NCBI GenBank assembly: GCA_029257185.1
Contig: JARICT010000023.1
Coordinates: forward strand, 1 to 49,666
DNA from: Quadrisphaera sp.
GTDB lineage: Bacteria > Actinomycetota > Actinomycetes > Actinomycetales > Quadrisphaeraceae
Direction: 5' to 3'
Length of the DNA: 49,666 bases
Part shown: positions 1 through 49,666 of the stretch, one piece after another
How the letters are laid out: each line of letters starts with the position of its first letter
How positions within the stretch are numbered: position 1 is the first letter of the stretch
Position numbers and translations under genes: made by a program
The notes under the pieces: model-generated
Databases searched by the model: none
The model's input: only the letters and a program-made list of their open reading frames with translations
Told to the model about the DNA's origin: nothing

Positions 1-1289
1 GAGACCTCACCCGCGGCGCCGCCCACCACCCCGGACTGCACCGACGTCTCCTCCGCCGACGCCGAGATCTGCGACGACGACGCCGACAGCTCCTCCGAGG
101 CAGCAGCGACGGAGTCCGCGGACCCCACCACCGTGGCCATGACCTCCCGCAGCGCGACCACCGCTCCGTCCAGGGCGGCGGCCAGCGACCCCACCTCGTC
201 TCGGGCTTGCACGCCGCTCTGGCGCGTCAGGTCGCCCTGCGCCAACGCCTCGGCGACCTCGGAGACCCGCCGCAGCGGTGCGGTGATGCTGCGGACCACC
301 AGCAGGACGATCGCCACGACCGCCACGGTGACCAGCACCATGAGCGCGATCCCCAGCACCAGCGACCGCTGGGTCTCGCTCTGCTGCGCCGCCGTCTCGT
401 CGCTCAGGGCGCCAGCCACCTGGTCCTCGACGGCTTTGAGGGCGTCGATCCGTGCGGTGGCGTCGGCGAACCAGCTCGCGGGGTCGGTCTCGAACCCGCC
501 GGTCGTCGCCCGCTCCAGGGCGCGCTGCTCGGAGGCCGCGACGGCGGCGAACGCCGGCTCGGCGCTGAGCCGCTCGTACTCGGCCAGCGGCTCCGCCGGT
601 GCCAGCTGCACGAAGGTGCGCAGCTGGGCTTCCTGGACCGCCATGAGACCGCCGACCAGGGGGAGCTGACCCGAGGCGAACGTGTCGGCGGTGAAGACGC
701 TGCTCAGCTGGGCCCGCTCGATGCCCGCCTTCTCCTTGGCGGTCAGTAGCGCGAGGTAGGCCACGGCCTCGCGGGTGCGCTCGGGGTCCTGGGTGCTGGC
801 CGCCACCGAGGCGATCGAGTCGAGGAGGGCGGTGTTCACGCCCGTGTAGTAGCCGAGGTGGTCCGGCAGCGCTCCGGCGAAGGCGTCCACCTCGTCGCGC
901 TCCGCGCTGAGACCGGCCAGCTGCGCCGTGGCCTCGTCGACCGCGTCGGTCACGACCGTCGGGAGCGCGGCGCCGGAGGCGAGGTAGTCCTCCAGGGCGG
1001 ACTGCTGCTCGTCGACGGCGCTGCGGGCGTCCGTCAGCTCGGGCCCGAAACGGGCGCCCTGGGTGGAGAAGTAGATGCTCGTGGTGCCACGCTCGACCTG
1101 CGACGCGTGGACGAGGTCCCCGACGCTCACGGCGAGGTCCACCATCGCTGCGAGCTGGCGTGCCTGCTTCAGGTCACCGGCATCAGCCGCGGCGCGCTGG
1201 CCGAGGAAGATCACGAGGACGAGGAGCGGCAGCAGGCCGATGGCGAGCAGGCGGGTACGGACCTTGGTCCGCTGGAGGAAGGAAGTCAT
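1..1289 (-). CDS. Methyl-accepting chemotaxis protein, NIT-like sensor (3' part off window)
   Basis: Transmembrane chemoreceptor that would pass ligand signals to CheA/CheW. About 429 residues are visible. A membrane segment lies near residues 12-30, followed by an extracytoplasmic helical region of about 260 residues containing ASQVERGTTSIYF, the ERG-type signature of nitrate/nitrite-sensing (NIT, PF08376) domains. A second membrane segment (about residues 300-320) and a HAMP domain follow. The signalling domain is just beginning when the left edge cuts the gene, at a GAAGEVS stretch matching the two neighbouring receptors. The ATG start follows a purine-rich GAGAGAA; a GTG one codon upstream is also possible. 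The NIT assignment rests on the motif and helical character, so the ligand is unknown. It is transcribed separately from the next receptor, with a hairpin between them. Confidence 0.93.
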   Translation of the reverse strand, partial: MTSFLQRTKVRTRLLAIGLLPLLVLVIFLGQRAAADAGDLKQARQLAAMVDLAVSVGDLVHASQVERGTTSIYFSTQGARFGPELTDARSAVDEQQSALEDYLASGAALPTVVTDAVDEATAQLAGLSAERDEVDAFAGALPDHLGYYTGVNTALLDSIASVAASTQDPERTREAVAYLALLTAKEKAGIERAQLSSVFTADTFASGQLPLVGGLMAVQEAQLRTFVQLAPAEPLAEYERLSAEPAFAAVAASEQRALERATTGGFETDPASWFADATARIDALKAVEDQVAGALSDETAAQQSETQRSLVLGIALMVLVTVAVVAIVLLVVRSITAPLRRVSEVAEALAQGDLTRQSGVQARDEVGSLAAALDGAVVALREVMATVVGSADSVAAASEELSASSSQISASAEETSVQSGVVGGAAGEV

Positions 1290-1332
1290 CACGGTTCTCT
1301 CTGAAATCGTCAGGTCTGAGGTCTCAGTGGTG

Positions 1333-1360
1333 GTATCGGCCAGGTCGGCTGTGACCTGAA
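1333..1360 (-). promoter_or_regulatory. FliA/WhiG-like promoter for the first chemoreceptor
   Basis: On the minus strand TTCA is followed after 16 nt by GCCGATAC. This resembles the flagellar sigma-28 consensus (TAAA, 15-16 nt, GCCGATAA). It ends about 44 nt before the receptor start. Three more chemotaxis units in the window have the same arrangement. Confidence 0.5.
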
Positions 1361-1373
1361 CTCCGCCGGAACG

Positions 1374-1415
1374 CACCAGCGCCCCCGCGGACGGTGGTCC
1401 GCGGGGGCGCTGGTG
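1374..1415. terminator. Perfect 19-bp hairpin terminator
   Basis: Two 19-nt arms (1374-1392 and 1397-1415) are perfect reverse complements around a GGTG loop. It sits just beyond the stop codon of the second receptor (minus strand) and upstream of the first. There is no U-tract, as is usual for actinobacterial hairpin terminators. Confidence 0.75.
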
Positions 1416-1455
1416 GTCGCTGCTGATGGCACCGCCGGCGACGGTGCCGGCGCCG

Positions 1456-2937
1456 TCAGTACGTGAAGCGGGAGACGGTCGAGCGCAGGCCCGCCGCCAT
1501 CGAGGCCAGCTCGTCGACCGCCGTGCGGGACTGCGTCAGCGCCGCCGTCGTGGACTCCGCCGACGCGGACACCCCGTCGATGTTCGCCGCGATCTGCTCC
1601 GACCCCGCCGCCGCCTCGGTGACCGAGCGCGACATCTCGTTCGTCGTCGCCGTCTGCTCCTCCACCGCCGAGGCGATCGTCAGCTGGAAGTCGTTGATCC
1701 GCGCGATGATCGCGCTGATCTCCTCGATCGCCGTCACCGCACCCGTCGTCCCGGCCTGGATCGCGGCGACCCGCCCCGCGATGTCCTCCGTGGCCCGCGC
1801 GGTCTCCTGCGCCAGCTCCTTGACCTCACCGGCCACCACCGCGAACCCCTTGCCCGCCTCACCGGCGCGAGCGGCCTCGATCGTGGCGTTCAGGGCCAGG
1901 AGGTTCGTCTGCTCGGCGATCGAGGTGATCACCTTCACCACCGCACCGATCTCCTGGCTCGAGACCCCCAGGCGCCCCACCTCCTCGCTGGCGCCACCCG
2001 CGACGGTCACCGCCGAAGCGGCCACCCGCACCGCCTCGTTCGCCGACTGCGCGATCTCCCGGATCGACGCGCCCATCTCCTCGCTGCCCGCCGCCGCCGT
2101 CGCCACGTTGCGCGAGACCTCACCGGCCGCCGAGGACACCACGCCCGACTGCACCGACGTCTCCTGCGCCGACGCGGAGATCTGCGACGACGTCGCCGAC
2201 AGCTCCTCCGACGCCGCAGCCACGGAGTCGGCAGAACCCACCACCGAGACCATCACCTGGCGCAGCCCAGCGACGGCGCCGTCCAGCGCAGCCGCCGTGC
2301 GCCCCACCTCGTCTCCCTGGTCCACACCGCTGGTGCGCGTCAGGTCGCCGGCCGCCAGCGCGGTCGCCACGCCCATGACCGCCCCGGGCGGCCGGATGAT
2401 CCGCCGGGCCACGAGCGCCGCGATCGCGAGCACCACGAGGGTGCCGAGCACGATGGCGGCCACCGAGAGCCAGGTCGCGACGTCCTTGGCGCCGTCGGCC
2501 TCGGCCCTGACGTCGTCCTCGCGCCCCTCGAGCGACTCCTTCAGCTCCGCGGTGGTGTCGAGGATCTCGAAGTAGATGGGCCAGGCACCGTCCATCAGCA
2601 GGGCGTCGCCCGCCGCGGTGGTCGCGGGGCTGACCTGGGCGTAGAGGGCGACGACCTGCTCGTCCGTCGCGAGGAAGTCGTCGTACAGGGCGGTGATCTT
2701 CTCCCGCGCCGCGGACTCCTCGGCGTTCAGGGGGTCCTGCGCCGTCGCGTCGAGGTCCGTGAGCAGCTGCTCGGAGAGGTCGGCGAAGCCGACGATGTGG
2801 TGGGCGTCCTCGAGCTCGTTGATCTCCTGGCGGGTGGACGCCGCGTCGTTCAGCCCCACCAGCGCGACGGCGCCCACCGCGATCGCCGCAGCCACGCCCG
2901 CGACCGCCCACGCGTGCTGGGCGGCGTTCTCGTCCAT
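1456..2937 (-). CDS. Methyl-accepting chemotaxis protein, short four-helix-bundle-like sensor
   Basis: 493-residue chemoreceptor. Membrane segment at about 8-28, a short helical extracytoplasmic sensor (about 29-157), a second membrane segment at 158-178, HAMP at about 180-235, then the cytoplasmic signalling hairpin. The hairpin tip carries [19 protein letters not shown], the hallmark that binds CheA/CheW. The protein ends in FTY, as does the next receptor. Its signalling domain is almost identical, also at DNA level, to that of the gene at 3067-4698, so the two are recent paralogues or have undergone gene conversion, while the sensors differ. HAMP begins RRIIRPPG, where a single proline followed by L/I is more common. 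ATG follows AGAAGAGAG. Confidence 0.95.
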
Positions 2938-2996
2938 GGCTCTCTTCTGTCGGTGCCCAGAGGCTCCCGCCGGCTCGGTCGGCGGCGCGTCGAGGT

Positions 2997-3024
2997 GTGT
3001 CGGCAGGTGGGGCGGGCGACTTCA
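2997..3024 (-). promoter_or_regulatory. FliA-like promoter for the second chemoreceptor
   Basis: TGAA, 16 nt, GCCGACAC on the minus strand, ending about 60 nt before the ATG at 2937. It has the same spacing and GCCGA core as the boxes before the other chemotaxis genes. It overlaps a weak GGCGGG/CCCGCC hairpin at about 3011-3030 that may end the upstream receptor transcript. Confidence 0.4.
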
Positions 3025-3066
3025 CCCGCCGGGGCGCTGAGGACCGCGTCCACCGACGCGGGCGGC

Positions 3067-4698
3067 TCAGTACGTGAACGCGGCGACCTGGGCGCGCAGC
3101 TGCGTGGACAGCTCCGCCAGCTGCACCGCGGAGGACCGGGTCTGGCTCACCGCCGCCGCGGTCGCCTCCGCCGCCGCCGAGACGGCGTCGATGTTCGCGG
3201 CGATCTGCCCCGAGCCCGACGCCGCCTCGGTCACCGAGCGGGACATCTCGTTCGTCGTCGCCGTCTGCTCCTCCACCGCCGAGGCGATGGTCAGCTGGAA
3301 GTCGTTGATCCGCGCGATGATGGCGCTGATCTGCTCGATCGCACCCACGGCGCCGGTGGTGTCGCTCTGGATCGCCGCCACCTTCGAGGCGATGTCCTCC
3401 GTGGCCCGCGCGGTCTCCTGCGCCAGCTCCTTGACCTCACCGGCCACCACCGCGAACCCCTTCCCCGCCTCACCGGCACGGGCAGCCTCGATCGTGGCGT
3501 TCAGCGCGAGGAGGTTCGTCTGCTCGGCGATCGAGGTGATCACCTTCACCACCGCACCGATCTCCTGCGAGGAGATCCCCAGCGTGGTGATCCGGTCGTT
3601 CGTGGACGCCGCCACCGTCACCGCCTCACCGGCCACGCGCACCGCCTCGTTCGCGGACTGCGCGATCTCCCGGATCGACGCGCCCATCTCCTCCGAGCCC
3701 GCCGCCGCCGTCGCCACGCTGCGCGAGACCTCACCGGCCGCCGAGGACACCGCGCCTGACTGCGCGCTCGTCTCCGCCGCCGCCGCCGAGATGGCGCCCG
3801 ACGCCGCGTCCAGCTGCGACGACGACGACGCCACCGCGTCCGCGGAGACCACCAGGGACGCCACCAGCGTGCTGACCTCGTCCATCGCCCCGTCCAGGGC
3901 GGCGCCGGTGCGCCCGAGCTCCGAGGCGCTGGTCAGACCGGTCCGCTCGGTGAGGTTGCGCTGCTTCATGGCGTCGGCGACCGCGCGGATCCTCGCCAGC
4001 GGAGAGAGCAGGGCGCGGGTGAGCAGCAGGGCCATGACGCCCGCGAGCACCGCCGCCACGAGGCCCGACGTGATCATGAGCAGGGTCGAGCGCTGCTGGG
4101 CGGAGGCCTGCTCCTCGAGGATGGCCGCGTTGCGCTCGAGCGTCGAGGCAGAGATCTCGTCGGAGATCGCCAGCACCTCCTCGTACGCCGCTCCCGCAGG
4201 CCCCTCGTTGATCGAGCTCATGGCCTCGACGATGCCCTCGTCGGTACCGGGCGAGATCCACTCGACGATCTGGTCGTCCCACCCGAAGAAGTTGTCCCAC
4301 GCCGGCCGGAGGCGCTCGAAGGCCACCAGCTCGTCGGCGTCGAACACCGACGTGTCGACCTCGTCGAGCCACTGGTAGACGCCCTCCTTCGTCTCCAGGA
4401 AGCCGGCGCGGTTGTAGCTGTCCTCCGCCAGGGCGAACTCGGGCCCGAACGCCGCGGCGTCGGAGACCACCAGCCCCTGCCACCCGGTGGCGTCGACGAT
4501 CTGGTACTCCATCGTCTTGACGTTGAGCAGCGCCTGCTGGGTGACGCCGATCTGCGCGGACAGCTGTCGCTGCTCACGCAGCGCGAGGCTCCCCACGGCG
4601 GCACAGCCGAGCACGAGCAGGGCGATCAGCCCGAACGTCACGTACAGGCGGGTGCGGACGCTGGTGTCCGCGAGGGAGCGGGAGCGGGAGCGAGGCAT
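3067..4698 (-). CDS. Methyl-accepting chemotaxis protein, large helical sensor
   Basis: 543-residue chemoreceptor. Membrane segments at about 17-39 and 206-228 flank a 165-residue extracytoplasmic sensor rich in Trp, Asp and Glu, for which I recognise no ligand motif. HAMP (about 229-282) and the canonical signalling domain follow, with the [19 protein letters not shown] tip and an FTY C-terminus. The start is well supported: AGGAG lies 9-10 nt before the ATG. It is divergent from cheA across a 248-bp intergenic region. That region holds promoter-like boxes for both genes and an inverted repeat CCGGCTCC/GGAGCCGG at 4844-4882. Confidence 0.95.
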
Positions 4699-4746
4699 GG
4701 CGGTCGGGTCTCCTGGGGGGTGAGTGGTGGCGTGCTGTTCCCAGAG

Positions 4747-4774
4747 GTCTCGGCAGGAACGATCAGCAGGTGAA
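4747..4774 (-). promoter_or_regulatory. FliA-like promoter for the third chemoreceptor
   Basis: TTCA, 16 nt, GCCGAGAC on the minus strand, about 49 nt before the receptor ATG. The -35 element is identical to the one before the first receptor. Confidence 0.4.
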
Positions 4775-4848
4775 GCGCAGCGAGGCCTCCATCACGCGCT
4801 CGTCACCGCGGGACGGCCCCGGCCGGGGCTCTCGGCGCGATCGCCGGC

Positions 4849-4876
4849 TCCAGGTTCGGGCCGTTGCTGCCGATGG
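4849..4876 (+). promoter_or_regulatory. FliA-like promoter for cheA-cheW
   Basis: TCCA, 16 nt, GCCGATGG on the plus strand, about 70 nt before the cheA ATG. The GCCGATGG element overlaps the right arm of the 4844-4882 inverted repeat, so a repressor or RNA hairpin could also act here. Confidence 0.4.
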
Positions 4877-4946
4877 AGCCGGAGTCGCCCGTCAGGGGCG
4901 ACGGCGGCGCAGGACCCCGCCGCCACGCGAACGCGGAAGGACACCG

Positions 4947-7343
4947 ATGGACGGCATCGACGAGATCGTCGGCGAGTTCCTCGTGGAGAGCTACGAGAAC
5001 CTCGACCAGCTCGACCGCGACCTCGTCGCCCTCGAGGCAGACCCGGGAGAGCGCGACCTGCTGTCGAGCGTCTTCCGCACCATCCACACCATCAAGGGCA
5101 CGTCGGGCTTCCTCGCCTTCCACCAGCTGGAGGCGGTGGCCCACGTCGGCGAGAACCTGCTGGCCAAGCTCCGCGACGGCCTCATGACGATGGACCACGG
5201 GAAGACGGACGTCCTGCTGAGGATGGTCGACACGGTCCGCGCCCTGCTGGCCTCCATCGAGGCCACCGGCGCCGAGCAGGGCGTCGACGTGGACCCGGTC
5301 GTCGCGGCCATCTCCGCCCACCTGGAGGACGCGCCCGCCGTCGCGGAGGCGCCGCCGGAGGCGAGCGCCGAGGCCGACGTCGACGAGGCGAGCGACCCCC
5401 TCGAGGTCGCCGTGGCCGAGCTCCCGGTCAGCATCCCGGTCGACGGGGGCGCGGCGGTCGTGACGGTGGACGTCGTGCCCGCCGAGCCTCCCGCGCCCGA
5501 CCCGGCACCGGGCCCGGCTCCCGAGCCGGCACCGGCGGCCAAGGAGAAGCCGGCCGCCGGCGGCGCGCAGAAGCGCAGCGCCGCGGACTCCTCCGTCCGG
5601 GTGGACACCGAGCTCCTCGACGACCTGATGCGCCTGGTCGGCGAGCTGGTGCTGACCCGCAACCAGATCGTGCAGCAGACCACCGCGGCGGCGGCGAAGA
5701 CCACCGACATGGAGCTGCTGAGCGCCACCCAGCGCCTCAACCTCATCGCCTCCGAGCTGCAGGAGGGCGTCATGAAGACGCGCATGCAGCCCATCGACGC
5801 GCTGTGGAACAAGTTCCCGCGGGTGGTCCGTGACCTGGGGGCGCAGTGCGGGAAGCACGTGCGCCTGGAGATGGTCGGCAAGGACACCGAGCTGGACCGC
5901 ACGCTGCTCGAGGCCGTGAAGGACCCGCTGACCCACCTGATCCGCAACTCCGTGGACCACGGCATCGAGACGCCGGACGTCCGGATCAGCGCCGGGAAGG
6001 CGCCCGAGGGCGTCCTCACGCTGCGCGCCCGTCACGAGAGCGGCCAGGTCCTCGTGGAGGTGGTCGACGACGGGGGCGGGATCGACGGCGTCAAGATCGG
6101 CGCGAAGGGCGTCGAGAAGGGCGTCATCTCCCAGGCCGACGCGGACCGCATGAACCCCACCGAGCTGCTCCAGCTCATCTTCGCGCCCGGCTTCTCCACG
6201 GCGGCCGCCGTCACCAACGTCTCCGGGCGCGGGGTGGGCATGGACGTCGTGAAGACGAACATCGAGGCCATCGGCGGCACCATCGAGGTGGAGTCCGTCC
6301 CCGGCGAGGGGACGGTGTGCCGGCTGCGCATCCCCCTGACCCTGGCCATCGTGCCGGCGCTGACCATCACCTGCGCCGGGGAGCGGTACGCGCTGCCGCA
6401 GGTGAGCCTGCTCGAGCTGGTGGCCCTGGACGCCGAGAAGGCCGCCACCGCCGTGGAGACCGTCGGCGGGGCGCCGGTGTACCGGCTGCGCGGTGAGCTG
6501 CTGCCCATGGTGGTGCTCGCCGACGTGCTCGGCCTGGAGGCCCAGTCGACGCGCACCGTCGACGACGGGATCGTCATGGCGGTGCTCCGCAGCGAGGGCA
6601 AGCGGTTCGGCCTGGTGGTCGACAAGATCATCAACACGGAGGAGATCGTCGTCAAGGCGGTCTCGGCCCAGCTCAAGGTCGTGGGCCTGTACTCGGGGGC
6701 GACCATCCTCGGAGACGGGGCGGTGGCGCTGATCCTCGACGTCCAGGCCCTCGCCCGCCGGGCCATGCGCGCCGACGGGCCCGACCGCGTCGCGGCGGAG
6801 ACCGGCTCCGCGCTCGTCACGTCGTCGCGCCGCTCGGACCAGGTGCTGGTCTGCGACGTGGGTGGTGGCCGCCGGGCCGCCATCCCGCTGCCGCTGGTCA
6901 CCCGTCTGGAGCGGCTGCCCGCCGCCAGCGTGGAGAGCGTCGGGCACCGCGAGGTGGTGCAGTACCGCGGGGCGATCCTGCCCCTGGTGCGCGCCAGCGA
7001 CCACCTCGGCAGCAGCATGACCGCCGCGGAGATCGCCGACCGGCCGACCGACGACCTCGAGGTGGTGGTCTTCAGCGAGCACGGCCGCTCCGTCGCCCTG
7101 GTGGTCCGCGAGGTGCTCGACGTCGTCGACGCCGCGGCCGCGACCCCCTCTGACGTCCTCGACCACGGGCTGCTCGGCTCGATGGTGGTCGACGACCGCG
7201 TCACCGAGCTGCTCGACGTCCGCTCCGCGGTCATCGCGGCCGACCCGCACTTCTACGACGACGAGGACGACGGGGCGCCGGACGTCGCCTCGCTCGGGGC
7301 CCTCGCCGGAGCGAGCACCGGACCCTCTGGAGGAACAGCATGA
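4947..7343 (+). CDS. cheA: Chemotaxis histidine kinase CheA with a second C-terminal CheW-like domain
   Basis: 798-residue cytoplasmic kinase that autophosphorylates and passes phosphate to CheY. P1/Hpt occupies residues 1-105, with the phospho-accepting His47 in IHTIKGTSGF. Residues about 110-210 are an acidic Ala/Pro linker; I see no P2 (CheY-docking) domain there. P3 dimerisation starts near 212 (LLDDLMRLVGELV). The ATPase domain has NSVDHG (about 333), DDGGGID (about 374) and GRGVGMDVV (about 428). A first CheW-like P5 spans about 458-615. A second, weaker CheW-like region covers about 628-780, ending in LLGSMVVDDRVTELLDV. Ordinary CheA has one P5. The ATG was chosen because GGAAGG precedes it and P1 begins immediately. 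It overlaps cheW by 4 nt. Confidence 0.97.
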   Translation: MDGIDEIVGEFLVESYENLDQLDRDLVALEADPGERDLLSSVFRTIHTIKGTSGFLAFHQLEAVAHVGENLLAKLRDGLMTMDHGKTDVLLRMVDTVRALLASIEATGAEQGVDVDPVVAAISAHLEDAPAVAEAPPEASAEADVDEASDPLEVAVAELPVSIPVDGGAAVVTVDVVPAEPPAPDPAPGPAPEPAPAAKEKPAAGGAQKRSAADSSVRVDTELLDDLMRLVGELVLTRNQIVQQTTAAAAKTTDMELLSATQRLNLIASELQEGVMKTRMQPIDALWNKFPRVVRDLGAQCGKHVRLEMVGKDTELDRTLLEAVKDPLTHLIRNSVDHGIETPDVRISAGKAPEGVLTLRARHESGQVLVEVVDDGGGIDGVKIGAKGVEKGVISQADADRMNPTELLQLIFAPGFSTAAAVTNVSGRGVGMDVVKTNIEAIGGTIEVESVPGEGTVCRLRIPLTLAIVPALTITCAGERYALPQVSLLELVALDAEKAATAVETVGGAPVYRLRGELLPMVVLADVLGLEAQSTRTVDDGIVMAVLRSEGKRFGLVVDKIINTEEIVVKAVSAQLKVVGLYSGATILGDGAVALILDVQALARRAMRADGPDRVAAETGSALVTSSRRSDQVLVCDVGGGRRAAIPLPLVTRLERLPAASVESVGHREVVQYRGAILPLVRASDHLGSSMTAAEIADRPTDDLEVVVFSEHGRSVALVVREVLDVVDAAAATPSDVLDHGLLGSMVVDDRVTELLDVRSAVIAADPHFYDDEDDGAPDVASLGALAGASTGPSGGTA

Positions 7344-7810
7344 GCACCGCCACCGCACCGCCGCCGGCCACCGCGAAGGCCAGGCGCAGCCCGACCCAGC
7401 AGTTCACCACCTTCTGGCTCGCCGGGAACCTCTACGGGGTCGAGGTCGAGCACGTCCAGGAGGTCCTGCGCTCGCAGGAGCTGACGCGGGTGCCGCAGGC
7501 CCCCGAGGCGGTCGCGGGGCTGCTGAACCTCCGCGGCCAGGTGGTCACCGCCATCGAGCTCCGCACCCGCCTGGGGCTGGAGCCCCGGGGTGAGGACGAG
7601 AAGGCGATCCTCGTGGTGGTGCGCCTGCACGGCGAGGTCGTCAGCCTGCTCGCGGACGCCATCGGCGACGTCGCCGACGTCGCCGAGGACGCCTTCGAGG
7701 TGCCGCCCGACACCCTCGCGGGGTCGGTGCGAGAGCTCATCCGCGGCGCCTACAAGCTCGACGGGCGCCTCCTCCTGGCCCTGGACGTCGGCCGCGCCGT
7801 CAACGTCTGA
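7340..7810 (+). CDS. cheW: Chemotaxis coupling protein CheW
   Basis: 156 residues. After a short Ala/Pro/Thr-rich tail, a single CheW domain covers about 20-154. LLNLRGQVVTAIELRTRLGL is the conserved core strand-loop that contacts receptors and CheA P5. It joins the three receptors to CheA in the polar array. The start overlaps the cheA stop (ATGA) and has GGAGG about 6 nt upstream, so the two are translationally coupled. No cheR, cheB, cheY or flagellar genes lie in the visible downstream region. Confidence 0.96.
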   Translation: MSTATAPPPATAKARRSPTQQFTTFWLAGNLYGVEVEHVQEVLRSQELTRVPQAPEAVAGLLNLRGQVVTAIELRTRLGLEPRGEDEKAILVVVRLHGEVVSLLADAIGDVADVAEDAFEVPPDTLAGSVRELIRGAYKLDGRLLLALDVGRAVNV

Positions 7811-7865
7811 GGCGGGTCCGAGGCAGGTCCGAGGCGGGTCCGAGGCGGGCCCGGGGCGGGTCCGG
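7811..7865. repeat. Five 11-bp tandem repeats after cheW
   Basis: Five contiguous copies of the 11-mer GGCGGGTCCGA begin directly after the cheW stop codon. Copy 2 has A for G at position 4; copies 4 and 5 differ at one to three positions. No gene overlaps. The rest of the gap (7866-7989) shows only the strong ribosome-binding site of the next gene. Confidence 0.85.
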
Positions 7866-7989
7866 GGCAGCGCGGTGCCGGGGTGCCGAGGGAAGATCGG
7901 TCTCGCCCCTGCCGTTGCAGGGTGTGGCGCGCAGGTCCGCACGCCGCCGGCGCCGGACCTGCGCCACCACGACCGAAGAGGAGGCCGCC

Positions 7990-8964
7990 GTGCTCGACCC
8001 GCACGAGCTGTACGAGGTGCTCGCCACCGGACCGGCGCAGCCGCAGACCCCGGACGGCCCCGCCGGGGACGCGGTGACGTCGGAGGACCCCGCGTTCGCG
8101 CCGCTGGTGATGGTGCACGCCCTCTCCGGTTTCGTGGACGCCGGCTCCGCCTCGTCCCTGGCCGTGAACCACCTCCTGGCGGAGCTGAGCAACCGCGTCG
8201 TCGCCCGCTTCGACGTGGACCAGCTCTTCGACTACCGCGCACGCCGCCCCCGGATGGTCTTCGAGGGTGACCGCTTCACGTCCGTGGACCTCCCCGAGCT
8301 GGTGCTCCACGAGGTGCGCGACACCTCCGACCGCCGCTTCCTGCTCCTGACCGGCCCGGAGCCGGACGTGCAGTGGCAGCGGTTCGCCGCGGCCGTCGAA
8401 CAGCTCACCCAGCACTTCGGCGTGGACCTCGCCGTGGGGCTCCAGGGGGTGCCGTGGGCGGCGCCGCACACCCGGCCCGTGGGCATGACCGCCCACGCCT
8501 CGGACCGGATGCTGATCTCCGGCCGGCCTCGCTGGTTCGGCCAGATCGAGGTTCCCGGCCACGCCGGGTCCTTCCTGGAGCTGCACCTGGACCAGGCCGG
8601 GATGTCCTCCATGGGGTTCTCGGTCCACGTGCCCCACTACCTCGCTCAGTCCGAGTTCCCCTCCGCCGCGGTGACGCTGCTGACCGCCCTCGGCGAGGCC
8701 ACCGGGTTGACCCTGCCCCTGTCCGGTCTCGCGGAGGCCGCGCAGTCGGTCCTCGTCGACGTCGACGAGCAGGTGGCCGCCTCCACCGAGACGTCGGCCG
8801 CCGTGGAGTCCCTGGAGCGCCAGTACGACGCCGTGACCGCGGGCCGCGGCCTCCTGGCGCCGGGCCAGGAGGGTGCCATGCCGCTGCTGCCCGACGACGA
8901 GATGGCCGACGGGGACCAGCTGGCCGCCGAGCTGGAGCGCTACCTCCGGGCCGAGGACGGCTGA
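7990..8964 (+). CDS. PAC2-family protein
   Basis: 324-residue soluble protein of the PAC2 family (PF09754, related to eukaryotic proteasome assembly chaperone 2), common in actinobacteria and of unknown bacterial function. Family features seen are VMVHALSGFVDAGSASSL near residue 40, FDVDQLFDYRARRP near 77, LLLTGPEPDVQW, and HTRPVGMTAHASD about residue 165. The GTG start is set by GAGGAGG 5 nt upstream; an in-frame ATG 75 nt earlier would add an unconvincing Arg-rich tail. A proteasome activator (Bpa) is encoded 33 kb away, but a link to the proteasome is only inferred from the family name. Confidence 0.9.
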   Translation: MLDPHELYEVLATGPAQPQTPDGPAGDAVTSEDPAFAPLVMVHALSGFVDAGSASSLAVNHLLAELSNRVVARFDVDQLFDYRARRPRMVFEGDRFTSVDLPELVLHEVRDTSDRRFLLLTGPEPDVQWQRFAAAVEQLTQHFGVDLAVGLQGVPWAAPHTRPVGMTAHASDRMLISGRPRWFGQIEVPGHAGSFLELHLDQAGMSSMGFSVHVPHYLAQSEFPSAAVTLLTALGEATGLTLPLSGLAEAAQSVLVDVDEQVAASTETSAAVESLERQYDAVTAGRGLLAPGQEGAMPLLPDDEMADGDQLAAELERYLRAEDG

Positions 8965-8971
8965 CCCCGGC

Positions 8972-9625
8972 GTGAGCCCGCCGCCGCAGCCCTGGGCCGG
9001 CGGCCCCTGGGCCGGTTGCGTCCTCGTGGTGCCCGCCGGCGGGACCTCGCGGCGCATGGGCACCGACAAGCTGGCCCTGCCGCTCGGCGGCTCGACGGTG
9101 CTGGGTGAGCTGCTCTCCCGGGTGCCCCGGAGCGTGCCCGTGGCAGTCGTGGGCCCGGCCCGGCCCGACCTCGGAGGACGATCCGTGCTGGCGACGCGGG
9201 AGGACCCGCCCGGGGGTGGCCCCGCCGCCGCGGTCGATGCCGGCCTGCGGGCCCTGGCCGCGGCGGAGTGGACGAGCGGGGCCGCGACGCCGGCGCCACC
9301 ACCCGAGATCGCGGTCGTCTGCGCGGGAGACGCACCGTGGTCGCCGCTGGCCGTGCCGGCGCTGGTGGCGGCGCTGCGTGCGGGGCCGCCGGAGGTGCGC
9401 TGCGCCGTCGCGGTCGACGGCGGAGGTCGCCGCCAGGTGCTCCTCGCGGCGCACCGGCTCCACCCGCTGCGCGCGCACCTCTCCACCGCCCGAGACTCCG
9501 GGGTCGCCGGGCGGTCGGCCCGGTGGCTCGTGGGCGCCGGCGCCCTCGAGGTGCCTCTCCCCGAGGAGCTGCTCGCGGACGTGGACACCCCCGACCAGCT
9601 GCTCGAGGCGCGCCGCCGCTCCTGA
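8972..9625 (+). CDS. MobA-like NTP-transferase (molybdenum cofactor guanylyltransferase family)
   Basis: 217-residue soluble Rossmann-like nucleotidyltransferase. The N-terminus has VVPAGGTSRRMGTDK, the glycine-rich nucleotide-binding loop of MobA and related enzymes, and CAGDAPW supplies the metal-binding Asp. These enzymes attach GMP or CMP to molybdopterin, or activate other metabolites. No other molybdenum cofactor genes are nearby, so the substrate is not certain. The GTG start lies 7 nt after the PAC2 stop, so the two genes probably form one unit. No strong ribosome-binding site is visible, consistent with coupling. Confidence 0.85.
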   Translation: MSPPPQPWAGGPWAGCVLVVPAGGTSRRMGTDKLALPLGGSTVLGELLSRVPRSVPVAVVGPARPDLGGRSVLATREDPPGGGPAAAVDAGLRALAAAEWTSGAATPAPPPEIAVVCAGDAPWSPLAVPALVAALRAGPPEVRCAVAVDGGGRRQVLLAAHRLHPLRAHLSTARDSGVAGRSARWLVGAGALEVPLPEELLADVDTPDQLLEARRRS

Positions 9626-9669
9626 GCAGCGTCCGCCGCGCCACGTCACCGCGCGGGGCAGCGGGTTCC

Positions 9670-9680
9670 GCGTGGTACCA
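9670..9680 (-). promoter_or_regulatory. Recurrent TACCACGC motif, copy E
   Basis: Minus strand TGGTACCACGC; the inner TGGTACCA is a perfect palindrome. It lies 80 nt before a glycosyltransferase start and matches sites at 13047, 17133 and 19438. Function is inferred only from recurrence. Confidence 0.35.
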
Positions 9681-9759
9681 GGCTCCCTGCCGCGTCCTCC
9701 TCTCGAGGGACGCCGGCCCGACGGCACGGCACCGGGCGAGCGCGGAGGGGACGGCGGCC

Positions 9760-10404
9760 ATGGCGGTGAGCATCCAGGAGCGTCCTGGCCGGGTGATGAC
9801 GGCTCCCCGGCTGCGGGTCGCGCTGGTGACGCCCGCGTACCCGCCGGACCGAGACGACGTCTCCGTGGCCTCCGTGGCCTCCGTGGCCTCGAGGCTCAGC
9901 GCCCGCGGTCACGAGGTCGTGGTCGCGACGCAGCAGCCGCTCGGGACCCCTGGGACCTCCGGGCCCGCGGTCGAGCCGGGCGACGGCGGAGTGGTGGTGC
10001 GACGGTTCGCCACGGCGGGGAGCGTGCGGGGGCACGCGCTCTCACCCGACCTGTGGCGCTGGCTGCGCGAGGGGGCGGGCGGCGCCGACGTGGTGCACGT
10101 CCACGACGTCCACGCCCTGACGAGCCTGCCCGCGCTGACGCTGGCACCGCGACCGCTGGTGCTGACCCCCCGCCATCACCCGCCCTCGGGGACCGAGGGA
10201 CGCCCGGGGTCCGGGCAGGTGCCCGCCACCGCCGTCCGCAGCGCCCTGGCACGCGTCTCGCGGGTCATCTGCTCGACCCCGGCCGAGGCGGGCCGGTTCG
10301 CCAGCGACCTCGGCGCCGCGGACCGCGTCGTGACCGTCCCCCCGAGGGAGGACGAGGCCGGGGTCGCGGAGCGCTGCTACCTCGAGCTGGCTCCCTGCCG
10401 TTGA
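9760..10404 (+). CDS. Glycosyltransferase N-terminal domain only (GT4-like), probably truncated
   Basis: 214 residues resembling only the acceptor-binding N-terminal Rossmann domain of GT-B (GT4) enzymes: RVALVTPAYPPDRDD at about 22-36, RLSARGHEVVVAT, then ADVVHVHDVHALTSLPAL. The nucleotide-sugar-binding C-terminal domain is absent. The stop codon is followed after 19 bp by the end of a convergent gene, so no frameshifted remainder exists. A 9-bp triplicate (TCCGTGGCC, 9862-9888) encodes SVA three times in the loop that normally holds G-G-E/V contacts. GGAGGGG precedes the ATG. It may be a decaying gene or a stand-alone binding domain. Confidence 0.7.
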   Translation: MAVSIQERPGRVMTAPRLRVALVTPAYPPDRDDVSVASVASVASRLSARGHEVVVATQQPLGTPGTSGPAVEPGDGGVVVRRFATAGSVRGHALSPDLWRWLREGAGGADVVHVHDVHALTSLPALTLAPRPLVLTPRHHPPSGTEGRPGSGQVPATAVRSALARVSRVICSTPAEAGRFASDLGAADRVVTVPPREDEAGVAERCYLELAPCR

Positions 10405-10423
10405 CGGCCCGGGACGGGTCCGC

Positions 10424-11872
10424 TCAGCGTGCGGGCCCGGCGTGCGGGGCCCGGTCCCGCGAGCCGGACGGGCCCGACGAGTCTGACGGGGTCGACGACG
10501 AGGACGACCCCGAGCGCGATCCCGAGCGCGACGAGCTCTGGGACTGGGACGTGGTACTCGACGACGTCGAGGCGGACGTGGAGGTGGACGACGTCGAGCC
10601 GGTCGACGTCGGTGACGAGCCCGTCGACGAGGTGTCTTCCGGCGTCCCCCCCGTCCCCGGCTGCCGGGGGGCGTCGCTCGTCGGGACGGTGTCCTGGCTG
10701 CCGTCGTCCGCGGGAGGCTCGGGGGCAGGAGGTTCCTCCGGCTCTTCCGGCTGGTCAGCAGGCGACCGGGTGTCGGAGCTCGGGGCGAGCGAGTCCTGCG
10801 CCGGCGGGGGCCGGCCGTCGTCCGACCCCCGGTTCGCGTCCCAGAGCAGGTAGCCGCCCACACCGGCCCCGACGAGGGCCGCCGCGACGACGCCGGCGAC
10901 CACCGGGTGGGCCGCGATGCCGGACGTGCCCGCGACGACCCCCTGGCCGGCGCCCGCCGTCGACTGCCCGGCTGCGCCGGCTCCCGCCGTGGTGCCCGCC
11001 CCTGCACCGGACCCGGCGGCCGACGAGCCGCCACCGGCGGTCGCGGCCGCTCCGGTCTGGCCGGCGGCGCCGGTGAGGGCCGCCGCGGGGCTTCCTGCCG
11101 GCAGCGGCCACCCGAGCTCCATCGCCGCGAGCCCCAGCAGGGCGGCGGGCAGCAGGTCGGCGCCCAGCGTGGCGTTGACCTCCACGAGCTCGTCCCTGAC
11201 CTTGCGGCAGTCGGGGCACGCGGCGAGGTGCTCGTCGAGCGCCCGGCGGTCCCGACGGCCCAGCGACGACCGCACCGACGGCGCCAGCAGCTCGACCACG
11301 CGCTCGTGACCGGCGGGGACCTGCGCGGCGTGCTCGCTGAGCCACGCGGTCCGCAGCCCCTCGCGCGCCCGCACGGCGAGCTGGGAGACCGCCCTGGGGG
11401 TGATGCCGAGCAGCGGGGCCACCTTCGAGGGTCCTTCACCCTGGATCTCGGTGTGCCACAGCACCAGCTGCCACCGTTCGGGGAGGCTGCGGAAGGCTCG
11501 TCCCGCCAGCTGCTGCTCGAGCTGGCCGATGACGGGGTCCCCGACCTCGTGCTCCTGGTGCAGCGGGGAATCCGCCTCGTCCAGGGACTCGACCGGCGTC
11601 ACCCGGCGCTCGCGGCGAAAGCGGTCGATGGCCGCGTTGCGCACCGCGCGCAGCAGGTAGGGGCGGAAGGCCACCTCGGGGCCGCCGCCCTCGCGGAGCA
11701 CCGTGAACGTCTTGGTGAACGCGTCAGCGACCACGTCCTCGGCGTCGCGGTCGGCGATCTGACGGGCGACACCGAGCGCCACCCCCACATGACGCTCGTA
11801 CAGCTGGGCGTAAGCACTCGTGTCGCCGGTCCGGGACCGGTCGATCAGCGACGAGTCTTCCTCGATGGTCAT
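10424..11872 (-). CDS. ECF sigma factor fused to zinc-finger anti-sigma domain, TM helix and Ser-rich tail
   Basis: 482-residue membrane-tethered sigma factor. Region 2 covers about 10-90 (DVVADAFTKTF and YLLRAVRNAAIDRFRR) and region 4 about 120-175 (LPERWQLVLWHTEIQG and ITPRAVSQLAVRAREGL). An anti-sigma zinc motif H215-x3-C219-x2-C222 (HLAACPDC) is fused behind it. An Ala/Gly linker leads to one membrane helix at about 323-344, then about 135 residues of Ser/Thr/Pro/Asp-rich, presumably extracytoplasmic sequence. Sigma and anti-sigma are usually separate proteins. I infer release or conformational control by an envelope signal. A GTG at 11884 is an alternative start. The diguanylate cyclase lies 88 bp upstream, probably in the same operon. 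Confidence 0.9.
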   Translation of the reverse strand: MTIEEDSSLIDRSRTGDTSAYAQLYERHVGVALGVARQIADRDAEDVVADAFTKTFTVLREGGGPEVAFRPYLLRAVRNAAIDRFRRERRVTPVESLDEADSPLHQEHEVGDPVIGQLEQQLAGRAFRSLPERWQLVLWHTEIQGEGPSKVAPLLGITPRAVSQLAVRAREGLRTAWLSEHAAQVPAGHERVVELLAPSVRSSLGRRDRRALDEHLAACPDCRKVRDELVEVNATLGADLLPAALLGLAAMELGWPLPAGSPAAALTGAAGQTGAAATAGGGSSAAGSGAGAGTTAGAGAAGQSTAGAGQGVVAGTSGIAAHPVVAGVVAAALVGAGVGGYLLWDANRGSDDGRPPPAQDSLAPSSDTRSPADQPEEPEEPPAPEPPADDGSQDTVPTSDAPRQPGTGGTPEDTSSTGSSPTSTGSTSSTSTSASTSSSTTSQSQSSSRSGSRSGSSSSSTPSDSSGPSGSRDRAPHAGPAR

Positions 11873-11960
11873 GACGGCCCCCACGGCGAAGAGTGACCAG
11901 GCTCCTGCCCAGCGCCGGCGGTCGACCGCGCCGCATCTCCTCGCGCGTCACCCGAACGGG

Positions 11961-13022
11961 TCAAGCCAGGCGGACCACAGCATACCGGTCGGCGTCCCGG
12001 GGCGAGGCGCCGCGCCGGCGACGGTGGCGGCGCTTCTCCGCGTACATCGAGGCGTCAGCCCGGTCCCACAGCGTGGTCGTGTCCTCACCGGGGCGTCGCT
12101 GCGCGGAACCCAGCGACGCCGCCACGCCGGCCAGCGAGAACGCCGCGCGGAGCCGACGTCCCAGGTCGCCCGCGGGCGTGAGCGCCCCGCGGGCCAGGAC
12201 GGCGAACTCGTCCCCCCCGGTGCGGGCGACCACGTCGTCGTCCCGGCAGGTCCGGCGCATCACCTCTGCGCACCGGACGAGGGCGACGTCACCGGCGCCG
12301 TGGCCAGCGGTGTCGTTGAGGTGCTTCAGCTCGTCGAGGTCGACCACGACGACCGTGACCGGCTCGTCGCCGGCGCGGGAGAAGACGCCGTGCTCCAGCG
12401 CGTCGAGCCAGCCGCGGCGGTTGAGGAGCCCGGTCAGCTGGTCGTGGCGGGCGAGGTCGAGGGCTCGCGAGGCGACCAGCTCCTGCTCGTGCGCCGAGCT
12501 CTCCGCGGCGAGCACGGCGGTGAGCATCGTCGCGACCAGCTCCGCCCAGCCCGCGGCGCAGCCGTCACCGTCGGCGGCCCGGGCGCCGACACCGTGCGAG
12601 CCGACACCGTGCAGCCAGCCCGCCGTCGAGCCGTCCGGGCGCCGCAGCGCCACCTCCACGGTCGGCCCCGGCAGGGCGACGGGCTCGCCGGAGGGCCGGG
12701 AGCGAGGGCTCACCACGGCCGGGAGGGCCGCGCTCTCCCCCTCGAAGAGCACGACGCCACCGGAGCGGACCGCGTCGGCGAACCGCCCCTCCCCCTGCGC
12801 CGCGCAGACCACGCGCCCGCCCTCCCCCGCCCGCGTCACCACCCACAGGTCCATCGGCACCTGGCGGTGCAGCTGCGTCACCGCCGCCGCCGCCGCACCC
12901 TCGAGCACCGCCGCGCGCCCGTCCCGCGCCACCCCCCGGTGGGGGCCGGCGTCACCGGGTCCGTGCAGGCTGGAGCCGGTCGGCACCCTGCCGCCGGGGG
13001 GAAGCTCGCCCTGCACGCCCAT
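11961..13022 (-). CDS. GAF-GGDEF diguanylate cyclase
   Basis: Makes cyclic di-GMP from two GTP. The C-terminal GGDEF domain has HDQLTGLLNRRG at its start, VVDLDELKHLND (metal ligands) and an intact TGGDEF signature. RDDD lies eight residues before the signature and fits the RxxD product-inhibition site, so it looks active and feedback-controlled. The N-terminal half resembles the degenerate GAF domain of actinobacterial cyclases (VPMDLWVVTRAGE, then VALRRPDGSTAGWL). No membrane segment, so it is soluble. The start is uncertain: ATG 13022, GTG 13094 or GTG 12932 are in frame and none has a good ribosome-binding site. It lies beside a fused sigma factor and the EPS genes. Confidence 0.9.
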   Translation of the reverse strand: MGVQGELPPGGRVPTGSSLHGPGDAGPHRGVARDGRAAVLEGAAAAAVTQLHRQVPMDLWVVTRAGEGGRVVCAAQGEGRFADAVRSGGVVLFEGESAALPAVVSPRSRPSGEPVALPGPTVEVALRRPDGSTAGWLHGVGSHGVGARAADGDGCAAGWAELVATMLTAVLAAESSAHEQELVASRALDLARHDQLTGLLNRRGWLDALEHGVFSRAGDEPVTVVVVDLDELKHLNDTAGHGAGDVALVRCAEVMRRTCRDDDVVARTGGDEFAVLARGALTPAGDLGRRLRAAFSLAGVAASLGSAQRRPGEDTTTLWDRADASMYAEKRRHRRRRGASPRDADRYAVVRLA

Positions 13023-13797
13023 GCCACGACGACGCACCGAGCAGGTGGTTACCACGCGAGACCGCGGAAGACGTCGCCGTGATCCCCTGGTCACGCCGGT
13101 CGACAGGGGCGGTCGCTACGAGCCGTGGCCCGCGAGCCCGCGCGGCGGCGACCCGGCGGTGGCGCCGGCGCTCGACACCCTGTCGGGCGCCCGCGTCAGC
13201 GTCCTCCAGGCTCCGGTGTCCCCGGCGGAGGCCGGCGAGGCGGTGACGCGGCTGCAGCGGTGGTCCCGGGTCCGCCACGCGCACCTCGCCGAGGTGCGCG
13301 CCGTCGAGCACGACGACGACAGGCTGGTGGTGGTCTGCGAGCTCCTGCACGGCAGACCGGCGCTGGACGTCCGCGCCCCGCTGGCCGTGACGGTCCGGTC
13401 GGTGCACCGGCTCTCCACCCAGCTGCTCGGAGCGGTCGCTGCGCTCCACCAGGGGGGGATCGTCCACGGGGGCGTCTCGGGCGCGAGCGTGCTGCTGGCC
13501 CGTGAGAGCGGGGTCCGCGCAGACGTCACCGTGACCCTGCTCCCGGTGCCGGTCGGCGACGGCGAGCGGCGCGACGACGAGAGCGCCCGCCCCGGGCGTT
13601 CCGGAGCGTCCTCGGGGGCCGACAGCGATGCGGCGCCGAGTCGCGACGGAGACGTGGCGGGGGCTGCCGCGGTGCTGCTGGCGCTGCTGCGCCGGGCGCC
13701 GGTGGCCGGCCTCGAGGAGTCGGTGCTCGCGGAAGCGCTCACGAGGAGGCTGCGGCGCTCGGTCGGGGAGGGCGACCCTCACGCTCGCGACGTCTGA
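13021..13797 (+). CDS. Pseudokinase-like protein (degenerate Ser/Thr kinase fold)
   Basis: 258 residues from the ATG, or about 212 from GTG 13159. The middle resembles a eukaryotic-type protein kinase: ARVSVLQAP at the N-lobe, LVVVCELLHGRP like a hinge, and LLGAVAALHQGGIVHGGVSG where HRDLKPxN should be. The catalytic Asp and Asn are replaced (HGGVSGAS), no glycine loop or VAIK lysine is visible, and no DFG follows, so it should not phosphorylate. Pseudokinases often act as binding modules, as in MviN-linked proteins. It is divergent from the diguanylate cyclase and the starts overlap if both ATGs are used. Coding is supported by codon bias, but the N-terminus is unsure. Confidence 0.6.
   Translation: MPRRRTEQVVTTRDRGRRRRDPLVTPVDRGGRYEPWPASPRGGDPAVAPALDTLSGARVSVLQAPVSPAEAGEAVTRLQRWSRVRHAHLAEVRAVEHDDDRLVVVCELLHGRPALDVRAPLAVTVRSVHRLSTQLLGAVAALHQGGIVHGGVSGASVLLARESGVRADVTVTLLPVPVGDGERRDDESARPGRSGASSGADSDAAPSRDGDVAGAAAVLLALLRRAPVAGLEESVLAEALTRRLRRSVGEGDPHARDV
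13047..13057 (+). promoter_or_regulatory. Recurrent TACCACGC motif, copy A
   Basis: GGTTACCACGC inside an 11-bp perfect palindrome GTGGT-T-ACCAC (13045-13055), in the divergent start region of the diguanylate cyclase and the pseudokinase. If it is an operator, the pseudokinase must start downstream of it, for example at GTG 13159. Confidence 0.4.
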
Positions 13798-13834
13798 GGA
13801 CCCCGTCCACGATCATCCAGCCCCTCACCCAGCG

Positions 13835-14839
13835 TCAGGGCAGGGCCGGGACCACCAGCTCCTGGCCGACGCGGATGAGGTCCGGGTCGTCGCCGATCAC
13901 CTGACGGTTCGCCTCGTAGACCTTGGGCCACGACTCGAGCACCTGGTCGGCCGTGGCGTTCCCACCCAGCGCGGCGTCGGTGATGGACCACAGGCTCTCG
14001 CCGGGCGCGACGACCTGACGGGTCCCGCCCGCCTCGGGCGTGGCGGGGGCTCCACCACCGCCGGTGGCGCCCAGGTCCGGGACCGTCAGCCGCACGCCGG
14101 AGGGGAGGACGCTCGGGCTGCCGCCGAAGACGGCCTCGTTGGCCTGGTAGATCGTGGGCCACGCGTCCTTGATGGCCTGCTCGGACGGGTCGCCCGGCAG
14201 GACGGACTCGGTGATGGACCACAGCGTGTCCCCCGACGTGACCTGGTAGCTCGTGGGAGCCGGCGCCTGCTCCGCCGGCGAGGGGGCGTCGTCGCCGGTG
14301 CCCGCCGAGGGGGGTGAGCCGGGTGCCTCTTCGCCGTCAGCGGAGGCGCTCCCCTCGGCGCCCGGCTCCGGGGCGCCCGCACCCGGCTGGTCGCCAGCAG
14401 GCTGCTCGTCCTGCCCGCTCTCGCTCTCCGCCGGCGCAGGGGCGGCGTCCTCGCCGCCCGGGCTCTCCTCCGCCCCCGGAGCCGGAGCGCCTTCGCCGCC
14501 CGCGCTCTCCGGGGCCTCCACCTCGGGAGCGGGGTCCTCCGGAGCGAGGGCCTCGGGAGCGGGGGCCTCGCTGTCCGAGGACTCCGTCTCGGCAGGCTCG
14601 GTACCAGCGCTCTCCGTGGCGCCGAGGTCCTCGGGCGCGCCCGCGGCGTCGGCGTCCGCGTCGTCACCGGTGAAGGCCCCGGTCACGACGCCGCCGGTGA
14701 CCGCTCCCGCGGCCACCACGCCGACGAGCGCCGCAGCGATCCACCGGCGCCGGCGGCGGCGCTCCTTCTCCTGCGCCTCGAACAGCGCGTCGACGTCGAT
14801 CTGGTCCTGGCTTGGTCTGCTCTTGTCAGCGGGCTTCAT
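13835..14839 (-). CDS. Membrane-anchored protein with two LysM domains
   Basis: 334 residues. A basic N-terminal cytoplasmic stretch ending in a run of arginines precedes one membrane helix (about 33-55). About 130 residues of acidic Ala/Glu/Pro-rich spacer follow, then two LysM domains at about 193-253 and 273-334 (TSGDTLWSI and APGESLWSI). LysM binds peptidoglycan or other GlcNAc polymers, so the protein probably spans from membrane to cell wall. GAGAGG precedes the ATG. Its start overlaps the end of the upstream wzz gene by 14 bp, so they are co-transcribed; a role in holding or guiding the EPS machinery at the wall is an inference. Confidence 0.9.
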   Translation of the reverse strand: MKPADKSRPSQDQIDVDALFEAQEKERRRRRRWIAAALVGVVAAGAVTGGVVTGAFTGDDADADAAGAPEDLGATESAGTEPAETESSDSEAPAPEALAPEDPAPEVEAPESAGGEGAPAPGAEESPGGEDAAPAPAESESGQDEQPAGDQPGAGAPEPGAEGSASADGEEAPGSPPSAGTGDDAPSPAEQAPAPTSYQVTSGDTLWSITESVLPGDPSEQAIKDAWPTIYQANEAVFGGSPSVLPSGVRLTVPDLGATGGGGAPATPEAGGTRQVVAPGESLWSITDAALGGNATADQVLESWPKVYEANRQVIGDDPDLIRVGQELVVPALP

Positions 14840-16940
14840 GGTCGTCCTCTCGACGTGCGCGGTCCGCCGGTCTCGCACCGGCTGGCAGGTAGGTGTCCAC
14901 GGCGGCGCCAGGTCGCCTCGGAGCGGGGGCGCTCGCCCGCCCACCGCCCACGCTCGTCGCCCGCAGCTCAGCAGCGAGGGAGTCGGCAGCGGTCGAGTCG
15001 TCCTCCCGGACGACCTGGCGGCCCAGCGCACCCGGGCGCTCGTCCGCAGCGGGCCCCCGTGACGGCTCCCGTGGCGCCTGGCTCCACGACACCGGTCTCG
15101 GCAGGCGGGTCCCTCGCTGCACGAGCACGACGGCGACGACCGGGCTGCCCGCCCGCTGCAGGCGCTCCGCGGCCTCGCGCACCTGGACGCAGGTGGAGGA
15201 GCCGGCGAGCACCACGAGGACCGCTGCGTCCGCGACCTGGGCCACCCTGAGGCTGAGCTCTGCGTCGACGAGGGGCGGGCTGGCGATCACCACGCGCTGA
15301 GCCGTCGCGGTGAGGCGGTCGAGGAGCAGGGGCAGGCGACGAGAGCTCAGCAGGTCGCGCCCCGCCGCGTCGCTCTCCCGCGGCCAGCGCAGCGGGAGGA
15401 CGGTCAGGCGGGGACGGTCGGTCCTCGTCACGTCCGCCACGGACGCACCAGGCTCCGGGAGACGGTCGAGGACCTCCTGCGCGGAGGGACGTCGCTCGGA
15501 GCCGCCGGCGCCGACGAGCACCGTCCTCGTCCCGGCGGCGGCGGCGGCCACCGCGACGTCGATGCTGCGCAGCGCAGCCCGTGCGTCGGCCGACTCACCG
15601 ACCACCGTGACGACAGCGGCGCCCTGCCGTGCTCCCAGCACGCGCTCGAGGTCCCGGTACGGCTCCAGGTCCCGGAACCTCGGGTCGGCGCGGCGGGGGG
15701 ACCAGCGACGTGGCTCACCGATCTGGACGACGGTCTCGGCGCCGCTGGCCCGCGCCACGTCCTGGGGCAGGACGGCGAGCCGGCGGACACGGTCGAGCAC
15801 CCAGAGCGCCACCAGCACGATCAGGGCCCCGACCACGACGCCTGCGACGAGCCCCACGGCGCCCCTCGCCAGCAGCGACCCGGCAAGGCTCGAGGCGCTG
15901 CCGGCTGCCACCGCCGCGGCGGCGCCGAGGAGGAACGCCCCTCCGGCGATCCACGGCGCGTACGCCGAGAGCAGCGTCCGCCACCGGCTCACGCCGCGGT
16001 CGGCGCGGGGCCGTTCGGCGCGCGCCTCGCTCCGGGCAGGGGCGTGGGCCTTCGGGGCCTCCTGCGCCCCGGAGAGCCCTCGGTCCCTCACGTGCTCGAC
16101 GGGCCGCGGGTCGTCCGCCGGGCCGAGCGCGGGCCCGGGTGCGCCGGCCGGCGGAGCCTCCGCGGGGATCTCGGCCGTCACCTCCGTGCGGCGAGAGCCG
16201 CCGGCAGCCGCCACGGGCTCACGCCTGCCCGAGACGCCGAGCCGGGGTGCGCTGAGGGGCCCGGGCCTGGAGGCCTCCGGCTCGGGGACGGGCTGCGTCG
16301 CCCCTCCCGACCCCGCCCGATCGTCCTCGGTGGCGGGGGGAGCGGTCGTCGCCGCAGCGGTCGAGCGGCGAGGCGGTCGCCCCAGCAGCAGGACCAGCGC
16401 GGCGAGGAGGGCCCCGGCCCCCCCGCCGACGGCGGCCCACACGAGCGGGCGGGGGCTCACCGGTTCCGAGGGGGTGGACGCGGGCTGCACGAGCGTGAGC
16501 CGGGCGGCGTCGAGCCCGGTCAGCGTCGGGCCCTCCTCGACGCTCACCTGGGCCCACGTCTCGGCGATGCGCGCGGCCCCACCGGCGTCGGTCGACCGGG
16601 CCGTGACGTCGAGGGCGATCGTCCCGGGGACGAGCTCCACGGTCGTCGAGGACGTCAGGTCCTCGGCCGCGTCGGCCGTCGGGGCGCGCGAGGCCACCTC
16701 CTCGCCCACGACCGAGCCGCCCAGGCTCTCCGCGAAGGTGGCGGCATACAGCGCGGCCGTCTCGGCCTGCTCCGCGAAGGGCTTGCCCTGGTCGTCGACG
16801 GAGACGACGAGCCGGGCCGTGGCGGAGTACACCGGGGTGACGGCGCGCGAGGCGAGGAAGCCCAGCGCGGCGCACACCAGGGCGGCGATCACCAGCACCG
16901 TCACCAGCCGGGCCGGGGAGGTGCTGCGGCGCTGGAGCAT
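14826..16940 (-). CDS. Wzz-type polysaccharide co-polymerase with degenerate BY-kinase domain
   Basis: 704 residues. A Wzz-like region (about 1-190) has membrane helices at 12-32 and 166-187 around an extracytoplasmic domain starting AVTPVYSATARLVV. A 140-residue Pro/Ala-rich cytoplasmic linker and two more helices (about 330-352 and 360-383) follow. The C-terminal domain resembles bacterial tyrosine kinases (CpsD/Wzc), but the Walker A loop is replaced by VVGESADARAAL with no GK[ST], and the Walker B region reads VVIASPPLVDAE. It should not hydrolyse ATP. Such proteins set polysaccharide chain length. GAGGGG sits 6 nt before ATG 16940; an in-frame ATG at 17006 lies closer to the promoter. 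Confidence 0.87.
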   Translation of the reverse strand: MLQRRSTSPARLVTVLVIAALVCAALGFLASRAVTPVYSATARLVVSVDDQGKPFAEQAETAALYAATFAESLGGSVVGEEVASRAPTADAAEDLTSSTTVELVPGTIALDVTARSTDAGGAARIAETWAQVSVEEGPTLTGLDAARLTLVQPASTPSEPVSPRPLVWAAVGGGAGALLAALVLLLGRPPRRSTAAATTAPPATEDDRAGSGGATQPVPEPEASRPGPLSAPRLGVSGRREPVAAAGGSRRTEVTAEIPAEAPPAGAPGPALGPADDPRPVEHVRDRGLSGAQEAPKAHAPARSEARAERPRADRGVSRWRTLLSAYAPWIAGGAFLLGAAAAVAAGSASSLAGSLLARGAVGLVAGVVVGALIVLVALWVLDRVRRLAVLPQDVARASGAETVVQIGEPRRWSPRRADPRFRDLEPYRDLERVLGARQGAAVVTVVGESADARAALRSIDVAVAAAAAGTRTVLVGAGGSERRPSAQEVLDRLPEPGASVADVTRTDRPRLTVLPLRWPRESDAAGRDLLSSRRLPLLLDRLTATAQRVVIASPPLVDAELSLRVAQVADAAVLVVLAGSSTCVQVREAAERLQRAGSPVVAVVLVQRGTRLPRPVSWSQAPREPSRGPAADERPGALGRQVVREDDSTAADSLAAELRATSVGGGRASAPAPRRPGAAVDTYLPAGARPADRARREDDHEAR

Positions 16941-17034
16941 GTCGTCCCCTCGTCGGTCGGGCGTCCGCCGGGCCGGTGGTCGCACCGTCCCCGCCTGGTC
17001 GGCCATGACGCCGCTACCACCCCCGCGGGTGCTG

Positions 17035-17063
17035 ATCTTGACCAGCGGGCAAGAGCCTGTCAA
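17035..17063 (-). promoter_or_regulatory. Sigma-70-type promoter for wzz-lysM
   Basis: On the minus strand TTGACA (17063-17058), exactly 17 nt, then CAAGAT (17040-17035). The transcript would start near 17028, giving a leader of about 88 nt to ATG 16940 or about 22 nt to ATG 17006. This is the best consensus vegetative promoter in the window. Confidence 0.6.
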
Positions 17064-17132
17064 TCGGGAGCGCGGAAGGATGACAGAGGTCTACGTCATG
17101 GCACTACTCCACTACTGACGGCCACGATCGCG

Positions 17133-17143
17133 GGTTACCACGC
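17133..17143 (+). promoter_or_regulatory. Recurrent TACCACGC motif, copy B
   Basis: GGTTACCACGC, about 70 bp upstream of the wzz -35 box. It is identical over 11 bp to copy A near the diguanylate cyclase. Confidence 0.4.
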
Positions 17144-17163
17144 GCCCGAGACGTCCTGTTTCG

Positions 17164-19401
17164 TCACGTCCCGTCCCGGTCGAGGACCCGTCGCACGAGG
17201 ACCTCGAGCGCCCCCGCGGCCTTGGCGAGGTCCTTGACCGCCATGGCGCACGGCACCAGCGCCGCGGTCCTCAGCGCCGCGCCGCCGCGCGGGGCGTCCT
17301 CCAGCGACCTCGCCACCGGCACGCTCACGTAGGCGGCGGCCCCGCACCCGACGAGGACCCGCCGCAGCCCTGCCGCCGGTCCCGGCAGCAGGGCCAGGGC
17401 GGGCCCCACGAGGTAGGCGGCGGCCCTCACCACGTCGCGGGCGACGGCCCGGCCGTGGTGGGCCTGCGCGTCCCCGCGGCCGTAGTGCCGGTACATCGCC
17501 GCGGTTCCCCGCCACGTCGGCGCCTGGTCCCACGTGACCGACGCGTCCGAGACGAGGACGCAGCCGAGCCCGGCACCGCGCACCGCGTGGGCGGCGTCGA
17601 CGTCCTCGGCGGCCCGGCGGCGGTCGTCGAAGCCGCCGATGCGCGTCCACGCCGTCCGGGTGATCGCCAGCGAGCGGCCGGCCGGGGAGTCGGCCGCCAC
17701 CCTCAGCCCGAAGACGGCGTGCCAGGCCCTCCTCCACGGCCCGGCGGACCGGCGCGGTCGAGGGTCGGGGTAGCAGGCGGCCGCCACCGCGGCCTCCCAC
17801 GGGCCCCGCCTCGAGATCGCGTAGCGGCCGGTCAGCAGCCCCGGGGCCGGCGTGGCGGCGCCCGCGGCCCGCATGGCGTCCAGCCAGCCCGGTGCGGGGT
17901 GCGTCCCGGCGTCGGCGAAGACCACCAGCTCGTGGCGGGCGCGCTCGACGCCGCTGTTGCGCGCCGCGCCGACACCGCCGTTGCTGGTGCGCCGCACCAG
18001 CGCGACGTCGGCGCTGGTCGCCGCGGCGGCGGCGAGGACCTGCTCGGCGGTGTCGTCGGGGCTGGCGTCGTCGACCGCCAGGAGCTCGTCGCCCGGACGC
18101 AGGTGCGCGGCGACGGACCGCACGAGGGCGCCGACGTGCGGGCCCTCGGTGAACAGCGGGGCCACGACGGACACCGCTGGCGCGCCGCGGACCGGGACGC
18201 CGGCCCCGGCCCGGCCGGCGGCGACCGCCAGCGCCGAGGCGAGCGTGTCCGCCAGGACCGCGGCGCTCGGGTGGTGGGAGGCGGCGCCCCGAGCCGCGTC
18301 GCCGGCGGCCCTCGCCGGGCCGTCGCCGCGGCCGGCGGCCTCGCCCTCGCCCTCGCCCTCCACGAGGGGGCGCGCCGGTGCGAGCGCGTCGAGGGCGCGG
18401 GCGACGGCGCCCACGTCGCCCGGCGGCACCTGCGTGACGCCGGTCGACGCGCCGGCCTCGAGCAGGGCGTCGGCGGCCGGGCAGGGGGTGCAGACCACGG
18501 CGGTGCCCCCTGCGGCCGCCTCGAGCACGGCCATGCCGTAGCCCTCGCGCCCGGGACCTGGCCCGGCCGGCCGGGTGAGCTGGAGGAGCGCGTCGGCCCC
18601 GGCCATGAGCCGGGCGGCCTCCGGCACGGCCCCGAGCACGTGCACCCGGCCCCCGGCACCGGCCTCGTCGGCGCGGGCGCCCAGCGACGCTCCGAGGCCG
18701 GGCGCGTCGGGGTGGTCCTCGCCGATGACGGCCAGGTGCCAGCCCGTCGTCGCCGCCACCGCGTCGACACCGTCGGAGAGCCCCTTGAGGGGGATCAGCG
18801 ACCCGACCGCCACCGCCAGCAGGGCGTCACGGGGGATGGGTCGGCCGTGGGCGGACGCGAGCCGCGCCAGCTCGGCGCGGGCGGCGCCGCGGTGCAGCGG
18901 GGTCCCCGCCGACAGGGGCGGGGCGACGACCGCGGGCTCGCGCCCGGTGCCCGCCCGGCCGACGGTCGTGGACGGGGCCACGATCTCGGTGCACGCTCGC
19001 GCGAGCAGCCGGGTGGTCGGCCCGTCGACGGCGTGGTCGTGCTTGGCCCAGACGAGCGCCCGCCCGTCGAGCAGCGCGCTCGGCGCGGCGGCCACCGCGG
19101 CCCGCACCCCGTTGGCCAGCACCACGTCGGCGTCCAGGTCGCTCAGCACCCGCCGCAGCGAGCGCGCCGCCCGCACCACCGCGGCGGTCCCCCGGCCGGT
19201 CGGCACGGTCACCACCGGGACCCCCCGCCGGCGCCACTCCCGGTGCAGCGGGCCCTCGTCGCCCATGACCACGGCGCGCACGTCGAGGCGGTCGGTCGCG
19301 TCGAGCAGGCGCAGCAGCCAGCGCTCGGCGCCCCCCACGGCGGAGGTCGGGCAGACCACGGCGACGTCGAGGCGGGGGCTGAGCAGCGGGGGTGTCTCCA
19401 C
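17164..19401 (-). CDS. Two-domain glycosyltransferase (GT4-like fused to GT2)
   Basis: 745 residues. The first half (about 10-390) is a GT-B/GT4-like glycosyltransferase: AVVCPTSAVGGAERWLLRLL at the N-terminus, VAVGSLIPLKG at the donor-domain start, and EGYGMAVLEAAAGGTAVV at the nucleotide-sugar site. From about 408 a GT-A/GT2 domain follows: VSVVAPLF, AVDDASPDDT, NGGVGAARNSG and FADAGTHP, where the usual DxD second Asp is altered. Hydrophobic stretches near residues 660-720 suggest membrane association. It could add two different sugars in succession. GTG at 19401 or 19410 is the start; neither has a clear ribosome-binding site. Divergent from the deacetylase operon. Confidence 0.88.
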   Translation of the reverse strand: METPPLLSPRLDVAVVCPTSAVGGAERWLLRLLDATDRLDVRAVVMGDEGPLHREWRRRGVPVVTVPTGRGTAAVVRAARSLRRVLSDLDADVVLANGVRAAVAAAPSALLDGRALVWAKHDHAVDGPTTRLLARACTEIVAPSTTVGRAGTGREPAVVAPPLSAGTPLHRGAARAELARLASAHGRPIPRDALLAVAVGSLIPLKGLSDGVDAVAATTGWHLAVIGEDHPDAPGLGASLGARADEAGAGGRVHVLGAVPEAARLMAGADALLQLTRPAGPGPGREGYGMAVLEAAAGGTAVVCTPCPAADALLEAGASTGVTQVPPGDVGAVARALDALAPARPLVEGEGEGEAAGRGDGPARAAGDAARGAASHHPSAAVLADTLASALAVAAGRAGAGVPVRGAPAVSVVAPLFTEGPHVGALVRSVAAHLRPGDELLAVDDASPDDTAEQVLAAAAATSADVALVRRTSNGGVGAARNSGVERARHELVVFADAGTHPAPGWLDAMRAAGAATPAPGLLTGRYAISRRGPWEAAVAAACYPDPRPRRSAGPWRRAWHAVFGLRVAADSPAGRSLAITRTAWTRIGGFDDRRRAAEDVDAAHAVRGAGLGCVLVSDASVTWDQAPTWRGTAAMYRHYGRGDAQAHHGRAVARDVVRAAAYLVGPALALLPGPAAGLRRVLVGCGAAAYVSVPVARSLEDAPRGGAALRTAALVPCAMAVKDLAKAAGALEVLVRRVLDRDGT

Positions 19402-19437
19402 CGGACACACCGTGCCAGGCGGGTGGATCCGGCTCCT

Positions 19438-19473
19438 GCGTGGTATCCCGACAGGTCCGCCGTCTCCTAGGGT
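19438..19473 (+). promoter_or_regulatory. Promoter of the deacetylase operon with overlapping TACCACGC motif, copy C
   Basis: TAGGGT at 19468-19473 fits an actinobacterial -10 box. The recurrent motif (minus strand GGATACCACGC, 19448-19438) falls on the poor -35 region, where a regulator would be well placed to act. The site also lies upstream of the divergent glycosyltransferase. Confidence 0.4.
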
Positions 19474-19539
19474 GCCCGCACCGACGCCCCCCGCTCCCAC
19501 CAGGCGGGAGCGGGCCCACACCGACCAGGAGGACATGAC

Positions 19540-20337
19540 GTGACGCTGCCGCGCGGCTCGGGGACCGAGGGGTGGGGAGCGCGCCCGCCGGTGCTGACGT
19601 GGCACGGCTTCACCGAGGCTCCGGGCCGGGACCCGCACGGGGTCATCGTCACCCGCAGCGCACTCGCCGCACAGCTGCGGCTGCTCGCGCGGCGCGACCC
19701 CGCGGGGCTCGACCTCGACGGCTGGCTGGCGCGCAGCCGCGGGCGCCGCGGCGCCGGGGTGCTGCTGACCGTTGACGACGCGCTGTCCAGCGCCGTCGAC
19801 ATCGGCCTGCCCGACATGCTGGCCGCCGGCCGCCGGCCGGTGCTCTTCGTCTGTCCCGGGCACCTGGGCGGCACCACCACCTGGATGACGGACCAGCCGG
19901 ACCTCCCGGTGGCCAGCCAGGACGACGTGGTCGCGCTGGCGCGCGACGGCGTGGAGATCGGCGCCCACGCCTTCGAGCACGTCGACCTGCGCGGCCTCGA
20001 CGACGCCGCGCTGCGGCGCCAGACCACCGACGCGGCCGACGCGCTCGCCGACCTCACGGGGCGCAGGCCCCGCGCCTTCGCCTACCCCTTCGGCTGGTGG
20101 GACGAGCGGGCCGCCGACGCGGTGCGGCGGGCCGGCTACGAGGTGGGGTTCTCGCTCTACGACGGCCGCGGGCCGTGGGCGGCCACGCGCCTCGACGTCT
20201 CCCCGCCGGACACCCCGGCGTCGCTGCGGGTGAAGATGCTCCCGGGGTACCGCAAGGCCTGGCGGGCCAGCGGGCACGTGGCACCGCTGCGGCGGGGGGT
20301 GCGCGTCGCGCTGTCCCGCGTGGGCGCTCGTCGGTGA
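19540..20337 (+). CDS. Polysaccharide deacetylase (NodB homology), cytoplasmic type
   Basis: 265 residues, NodB/CE4 fold. Motif 1 is LLTVDDA (Asp79-Asp80; TFDDG is usual) and motif 2 is HAFEH (His143, His147), giving the metal-binding Asp-His-His set; AYPFGWWDE resembles motif 3. No signal peptide or membrane helix, so it probably acts in the cytoplasm on a nucleotide- or lipid-linked sugar rather than on exported polymer. The GTG start is set by AGGAGG 7 nt upstream. First gene of a five-gene operon in which every junction overlaps by 4 nt. Confidence 0.9.
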   Translation: MTLPRGSGTEGWGARPPVLTWHGFTEAPGRDPHGVIVTRSALAAQLRLLARRDPAGLDLDGWLARSRGRRGAGVLLTVDDALSSAVDIGLPDMLAAGRRPVLFVCPGHLGGTTTWMTDQPDLPVASQDDVVALARDGVEIGAHAFEHVDLRGLDDAALRRQTTDAADALADLTGRRPRAFAYPFGWWDERAADAVRRAGYEVGFSLYDGRGPWAATRLDVSPPDTPASLRVKMLPGYRKAWRASGHVAPLRRGVRVALSRVGARR

Positions 20338-21905
20338 CGGGCCCGTCAAGACCGTCCACCGGCGGCTCGTCCGTGGCCCGGCGGGCCACCGGCAACGTCG
20401 CGGCGGTCGCGGTCAGCCAGCTCGCCGGCAAGGTGGCGACGCTCGCGTGGCTCCTCGTGGCGGCCAGGGTGCTCGACCAGTCCGCCTTCGGTGCCTTCAG
20501 CTACGCGCTCGCCGTGGCCCTGCTCGTCGGCTCGTTCGTGGAGTGGGGCTTCGCGCAGGTCATGGTGACCCGCGGCTCCCGCGATCCCGCGCGCCTCGAC
20601 GCCACGTACACCGCGGCCCAGGCGTGGCAGGTGGCGCTGGGGCTGCCGGCCTACGCGATCGCGGTGGTCGTCGCGCGGCCGGCGCTGGACACCCCGGGAG
20701 CCGTGCTGGTGCTGGTGGCCGCGGTGGTGGCCACGGCCGCGGAGACCTGGTGCACCACCGCGCGCGCCGCCTCCTCGGTGCTGCAGCGCCAGGGCGGGGT
20801 GTCGGTCGCGGTCACCTTCCAGCGGCTGCTCATCGCCGCGTGCGCGATCCTCGCGCTGTTCGCCGGCCAGGACGTCACGTTCCTCGCGCTGGGCTTCGTC
20901 GTGGGCACGGTGCTGGGCGTCCCGCTGCACTCGATCGCGCTGCGCCGGGTCGGCGTGCGCCTGGACGCGCGCGGGCTGCGCTGGTCGCAGATGCGCCCGC
21001 TCCTCGTCGGCAGCCACGTCATCGGCCTCTCCGGCGTGGTCCTGCTGGGGCTGGCCAAGATCGACCAGGTGCTGCTGGGGGCGCTGGCCGGCGAGGACGC
21101 CGTGGGTGCCTACTCGGTCGCCTACCGCCTGCTGGAGACGGTCTTCTTCGTGGTCTTCGCCCTGCGCGCGGCGCTCTTCCCCCTCATGGCCGCCGACCCC
21201 CGGCCCTCCGTGGTGAGCGCGACGCTGCGGCGGGCGTGGGACGTGCTGTGCATCGCGTACGTCCCCTACGCCGTGGTCTGCCTCCTCGTCCCCGGCGCGG
21301 TGCTGGGGCTGCTCTTCGGGGCCCCCTACGACACCACCGCCGCGAGCTCGCTGCAGTGGTTGTCGGTCACCCCCCTGCTGTTCGCCGGGGCCTACATGCT
21401 CGGCACCGCCCTCATCGCCGTGGACCACCACCGGGGCATGCTGGTGGCCGCCGTGGTGGCGCTGGTCGTCAACGTCGTGGGCGACGTCCTGCTGATCCCG
21501 CTGTACGGGCCCGCCGGGGCGGCCGTGGCCACGGTGGCCGGCTACACGGTCCAGATGCTCGTCTGCGCCGAGGCGGTGCGGCGCCACAGCCGGCTGCCCG
21601 CGGCGCTGCCGGGCCTCGCGCTGGCCCTGGGTGCCGGGGTGCCGCTGGTCGCGATCGTGCTCTGGCTGCCGCTGGTCCCCGCCGTCCTGGTCGGGGGGGT
21701 CGTCTACCTGGCGGCCTGGGCCGCCCTGACCCGGTGGCTCGCCCCGCGCCGCCTCGTCGAGGCCGTCGCGGTCCTCCCGGACTCGATGGGCCGGCGGCTC
21801 GCCCGCCTGCTGCCGGCCGCCGAGACGACCCCCGGCTCGACCCCCGGCACCACCTCCGGCGCTGCCCCCGCCGAGGCACCCGACGACGCGAGAGGCGTGC
21901 GATGA
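20334..21905 (+). CDS. Wzx-type polysaccharide flippase
   Basis: 523-residue polytopic membrane protein of the MATE/MVF (MOP) superfamily with about 12-14 helices. The N-terminus ATGNVAAVAVSQLAGKVATL and the following AARVLDQSAFGAFSYALAV are typical of Wzx and polysaccharide exporters. It would flip undecaprenyl-linked repeat units across the membrane, serving the polymerase and Wzz proteins encoded elsewhere in the window. The GTG start overlaps the deacetylase stop (GTGA). A short Pro/Thr/Ala-rich cytoplasmic tail ends the protein. Confidence 0.9.
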   Translation: MTGPSRPSTGGSSVARRATGNVAAVAVSQLAGKVATLAWLLVAARVLDQSAFGAFSYALAVALLVGSFVEWGFAQVMVTRGSRDPARLDATYTAAQAWQVALGLPAYAIAVVVARPALDTPGAVLVLVAAVVATAAETWCTTARAASSVLQRQGGVSVAVTFQRLLIAACAILALFAGQDVTFLALGFVVGTVLGVPLHSIALRRVGVRLDARGLRWSQMRPLLVGSHVIGLSGVVLLGLAKIDQVLLGALAGEDAVGAYSVAYRLLETVFFVVFALRAALFPLMAADPRPSVVSATLRRAWDVLCIAYVPYAVVCLLVPGAVLGLLFGAPYDTTAASSLQWLSVTPLLFAGAYMLGTALIAVDHHRGMLVAAVVALVVNVVGDVLLIPLYGPAGAAVATVAGYTVQMLVCAEAVRRHSRLPAALPGLALALGAGVPLVAIVLWLPLVPAVLVGGVVYLAAWAALTRWLAPRRLVEAVAVLPDSMGRRLARLLPAAETTPGSTPGTTSGAAPAEAPDDARGVR

Positions 21906-22801
21906 ACGAGACCGACCCCGACCTCCCCTGGGGCGCGGCCCACGAGCAGGGCCCTGCGGTCCCGGAGCTGGCGCGGCGGCTGCAGGTGCTCGAGCGCGAC
22001 CACGGACCGCTCACGCTCCTCGAGACCTACGAGCGCGACCCCGCGGTGGCCGTCGGCTCCGACGTGGCGGTCCACGTGGCCCTCACGGGCGCGGCGTCGC
22101 AGCGCCTGAGGCACGAGGCCGCCAGCCGGCGGTGGGCGGCGGCGGCCGGGGTGCCGGTGCCGGTCACCGAGCTGCTCGAGGACGACGAGGGCGCCGTGAC
22201 GCTGGTCTCGGCGCGCGCACCGTCCGACCCGGGCGTCGACGCGGGCTACGCCGCCGCGGCCGTGGCGGCCTCGCGGGCCCTGCAGCGCGCCGAGGACCCC
22301 CCGCCACCCCTGGGCAGGACGTGGAGCGCTCCCCGGCGCGACCGCCCGCTGCGCGCGGTGCGCGCGGTGCTGAGCCCCCTGCGGGTCCGCGAGGCGCTCG
22401 CGCTGAAGCGCGACCTGGCCGACCTGCCCGCCGACGGGTGGGTGCACGGCGACTACCGCACCGCCAACGTGCTCTACGACGCGGAGCACGGGCGCGTGAA
22501 CGTCATCGACTGGGACTACGTCGGCCGGGGGTGGCGCGGCAGCGACCTCCTGGCGCTGTGGGCCGGGGTCCACGAGCGCGCCGTCGCCGACGTCCTGCTG
22601 GAGGCGGTGCTCGCCGACCGCGCCCCGGGAGAGGCCCCCACCGTCGGGCGGCTGCTCCTGTGGTCCTGCGTCCGCGTGCTGGCCGAGCAGGTCACCGCCC
22701 AGCCCCTCTCCCACCGCGACCGCGTGGTGGTGCGACGTGTCCGCGCCCGCGTCGCCCTCGCCCGCTCGATCTGCCACGACCTCGGAGGAACCGCTTCATG
22801 A
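21902..22801 (+). CDS. Aminoglycoside-phosphotransferase-like small-molecule kinase
   Basis: 299 residues of the APH/choline-kinase fold. The Brenner motif is intact (H182-G183-D184, then N189) and the metal-binding IDWD is at 202-205, so it should be catalytically active. The substrate is unknown; its place in the operon suggests a sugar, amino alcohol or lipid head group for polymer decoration (inference) rather than antibiotic resistance. Overlaps the flippase stop by 4 nt (ATGA) and the next gene likewise. Confidence 0.85.
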   Translation: MNETDPDLPWGAAHEQGPAVPELARRLQVLERDHGPLTLLETYERDPAVAVGSDVAVHVALTGAASQRLRHEAASRRWAAAAGVPVPVTELLEDDEGAVTLVSARAPSDPGVDAGYAAAAVAASRALQRAEDPPPPLGRTWSAPRRDRPLRAVRAVLSPLRVREALALKRDLADLPADGWVHGDYRTANVLYDAEHGRVNVIDWDYVGRGWRGSDLLALWAGVHERAVADVLLEAVLADRAPGEAPTVGRLLLWSCVRVLAEQVTAQPLSHRDRVVVRRVRARVALARSICHDLGGTAS

Positions 22802-23931
22802 CCTCGACCGACGACGACGCGCGGCTGCTGGACCCGCGCGCCCTCGACCCCGCCGAGCTCGCTGCCTGGGAGCGGCTCTCGGACCACGCGGCGACGCCCA
22901 ACGCCTTCCTCGACCCCGCGTTCGTGGTGCCGGCCGCCACCCACCTGCCCGGCGGGGACCGAGCCCGGCTGCTCGTCGCCGCGGACGGTCCGCGGTGGCG
23001 CGCCGTGGCGGTGGTGGTCCCCGGGCGCCCCTGGCGCAAGGTGCCGCTGCCGGCGCTGGGCACCTGGTCGAACGACCAGCAGGCCCTCGCGACCCCGCTG
23101 CTCGACGCCTCCGACCCCGCCGCAGCGGCGCAGGCCCTGGTCGGGGCGGTGCGCCGCACGGCTCCCCGGGCGCGGCTCCTGGGGCTCGACGAGCAGGCCG
23201 GCACCGGACCGGCCGCCGAGGCGCTGGGGTCCGCGCTGAGCGGCGCCGGGTGGCGCCACACCCGGTGGCGCTCCACCACCCGCGCCGCGCTGGTGCGGGA
23301 CCAGGCCGACGAGCAGACCCTCGCGGGGGTCCTCGCCGAGCCGTCCCGGCTGCGCTCGAAGCGCCGCCGCCTCGAGCGTGAGGCCGGCTCCCTCCAGGTC
23401 ACCGACTGCTCCGCACCCGCCGACGCAGATCGCGGCGCGGACGTCCTGCTCGCGCTCGAGGAGGGCGGCTGGAAGGGGCGGGCGGGCACCGCGATGACCC
23501 AGCGGCCCGGCGAGGCCGCCATGCTGCGCGAGCTCACCCGCGCAGCCGCCGTGCGCGGCTCGCTGCGCCTGCTGCTCCTCGAGGCCGGCGGCGCCCCGGT
23601 GGCCGCCCAGCTGGACCTCGTGGCCGGCGACACCTGGTTCCACTTCAAGACCGCCTTCGACGAGAGCCGGTCGGCGACCTCGCCCGGACGGCTGCTCCTC
23701 ACCGAGGTGCTGCGGCGCTTCGACGCGGAGGGGCTCGTGCAGTTCGACGCGTGCACCGTGGCCGAGCACCCGGTCATGGACCGGCTGCTCCCCCACCGCC
23801 GCACCATCGTCGAGTCCGCCGCCACCCGCGGCGCGCTCGCGACCGCGGTGACGCGCGCGGCCCGCGGTGCCCGTGACGTCAGGGACCGCCGCGCCGCGGC
23901 GGCAGCACGCGCCGCCGGGCCCGCCTCGTGA
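22798..23931 (+). CDS. CelD/BcsL-like acetyltransferase (GNAT, PF13480 type)
   Basis: 377 residues. The C-terminal half carries the FemAB/CelD-like GNAT fold: a basic RLRSKRRRLEREAG helix at about 183-196, LALEEGGWKGRAGTA about 217, and LLEAGGAPVAAQLDLVAGDTWFHFKT about 261-286. Such proteins occur in cellulose and EPS clusters and are thought to transfer acyl or aminoacyl groups to polysaccharide precursors. No signal peptide. GGAGG precedes the ATG, which overlaps the kinase stop. A second member of the family is in the other EPS operon (33536-34768). Confidence 0.85.
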   Translation: MTSTDDDARLLDPRALDPAELAAWERLSDHAATPNAFLDPAFVVPAATHLPGGDRARLLVAADGPRWRAVAVVVPGRPWRKVPLPALGTWSNDQQALATPLLDASDPAAAAQALVGAVRRTAPRARLLGLDEQAGTGPAAEALGSALSGAGWRHTRWRSTTRAALVRDQADEQTLAGVLAEPSRLRSKRRRLEREAGSLQVTDCSAPADADRGADVLLALEEGGWKGRAGTAMTQRPGEAAMLRELTRAAAVRGSLRLLLLEAGGAPVAAQLDLVAGDTWFHFKTAFDESRSATSPGRLLLTEVLRRFDAEGLVQFDACTVAEHPVMDRLLPHRRTIVESAATRGALATAVTRAARGARDVRDRRAAAAARAAGPAS

Positions 23932-25139
23932 GCGGGCGCACCGCGCTGCTCGTCGGTCACGCCACCAGCCACGAGGCGCTCGCCGCCGCCCGCGACCTCG
24001 CCGGCGGCGGGTGGGACGTCCACGTCGCGACCGGGAGCCGCCGCAGCCTCGCGGGCGCCTCGCGGGCCGTGCGCGGCGAGCACCGCGTCACCGCCCCCGA
24101 CGTCGACCTCACCGCCTTCACCGCCGACGTCGCGGGAGCCGTCCGCGCCAGCGGCGCCGAGGTGGTGGTCGGGTGCGGTGACCCCGAGCTCCTCGCGCTG
24201 TCGGCGGTGCGGGAGCAGGTCCCCGCGCACGTCCCCCTGGCCGACCACGCGAGCGTCGTGTCCGCGGTCGACAAGGTGGGGCTCGCCGAGGCCACCGAGC
24301 GCTCAGGGATGGCGACGCCGCGGACCGTGCTCGCCGACGACGCCGGGCTCGCCGCCTGGCGCGGGGCCGGCGTGGTCAAGCCCAGGCTTCACTGGCACCC
24401 CGGCCTGAGCGGGACGCCGTCGTGGGCCGGGGCACAGCTCGTGGACGACGCGGCGGGCGCGGCGGGGGCGGCGGGCGACATCCGTCGGGCGGGACGCGAG
24501 CCCGTCCTCCAGGAGCTCGTCGTCGGGGAGCTCATCGCGATCTTCGCCGTCCGCGCGCGGTCGGGCGCGGTGCTCGCCCTGGGGCAGCAGCGCGCCACGC
24601 GCACCTGGCCCCTCGGGGCAGGGGTGAGCTCGCGCGCCGAGACCGTGCCGGTCGACGCCGACCTCGCCGCCGGGGTCCTGCGCCTGCTCGACGAGCTGGG
24701 CTGGGTGGGCATGGCGCAGGTGCAGCTCCTCGACGCCGGTGACGGCCGGCCACGGGTCCTCGACCTCAACGGGCGGCCCTACGGCTCGCTGCCCCTGGCC
24801 GCGGCCGCGGGGCTGTCCCTGGTGAGCCTGTGGCTGGGCTCGGAGAGCCCCGGACCCTCCACCGCGTCCGAGCGGCCGGCTCCGGGGGCGGATCGCGACC
24901 GGGAGCCCCTCTTCGCGGCGGTGGGCGCCCGGTACAGCCGTACCGGGCCCGACCTGCGCCGCGCCGCGACCGAGCGGCGCGGGGGGCTGGCCGCCGACCT
25001 GAGGGAGAGCCTCGTCGCGTGGTGGGGCGCCGCCCACCCGGTCGCGGACCGCACCGACCCGCTCCCGCTGGCGCGCCTCGCCGCCCAGTCCGCGACGAGC
25101 ACGGCGCGGAGCCTCGTGCAGGGAGGACGAGCGCTCTAG
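23928..25139 (+). CDS. ATP-grasp ligase
   Basis: 403 residues. A Rossmann-like N-terminal domain (TALLVGHATSHEALAAARDL) precedes a central ATP-grasp region with VVKPRLHW and LQELVVGELIAIFAV; VLDLNGRPYGSLPLA near residue 280 holds the Asp-x-Asn metal ligands. Such enzymes join a carboxylate to an amine or thiol, so it may attach an amino acid or similar group to an EPS sugar together with the adjacent acyltransferase (inference). Last gene of the operon; its GTG overlaps the previous stop. A strong bidirectional hairpin follows 22 bp after its stop. Confidence 0.85.
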   Translation: MSGRTALLVGHATSHEALAAARDLAGGGWDVHVATGSRRSLAGASRAVRGEHRVTAPDVDLTAFTADVAGAVRASGAEVVVGCGDPELLALSAVREQVPAHVPLADHASVVSAVDKVGLAEATERSGMATPRTVLADDAGLAAWRGAGVVKPRLHWHPGLSGTPSWAGAQLVDDAAGAAGAAGDIRRAGREPVLQELVVGELIAIFAVRARSGAVLALGQQRATRTWPLGAGVSSRAETVPVDADLAAGVLRLLDELGWVGMAQVQLLDAGDGRPRVLDLNGRPYGSLPLAAAAGLSLVSLWLGSESPGPSTASERPAPGADRDREPLFAAVGARYSRTGPDLRRAATERRGGLAADLRESLVAWWGAAHPVADRTDPLPLARLAAQSATSTARSLVQGGRAL

Positions 25140-25160
25140 GCCGAGCGCCGCCCGTCACTG

Positions 25161-25205
25161 ACGGGGCCGACCAGGACCGCTCGCGCGGATCGTGGTCGGC
25201 CCCGT
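25161..25205. terminator. Bidirectional hairpin terminator
   Basis: A perfect 13-bp stem (25161-25173 with 25193-25205; arm ACGGGGCCGACCA) around a 19-nt loop. It lies between two convergent operons: the first EPS operon and the sigma/CHAT/subtilase block. Confidence 0.85.
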
Positions 25206-25221
25206 TCTGCCCTGCTGGGGG

Positions 25222-26481
25222 TCAGCGCCGGCTGTCCTCCAGGCTGGCGACGACGTCCACGGACCCGCGCTTGATCTTCGGGCCCTGGGCCTTCACCGCC
25301 GTGCGCTCGATGCTCTTCACCAGGGAGCCCGACGGGCGACCCTGGTCCTGCGCCGCGAGCAGGGCGGCCTGGCCGGCCACCATCGGTGCGGCCATCGAGG
25401 TGCCGCTCCACCGGGCGTAGCCGCCCCCGGGGACGGGGCCCACGACGCCGGTGCCCGGCGCCGCGACGTCGACCCACGAGCCGTGGTCCGCGAAGCCGGC
25501 GATGCCCGCGCCGTCCAGGGCGGTCACCGACAGCACGTGCTTCTCGGCGGCCGGGTGGTGCTCACGCGCGCTCGCGTCGTTGCCCGCGGCCGCCACGACG
25601 ACGGCGCCGCTGCGCTCGGCCGCGGCGATGGCGTCGGTGAGGACCCGGCTGCGGTCCTTCTTCTTCCGCTCGTCCACAGTGCCCAGGCTGAGGTTGATGA
25701 CGTCGGCGCCGGCCGCGGCCGCGTCGTGGACGGCCTCGGCGACGACGTAGGCGCTCCCCTGCCCGTCGCTGTCGAGCACCCGGTACGGCAGCACCCGGGC
25801 GTCGGGCGCGACGGTCAGCGCGAGGCCGGCGACGAAGGTGCCGTGACCGACCGCCTCGTCGACCACGCCGTCGCCGTTGGAGTCCACACCGGCGCTCGCG
25901 TCCTCGGGGGTGCCGTCCTCGTCGACGAGGTCCGCGCCGGCGCCCACGCGGCCCGCCAGCACCGGGTGGTCCGCGTCGACCCCGGTGTCCAGGACGGCGA
26001 TGGTCGCCCCGGTCCCGCTGCTGAGCGCGTGAGCGGCCGGCAGGCGCAGCGGCTCCACCGCCGGCTGCGTCGCCAGCTGCGCGGCGTCCCCGCCGACCGG
26101 GACCGGTCCCTGGGAGGACCAGTGGTGGAACCCGCTGTCCGCCAGGGTGGCGGTGAGGTCCGGCTCGGCATAGTCCACGCCGGGAGTCTTCGCGATGCTC
26201 CGGGCGAGCTTGGCGACGCGCTCCGGGTCGCCGGCGACCGCGCCGGTGCGGGGACGCACGAGATAGATGCCGCGCGAGGCCAGGACCGTTCCCGTGACCT
26301 CCAGGTCGAGGTCCTCGGCCAGCGTCTCGACGGAGGCACCTCCGGTCGGCGAGACCTTGACGACGATGTCGATCTCCGGCGAGGCGTGCTGGGCGGTCGG
26401 GGCGGCGAGCGCGCCGGGCGCGGCCACCACGGACATCAGGAGGGCGGCGGCGAGAGCCGGGGCGAGGGGCGGACGCTTCAT
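25222..26481 (-). CDS. Secreted S8 subtilisin-like serine protease
   Basis: 419 residues. Signal peptide about 1-27, then an I9-like inhibitory propeptide (about 36-110, ending TPGVDYAEPDL). The catalytic domain has a complete triad: Asp165 (VLDTGVDADHP), His213 (GHGTFVAG) and Ser362 (SGTSMAAP), with oxyanion Asn301 (AAGND). No C-terminal membrane anchor, so it should be released, unlike MycP-type mycosins. It is the last gene of a minus-strand block, 64 bp after the CHAT protease gene, which suggests joint expression. The ribosome-binding site is poor; 9-bp tandem repeats fill the gap. Substrate unknown. Confidence 0.94.
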   Translation of the reverse strand: MKRPPLAPALAAALLMSVVAAPGALAAPTAQHASPEIDIVVKVSPTGGASVETLAEDLDLEVTGTVLASRGIYLVRPRTGAVAGDPERVAKLARSIAKTPGVDYAEPDLTATLADSGFHHWSSQGPVPVGGDAAQLATQPAVEPLRLPAAHALSSGTGATIAVLDTGVDADHPVLAGRVGAGADLVDEDGTPEDASAGVDSNGDGVVDEAVGHGTFVAGLALTVAPDARVLPYRVLDSDGQGSAYVVAEAVHDAAAAGADVINLSLGTVDERKKKDRSRVLTDAIAAAERSGAVVVAAAGNDASAREHHPAAEKHVLSVTALDGAGIAGFADHGSWVDVAAPGTGVVGPVPGGGYARWSGTSMAAPMVAGQAALLAAQDQGRPSGSLVKSIERTAVKAQGPKIKRGSVDVVASLEDSRR

Positions 26482-26492
26482 GGGGTTCCGTT

Positions 26493-26528
26493 CGGTCGGG
26501 TCGGTCGGGTCGGTCAGGTCGGTCGGGG
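26493..26528. repeat. Four 9-bp tandem repeats between CHAT and subtilase genes
   Basis: Four contiguous copies of CGGTCGGGT (third copy with A for G, fourth with a final G) occupy most of the 64-bp gap and reach to 12 nt before the subtilase start. Copy-number change would alter the distance between the two genes. Confidence 0.85.
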
Positions 26529-26545
26529 GGCGAGAGGGCGGCGGC

Positions 26546-29401
26546 CTACGGCCCGCGGCTCGGGGGGACGGAGCCCCCCGGGGACGCCGCGAACGTGAAC
26601 GGCGCCCAGTAGTAGGGGTGGGGGTGCTCGGCGGCCGCGGCGAGCTGCGCGGCGCGCAGCGCCGAGGCCGGCGGGTGACCGGCGACGACGAGCCGGCTGT
26701 AGTGCGTCATGAGCTCGGCGGTCACCTCGTCGTGGACGAGCCACTGGCTGACCAGCACCCCCGACGCGCCCGCAGCCAGGAACGCCCAGGCCAGCCCCAC
26801 CGGCTCTGTCCCCCCACCACGGTCCCCGGAACGACCGGACTCACAGGCGGACAGCGTGGTGAGGGCGCCGCCGAGGTCGAGCCTCAGGACGTCTGCCGCC
26901 GTGAGCCACCCGTCCCCCAGCCGCAGCGCGGAGAAGAGCGGGTTGCGAGCGCGGTGGAGGCCGTGGCAGGCGATGTGCAGCAGCCCCGGACCGGGCACCC
27001 TGGCCGCCAGGGCGGCGCGGGTGGCCGCTGCACCGACCAGCACGGTGGACTCGGGGAGCAGGTCCGCGATGGACGCGGCCTCCCGGAGCACGGAGGGGGC
27101 GTCGGCGTCCGGCACCGCGAGCACGAGCGCGGAGGACGTCGGGTCGAGGGGTCGGCTCCTCGGGACCTGGCCGTCGGCCGCGGTGGGGCCCACGGTGATG
27201 GACCACTGCGCGAGGCGGTGCTCGTGGCCGTCGTGGAGGGCGTGGAAGGGGATCTGCTGCAGGCGTCCGTGCGGGACCACCATGAGGTCCGAACCCTGCG
27301 TCCCTGCGAGCAGCGGCTCCAGGGGGCGCACGACGAGGCGGTCCAGGGAGCCCAGCAGGTCGAGCGCGGTGGCCGTCAGGGCGCTCTCGTGGCGCCGGAC
27401 GAAGGCCGCCCCCATGGAGAAGCGTGACCACTGGTCGGTCAGCGAGGCCAGGACGGCGTCGATCTGGGGGACCACCCCGCGCAAGCGCCTCGCCGCGACC
27501 TCGCCGTCGCGGCTGACGAAGGCCACCAGGTCACGCCCGAGCAGGTGGTAGGTCACCGTCGCGCCCCTGCGGCGCTGGGGCCGGCCCACGACGGCGGGGG
27601 CCACCTCCGCCGGGCGGCCGTGCACGGCCCGCGAGACGGGGGCCGCCGTCACCTCCGCGAGCTCGGACCGGAGATGGCTGTCGGTGACCGCGGTCTCGAG
27701 CGCGTCGGCACGCGAGCGCAGCTGGGCCCGCTCGCCCGGGGGGCCGGCGACGAGCAGTCCCGAGTACACCGCGGCCAGCTCCGACCGCAGCTCGTCGCGC
27801 TCGACCGACGAGGCGTCACGGTGGCGCCGCAGGGGGTGGGACCCCACGGTCCCCGTGACCAGCTCGACGAGCGTGCGCGCCCTCGCCCGTTCGCTCGCAG
27901 CCCGCGCGGCCTCGACGTCACCGGGTCCGCCCCGCTCGATCAACAGGTCGACGAGCTCGTCCTGCGCGTCGAGGCGCCCGGAGCGGAAGGCGGTGCGCAG
28001 CACGTGGCCGGGCAACCCGCCGCCGCGCTGCTCGGCCTCGTCGGCCGCCTCGCGCAGGAGCCTCTCGGCCGCCACCGTCCGCCCCTGGCGGCGGTGCAGC
28101 CGCGCGCGCTGGAGCCGGTACCGGTGGTGGGCGTGGGGGAAGGGGGTGGACTCCAGCAGCGCCGCGACGGCATCGAGGTGGAGCTCGGCGGCCCCGTCGT
28201 CGCCACCGCCCGCGGCCACCTCGGCCTGACGCAGACGGGCCAGGACCAGCGGCACCGCCCAGCCGCCCGCGGCCAGGAGGCCCGCGGCCTCCTGGGCGAG
28301 CTCGCCCGCCCGCAGCGGGCATCCCGCCGCGGCGGCGATGCCGGCCTCGGCGCGGCGCCCCGGCGCCGCCGCGGCGGCGCCGCCGACCTCGTGGTAGAGC
28401 CTCCCGGCGACCTGGAGCTCGGCGCTCGCGACCTCGTGGTTCCCGGTGGAGGCAGCGACGAGCGCGAGGACGAAGCGCGCGTCGGCCGTGTCGTGCGTCA
28501 TCGACGCCAGCTCCGTCGTCGCCAGCGCCGCGGTCGCCTCGGCCCGCGCCTCGGTCACGAGCCCCGCCTCCAGGTAGACCCCGGCCGCCACCACGCGCAG
28601 CCGTGCCCCCTCCGCGGTGGCCCCGAGACCCTCGAGCGCCAGCCGGGCGAGCTCGAGCTCCTGGAGAGCGCTCACGAGGTCCCCGAGCTGGCGGTGCACG
28701 GTGGCGATGTGCCGCTGCGCGGTGGCGCGCCCCAGCACGTCCCCGCTCGCAGCGAAACCCAGCTCCACGGCCCGCAGCACCTCCATCGCCTGGTGCGCCC
28801 GTCCCAGCGCCAGCAGCGCGAGGCCGCGGTTCGCCATGGAGCGCAGGGCCATCTCCCCACGCCCCGAGCGCTGGAACGCCTCCTCGGACCCCAGGTGCGC
28901 CTCGATGGCCCGCACGTGGTCGCCCAGGAAGCCGCGGGCCACGCCCACGTTGTCGAGCGCGGCCGCGCGGAGCCAGGCGAGCTGGTCCGCGTCGCCCGAG
29001 CCCTCGCGGGCGTCCGGGTCGAGCTCGTCGAGGTGGCGCAGGAGCGCCTCACCGACGGCCAGCGCCTCGGGGTGGCGCCCCAGGTCGTCCAGCACCTGCA
29101 TCCTGCCGAGGTCGGTCCTCAGCGCGGCGAGCGGCTCGCCTGCCTCCCACCACAGGGCCCGCGCGCCCTCGACCAGCTCCATGGACGCCTCGAGCTCCCC
29201 ACGCTCCGCGAGCACTCGAGCACGCAGGTAGTGGGCGCGAGCGGCGAGGGCCGTGAGGCCGGCACCGTCCGCCGCGTCCGCCGCCGCGACGGCGAGCGAC
29301 TCGGCGGTGCAGGGGCTCTCGTGCACGAGGTCCTCGGCGCAGTCGAGGAGGGCGAGGACGCCGCCCTCGTCCGAGAACCCCTCCGGCGACGGATCGGCCA
29401 T
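26546..29401 (-). CDS. TPR-CHAT protease (caspase-like)
   Basis: 951 residues, no signal peptide or clear membrane helix, so cytoplasmic. Residues about 1-560 are all-helical and Ala/Leu/Glu-rich with TPR-like repeats (for example MALRSMANRGLALLALGRAHQ and ATAQRHIATVHRQLGDLVSA). The C-terminal 300 residues form a CHAT domain with the His/Cys dyad His813 (HIACHG) and Cys853 (SACESG), so it looks active. TPR-CHAT proteins are proteases whose TPR part recognises partners; relatives act in CRISPR type III-E and gasdermin defence. Start: TGATG junction with the upstream anti-sigma-like gene, so the two are translationally coupled. Confidence 0.92.
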   Translation of the reverse strand: MADPSPEGFSDEGGVLALLDCAEDLVHESPCTAESLAVAAADAADGAGLTALAARAHYLRARVLAERGELEASMELVEGARALWWEAGEPLAALRTDLGRMQVLDDLGRHPEALAVGEALLRHLDELDPDAREGSGDADQLAWLRAAALDNVGVARGFLGDHVRAIEAHLGSEEAFQRSGRGEMALRSMANRGLALLALGRAHQAMEVLRAVELGFAASGDVLGRATAQRHIATVHRQLGDLVSALQELELARLALEGLGATAEGARLRVVAAGVYLEAGLVTEARAEATAALATTELASMTHDTADARFVLALVAASTGNHEVASAELQVAGRLYHEVGGAAAAAPGRRAEAGIAAAAGCPLRAGELAQEAAGLLAAGGWAVPLVLARLRQAEVAAGGGDDGAAELHLDAVAALLESTPFPHAHHRYRLQRARLHRRQGRTVAAERLLREAADEAEQRGGGLPGHVLRTAFRSGRLDAQDELVDLLIERGGPGDVEAARAASERARARTLVELVTGTVGSHPLRRHRDASSVERDELRSELAAVYSGLLVAGPPGERAQLRSRADALETAVTDSHLRSELAEVTAAPVSRAVHGRPAEVAPAVVGRPQRRRGATVTYHLLGRDLVAFVSRDGEVAARRLRGVVPQIDAVLASLTDQWSRFSMGAAFVRRHESALTATALDLLGSLDRLVVRPLEPLLAGTQGSDLMVVPHGRLQQIPFHALHDGHEHRLAQWSITVGPTAADGQVPRSRPLDPTSSALVLAVPDADAPSVLREAASIADLLPESTVLVGAAATRAALAARVPGPGLLHIACHGLHRARNPLFSALRLGDGWLTAADVLRLDLGGALTTLSACESGRSGDRGGGTEPVGLAWAFLAAGASGVLVSQWLVHDEVTAELMTHYSRLVVAGHPPASALRAAQLAAAAEHPHPYYWAPFTFAASPGGSVPPSRGP

Positions 29402-30033
29402 CAGGCGCAGCCGCGGAGGTCGAGGGCGGCCACGAGGACGACCTCCCCGTCGTCGAGCCTGAGCTCGTCCGCGTCGTCGGGCACGCGGGACAGCTCGAAG
29501 CGGCCCAGGGAGTCGCCTCGCGGGGAGCTGGTCACCGCCCGGGGCCCGCTGGCCTCGGCCACCACGCCCGTCGCGGAGCTGGAGCGGGTCTGCAGCACCT
29601 GACCGCGGACGCGGACCGTCGCGGGGGTGAGGCGCTCGACGTCGAGCACCACCTCGGCCTCGTCGCTCGTGTACGCCAGGTGCACCGTCGCGTCGTCGGG
29701 GTCGGCGGCCCGCACCCCCGCGCGCACGAGGTCCTGGCGGGAGTCGAAGACCAGGCGCAGCGAGATGTGCAGCGGCGCCGAGCGGGCCCGCTCGGCCGCC
29801 CACCGCTCGAACACGGCCTCCAGCCGCGGGCGCAGGGTGGGTGGTGGGACGGGCAGGGAGACGCGCGCCGCGAGCTCGCGGAAACCGGTGGCCCACTCGA
29901 CGATCCCGACCACGCGGGCGTCCCCGTCGGCGACCGCCCGCTCCACGGGCTCGGCCGCGGCGGCGTCCAGCCGACCCTCGACCCAGTCGAGCACCGCCTC
30001 GAAGTCGGGTCCGTCCCCCGCCGGAGCGCTCAC
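29401..30033 (-). CDS. Anti-sigma-like protein without zinc ligands, beta-rich C-terminal domain
   Basis: 210 residues, soluble. Residues 7-55 (LDWVEGRLDAAAAEPVERAV and onward) follow the helical pattern of zinc-binding anti-sigma N-termini (LxxYLDGxLxxxExxxVExHL), but the HxxxCxxC ligands are missing. The C-terminal half is beta-rich, with RVRGQVLQ and SLGRFELSRVPDDADELRL, like a carboxypeptidase-regulatory or transthyretin-like sandwich. The GTG start overlaps the sigma factor stop (GTGA) and the stop overlaps the CHAT start. I infer it controls the adjacent sigma factor; I cannot assign it to a named family. A GTG-based start was chosen because it abuts the sigma stop. Confidence 0.75.
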   Translation of the reverse strand: MSAPAGDGPDFEAVLDWVEGRLDAAAAEPVERAVADGDARVVGIVEWATGFRELAARVSLPVPPPTLRPRLEAVFERWAAERARSAPLHISLRLVFDSRQDLVRAGVRAADPDDATVHLAYTSDEAEVVLDVERLTPATVRVRGQVLQTRSSSATGVVAEASGPRAVTSSPRGDSLGRFELSRVPDDADELRLDDGEVVLVAALDLRGCA

Positions 30034-30707
30034 GCCACGTCCCCGACCGTGTCGGTCATCACCTGGCGCAGGCGGCGCAGGCAGCGGGCGCGCGCCGGGC
30101 CGATCGTCCCGACCGCCCGGCCGGTGCGGTCGGCCACCTCCGCGTAGGTGGGCTCCGCGGGGTCCAGGTAGAGCGCGACGAGGAGGTCCCGGCAGGGTGG
30201 CGCCAGCCGTCCGAGGGCGCCGTGGAGCATCTCGGCCCGCTCGAAGTCCTCGATCGGGTCCACGAGGGCGGAGCGCGGGACGTCCAGGAGGTCGGCGCGC
30301 TCGCGCTCCCGCTGGGCCCCTCGGCGGTGGCGCCAGGCCGTGCGCCGGGCCACGGTCATCAACCACGAGGCGAGCCGCTCGGAGCGGACGAGGTCGTCGA
30401 TCGACTCCAGCAGCACCGTGAACGTGGTCTGCGTCACGTCGGCGGCGTCGTCGCGGTCGAGGCCGTTGCGCACGGCGACGGTGAACACGAGCCGCTCGTA
30501 GCGGCGCACCAGCGCCGTCCAGGCCGCGGCCTCACCGCGGCGGCAGCGTGCGAGCAGCGTCTGGTCGTCGGGCTCCGTCTCCGACGACGGCGCCGTTGAC
30601 GACGGCGCGAATGACGACGCCGCTGCTGCTGGGGCGTCGCTCGCGATGCTCCCGAGACCGGGCCCCGCGCCGACCGCCTCCTCGGCGACCGACCGTCGCT
30701 CGTGCAC
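30030..30707 (-). CDS. ECF-type RNA polymerase sigma factor
   Basis: 225 residues. An unordered Ala/Ser/Pro-rich N-terminal extension of about 45 residues includes SSxAP repeats encoded by 15-bp DNA repeats. Region 2 lies at about 50-130 (LLARCRRGEAAAWTALVRRY, then DVTQTTFTVLL) and region 4 at about 160-218 (LAPPCRDLLVALYL, TYAEVADRTGRAVGTIGPAR). No anti-sigma domain is fused. It begins a coupled operon: sigma, anti-sigma-like protein, TPR-CHAT, then subtilase. GTG 30707 follows a G-rich stretch; GTG 30800 would add 31 unlikely residues. It probably drives its own operon, but I could not identify its promoter box. Confidence 0.9.
   Translation of the reverse strand: MHERRSVAEEAVGAGPGLGSIASDAPAAAASSFAPSSTAPSSETEPDDQTLLARCRRGEAAAWTALVRRYERLVFTVAVRNGLDRDDAADVTQTTFTVLLESIDDLVRSERLASWLMTVARRTAWRHRRGAQRERERADLLDVPRSALVDPIEDFERAEMLHGALGRLAPPCRDLLVALYLDPAEPTYAEVADRTGRAVGTIGPARARCLRRLRQVMTDTVGDVA
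30583..30627. repeat. Three 15-bp in-frame tandem repeats in the sigma factor gene
   Basis: Three imperfect 15-mers, each starting GACGACG, encode SSFAP, SSTAP and a diverged copy in the sigma factor's N-terminal extension. Being a multiple of three, copy changes would lengthen the linker without frameshift. Confidence 0.75.
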
Positions 30708-30853
30708 CGCTCCACCCCGCCCCCGTGACGCACCGACGTCTCCTGAGCGACGCTGCCGAGACCGATGGTGACAGACAGGAGCGACTGCGACAAGCGTCAC
30801 ATGCGACGGAAAGGTTCGTCAGGGTGCATCAAAGGGGGGTGGGCGCAGCACTG

Positions 30854-30871
30854 GTAGGTCGAGACACCTAC
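30854..30871. promoter_or_regulatory. Inverted repeat upstream of the second EPS operon
   Basis: GTAGGT, 6 nt, ACCTAC, ending 17 nt before the first EPS gene and next to its AGGAAGG ribosome-binding site. It could be an operator or a small mRNA hairpin. The divergent 30708-30888 gap is the most AT-rich stretch nearby, but I see no clear -10/-35 pair. Confidence 0.4.
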
Positions 30872-30888
30872 GCAGGAAGGCACCACTG

Positions 30889-32367
30889 ATGAGTCGCGCA
30901 CCACACCGGCCCCCGGCCGGTCGTCCCCCCCTCCCGGCCCCGGCGCCGCTGCTGCTGGTCCTCCTCGACGGCTACGTCCTCGCAGCCGCCGCCGCCATCG
31001 TCGTCTCCGCCGGCCGGTGGTCTGTCCCGCTCACGGCGGCCCTGCTCCTCGGGGCGCTCGTCTACCTGCTCAGCGCCGGGCTGTACACGTCGCGGCTCAC
31101 CCTGTCCGTGCTGGACGACCTGCCGAAGATCCTGCTCGCCGTGGCGCTGGGGACCGCGCTGGCGGCGGTCTCGCCGTGGGAGCCGGCCGACGGCGGGCTC
31201 TCCTACCTGGCGGCCGCCGGGGTCGTGCTCGCCGGCGTCGTGCTCAGCCGCACCGTCGGCTACGCGGTCGTGCGCTGGGCGCGCCGCACCGGTCGCGCCC
31301 GCCACCGCGCCGTGGTCGTCGGGACGGGGCCGCTCCTGGAGCGGCTCGTGGACACGCTGCACGACCACCCGGAGTGCGGCCTGGACGTGGTCGGCGTGCT
31401 CCGCCCCGGGGGGACGGGCGAGGTGCTGGGGTACCGGCACCTGGGCGACCACCGCGACCTCCCGCAGGTGACCGCCGGCCTGCGCGCCACCGAGGTGCTG
31501 GTGGCGTGGGAGGGCGAGGAGCCCGACGACCTCACCCCCGCCCTGCGGGCCTGCCAGCGCCGCGGGGTCACGGTCTTCTGCGTGCCCGGCCTCCACGACC
31601 TCGCGGCCGTGCGCGGGCGCGGCGGCGACCAGGCCTGGGGCATCCCGCTGGCCCGCTGCACCAGCTCCCGCATGCGCGGGGTGGCGCTGGCGTCCAAGCG
31701 GGCGCTCGACATCACGCTGTCGGGCGCGGCGCTGCTCCTGGTGTGGCCGGTGCTCGCCGCGGTCGCCGTCGCGGTGCGCCTGGAGGGCGGGCCCGGCGTC
31801 CTGTTCCGGCAGGAGCGCGTCGGCCAGGACGGTGAGCTCTTCACGATCGTGAAGTTCCGCTCCCTGCGCCCGGTCGACGACAACGAGCAGGCCACCACGT
31901 GGGCGATCGGCGGTGACTCCCGGCTCGGACCGGTCGGACGCTTCATCCGCCGCACCTCGCTCGACGAGCTGCCCCAGCTGTTCAACGTGCTGCTCGGTCA
32001 CATGAGCCTGGTCGGGCCGCGACCGGAGCGGCCGCACTTCGTCGACCACTTCTCCGAGAGCATCCCGCGCTACGACGAGCGCCACCGCGCCCCGGTGGGG
32101 CTGACCGGGTGGGCGCAGGTCAACGGGCTGCGCGGCGACACCTCGATCGTGGACCGCGCCCGCTTCGACAACGACTACATCGACGACTGGTCGCTCTGGC
32201 TGGACGTCAAGATCCTGCTGCGCACCACGACCGGGTTCATCGGTGGCGACCCCGCCGGCGCCGCCCCGGCGCGGCGGGCCGCCGAGCCGGACACCGCTCC
32301 CGGCGCGGACCCCGTGCTCGACCTCACCGCCGAGCCGGACGCCGAGCCGGCCGGGGCGAGGCGGTGA
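30889..32367 (+). CDS. Polyprenyl glycosylphosphotransferase (EPS-initiating)
   Basis: 492 residues, the PNPT/WbaP-like enzyme that transfers a sugar-1-phosphate to undecaprenyl phosphate, the first membrane step of EPS synthesis. Four to five N-terminal helices (about 20-130), a nucleotide-binding-like central region (AVVVGTGPLLERLV about 140), a re-entrant helix (about 265-300) and the catalytic core with VLFRQERVGQ, FTIVKFRSL, TSLDELPQLFNVL, MSLVGPRPE and LTGWAQVNGLRGDT. The acidic 40-residue tail is unusual. AGGAAGG precedes the ATG. First of seven genes joined by 4-nt overlaps. Confidence 0.95.
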   Translation: MSRAPHRPPAGRPPLPAPAPLLLVLLDGYVLAAAAAIVVSAGRWSVPLTAALLLGALVYLLSAGLYTSRLTLSVLDDLPKILLAVALGTALAAVSPWEPADGGLSYLAAAGVVLAGVVLSRTVGYAVVRWARRTGRARHRAVVVGTGPLLERLVDTLHDHPECGLDVVGVLRPGGTGEVLGYRHLGDHRDLPQVTAGLRATEVLVAWEGEEPDDLTPALRACQRRGVTVFCVPGLHDLAAVRGRGGDQAWGIPLARCTSSRMRGVALASKRALDITLSGAALLLVWPVLAAVAVAVRLEGGPGVLFRQERVGQDGELFTIVKFRSLRPVDDNEQATTWAIGGDSRLGPVGRFIRRTSLDELPQLFNVLLGHMSLVGPRPERPHFVDHFSESIPRYDERHRAPVGLTGWAQVNGLRGDTSIVDRARFDNDYIDDWSLWLDVKILLRTTTGFIGGDPAGAAPARRAAEPDTAPGADPVLDLTAEPDAEPAGARR

Positions 32368-33539
32368 GCGGGTTGCAGATCCTGCACGTGAGCCAGCCCG
32401 TGGAGGGCGGTGTCGGACGCTGCGTGGCCGACCTGGCGGAGCACCAGCACGCCGCGGGTCTCGACGTCGCGGTCGCGGCGCCGCCGGCCGGGCACCTCGC
32501 CGACGACCTCGCGCGCGCCGGGGTGCCGCACCTGCCCTGGCGCGCCGGCCGGTCCCCCGGGCTCGGCGTCGCCCGCGAGATCGCGTCCCTCGACGCCCTC
32601 GTGCGCCGCCACCAGCCGTCGCTGGTCCACCTGCACGCCTCCAAGGCCGGGCTGGCCGGACGCCTCGCCGTCCGCGGGCGGCGCCCCACCGTCCTGCAGC
32701 CCCACGCCTGGTCCTTCGAGGCCCTCACCGGCCGGGCCGTGGCCGCCGCGGCGGCGTGGGAGCGGTGGGCGTCGGCCTGGACGACCACGGTCGTGTGCGT
32801 CAGCGAGGACGAGGCACGCACCGGACGTCGCTCCGGGGTGCGGGCCCCCGTCCGCGTCGTCCCCAACGGCGTCGACGCCGACCGGCTCCCCGTCGCGGGC
32901 CCGCAGGAGCGGGAGCGGGCACGGGCGGCGCTGGGGGTGCCCCACGAGGCCGCGCTGGCCGTGTGCGTGGGCCGCCTCTGCCCGCAGAAGGGTCAGGACC
33001 TGCTGCTGGAGGCCTGGCCGCTGGTGCGGCGCGAGGTCCCCCTGGCACGGCTCGCGCTGGTCGGCGACGGCCCCGACCGCGACCGCGTGCGCGCGAGCGC
33101 CGACCGCCTGGACGGCGTCCACGTGGTCGGCGCGGCGGCGGCGTCACCCTGGTACGCCGCGTCCGACGTCGTGGTGCTCCCCTCCCGCTGGGAGGGGATG
33201 GCGCTGGTCCCCCTGGAGGCGGCCGCCCGGGGGCGCAGCGTCGTGACGACCGACGTGGCGGGCGCGCGCGAGGCCGTGCGCCCCGACACCGGCGAGGTCG
33301 TCCCGGCCGGGGACGTCGAGGCGCTGGCCGCGGCTATCGTCAGGCGCCTGGCCGGCGTCGGGCTCGCCGACCGGGAGGGCGCCGCCGGAGCCGAGCACGT
33401 GCGGCGCCACCACCGGCTCGCCGACCAGCTCGAGACCATCACCGCGATCCACCAGGAGCTGCTGCACGCCGTCCGGGCCCCCTCGGGGCGTGGCCGCCGG
33501 TCCGCCCGCGCCCTGCCCTCCGAGGAGGCCTCGTCATGA
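32364..33539 (+). CDS. GT4-family glycosyltransferase
   Basis: 391 residues, two-domain GT-B enzyme. N-terminal domain: LQILHVSQPVEGGVGRCVADL and SLVHLHASKAGLAGRLA. C-terminal donor-binding domain: VVPNGVDADRLP, AVCVGRLCPQKGQDLLLEAW, and VVLPSRWEGMALVPLEAAAR with the EGMxLVPLE(A) nucleotide-sugar motif. It probably extends the lipid-linked repeat unit begun by the preceding enzyme, on the cytoplasmic face. The GTG start overlaps the previous stop (GTGA). Confidence 0.93.
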   Translation: MSGLQILHVSQPVEGGVGRCVADLAEHQHAAGLDVAVAAPPAGHLADDLARAGVPHLPWRAGRSPGLGVAREIASLDALVRRHQPSLVHLHASKAGLAGRLAVRGRRPTVLQPHAWSFEALTGRAVAAAAAWERWASAWTTTVVCVSEDEARTGRRSGVRAPVRVVPNGVDADRLPVAGPQERERARAALGVPHEAALAVCVGRLCPQKGQDLLLEAWPLVRREVPLARLALVGDGPDRDRVRASADRLDGVHVVGAAAASPWYAASDVVVLPSRWEGMALVPLEAAARGRSVVTTDVAGAREAVRPDTGEVVPAGDVEALAAAIVRRLAGVGLADREGAAGAEHVRRHHRLADQLETITAIHQELLHAVRAPSGRGRRSARALPSEEASS

Positions 33540-34768
33540 CGACCACGACACCGCAGCAGAGCGCTGGGCTCGACGACCTGCTGGCCCGCACGGGAGCCCC
33601 CGCCACCGCCCGCCCGCGCTGGTGGTCGGCGTGGTCCCGCGCCTTCGACCGCCCCGCAGAGCTCGTGGAGCTGCGCCGCCGCGGCGGCGGGTCGCCGGAG
33701 GGCTCGAGCGACCTCCTGGGTGCCGCTGCCCTGACCACCGCGCGCCGCGCGGGCGGCACGGCGGTGACCGTGGTCGGCGGCGACACCGCCGACCACGCCC
33801 GACTGCCCGCCGCCAGCGCCCGCGACGCGCGGGCGCTCGCCGACCTCGTCGTCGCACGGCTCGGTGAGCTGCCCGGGCGCTGGTCCCTGCGCCTGCCCCA
33901 CCTGCCGCCCGGCGACCCCGCGGCGCAGCGCCTCGCCGAGGTGCTGCCCGGCGCGACGTGGACCCTGGCGCCGGACCGCGCCTCGCCGTGGGTGCGCCTG
34001 GAGAGCGGGACCGAGGTCGGGAGCTACCTGGGCGCCACCTCGCGCAAGTCCCGCGGACGCCGCGACCGCAAGTGGGCGCGCAGCGGCGGGACGGTGCGCC
34101 ACGTCAGCGACCCCGACGAGGTGCGCGCCCTCCTGCCGCGGCTGGAGCAGGTCCGCCGCGCCCGCGACCACGCGGCCAGCCGCGTCAGCGACATCGACTC
34201 GCCCGCCGGCCGGGAGTTCTGGTCGTCGGTCATCGTCGAGCACGCCGCCGCCGGCGAGGCCGAGGTGGCGCTGGCCGAGATCGGCGAGGACCTCCTCGCC
34301 TACGACGTCGTGCTGCTCGACGGCCCCGCCCACCGGCTGTGGGACGGCCGGATCGCCCCCGGCGCGGAGCAGCTCGGCGCCGGCCAGCTCCTGCAGGACG
34401 TCGCGCTCGGGCGGGCTCTCGCGGCGGGCGCGGACGAGCTGGACCTGCTGAGGGGCGTCACGCCCGCCAAGATGCGGCTGGCCACCGACGTCCGCTCCTC
34501 CTCCGTGCTGGAGGCGTGGTCGGCGCCGTGGGAGCGCACCGGGGAGCTGGCGCTGCGGGGCGCCACCGGGTGGGCCAAGGCCGCGCGCGACTCGAGCTCG
34601 GCCGCGACCCGGGCCTGGCGCACGGTCAAGGGCGCCACGGTGCTCCACCGCGCCTCGCGGGGGACCGGCGTCGCGTCGGTCGAGGCTACGGCCCAGACCG
34701 CCGACACGACCACTGGCAAGGCCACCGGCAAGGCCGCTGACGAGGCCGCTGACGAGGGAGCGAGGTGA
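33536..34768 (+). CDS. Second CelD/BcsL-like acetyltransferase (GNAT)
   Basis: 410 residues of the same family as the gene at 22798-23931. Family features: a basic SRKSRGRRDRKWARSGG helix at about 172-188, EVALAEIGEDLLAYDVVLLD about 243-262, LWDGRIAPGAEQLGAGQLLQ and a closing DLLRG. The two copies differ clearly in sequence, so they probably add different groups. The C-terminal 45 residues are low-complexity and repetitive (KATGKAADEAADE). GGAGG precedes the ATG, which overlaps the previous stop by 4 nt. Confidence 0.83.
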   Translation: MTTTTPQQSAGLDDLLARTGAPATARPRWWSAWSRAFDRPAELVELRRRGGGSPEGSSDLLGAAALTTARRAGGTAVTVVGGDTADHARLPAASARDARALADLVVARLGELPGRWSLRLPHLPPGDPAAQRLAEVLPGATWTLAPDRASPWVRLESGTEVGSYLGATSRKSRGRRDRKWARSGGTVRHVSDPDEVRALLPRLEQVRRARDHAASRVSDIDSPAGREFWSSVIVEHAAAGEAEVALAEIGEDLLAYDVVLLDGPAHRLWDGRIAPGAEQLGAGQLLQDVALGRALAAGADELDLLRGVTPAKMRLATDVRSSSVLEAWSAPWERTGELALRGATGWAKAARDSSSAATRAWRTVKGATVLHRASRGTGVASVEATAQTADTTTGKATGKAADEAADEGAR

Positions 34769-35850
34769 CGGCGCGGGGGCGCCGCTACCGGCGGGTCGCC
34801 GTGGCCGCGGCCAGCGCGGTCGCCATGTTCTCCACCGGGGCGGTCGTGGCCCTCACGGCGGGAGGGTCGGACGCGGACGCCTCGACGTCGCGGGAGGCGG
34901 CGGTCGGGGCGGCCTGGCACGGCCTGTGGAGCGGCACCAGCGCGAAGGAGGACCGCCGCGTCCTGGACGAGCTGGCGGGCCACGGCCTCACCTGGGTCCG
35001 CCTGGACGTCGGCTGGGCCAGCGTCCAGCCCTCCGGGCCCGGCCGGCTCGACGCGCGCGAGGTGGACCGCGTGCGCGACGCCGTCGCCATGGCGCAGGAG
35101 CGGGGGCTGCGGGTGCTCGGCATGTTCTGGCTGACGCCGGGCTGGGCCGGCGGCGAGAGCCACGCGGCCCCGCGCGACCCCGGCGACTACGCCGCCGCCC
35201 TGGCCCGCCTGGCGGTCGCCGTGCCCCGGGTGGAGGCGTGGGAGGTGTGGAACGAGCCGAACCGGGCGGAGTTCTTCGCCTCGGAGGACCCGGCGCAGTA
35301 CGCCCGGCTGCTGCGGGCGGCGCACGACGCGCTGGAGGAGGCCGCCCCCGACGTGACCGTGGTGATGGGCGGGACCGCGTACAACGACGCCACCTGGATC
35401 GAGCGGGCGCTGGCGTCCGGCGCCGCCGGTCACTACGACGTCATGGCGACCCACCCCTACAGCGCCCCCTCCGACATGGCCCCCGACGTCCGCGGGAACG
35501 GGACGCGCTACACCTTCCGCCACCTGGACGCGGTCCGGTGGGCGATGCAGCGCCACGGTGACGGCGACCTGCCGGTCTGGCTCACCGAGGTCGGCTGGAG
35601 CACCCACCGCGACCGCTCGGGCGCGAGGCCGTGGGAGCGCGGGGTCACCGAGGCCCGCCAGGCGCAGTACAGCGCCAGGGTGCTCCGCGTGGTCGCCCGC
35701 GACTTCCCCTGGGTCGACGTCGTCTTCTTCTACAACGCCGTCGACCACGACACCGGGACGACGGAGCAGTACGACAACTACGGGCTGATGCGCGACGACC
35801 TCAGCCCCAAGCCGGTGCTCGGCGCCCTGGCAGCGACGGTGGACCGGTGA
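34765..35850 (+). CDS. Clan GH-A glycoside hydrolase (GH39/GH5-like)
   Basis: 361 residues. A single N-terminal hydrophobic segment (about 10-33) acts as signal anchor or signal peptide. The (beta/alpha)8 barrel follows, with WEVWNEPN (acid/base Glu164) and VWLTEVGW (nucleophile Glu275), the clan GH-A signature. It probably trims or releases EPS outside the membrane; glycosidases of this type are frequent inside EPS operons. The GTG start overlaps the acyltransferase stop. Confidence 0.88.
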   Translation: MTARGRRYRRVAVAAASAVAMFSTGAVVALTAGGSDADASTSREAAVGAAWHGLWSGTSAKEDRRVLDELAGHGLTWVRLDVGWASVQPSGPGRLDAREVDRVRDAVAMAQERGLRVLGMFWLTPGWAGGESHAAPRDPGDYAAALARLAVAVPRVEAWEVWNEPNRAEFFASEDPAQYARLLRAAHDALEEAAPDVTVVMGGTAYNDATWIERALASGAAGHYDVMATHPYSAPSDMAPDVRGNGTRYTFRHLDAVRWAMQRHGDGDLPVWLTEVGWSTHRDRSGARPWERGVTEARQAQYSARVLRVVARDFPWVDVVFFYNAVDHDTGTTEQYDNYGLMRDDLSPKPVLGALAATVDR

Positions 35851-37193
35851 CCGGCGCCGACGTGAGGGCCCTCGGCACGGTCGCCGCGCTGGTCGACGCC
35901 GTCGCCGGTGGCCCGCTGCTGGTCATCGGGTCGCTGCCGCCGCACGGCCGCGACCTGGACCTCGCCGCGACCCCCGAGGACGAGGGATCCCTGCGGGGAG
36001 CCCTGGCCGACGCCGGGTTCGTCCGCCACGGGGACCAGCACGTGCGCTTCACCGGCGGCAGCGCCCAGGTCGTCGAGGTCTCCGTGGTCGAGGACTGGGG
36101 GCTGGCGCCGTCGGAGGTCGAGCAGGTGCGCGCCAGCGCCCTGCCGCTGCCGGGAGCGAGCCGCCTCGTGCGGCCGGCGCCGCACCACGCGGTGCTGCTC
36201 CTCGCCGAGCAGACCGCCGCCTCGGGGCGCCTGACCCGCGGGCGCCGCGAGCGCCTGGCGGGCGCCCTCGCGCAGGACCCGGCCGCCTGGGACCGTGCGG
36301 CCACGGCGGCCCGCGCGTGGCGCTGCCGCGGCGCCCTGCGGGTCCTGCGCACCGCTGCGGACGGCCACCGCGCCGGCCCGCTCGCACGCGTCCTGGCCGT
36401 GGCGGAGCCGGCGCGCTCCGGCGGGCCTCTCGGCGCCCTGCGGGGCCTGCGCTCCGGCGCGCGGCGCGTCGCGCAGCACCGCCTGCGTCGGCGCCGCGGC
36501 GCGGTGGTGGCGATGTCGGGGGTGGACGGCGCCGGCAAGAGCACCCAGGCGGCGGCACTGGTCGCGGCGCTGGAACAGCTCGGCGAGGAACCGGTGGTGG
36601 TGTGGAGCCGCGTGCGCTTCGACCCGCTGCTGGCCCGGCTGGGGTCCATGGCCAAGGCGGCGCTGCGTCCGCTGCGGGCCGCGGGCTCGGGCACCGTCCC
36701 GCTGAACGCGGAGGAGCTGGCCGCCGTCGGGACCCCGGAGCGCGCCCCCCACCGGGCCGTCGACGCCGTGTGGGCCCAGGTGAACGCCGTGGTCGACGGC
36801 TACCGGCACGTGAGGCTGTGCGCCCCCCACGTCCGGAAGGGGAAGGTGGTCATCTGCGACCGCTACACCCTCGACAGCCACGTCCACCTCGCGGAGCGCT
36901 TCGCCGACCACCCGCGGGCGGTGCGCGTGGCCGCGGCGCTCGACGTGGCGCTCTCCCCCCGCGCCGCCGCCGCCTTCTACCTGGACCTGCCGGCGGAGGT
37001 CGCCTCGGCGCGCAAGCCCGAGGACGTCTCCCTGGACCGGCTCCACGAGCACGTGGCGACGTACCGCCGCCTGCACGACCGTCACGGCGCGGTGCGCCTG
37101 GACGCCACGGCGCCCAGCGACGCCGTCGCCGCACGGCTCGCCCGTGCGGTGTGGGCCGCCCGCGGCGGGGCCCCCCTGGAGGGCTCCTCGTGA
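35847..37193 (+). CDS. Nucleotidyltransferase-like domain fused to thymidylate-kinase-like domain
   Basis: 448 residues. The first 170 residues contain LLVIGSLPPHGRDLDLA, a GSx(n)DxD pattern like minimal nucleotidyltransferases. The second half is a P-loop kinase of the Tmk fold: Walker A GVDGAGKS (225-232, Lys231), KVVICDRYTLDSHVH (DRY motif), and a lid-like helix near 395-420 (KPEDVSLDRLHEHV). A housekeeping Tmk would be shorter and stand alone. In this position it probably phosphorylates a sugar or other EPS precursor, but that is inference. The GTG start overlaps the glycosidase stop. Confidence 0.78.
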   Translation: MTGADVRALGTVAALVDAVAGGPLLVIGSLPPHGRDLDLAATPEDEGSLRGALADAGFVRHGDQHVRFTGGSAQVVEVSVVEDWGLAPSEVEQVRASALPLPGASRLVRPAPHHAVLLLAEQTAASGRLTRGRRERLAGALAQDPAAWDRAATAARAWRCRGALRVLRTAADGHRAGPLARVLAVAEPARSGGPLGALRGLRSGARRVAQHRLRRRRGAVVAMSGVDGAGKSTQAAALVAALEQLGEEPVVVWSRVRFDPLLARLGSMAKAALRPLRAAGSGTVPLNAEELAAVGTPERAPHRAVDAVWAQVNAVVDGYRHVRLCAPHVRKGKVVICDRYTLDSHVHLAERFADHPRAVRVAAALDVALSPRAAAAFYLDLPAEVASARKPEDVSLDRLHEHVATYRRLHDRHGAVRLDATAPSDAVAARLARAVWAARGGAPLEGSS

Positions 37194-38635
37194 GCGTGGC
37201 GCCGCTCGCGGCGCAGCACCCCCGCACCGACCAGGGGCCGCCGGCGCGCACCCGCCTGGCGGTCCTCGCCGCCGTGGTGGGCGGGCTGGTGGCCGGCGCG
37301 GCGCTCACGGCGGTCGCGCTCGCCCTCCCTCCCGGGCTCGGACCCGGCGTGGTGGCGCTCGCGCCGCTCGCGCTCGTGGCCGTCGGCATGGCTTTGCGGG
37401 ACGTCCGCTGGGCCGTCGGGCTGTTCAGCGCCGCCCTGCCCGCCGGCCTGACCACGCTCTTCGGCGGCGTGCAGCTGGTCCAGGTGGCCGCAGCCGCCGC
37501 GGTGGGGGTCGTCGTGGTCGCCCGGCTGTGGCGCGGGCGAGCCCCCCTGGTGCTCAACCCGGCGATCATCGCCCTGCTCGTCTTCGCCGCGTGGACCGTC
37601 GCGACGCTCCTCGTGGCCCCCGAGCTGCCCCGGGCGCTGCGCTACGAGGCGGTGCTGGTCACCGCGGTGCTGCTGGCCGCGGCGATCGCCACCGCGTGCG
37701 GCACGAGCGCCGAGCGGTTGCAGCAGATCGCCGGCGTGCTGCTCGCCGGGTCGGTGACCACCTGCCTGCTGGCGCTGCCCGAGAGCGCACCCCGCGGCTC
37801 CTTCGGCGGCGGTGAGGTCGAGGGCCGGGCGCAGGGCGTCTTCAGCCAGCCGAACGAGCTGGGGATCTTCGCCGGCACCACGCTGGTGCTCGCCGTCGCC
37901 CTGGTCGTCGGGGCGAGCGGGCGTCGCCAGCGCCTGCTCGCCGGGGCCGGAGCCCTCGTCGCCCTGGTCTGCCTCGCGTTCTCGCTCTCGCGGGGGGCGT
38001 GGCTGGGGACCGTGCTCGCCCTGGTGGTCGCCGTCGCCCTGGTCCCCGCGGTGCGCCGCCTGAGCGTGGGCGTCGTCCTCGCGGTCGCGGTGGCGACGGT
38101 GGTGATGGTCGGCACCGAGAGCACGCCCGTCCAGCTCCAGGTCGTCGGGGCGCGCGCGGCCGTCATCACCGACCGCGCCGCCAACCCCAACGACGCCCGC
38201 CCCGCCATCTGGGCCGAGGCGCTGCGCCAGGTCCGCGCGCACCCCGTGACGGGGGTGGGCCCCGCGGCCTTCCCCCTCGCGGCCGCGGGCTCGTCGGACG
38301 TGATCGCCTCGGTGCGTCCCGACCACGCGCACAACGCCCTGCTCACCTTCGCCGCCGAGTCGGGCCTGCCGGCCGTGGGGGCCCTCCTGGCCGCCATCGG
38401 CGCCATCGGCGCGGGGGTCTTCCGCGGCTGGGCCCGCCCGGGCTGGCCGGTGCGACGTCGAGCCTTCCTCGGCGTCGTCGGCTGCGTGCCGCTGGTGGTC
38501 CTGGGCCACGGGATACTGGACGCGCCGCTGCGCAACGCCACCACCCTCCTCCAGACCGCCGCCGTGCTCGGCCTCGCGATCGCGGTGGCCCGCGTCCGGC
38601 CTGGCTCCACCGACACCCCCCGAGAGGCCTCATGA
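37190..38635 (+). CDS. O-antigen ligase/polymerase-like membrane protein (Wzy_C type)
   Basis: 481 residues, about 11-12 membrane helices. The large extracytoplasmic loop typical of the O-antigen ligase family (PF04932) is marked by EGRAQGVFSQPNELGIFAGT at about 212-231, FSLSRGAWLG about 264 and PDHAHNALLTFAAESGL about 377-393; the PxxHNxxL pattern is diagnostic. It would polymerise or ligate the repeat units delivered by the flippase. The GTG start overlaps the previous stop. Confidence 0.9.
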   Translation: MSVAPLAAQHPRTDQGPPARTRLAVLAAVVGGLVAGAALTAVALALPPGLGPGVVALAPLALVAVGMALRDVRWAVGLFSAALPAGLTTLFGGVQLVQVAAAAAVGVVVVARLWRGRAPLVLNPAIIALLVFAAWTVATLLVAPELPRALRYEAVLVTAVLLAAAIATACGTSAERLQQIAGVLLAGSVTTCLLALPESAPRGSFGGGEVEGRAQGVFSQPNELGIFAGTTLVLAVALVVGASGRRQRLLAGAGALVALVCLAFSLSRGAWLGTVLALVVAVALVPAVRRLSVGVVLAVAVATVVMVGTESTPVQLQVVGARAAVITDRAANPNDARPAIWAEALRQVRAHPVTGVGPAAFPLAAAGSSDVIASVRPDHAHNALLTFAAESGLPAVGALLAAIGAIGAGVFRGWARPGWPVRRRAFLGVVGCVPLVVLGHGILDAPLRNATTLLQTAAVLGLAIAVARVRPGSTDTPREAS

Positions 38636-39765
38636 AGCGTTCCGGCGCCGCCCTGACCACCGACGCGCTCACCCACCGCTGGCCCGTCATGCTCGCGGTC
38701 GCCGCGGGGGTGGCGCTCGCCGTCGCGGCGGTCGTGGCGGCCACGCCGTCCCGCTACGACGCCACGAGCATCATCGGCTTCACCCCCGGGGTCGTGGAGG
38801 ACCGCGAGCCCGTCGGCGGTGACGTCCTGCGCGTGGTGGTGCCCGAGTACGTCGCGGCGGCGACCAGCGAGCGGGTGCTCACCGCCGCCGAGCAGGAGGC
38901 GGGCGCGCCCTCGGGGTCCCTGTCCGCCTCCGCCGTCGACGTCCAGCTGGTGCCGGACACCGCGACGGTGCAGCTGGTGGTCTCCGACGGGGACCCCGAG
39001 CGGGCCGCTCGGCTCGCGGACGCGGTGGCGCTCGCGCTCGTGGAGGAGGCGGAGGGCGGTCTCCTCACCGCGCGCATGGTGCGTCCGGCCACGGAGCCCA
39101 CGTCGGCCGCCGCGCCGGCGCGGGTGCTCTACGCCGCGGCCGGCGTCGTCGCCGGACTCGGTCTGGGCCTGGCGGTGGTGCTGGGGCTGGAGGCCTGGCG
39201 CCCGCGCGTGCGCACCACGCGCCACCTCGCCGCGGTGCTGCGCGCGCCCACCGTCGCCTCCCTCACGCCGCTGCCGGACGTCCCGCTGGGCAGCGAGGCG
39301 CTCCGCGTCGCCCGGCTGCGCCTGAGCGACCCCCACCGGGCGCTGCACGCCGCCGGCCAGGACCGCCGGCGGAACGAGGGCGTGGCCGTGGTCGGCAGCG
39401 GCCCCGTCGACCAGGCGACGGTCGGCTGGATCGGCGAGGGCCTGCAGGAGTCGTTCATCGCGGCCGGGCGCCAGGCCGAGCTCCTCGACGTCGTCGTCCC
39501 CGTCGGAGCCCACCCGGCACCGGCCGGGGACCGGCGGACCACGGACGTCGTGCTGCCGGGCATCCGCGAGGCCGGCGGGCGGGGAGCGGTCTGCGTGGTC
39601 CCGGTCTCCGGTGGCGCCAGCTCCGGCGCGCTCGACGTCGCCCACGCGCTGGGCCGCGCCGTCGTGGTCGTCGCCAGGGGCGAGCGGGAGTCAACCGTGG
39701 CCTCGCTGCGCACGCAGCTGCGCGCCGTCGGGGTCGAGGTGGTCGGCGGGGTGCTGGTGCGCTGA
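38632..39765 (+). CDS. Second Wzz-like co-polymerase with degenerate kinase-like tail
   Basis: 377 residues. Membrane helices at about 17-37 and 165-187 flank an extracytoplasmic Wzz-like domain (ATPSRYDATSIIGF at its start). The cytoplasmic C-terminal 180 residues resemble a CpsD-like fold, but the P-loop position reads VVGSGPVDQATVGW, without GK[ST]. It is shorter than the gene at 14826-16940 and lacks the extra two helices. Last gene of the second EPS operon; ATGA overlap with the polymerase gene. The next gene starts 18 bp later from its own promoter. Confidence 0.82.
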   Translation: MKRSGAALTTDALTHRWPVMLAVAAGVALAVAAVVAATPSRYDATSIIGFTPGVVEDREPVGGDVLRVVVPEYVAAATSERVLTAAEQEAGAPSGSLSASAVDVQLVPDTATVQLVVSDGDPERAARLADAVALALVEEAEGGLLTARMVRPATEPTSAAAPARVLYAAAGVVAGLGLGLAVVLGLEAWRPRVRTTRHLAAVLRAPTVASLTPLPDVPLGSEALRVARLRLSDPHRALHAAGQDRRRNEGVAVVGSGPVDQATVGWIGEGLQESFIAAGRQAELLDVVVPVGAHPAPAGDRRTTDVVLPGIREAGGRGAVCVVPVSGGASSGALDVAHALGRAVVVVARGERESTVASLRTQLRAVGVEVVGGVLVR

Positions 39766-39769
39766 GGCC

Positions 39770-39775
39770 TAGGCT
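39770..39775 (+). promoter_or_regulatory. -10 box of a leaderless transcript
   Basis: TAGGCT ends 8 nt before the ATG at 39784. With the usual 6-8 nt from -10 box to +1, transcription starts at or next to the ATG; no ribosome-binding site fits in this space. Confidence 0.55.
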
Positions 39776-39783
39776 CGGCCGGC

Positions 39784-40830
39784 ATGAAGGCTGTGCAGGT
39801 CGAGCACCCCGGCGGTCCCGAGGCCCTGACCTGGGGCGACGCGCCCGACCCGGAGCCGGGGCCGGGCGAGGTGGTGGTGGCGGTGGCCGCCGCGGGCGTC
39901 AACCGCGCCGACCTCCTGCAGCGCCGCGGGAAGTACCCGGCCCCGCCGGGGGCGAGCGGGCGGCTGGGACTCGAGGTCTCCGGCACGGTCGCCGCCGTCG
40001 GGGCGCCGGTCGGTGACGACGGTGAGGGCGGCGACGGCGCCGGCGCGGGTGGCCCCGCGAGCGCCTGGCAGGTCGGGGACCGTGTGTGCGCCCTGCTCTC
40101 CGGGGGCGGGTACGCGGAGCGGGTCGCGGTCCCGAGCGGGCAGGTGATGCCGGTGCCCGCAGGGGTGGACCTCGTGGACGCCGCCGCCCTGCCGGAGGTG
40201 TGCGCCACGGTGTGGTCCACGGTGTTCATGACCGCCGGTCTGCGCCCCGGCGAGGTGCTGCTCGTGCACGGCGGGTCCTCGGGGATCGGCACGGCCGCCG
40301 TGCAGATCGCCGCGGCCGCCGGCGCCACGGTGGCGGTCACCGCGTCCACGCCCGCCAAGCTCGAGGCGGCCCGGCGTCTCGGCGCGCACGTCCTGGTCGA
40401 CTATCGCGAGCAAGACTTCGTCGCCGGCGTCAGGGAGGCGACGGCGGGGCACGGGGCCGACGTGGTCCTCGACGTGGTCGGGGGCAGCTACCTGGCGCGC
40501 AACCTCGACGTGCTGGCCTCCGGCGGCAGGATCGTCACCATCGCCGTGCAGGGCGGCGCCAGGGGTGAGCTGGACCTCGGGATGCTCATGTCCAAGCGGG
40601 CCAGCATCTCCGGCTCCACGCTGCGGGCGCGGCCGGCGCGGGAGAAGGCCGAGATCTGCGGGTCGCTGGTGGAGCACGTGTGGCCGCTGGTCGTCGAGGG
40701 GCGCGTGCGTCCGGTGGTGCACGAGCGCGTGCCGATGGCGGAGGCCGCGCGCGCCCACGCCGTCCTGGAGGAGGGCGACCACGTCGGCAAGGTGCTGCTG
40801 GTCGCGCCAGGGGCGACGATGGGCGCATGA
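39784..40830 (+). CDS. Quinone oxidoreductase (PIG3-like, MDR superfamily)
   Basis: 348 residues, NADPH-dependent medium-chain reductase without catalytic zinc. N-terminal GroES-like domain with AAGVNRADLLQRRGKYP, diagnostic of the PIG3-type quinone reductase group. The Rossmann domain has LVHGGSSGIGTAAVQIAAA for NADPH and TASTPAKLEAARRLGA. Residues about 75-96 are a Gly/Asp-rich insertion not usual for the family. Expressed from a leaderless promoter; it overlaps bpa by 4 nt, a pairing with no obvious metabolic logic. Confidence 0.93.
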   Translation: MKAVQVEHPGGPEALTWGDAPDPEPGPGEVVVAVAAAGVNRADLLQRRGKYPAPPGASGRLGLEVSGTVAAVGAPVGDDGEGGDGAGAGGPASAWQVGDRVCALLSGGGYAERVAVPSGQVMPVPAGVDLVDAAALPEVCATVWSTVFMTAGLRPGEVLLVHGGSSGIGTAAVQIAAAAGATVAVTASTPAKLEAARRLGAHVLVDYREQDFVAGVREATAGHGADVVLDVVGGSYLARNLDVLASGGRIVTIAVQGGARGELDLGMLMSKRASISGSTLRARPAREKAEICGSLVEHVWPLVVEGRVRPVVHERVPMAEAARAHAVLEEGDHVGKVLLVAPGATMGA

Positions 40831-41435
40831 ACGATCGAGGCGACACAGCAGAGCCCAGCCGCGAGCGACCCGACCCGAGCCGGCAGCAAGGCGCCCCCGA
40901 TCAGGGTCAGCCGGTGGTCGTCCTCACCGGCGACGCCATGGCGAAGGGCGGAGAGGGCTCGCAGGCGTCCGAGGCCGTGGGCGCCGTCGAGCAGCCCGCC
41001 AAGGTGATGCGCATCGGGTCGATGGTCAAGCAGCTCCTCGAGGAGGTGCGCAGCGCCCCCCTGGACGACGCGGGGCGCGCCCGCCTCGCGCAGATCCACG
41101 AGCGCTCCCTCACCGAGCTGGAGGAGGGGCTCTCCCCCGAGCTGGTCGGCGAGCTGCGGCGCGTCGCGCTCCCCTTCACCGAGGGCCAGGTGCCCTCCGA
41201 CGCGGAGCTGCGCATCGCCCAGGCTCAGCTCGTCGGCTGGCTCGAGGGGCTCTTCCACGGCATCCAGACCGCGCTGTTCGCCCAGCAGATGGCCGCGCGC
41301 ACCCAGATCGAGCAGATGCGACGGGGTCTGCCGCCGGGCGCCGGCCCCGGGCAGGCTTCGGACGGGCCGGGCGGGTCGGCGCCCGGCGGGGCGCCGCTGG
41401 GCGGTCCCGTGCAGGGCACCGGTCAGTACCTGTGA
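40827..41435 (+). CDS. bpa: Bacterial proteasome activator Bpa (DUF2587)
   Basis: 202 residues. The helical core (about 58-170) has KVMRIGSMVKQLLEEVR, AQIHERSLTELEEGLSPELV and WLEGLFHGIQTALFAQQMAAR, typical of Bpa (Rv3780-type). A flexible Gly/Pro tail ends in GQYL, the C-terminal peptide that docks into the alpha-ring of the 20S proteasome and opens its gate. Bpa acts without ATP and without Pup, mainly on unfolded substrates. Proteasome subunits are not in the window. ATGA overlap with the oxidoreductase gene. Confidence 0.96.
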   Translation: MNDRGDTAEPSRERPDPSRQQGAPDQGQPVVVLTGDAMAKGGEGSQASEAVGAVEQPAKVMRIGSMVKQLLEEVRSAPLDDAGRARLAQIHERSLTELEEGLSPELVGELRRVALPFTEGQVPSDAELRIAQAQLVGWLEGLFHGIQTALFAQQMAARTQIEQMRRGLPPGAGPGQASDGPGGSAPGGAPLGGPVQGTGQYL

Positions 41436-41438
41436 GGG

Positions 41439-41494
41439 GCCGGCGCCTCACAGCAGGGCGCCATCGCGTCGGCGCCCTCCTGTGAGGCGCCGGC
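41439..41494. terminator. 24-bp hairpin after bpa that covers the next gene's start
   Basis: Arms 41439-41462 and 41471-41494 pair over 24 bp with one C-C mismatch around an 8-nt loop. It lies 4 nt after the bpa stop, as a terminator would. The GTG start of the next gene (41482) is in the right arm, so the same structure could block its translation in read-through transcripts. Confidence 0.8.
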
Positions 41495-42003
41495 TGCGGG
41501 ACGTCCTCGCGGGCCGCTCGGTCGACGACCTCGAGCTGGGCACCGGGGTGTGGCGCCGCGCCCACGACCGGTTCGGCCGGGCGGTGGACCGTTTCCACCA
41601 GGTCATCGAGCCCGTCCCGCCCGGCGCGGCGCGCGACCACCTCGAGGTCGCGGGCACCCGGCTCGCGGCGTGCCTGGACGAGGTGCGCCAACGCTGCACG
41701 CAGGCCCAGGCCCGGTGGCCGAGCGCCGCGCTGGAGATCCCCGGCGCCGGGTCCGGGGAGCACGCCCGGCTGTCCAAGGGCGCGACCGTGGCGGCTCAGG
41801 CGTCCCAGGCGGCGACGATGGTCCGGGTCGCCCTGCGCCCGGACCCAGCGGCAGACCCAGCGGCAGGCCCCGCGGCGAGCGACGGGTCGTCGTCGGAGGC
41901 CGACCAGCGGCTGGCCGCGGTGGACCGCGCCGTCACCGGGGTGGAGCGGGGTCTCGCCGGCGGCGGGTGGCCCGCCTCCCCCGACGGGGAGGGGCTCCGC
42001 TGA
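41482..42003 (+). CDS. Small hypothetical helical protein
   Basis: 173 residues, not recognised. Soluble, mostly helical: RLRDVLAGRSVDDLELGTGV at the N-terminus, then RFGRAVDRFHQVIEPVPPGA and CLDEVRQRCTQAQARWPSA. The last 70 residues are Ala/Asp/Pro-rich. No signal peptide or membrane helix. Codon bias agrees with a real gene. Its GTG start lies within the right arm of a strong hairpin and has no visible ribosome-binding site; a later start is possible. It may depend on read-through from bpa. Confidence 0.65.
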   Translation: MRRRLRDVLAGRSVDDLELGTGVWRRAHDRFGRAVDRFHQVIEPVPPGAARDHLEVAGTRLAACLDEVRQRCTQAQARWPSAALEIPGAGSGEHARLSKGATVAAQASQAATMVRVALRPDPAADPAAGPAASDGSSSEADQRLAAVDRAVTGVERGLAGGGWPASPDGEGLR

Positions 42004-42034
42004 GCCGCCCCCTCGGGCGGCCTCCGCGGAGACC

Positions 42035-42868
42035 TCAGCGCAGCAGCGTCTCGAGGACCTGCGCGACGCCGTCCTCGGCGTTCGGCGGCGCCAGGTGGTC
42101 GGCGGCGGCGATCGCCGCGTCGTGACCGTCGGCCATCGCCCAGGAGCGACCGGCCCAGGTCAGCATCTCGACGTCGTTGGGCATGTCGCCGAAGGCGGCC
42201 ACGCTCTCGACGGGGATGCCGCGCTCAGCGGTCAGGCGCGCCAGCGTCGCGGCCTTGCTGACCCTCGGGGCGGAGATCTCCACGAGACCGCGCTCTCCGC
42301 CGGAGTGCGTGGGCTCCCCCAGGTCGCCCACGGCTGCCCGCACCAGCGCCAGGAGCTGGTCGCAGCTGAAGTCGGGGTCGCGCAGGAGCAGCTTGGTGGC
42401 GCCGGTGCCGTCGGCGAGCAGCTGCGCCACGGCGGCGCGCTCGTCGGTGGCCGACGAGGGCTCGACGCCGCGCCACCCGTGGACGGTCTCCACCGCCGCC
42501 CGCAGCCGTGGGACGACCTCGAGAGCCCGCCGCAGGATCTCGTCGACCTGGTCGGGGGCGAGCACCTCGGCCTCGACGACCCGGCCGGTGGCGAGGTCCC
42601 ACACCAGGGCGCCGTTCGCGCAGATGGCGAGCCCAGGGCCGAGGTCGGCGGCGAGGGTCTCGAGCCACCGCGGCGGGCGGCCCGTCACCGCGACGACCTC
42701 CACGCCCCGGGAGCGCACCGCGTCGAGCGCCGACCTCGTGCGGCGGCTCAGGCGGCCCTCCGGGTCGAGGAGCGTCCCGTCGAGGTCGCTCGCCACGAGG
42801 GCCAGCCCCGGCATCGGCGCCCACGGCCGGCCCCCGTCGCCGGGGGGGAGCGGGGTCGAGCCCGTCAT
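42035..42868 (-). CDS. HAD-superfamily phosphatase, Cof type
   Basis: 277 residues. HAD motif I is SDLDGTLLD (about 27-35), motif II VAVTGRPP, motif III Lys in RVSKAATLARL and motif IV FGDMPNDVEMLTWAG. The large cap domain between motifs II and III is C2-type, as in Cof/YbjI sugar-phosphate and pyridoxal-phosphate phosphatases. The substrate is unknown. It overlaps the upstream HAD gene by 4 nt and both end in VLE(T/S)LLR, so the pair arose by duplication. Convergent with the small protein at 41482-42003. Confidence 0.93.
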   Translation of the reverse strand: MTGSTPLPPGDGGRPWAPMPGLALVASDLDGTLLDPEGRLSRRTRSALDAVRSRGVEVVAVTGRPPRWLETLAADLGPGLAICANGALVWDLATGRVVEAEVLAPDQVDEILRRALEVVPRLRAAVETVHGWRGVEPSSATDERAAVAQLLADGTGATKLLLRDPDFSCDQLLALVRAAVGDLGEPTHSGGERGLVEISAPRVSKAATLARLTAERGIPVESVAAFGDMPNDVEMLTWAGRSWAMADGHDAAIAAADHLAPPNAEDGVAQVLETLLR

Positions 42869-43755
42869 CGCAGCAGGCTCTCGAGGACCAGCGCGGCGCC
42901 GTCGTCCTCCACGCTCGGCGTCACCTCGGTGGCTGCGGCGACGACCTCCGGCGGCGCACCGCCCATGGCCGCGGAGCGCGCCGCCCAGGTGAGCATCTCG
43001 ATGTCGTTGCGGCCGTCCCCGACGGCGACCGTGGCCTCCCGGGCCACCCCGAGCCGCTCACGGATCGCCTCCAGGGCGCTGGCCTTGCTGATCCCCTCGG
43101 GGGCGATGTCGATCCAGGCGCTGTAGCCGACGGCGTAGTTCACCCCGGACAGCCCGAGGCCCTCGGTCAGCCCGAGGAACTCCTCCGGGCTGTGCGCGTC
43201 GCTCGCGACCACCACGCGCGCCGCCTTGATGCCCTGCAGCTGCTCGAACTCCACCCTGACCACCGTCTCGGCCACCTCCGAGGCGGGGAAGGGCCCGGCG
43301 ACGACGAACTCCGCCCCGTCGGTCTCCACCGCGAAGGAGGCCTCGGGCAGCGCGTCGCGCAGGCGCAGGAGGGCCGGCCACGGGTCGAACGTGGCCACGT
43401 CGACCATCTCGTAGGAGGGCAGGGTCGCCGAGGACACCGCGTCGGCGCCGAAGGCGAACCGCTCACCCCGGCGGCGCTCCAGCGCGCGGACCACCGGCGG
43501 CGCCGCCGTGGTCGAGACGGTGAAGGAGCCGTTGCTGCACACGGCGTAGCACCCTCCGATGTCGAGGGCCCCCACCACCGGCAGCGTCGCGCTGATGGAG
43601 CGCCCGGTCGCGATGACCACGTGGTGCCCGGCGGCGACGACGGCCTGCACGGCCGCGGGGACCCGCGGGGACATGACGAGGTCGCCGGTGATCAGCGTGC
43701 CGTCCACGTCGAGCGCCACGAGCATCGTCGGGGCTCGGGAGCGAGGTGGCGGCAC
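42865..43755 (-). CDS. HAD-superfamily phosphatase, Cof type (second copy)
   Basis: 296 residues from GTG 43755. Motif I LDVDGTLITGD, motif II VIATGRS, motif III Lys in GISKASALEAI and motif IV VGDGRNDIEMLTWAA; C2 cap between. GTG 43755 was preferred over ATG 43725 because a TACCCT -10 box ends 6 nt upstream, making a leaderless start; the ATG has no ribosome-binding site. It is paralogous to the next gene, which is translationally coupled. Substrate not predictable. Confidence 0.9.
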   Translation of the reverse strand: MPPPRSRAPTMLVALDVDGTLITGDLVMSPRVPAAVQAVVAAGHHVVIATGRSISATLPVVGALDIGGCYAVCSNGSFTVSTTAAPPVVRALERRRGERFAFGADAVSSATLPSYEMVDVATFDPWPALLRLRDALPEASFAVETDGAEFVVAGPFPASEVAETVVRVEFEQLQGIKAARVVVASDAHSPEEFLGLTEGLGLSGVNYAVGYSAWIDIAPEGISKASALEAIRERLGVAREATVAVGDGRNDIEMLTWAARSAAMGGAPPEVVAAATEVTPSVEDDGAALVLESLLR

Positions 43756-43761
43756 CGCCCC

Positions 43762-43767
43762 AGGGTA
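43762..43767 (-). promoter_or_regulatory. -10 box of the HAD gene pair
   Basis: TACCCT on the minus strand ends 6 nt before GTG 43755, so the transcript would begin at or beside the start codon. No recognisable -35 element. Confidence 0.4.
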
Positions 43768-43835
43768 CGGGGGCGGGCATCCCTCACCGGTGGTCCTCGC
43801 CGCGCGGTCCGGTGACGGGCCGGGACGCGCCGCGC

Positions 43836-44738
43836 CTACTTCACCGCCCCCATCGAGAGCCCCTGCACCAGCTTGTCCTGCGCGGCGAACCCCGCGGCCA
43901 GCACCGGCAGCGAGACGGCGAAGGAGGCGGCGCACACCTGCGCCAGGAACAGGCCCTGGCTGGTGGCGAACCCGGTGAGGAAGCTGGGGGCCGTCCCCGC
44001 GACGACGGACGTGAGCGTGCGCGCCAGGAGCAGCTCGTTCCAGCTGAAGATGAAGCAGATCAGCGCGGTGGCGGCGATCCCCGGCAGCGCCACCGGGGCG
44101 ATGATCTTGCGGAGCACGGTGATGAGGCCGGCTCCGTCGAGCGAGGCCGCCTCGAGCATCTCCGTCGGCACCTCCGCCAGGAAGCTGCGCATCATCCACA
44201 CGGCGATCGGCAGGTTCATCGCGGTGTACAGCAGCACCAGCAGCCAGATGTTGTCCAGCAGACCGGTCAGCTTGGCGAAGAGGAACAGCGGCAGCAGCCC
44301 GGCGACGATCGGCAGGAACTTCGTCGACAGCAGGAAGAACATCACGTCCGTCCACCGCTTGACCGGCTTGACCGACAGCGCGTAGGCCGCCGGGATGGCC
44401 AGGACCAGCACGAAGAGGGTGGAGATCACCGACGCGGTCGCCGAGTTGATGAGCGGTGGCCACGGGTTGTTGCCGAAGAAGGTGCGGTAACCGTCGAGGG
44501 TCAGCGCCGCGAAGACCGCCGGGGGGTTGCTGGCCGCGTCGACCTCGGAGTGGAAGGACGTGAGCACCATCCAGAGGACGGGCGCGACGAAGACCAGGCC
44601 CACGAGCCAGGCGGCGATCCCCCACAGGGGGCTCGACCTCTTCTCCACGCCGCGGTCCCGGCGCGGCGCCGCCTTGAAGGACGTGGCCGCCACCGCCTTG
44701 TTGGTGGACGTGGACGTCGGTTCGCTGACCGCGCTCAT
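43836..44738 (-). CDS. Sugar/polyol ABC transporter permease (MalG type)
   Basis: 300 residues, six membrane helices after a 35-residue cytoplasmic tail. The EAA loop that contacts the ATPase is EAASLDGAGLITVLRKIIAP (about 205-224). Ends SMGAVK, typical of MalG/SmoG-type permeases. Works with the permease at 44735-45718 and the lipoprotein at 45886-47262. Its ATG overlaps that permease's stop by 4 nt. No ATP-binding gene follows, so the complex probably borrows a shared MsmK-like ATPase. Confidence 0.95.
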   Translation of the reverse strand: MSAVSEPTSTSTNKAVAATSFKAAPRRDRGVEKRSSPLWGIAAWLVGLVFVAPVLWMVLTSFHSEVDAASNPPAVFAALTLDGYRTFFGNNPWPPLINSATASVISTLFVLVLAIPAAYALSVKPVKRWTDVMFFLLSTKFLPIVAGLLPLFLFAKLTGLLDNIWLLVLLYTAMNLPIAVWMMRSFLAEVPTEMLEAASLDGAGLITVLRKIIAPVALPGIAATALICFIFSWNELLLARTLTSVVAGTAPSFLTGFATSQGLFLAQVCAASFAVSLPVLAAGFAAQDKLVQGLSMGAVK

Positions 44739-45718
44739 GCGTTCTCCTCCTCGAACAGCGACGACACCGTCTTGAGGGCGAAGGTGGCGATGATGATGGT
44801 CCCGATCACGGTGACGACGCCCTGCGCCGAGGCCAGCCCGTAGCTCTGCTGCTGGAAGAACGTCGCGTAGATCGTGTACGGCAGGTTCGCGGTCCCGAGG
44901 GACCCGGCGGTCATGGTGAACACCGCGTCGAAGTTCTGCACGATGTAGATCGCCCCGAGCAGGCCGCCCAGCTCGAGGTAGCGCCGCAGGTGCGGGAAGG
45001 TGATGTAGCGGAAGATCTGCCAGCTGCTGGCGCCGTCCACCCGCGCGGCCTCCACCACGTCGCCGGGCTTGGACTGCAGGCCGGCCAGGATGATCAGCAT
45101 CATGAACGGCGTCCACTGCCAGATGAGGGACGCCTCGATGGCCAGCAGCGGGAAGCGCGTCAGCCAGGCGATCTGCGGCGGGTCCGCGGCGCCGAACAGG
45201 TCCCACACCGAGCGGATGAGCCCGTTGAACAGCCCGAACGAGGGGTTCAGCAGCGCGTGCTTCCACAGCAGCGCCGCGGCGACCGGCACGATGAGGAACG
45301 GCGCGATCATCATGGTGCGCACCGCGCCGCGCCCGAAGAACTTCCGGTCGAGCAGCAGGGCGATGAGGGTGCCGAGCACCAGCGAGACCCCCACCACGGT
45401 GGCGGTGAGCACGATGGTGGTCAGGACGGCGTCCCGGTTCGCCGGGTTGGTGAAGACGGTGACGTAGTTGTCGAACCCGATGAACCGGCGGTCGTCCGGC
45501 GCCAGGGCGTTCCAGCTGGTGAACGAGATGATGATCGTCGCGAGGAAGGGCAGCTGCGTGGCGACGATGACGAAGATCAGCGCCGGGAGCAGCGGGAGGC
45601 GCCGCAGCCGGGCCGCGCGCTTCGACCTCGCGAGGTCGCCCGGTGGCGGCTCGTAGACGGTGGCCTGCTCCCGCGACAGCTCGGATCCCGTGCCGGGCGG
45701 GGCGGTGGTGGAGGACAT
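44735..45718 (-). CDS. Sugar/polyol ABC transporter permease (MalF type)
   Basis: 327 residues with six membrane helices; FLATIIISFTSWNALAPDD after the first helix is typical of polyol-transport permeases (SmoF/MtlF-like). EAA loop: EAARVDGASSWQIFRYITFP at about 228-247. GAGGAGAG lies about 8 nt before the ATG. The gap to the lipoprotein gene holds an intercistronic hairpin. Confidence 0.95.
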   Translation of the reverse strand: MSSTTAPPGTGSELSREQATVYEPPPGDLARSKRAARLRRLPLLPALIFVIVATQLPFLATIIISFTSWNALAPDDRRFIGFDNYVTVFTNPANRDAVLTTIVLTATVVGVSLVLGTLIALLLDRKFFGRGAVRTMMIAPFLIVPVAAALLWKHALLNPSFGLFNGLIRSVWDLFGAADPPQIAWLTRFPLLAIEASLIWQWTPFMMLIILAGLQSKPGDVVEAARVDGASSWQIFRYITFPHLRRYLELGGLLGAIYIVQNFDAVFTMTAGSLGTANLPYTIYATFFQQQSYGLASAQGVVTVIGTIIIATFALKTVSSLFEEENA

Positions 45719-45824
45719 GGCGTGCACTCTCCTCTGCGAGGACCGCCGGGCCACCTCACGGGAGCCGAGGAGGGCGCGTCGGTGGACGACCTGGTGCCGG
45801 CCGCGCGTCGCTGCCGGCGGAGGC

Positions 45825-45857
45825 GGCGGGGACCGGGCGCCGTGCTCGGTCCCCGCC
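45825..45857. terminator. Intercistronic hairpin in the ABC operon
   Basis: Perfect 11-bp stem (45825-45835 with 45847-45857) and 11-nt loop, 28 nt after the lipoprotein stop and about 107 nt before the permease start. Placed like hairpins that give more binding protein than permease, by partial termination or by protecting the upstream mRNA end. Confidence 0.65.
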
Positions 45858-45885
45858 GACGACGAGGGTGCTGCTCGGCGGGGTG

Positions 45886-47262
45886 TCAGCCCTCCTTGTT
45901 GGGGTCCCCGACGCCGCTCTGGGCGAGCTGCTGGCCGTTCTCCAGCGCCTCCTCGACCGTGGTGCGACCGGCGATCGCGTCGCTGATGCCCTGGGAGACC
46001 TGCGTGGCCACGCCCGAGAACTGCGGGACGGCGACGAACTGGATGCCGGGGGCCGGCGCCGGGTCGATGCCGGGCTGCTGGGGGTTGGCCGAGGTGATGG
46101 CGTCCTCGGTCTGCTGGTAGAAGGCCGACGCGGCCTCCTGGTACTCCGGGTTGGCGTAGGTCGAGGCGCGCTTGCCGGCCGGCACGCGGGCCCACCCGAG
46201 CTCCTCGGCGACGTTCTCCTCGTAGCCCTGCGAGGCGGCGAAGGAGATGAACTCCCAGGCGGCGTCCTTCTTCTGCGAGGACTCCTGGATCCCGAACGCC
46301 CAGCTGTAGATCCAGCCGGAGGAGTCGGTCTCCTTGACCGGGGCGGCCACGTAGCCCATCTTGCCCTTGACGGGGGAGCCCTCGGCCTCCAGCGTGCCGG
46401 CGGCCGACGTCGCGTCGTACCACATCGCCACGCCGCCCTGCGAGGTCGCGTTGAGGCACTCGGTGAACCCGGCCTGTGCCGCCCCCGACTCACCGTGGGC
46501 GCGGACGAGGTCCACGTAGAACGTCGTGGCGTCGGTGAAGCCCGGCTCGGTGAGCTGGGCGTTCCAGTCCTCGTCGAACCACTGGCCGCCGAAGGTGTTG
46601 ACCACGGTGGTCAGCGGGGCGAAGACCTGGCCCCAGCCGGCGAGCCCGCGCAGGCAGATGCCCTTCATGCCCGGCTCAGCGCCGTCGACCTGGGCGGCGA
46701 GGTCGGCGACCTCGTCCCAGGTGGGCTTCTCCGGCATCGTCAGGCCCTTGGCGTCGAAGACGTCCTTGCGGTACATGAGGAACGAGCTCTCGCCGTAGAA
46801 CGGCTCGGCGTACGTCGTGCCGTCCTCGCCCTCGAGGCCCTGCGCGATGGGCTCGAGGATGTCGTCCTGGTCGAACGCGTCGTCCTCGGCGATGTAGTCG
46901 TCGAGCGGCGCGACGAACTTCTGCTTCGAGAAGAACGGCACCTCGTAGTTGGAGATGGTCGCCACGTCGTACTGGCCGGCCTGCGAGGAGAAGTCGGTCT
47001 GGATCTTGTCACGGGCCTCGTTCTCGGGGAGGACCTCGAAGTTGACCTCGATCCCGGTCCTCTCGGTGAAGTACTTCGGGGTGAGCTCCTTCAGGTCCTC
47101 CATCTGCGGGTTGTTCACCATGATGACGTTGATGGAGTCGGCCCCGCCCTCGGCGGAGGCACCGCCGGAGGAGCCACCGCCGCCGGCGCCGGCGCACCCG
47201 GCGGCGGTGATGGCGAGCCCGACGGTGACGGCGACGACGGTGACGCGCTTGCGTGCTGGCAT
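45886..47262 (-). CDS. Sugar/polyol ABC transporter substrate-binding lipoprotein
   Basis: 458 residues. Lipoprotein signal peptide ending ITAAGC, with the lipidated Cys at about 23, then a Gly/Ser-rich linker. The mature protein is a family-1 solute-binding protein: FTERTGIEVNFEVLPENEARDK-like region about 65-86, ATISNYEVPFF, and EPFYGESSFLMYRKDVF about 151-167, resembling sorbitol/mannitol-binding proteins. Captures substrate outside the membrane for the two permeases. AGAGGG precedes the ATG. It follows lacI by 46 bp. Confidence 0.94.
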   Translation of the reverse strand: MPARKRVTVVAVTVGLAITAAGCAGAGGGGSSGGASAEGGADSINVIMVNNPQMEDLKELTPKYFTERTGIEVNFEVLPENEARDKIQTDFSSQAGQYDVATISNYEVPFFSKQKFVAPLDDYIAEDDAFDQDDILEPIAQGLEGEDGTTYAEPFYGESSFLMYRKDVFDAKGLTMPEKPTWDEVADLAAQVDGAEPGMKGICLRGLAGWGQVFAPLTTVVNTFGGQWFDEDWNAQLTEPGFTDATTFYVDLVRAHGESGAAQAGFTECLNATSQGGVAMWYDATSAAGTLEAEGSPVKGKMGYVAAPVKETDSSGWIYSWAFGIQESSQKKDAAWEFISFAASQGYEENVAEELGWARVPAGKRASTYANPEYQEAASAFYQQTEDAITSANPQQPGIDPAPAPGIQFVAVPQFSGVATQVSQGISDAIAGRTTVEEALENGQQLAQSGVGDPNKEG

Positions 47263-47308
47263 GGTCCCTCTTCTCGGTGGCGTTGCGGCGGCGGTGGCGT
47301 GCGCGAGG

Positions 47309-48382
47309 TCAGACGGGGTCGGAAGAGGTCGGGAGCCGTGAGGGGGGCCGCTCGCCGGAGCCTCGGGTGATGAGGCTCAGCCCCACCTCCTCGTGCCGCG
47401 GCGGTCCGCTCGCCCCCTCGATGCGCTCGAAGAGCAGCTCGACGGCGCGGTCGCCCATCGCCTCGACGTCCTGCTCGATCACGGTGAGCGGCGGGTCGAA
47501 GCCGTCAGCCCCCGCGATGTCGTCCATGGCGACCACCGCGACGTCGCGCCGGCCCAGGCTCGACAGCGCCGTGAGCAGGCCGGTGGTGGTCCTGGCCACC
47601 CCGGAGACCACCGCGGTGACGTCCCGGTGCGCCTCGAGGGCAGCGCCGGCGGACTCGAAGGTCCGGGAGGGCTCGTAGCCGAGCCACGCGGAGCGCGGGG
47701 TGAGCCCGGCGCCGACCATGGTCTCGGCGTACCCCTGCTCGCGCAGGACCACGGTGGAGGCGGCCGTCCCGGACCCGAGGAAGAGGATCTCGCGGTGCCC
47801 GTAGGACAGCAGGTGCTCGGTGAGCCGCCGGCCGGCGGCGGCGTTGTCGATGCCGATCGAGTCGGAGAAGGTCGAGGGGCCCACCGCGTCGACCTGCACC
47901 AGCGGGAGGCGCTCGGCGATGTCGGCCAGGTAGCCCTCCGGCGCGCCGGCGGTCCCCGAGGCCACGACGATCCCCGCCACCCCCCGGGAGAGCAGCGGCT
48001 CGACGGACTCCGCCTCGGAACGCCCGGAGCCGGCCACCGTGATGATGATCGCGTGCCCGCGCTGGTGCGCGCCGCGCTCGACGCAGGCGACGATGCGCCC
48101 GAAGAAGGGGATCGTGAAGTCCTCGACGGCCAGCCCGATCGCGTGGTCGCGGCCGCGACGAAGGCTCCGGGCGGAGACGTTGACGTGGTAGCCCAGCGCG
48201 GCCGCGGCGCCGTTGACCCGCTCGCGGAGCGGCTCGGAGACGCCGGCCCCACCGTGCAGGGCCCTCGAGGCCGTGGACGTGGAGACCTCGGCGGCCCGGG
48301 CGACGTCGGCCAGGGTGGCGCGCTCCCTGTCGGCAGGGCGGTCGCCGTCGGGCTCGGCTCCGTCCGGGTGCTGGTGAGCCAT
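47309..48382 (-). CDS. LacI-family transcriptional regulator
   Basis: 357 residues. The N-terminal helix-turn-helix and hinge read ATLADVARAAEVSTSTASRAL (about 23-43) and GYHVNVSARSLRRG. The C-terminal periplasmic-binding-protein-like sensor starts HAIGLAVEDFTIPFFG. It probably represses the ABC operon, which it heads, until polyol or a phosphorylated derivative binds. ATG 48382 has GAGGAGG about 9 nt upstream; a longer in-frame start at 48442 would cross the operator. A LacI-like operator lies on its own -35 box. Confidence 0.94.
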   Translation of the reverse strand: MAHQHPDGAEPDGDRPADRERATLADVARAAEVSTSTASRALHGGAGVSEPLRERVNGAAAALGYHVNVSARSLRRGRDHAIGLAVEDFTIPFFGRIVACVERGAHQRGHAIIITVAGSGRSEAESVEPLLSRGVAGIVVASGTAGAPEGYLADIAERLPLVQVDAVGPSTFSDSIGIDNAAAGRRLTEHLLSYGHREILFLGSGTAASTVVLREQGYAETMVGAGLTPRSAWLGYEPSRTFESAGAALEAHRDVTAVVSGVARTTTGLLTALSSLGRRDVAVVAMDDIAGADGFDPPLTVIEQDVEAMGDRAVELLFERIEGASGPPRHEEVGLSLITRGSGERPPSRLPTSSDPV

Positions 48383-48437
48383 CGCGACTGCCTCCTCGAC
48401 CTCGCCGTCGTGCTGTGGGAGGAGTGTGTGGCGACTG

Positions 48438-48452
48438 TGCAAACGTTGTCAA
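48438..48452 (-). promoter_or_regulatory. LacI-type operator over the -35 box of lacI
   Basis: The near-palindrome TGCAAACGTTGTCA (48438-48451) has the central CG and flanking A/T typical of LacI-family operators. On the minus strand it includes TTGACA (48452-48447), with CACACT 18 nt further on as a weak -10. Binding there would block transcription, so lacI and the transporter genes are probably autoregulated. Confidence 0.55.
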
Positions 48453-48532
48453 GAACTTCTGGGTGACCCCGGATCACGGTTGCGTAACGCCGCGCCGCCG
48501 GTCCGCCGCACGATCGCGTCAGACGACGACGG

Positions 48533-49666
48533 TCACCGCTCGTCCATCGTGGCTCGGAGCGTCGCGCGCGCGCCCTCCTCGTGCAGCGAGCGCAGCGCAG
48601 CGGTGTAGGCCGTGACGAAGCGCTGGTCGTCGGCGAGGTCGCCGAACACCTCGCGGTTCTCGATGAAGGCGGTCCCGTCCCTGCCCTGCGTCCTCGCGAT
48701 GGCCGTCAGCTCGTCGGCCAGGGCGTCGACCACCTCGATGGGGGCGCCGTCCTCGTCGGTGCCCTCCGCGTAGCGGGCCCAGCTGGCCACGACGAGCGCC
48801 GCCAGCCCCACGGGCCCGCCGCTCTCGAGGTTGTGGCGCACCACCGGCAAGAGCCACTTCGGGATGCGGTCGCTGCTCTCGGCGCAGAGACGGGCCACGG
48901 TGTCGCGCACGTTCCCGTTGGAGAAGCGCTGGATCAGCGTGCGCTTGTAGTCCTCCAGGTCCTGACCGGGCACCGGCGGGACCGCGGGCGTGGCCTCGTC
49001 GTCCATGTACGCCAGGAGGAAGGAGGAGAACAGCTCGTCCTGGGCGACCTCGTGCACCAAGCGGTACCCGGCGAGGTACCCGAGGTAGCACAGCGCCTGG
49101 TGGCTGGCGTTGAGCAGCCGGAGCTTCATCAGCTCGTAGGGCTCGACGTCCTCGACCACCTGGACGCCCGCCTCCTCGTAGGGCGGGCGTCCGTCGGTGA
49201 AGGCGTCCTCGAGCACCCACTGGACGAAGGGCTCCGCGACGACGGGCCACGCGTCCTCGATGCCGAAGCGCTCCGCGATCTCGGCGCGGTCCTCGTCCGT
49301 GGTCACCGGGGTGATGCGGTCCACCATGGAGCTGGGAAAAGCCACGTTGGCGGCCACCCACTCCCCCAGCGCCGGGTCGCGCAGGGCCGCGAACGCGGGG
49401 AAGACCGTCGCGGCCAGGTGCCCGTTCCCCTGGATGTTGTCGCAGGACATGAGCGTGAACGGCGGGACGCCTCGCTCGCGCCGGCGGACCAGCGCCTCGG
49501 TCACGAGGCCGAAGTACGTGGTGGGGGTGGCGCCGGGCCCCGCGTCGGCCCTGATGGCGTCGCTGGGGGCGAGCTCCCCGGTGACGGGGTGGACGGAGTA
49601 CCCGCCCTCGGTCACGGTCAGCGAGACGATCCGGATCGCGGGGTCCGCCAGCCTCTCGACCGCCGC
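48533..49666 (-). CDS. Mannitol 2-dehydrogenase-family oxidoreductase (5' part off window)
   Basis: The C-terminal 377 residues of a PSLDR-family polyol dehydrogenase/uronate reductase; about 100-115 N-terminal residues with the NAD site lie beyond the right edge. Visible hallmarks: IVSLTVTEGGY, FTLMSCDNIQGNG, SSMVDRITP and KLRLLNASHQALCYLGYLAG with the catalytic Lys. Oxidises mannitol or a related polyol to the ketose, matching the polyol-type transporter downstream. 150 bp separates it from lacI; the gap contains the operator and no clear terminator. Confidence 0.93.
   Translation of the reverse strand, partial: AAVERLADPAIRIVSLTVTEGGYSVHPVTGELAPSDAIRADAGPGATPTTYFGLVTEALVRRRERGVPPFTLMSCDNIQGNGHLAATVFPAFAALRDPALGEWVAANVAFPSSMVDRITPVTTDEDRAEIAERFGIEDAWPVVAEPFVQWVLEDAFTDGRPPYEEAGVQVVEDVEPYELMKLRLLNASHQALCYLGYLAGYRLVHEVAQDELFSSFLLAYMDDEATPAVPPVPGQDLEDYKRTLIQRFSNGNVRDTVARLCAESSDRIPKWLLPVVRHNLESGGPVGLAALVVASWARYAEGTDEDGAPIEVVDALADELTAIARTQGRDGTAFIENREVFGDLADDQRFVTAYTAALRSLHEEGARATLRATMDER

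Follow-up and report, generated by a model that had tools for sequence, protein, structure and literature searches.

What do an ECF-type sigma factor, a small soluble protein, a TPR-CHAT protease and a secreted subtilase (S8) do side by side in an actinobacterium? We analysed a stretch of 49,666 nucleotides from Quadrisphaera sp. (assembly GCA_029257185.1, contig JARICT010000023.1), hereafter the window. Re-reading it confirmed that the four genes lie on the minus strand at the positions claimed by a first-pass annotation made from the letters alone. In the order of reading, the features are:

30030..30707, minus strand: ECF-type sigma factor, 225 aa as given (Pfam Sigma70_r2, TIGR02937, homologues in the same place in relatives)
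29401..30033, minus strand: anti-sigma-like protein, 210 aa, soluble (predicted structure, family profile, GTGA overlap with the sigma stop)
26546..29401, minus strand: TPR-CHAT protease, 951 aa (Pfam CHAT E 8e-49, TPR_12; TGATG overlap)
26492..26527, no strand assigned: 9-bp tandem repeat (TCGGTCGGG), four copies, in the CHAT-S8 gap
25222..26481, minus strand: secreted subtilase S8, 419 aa (Peptidase_S8 Pfam E 3e-40; triad alignment)
25161..25205, no strand assigned: hairpin with a 13-bp perfect stem (-51.9 kcal/mol, z -3.6), convergent genes on either side

Both gene overlaps called in the first-pass annotation can be read from the letters: a GTGA shared by the sigma stop and the start of the 210-aa gene (30030-30033), and a TGATG shared by the end of that gene and the start of CHAT (~29401). 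The S8 gene starts 64 bp past the CHAT end with no overlap, so that its co-transcription with the other three is presumed. The proposed bidirectional terminator downstream of S8 stood in part: the hairpin is real and sits between convergent genes, but it has no T run, and the terminator role is only plausible. Sugar transferase, glycosyltransferase and GNAT (Acetyltransf_6) genes in the flanks are consistent with the claim that EPS operons lie on both sides of the block. In the window's assembly (3.05 Mb, 178 contigs, 90.5% complete), CHAT is single-copy and set among polysaccharide genes.

The sigma factor scored above cut-off for Sigma70_r2 (Pfam E 3e-10) and for TIGR02937 (59.9 bits, cut-off 42.9). 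Region 4 is present below cut-off, and the combination of sigma2 and sigma4 without sigma1.1 or sigma3 is that of an ECF sigma factor. The conserved part covers approximately residues 47-220 and homologues start ~40 residues later; the annotated start is uncertain, and another in-frame GTG extends the frame to 30800. A scan for a bipartite promoter shared by the upstream regions of sigma and S8 gave none that we trusted. One GC-rich promoter pair in type-A S8 upstream regions (8, versus 4-5 in shuffles) was rejected because GC-rich coding sequence probably accounts for it.

The 210-aa protein taken alone matched no Pfam or NCBIfam family above threshold. Across its family, CarboxypepD_reg was matched in 12/15 members, zf-HC2 weakly in 3/15, and RskA_N was also weakly matched. 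Family members share an N-terminal block (consensus DWxEGRLPxxEARAVE...EWLRxF), a linker in which the motif FDS...GVRS is conserved, and a C-terminal domain, the part that CarboxypepD_reg matches. The predicted model of the window's protein (mean pLDDT 75, pTM 0.50) shows helices at 11-18, 24-36, 39-57 and 68-83, a low-confidence or disordered linker at ~86-111 and a transthyretin/CarboxypepD_reg-like beta sandwich at ~116-205; no transmembrane segment was apparent by hydropathy. Foldseek ranked ChrR of the SigE-ChrR complex first for this model, a weak match (E 0.017, low TM-score), and a second look returned only generic beta sandwiches, all with Z < 7. The HxxxCxxC zinc motif is absent from the window's protein and from the members examined in families f65 (another family of the same phylum) and f78, and it is present in the member from an Acidobacterial genome (L005). 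How far can the earlier label of a Zn-less anti-sigma-like protein be kept? The four predicted helices, the first rank of ChrR and the HxxxCxxC of L005 favour it, but the ChrR and Pfam matches are weak; a putative anti-sigma factor is the likely identity according to the predicted model. Shorter homologues of ~150 aa occur in other Actinomycetota; they lack the first helices but retain the final helix and the beta domain, so that sigma binding there would use another surface or be absent. In those Actinomycetota the short forms genuinely weaken the case for an anti-sigma. The sole 210-aa match among 99 relatives was discarded as a false positive within a beta-lactamase-like frame. The family profile, run against PDB sequences only, did not list Csx30.

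The TPR-CHAT protein consists of a TPR superhelix (~12-510) and a caspase-like region (~614-940). His813 and Cys853, described as intact in the first-pass annotation, are invariant in 15/15 orthologues aligned, and the protein thus combines a TPR superhelix with a CHAT domain that carries the His/Cys dyad. By Foldseek its 951-residue model matches separase, which gave top hits, and Csx29; a second look gave Z 23-26 for both, over ~520-810 residues for the long chains, and the profile retrieved Csx29-type chains by sequence as well (8d9f, E 1.7e-12). The TPR part of the model resembles many TPR proteins, among them NprR (Z 28.6) and a RapJ-peptide structure (Z 27.2), with rmsd ~5 over ~350 residues. 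In a plasmid collection, the matches listed were to the CHAT region (26-37% identity).

The subtilase has a signal-peptide-like N-terminus, a weak match to a Fervidolysin-type prodomain and the catalytic triad Asp165/His213/Ser362. That triad had been called intact, and the orthologue alignment agrees: His, Asn and Ser show no variation, and Asp aligns in 14/15. The protein matches the PADLOC subtilase model and the IetS model. Assignment as a type VII secretion mycosin was rejected (163 bits, NCBIfam cut-off 278.75).

Are the four genes neighbours elsewhere? The first-pass annotation had treated them as a single system, and their homologues do adjoin in many genomes from two phyla. In the Acidobacteria MAG L005, sigma, the 210-aa family, S8 and TPR-CHAT lie within 5.6 kb. 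A CHAT-region profile found strong CHAT orthologues in 17/39 genomes of f65, in 20 copies, and each of the 16 copies whose contig is uninterrupted comes with the full set of four. A further f65 locus (L090) has the four genes with a broken CHAT frame and only a remnant of S8, and three (L066, L089, L091) are interrupted by contig ends. In an actinobacterial MAG (L004), S8 comes after CHAT at the edge of a contig, apparently the same contig as that of L066. S8 is mostly downstream of CHAT in f65 and lies upstream of sigma in L069, L075, L086 and L087. The tightest arrangement seen is that of f78 (L081), in which all four genes overlap (gaps -4, -4, -4). In L090 and in L092, the latter one of the sixteen, CHAT is read as two overlapping frames, which may reflect a frameshift, a sequencing error or decay.

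We then scored partners around those CHAT loci from the class and the phylum that have flanks of 2.5 kb or more on either side. Among 42 loci of the same CHAT type, many of which come from f65 and hence are not independent, S8 is adjacent (within 4.5 kb) in 40, sigma in 31 and the 210-aa family in 31; all three partners occur in 29, and ten have S8 but lack a sigma gene in that range. Neither S8 nor sigma was seen at eleven less similar CHAT loci, where the 210-aa family had a single weak match; this contrast is descriptive because the type threshold is the score of a model partly trained on these same loci. S8 matches number 3-19 per genome in eight genomes checked and sigma region 2 matches 8-44 per genome; at these low counts the chance of accidental adjacency is small. 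The closest partner of this CHAT type is thus the subtilase and not sigma (40/42 vs 31/42), and at some loci CHAT and S8 form a pair without a sigma gene in the vicinity. The module is widespread, beyond one actinobacterial oddity. A fifth conserved gene was not found among the neighbours, which are lineage-specific, mainly an OmpR-type response regulator. In eight loci (L117, L118, L119, L101, L104, L110, L096 and L098) with no sigma within 4.5 kb, CHAT and S8 are on opposite strands, divergent, with little or no gap. One 10 Mb genome (G203, contig C1) has fifteen CHAT matches; the two genes inspected there are of another type.

We compared the histories of the four genes. The sigma tree sets the window, f65, L081 and the Acidobacterium apart from other Actinomycetota (support 100/99), and the S8 tree gives the identical split (support 100/100). 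Members from the window's own class fall among the other Actinomycetota in both trees. The tree of the 210-aa family shows the same split except for L070, a poorly aligned row (34% of columns). In the CHAT tree the window stands beside f65; this tree was left out of placing the window because L005 and L081 have very long branches. Between the four families, matrices of pairwise identity correlate with r 0.84-0.93, an agreement to which shared species history contributes. Read most simply, these results suggest a module that moves as a whole, with the window's copy acquired from beyond its own class.

The f65 loci carry a further feature in their control regions. Direct TTAGA/TCTAA repeats spaced by 11 bp, a spacing that resembles OmpR/PhoB-type sites, lie upstream of sigma in L068 (~11260-11300), L071 and L067, and upstream of S8 in L072, L073, L077 and L078. 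An OmpR-type response regulator and a histidine kinase adjoin the module in L067, L068 and L070, and in L071 by similarity. The triple repeat has 0-2 matches per genome, and the single match in each of G415 and G492 is the upstream region of sigma. No double TTAGA/TCTAA repeat was found in the window, and this control layer of f65 looks lineage-specific by its distribution.

How might the four proteins work together? A precedent comes from type III-E CRISPR, where Csx29 cleaves Csx30, an inhibitor of the ECF sigma factor CASP-sigma (PMC10028731). Csx30 has two domains joined by a flexible linker; its N-terminal domain binds the ECF sigma factor, with a strong predicted interaction, and its C-terminal domain serves for recognition and contacts Csx29 solely at CHAT2 (PMC10028731). 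We propose that the four genes form one signalling module, inherited together, in which TPR-CHAT cuts the anti-sigma and frees sigma, with the subtilase as output or feedback, a proposal that we see as evenly poised between right and wrong. In this scheme, the N-terminal helices of the 210-aa protein would hold the cytoplasmic ECF sigma factor in an inactive state. TPR-CHAT would be a cytoplasmic cysteine protease under allosteric gating, whose TPR superhelix takes in a signal, either a ligand or a partner. Once activated, it would dock on the anti-sigma through the latter's beta domain and cleave this protein, the likeliest site being the exposed linker or a place next to it. Sigma would thereby be released. 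The targets that free sigma then transcribes would plausibly include the gene of the secreted subtilase, and extracellular activity of this enzyme would be an output or a feedback. We infer sigma binding, cleavage, the signal and the regulon. The parallel with Csx29-Csx30 (three roles, three adjacent genes, no RAMP found in the assembly) favours CHAT-driven release of sigma. The constancy of S8 is a feature that the CRISPR precedent leaves unexplained.

The main rival is a model in which sigma and the anti-sigma only control a two-protease effector pair: CHAT and the subtilase would be the outputs, for example in stress proteolysis, cell death or growth arrest, while the anti-sigma would not be a target of CHAT. 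CHAT-S8 is indeed the most invariant pair (40/42) and is found without sigma; from the ten CHAT-S8 loci without sigma within 4.5 kb, it appears that the two proteases can work without a neighbouring sigma factor. The protease genes are placed downstream in the operon, and caspase-like peptidases are reported beside ECF sigma genes in other bacterial conflict systems (PMC8195603). However, the genes are translationally coupled and CHAT often occurs with the anti-sigma beta domain, which suggests a stoichiometric partnership, and the only characterised TPR-CHAT that we found beside an ECF sigma factor cuts its anti-sigma (PMC10028731). We consider the effector pair somewhat unlikely. What counts against our own proposal, besides the weak ChrR match, the short homologues, the loci without sigma and the lack of a shared promoter, is that cytoplasmic CHAT and secreted S8 cannot act directly on each other unless one of them is exported or imported.

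An alternative that passes the signal across the membrane is a loop of the Rap/NprR kind, in which the subtilase would make or process a peptide outside the cell. After uptake, this peptide would be sensed by the TPR part of CHAT, with sigma as the transcriptional arm. The full-length alignment of the TPR part with the NprR and RapJ-peptide structures speaks for this loop, as does the secretion of S8, the most invariant partner. Yet TPR superhelices are alike in general (LGN and APPBP2 score equal to NprR and RapJ against the TPR part), and no recurrent gene for a peptide precursor or importer was found nearby among the frames of at least 100 aa screened, which leaves the loop quite improbable. 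We regard as very improbable that the module is an anti-phage defence with a CHAT protease triggered by infection. TPR-CHAT proteases do serve in type III-E CRISPR defence, and S8 matches the PADLOC subtilase model with E 1.5e-23, but sigma, the 210-aa protein and CHAT have no PADLOC match. Furthermore, viral contigs and phage records yielded no relative, no RAMP was found in the assembly that contains the window, and its single CHAT copy sits among polysaccharide genes.

Which known systems does the module resemble? ChrR, a soluble class I anti-sigma, shares with the 210-aa protein, as predicted from its model, a helical N-terminus, a cytoplasmic C-terminal beta domain and a gene right after sigma. 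The beta domain of ChrR is a cupin; the window's protein differs in that it lacks HxxxCxxC, has a CarboxypepD_reg-like beta domain and is linked to a protease gene. Separase, a top fold match of the TPR-CHAT protein, likewise places a caspase-like protease domain after a TPR-like superhelix, but the window's protease is bacterial and far smaller than the human protein, and the kinship is one of fold. The EACC/TRADD-N conflict systems (PMC8195603) also combine a caspase-like peptidase with an ECF sigma factor and a TPR protein; their domain families differ, however, and the main text of PMC8195603 mentions neither CHAT nor subtilase. The open-access literature searched held no description of the module, only type III-E papers; an earlier mention in ECF classification work is possible.

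Type III-E CRISPR offers another comparison. Both systems have a TPR-CHAT adjoining an ECF sigma factor and a two-domain, linker-joined inhibitor (putative in the window), and the window's protease shares its fold with Csx29. They differ in several respects. Searches for a RAMP (Cas7-11; PF03787) came back empty for the window's assembly and for 11/12 other carriers, and the window's CHAT scores 36.7 bits against an NCBIfam Csx29 cut-off of 300. The window's putative inhibitor has 210 aa with a transthyretin-like domain, versus ~565 residues in Csx30, and the subtilase is an extra component. The only TPR-CHAT that we found described as acting on an anti-sigma is the type III-E one. If our reading is true, protease cleavage of cytoplasmic anti-sigmas would be a general signalling mode, and a CRISPR-free set with an added subtilase, spread over two phyla, would be a candidate source of the CRISPR version. 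A bolder form holds that this CRISPR-free, phylum-spanning switch is the stock of the type III-E Csx29-Csx30-CASP-sigma cassette and that TPR-CHAT reads a signal made or modified by the subtilase before it cuts the anti-sigma; in this full form we think it unlikely. The module supplies four defined proteins for assay. By analogy, these results suggest that the switch built from sigma factor, inhibitor and protease, known so far from type III-E CRISPR, has a CRISPR-free version here.
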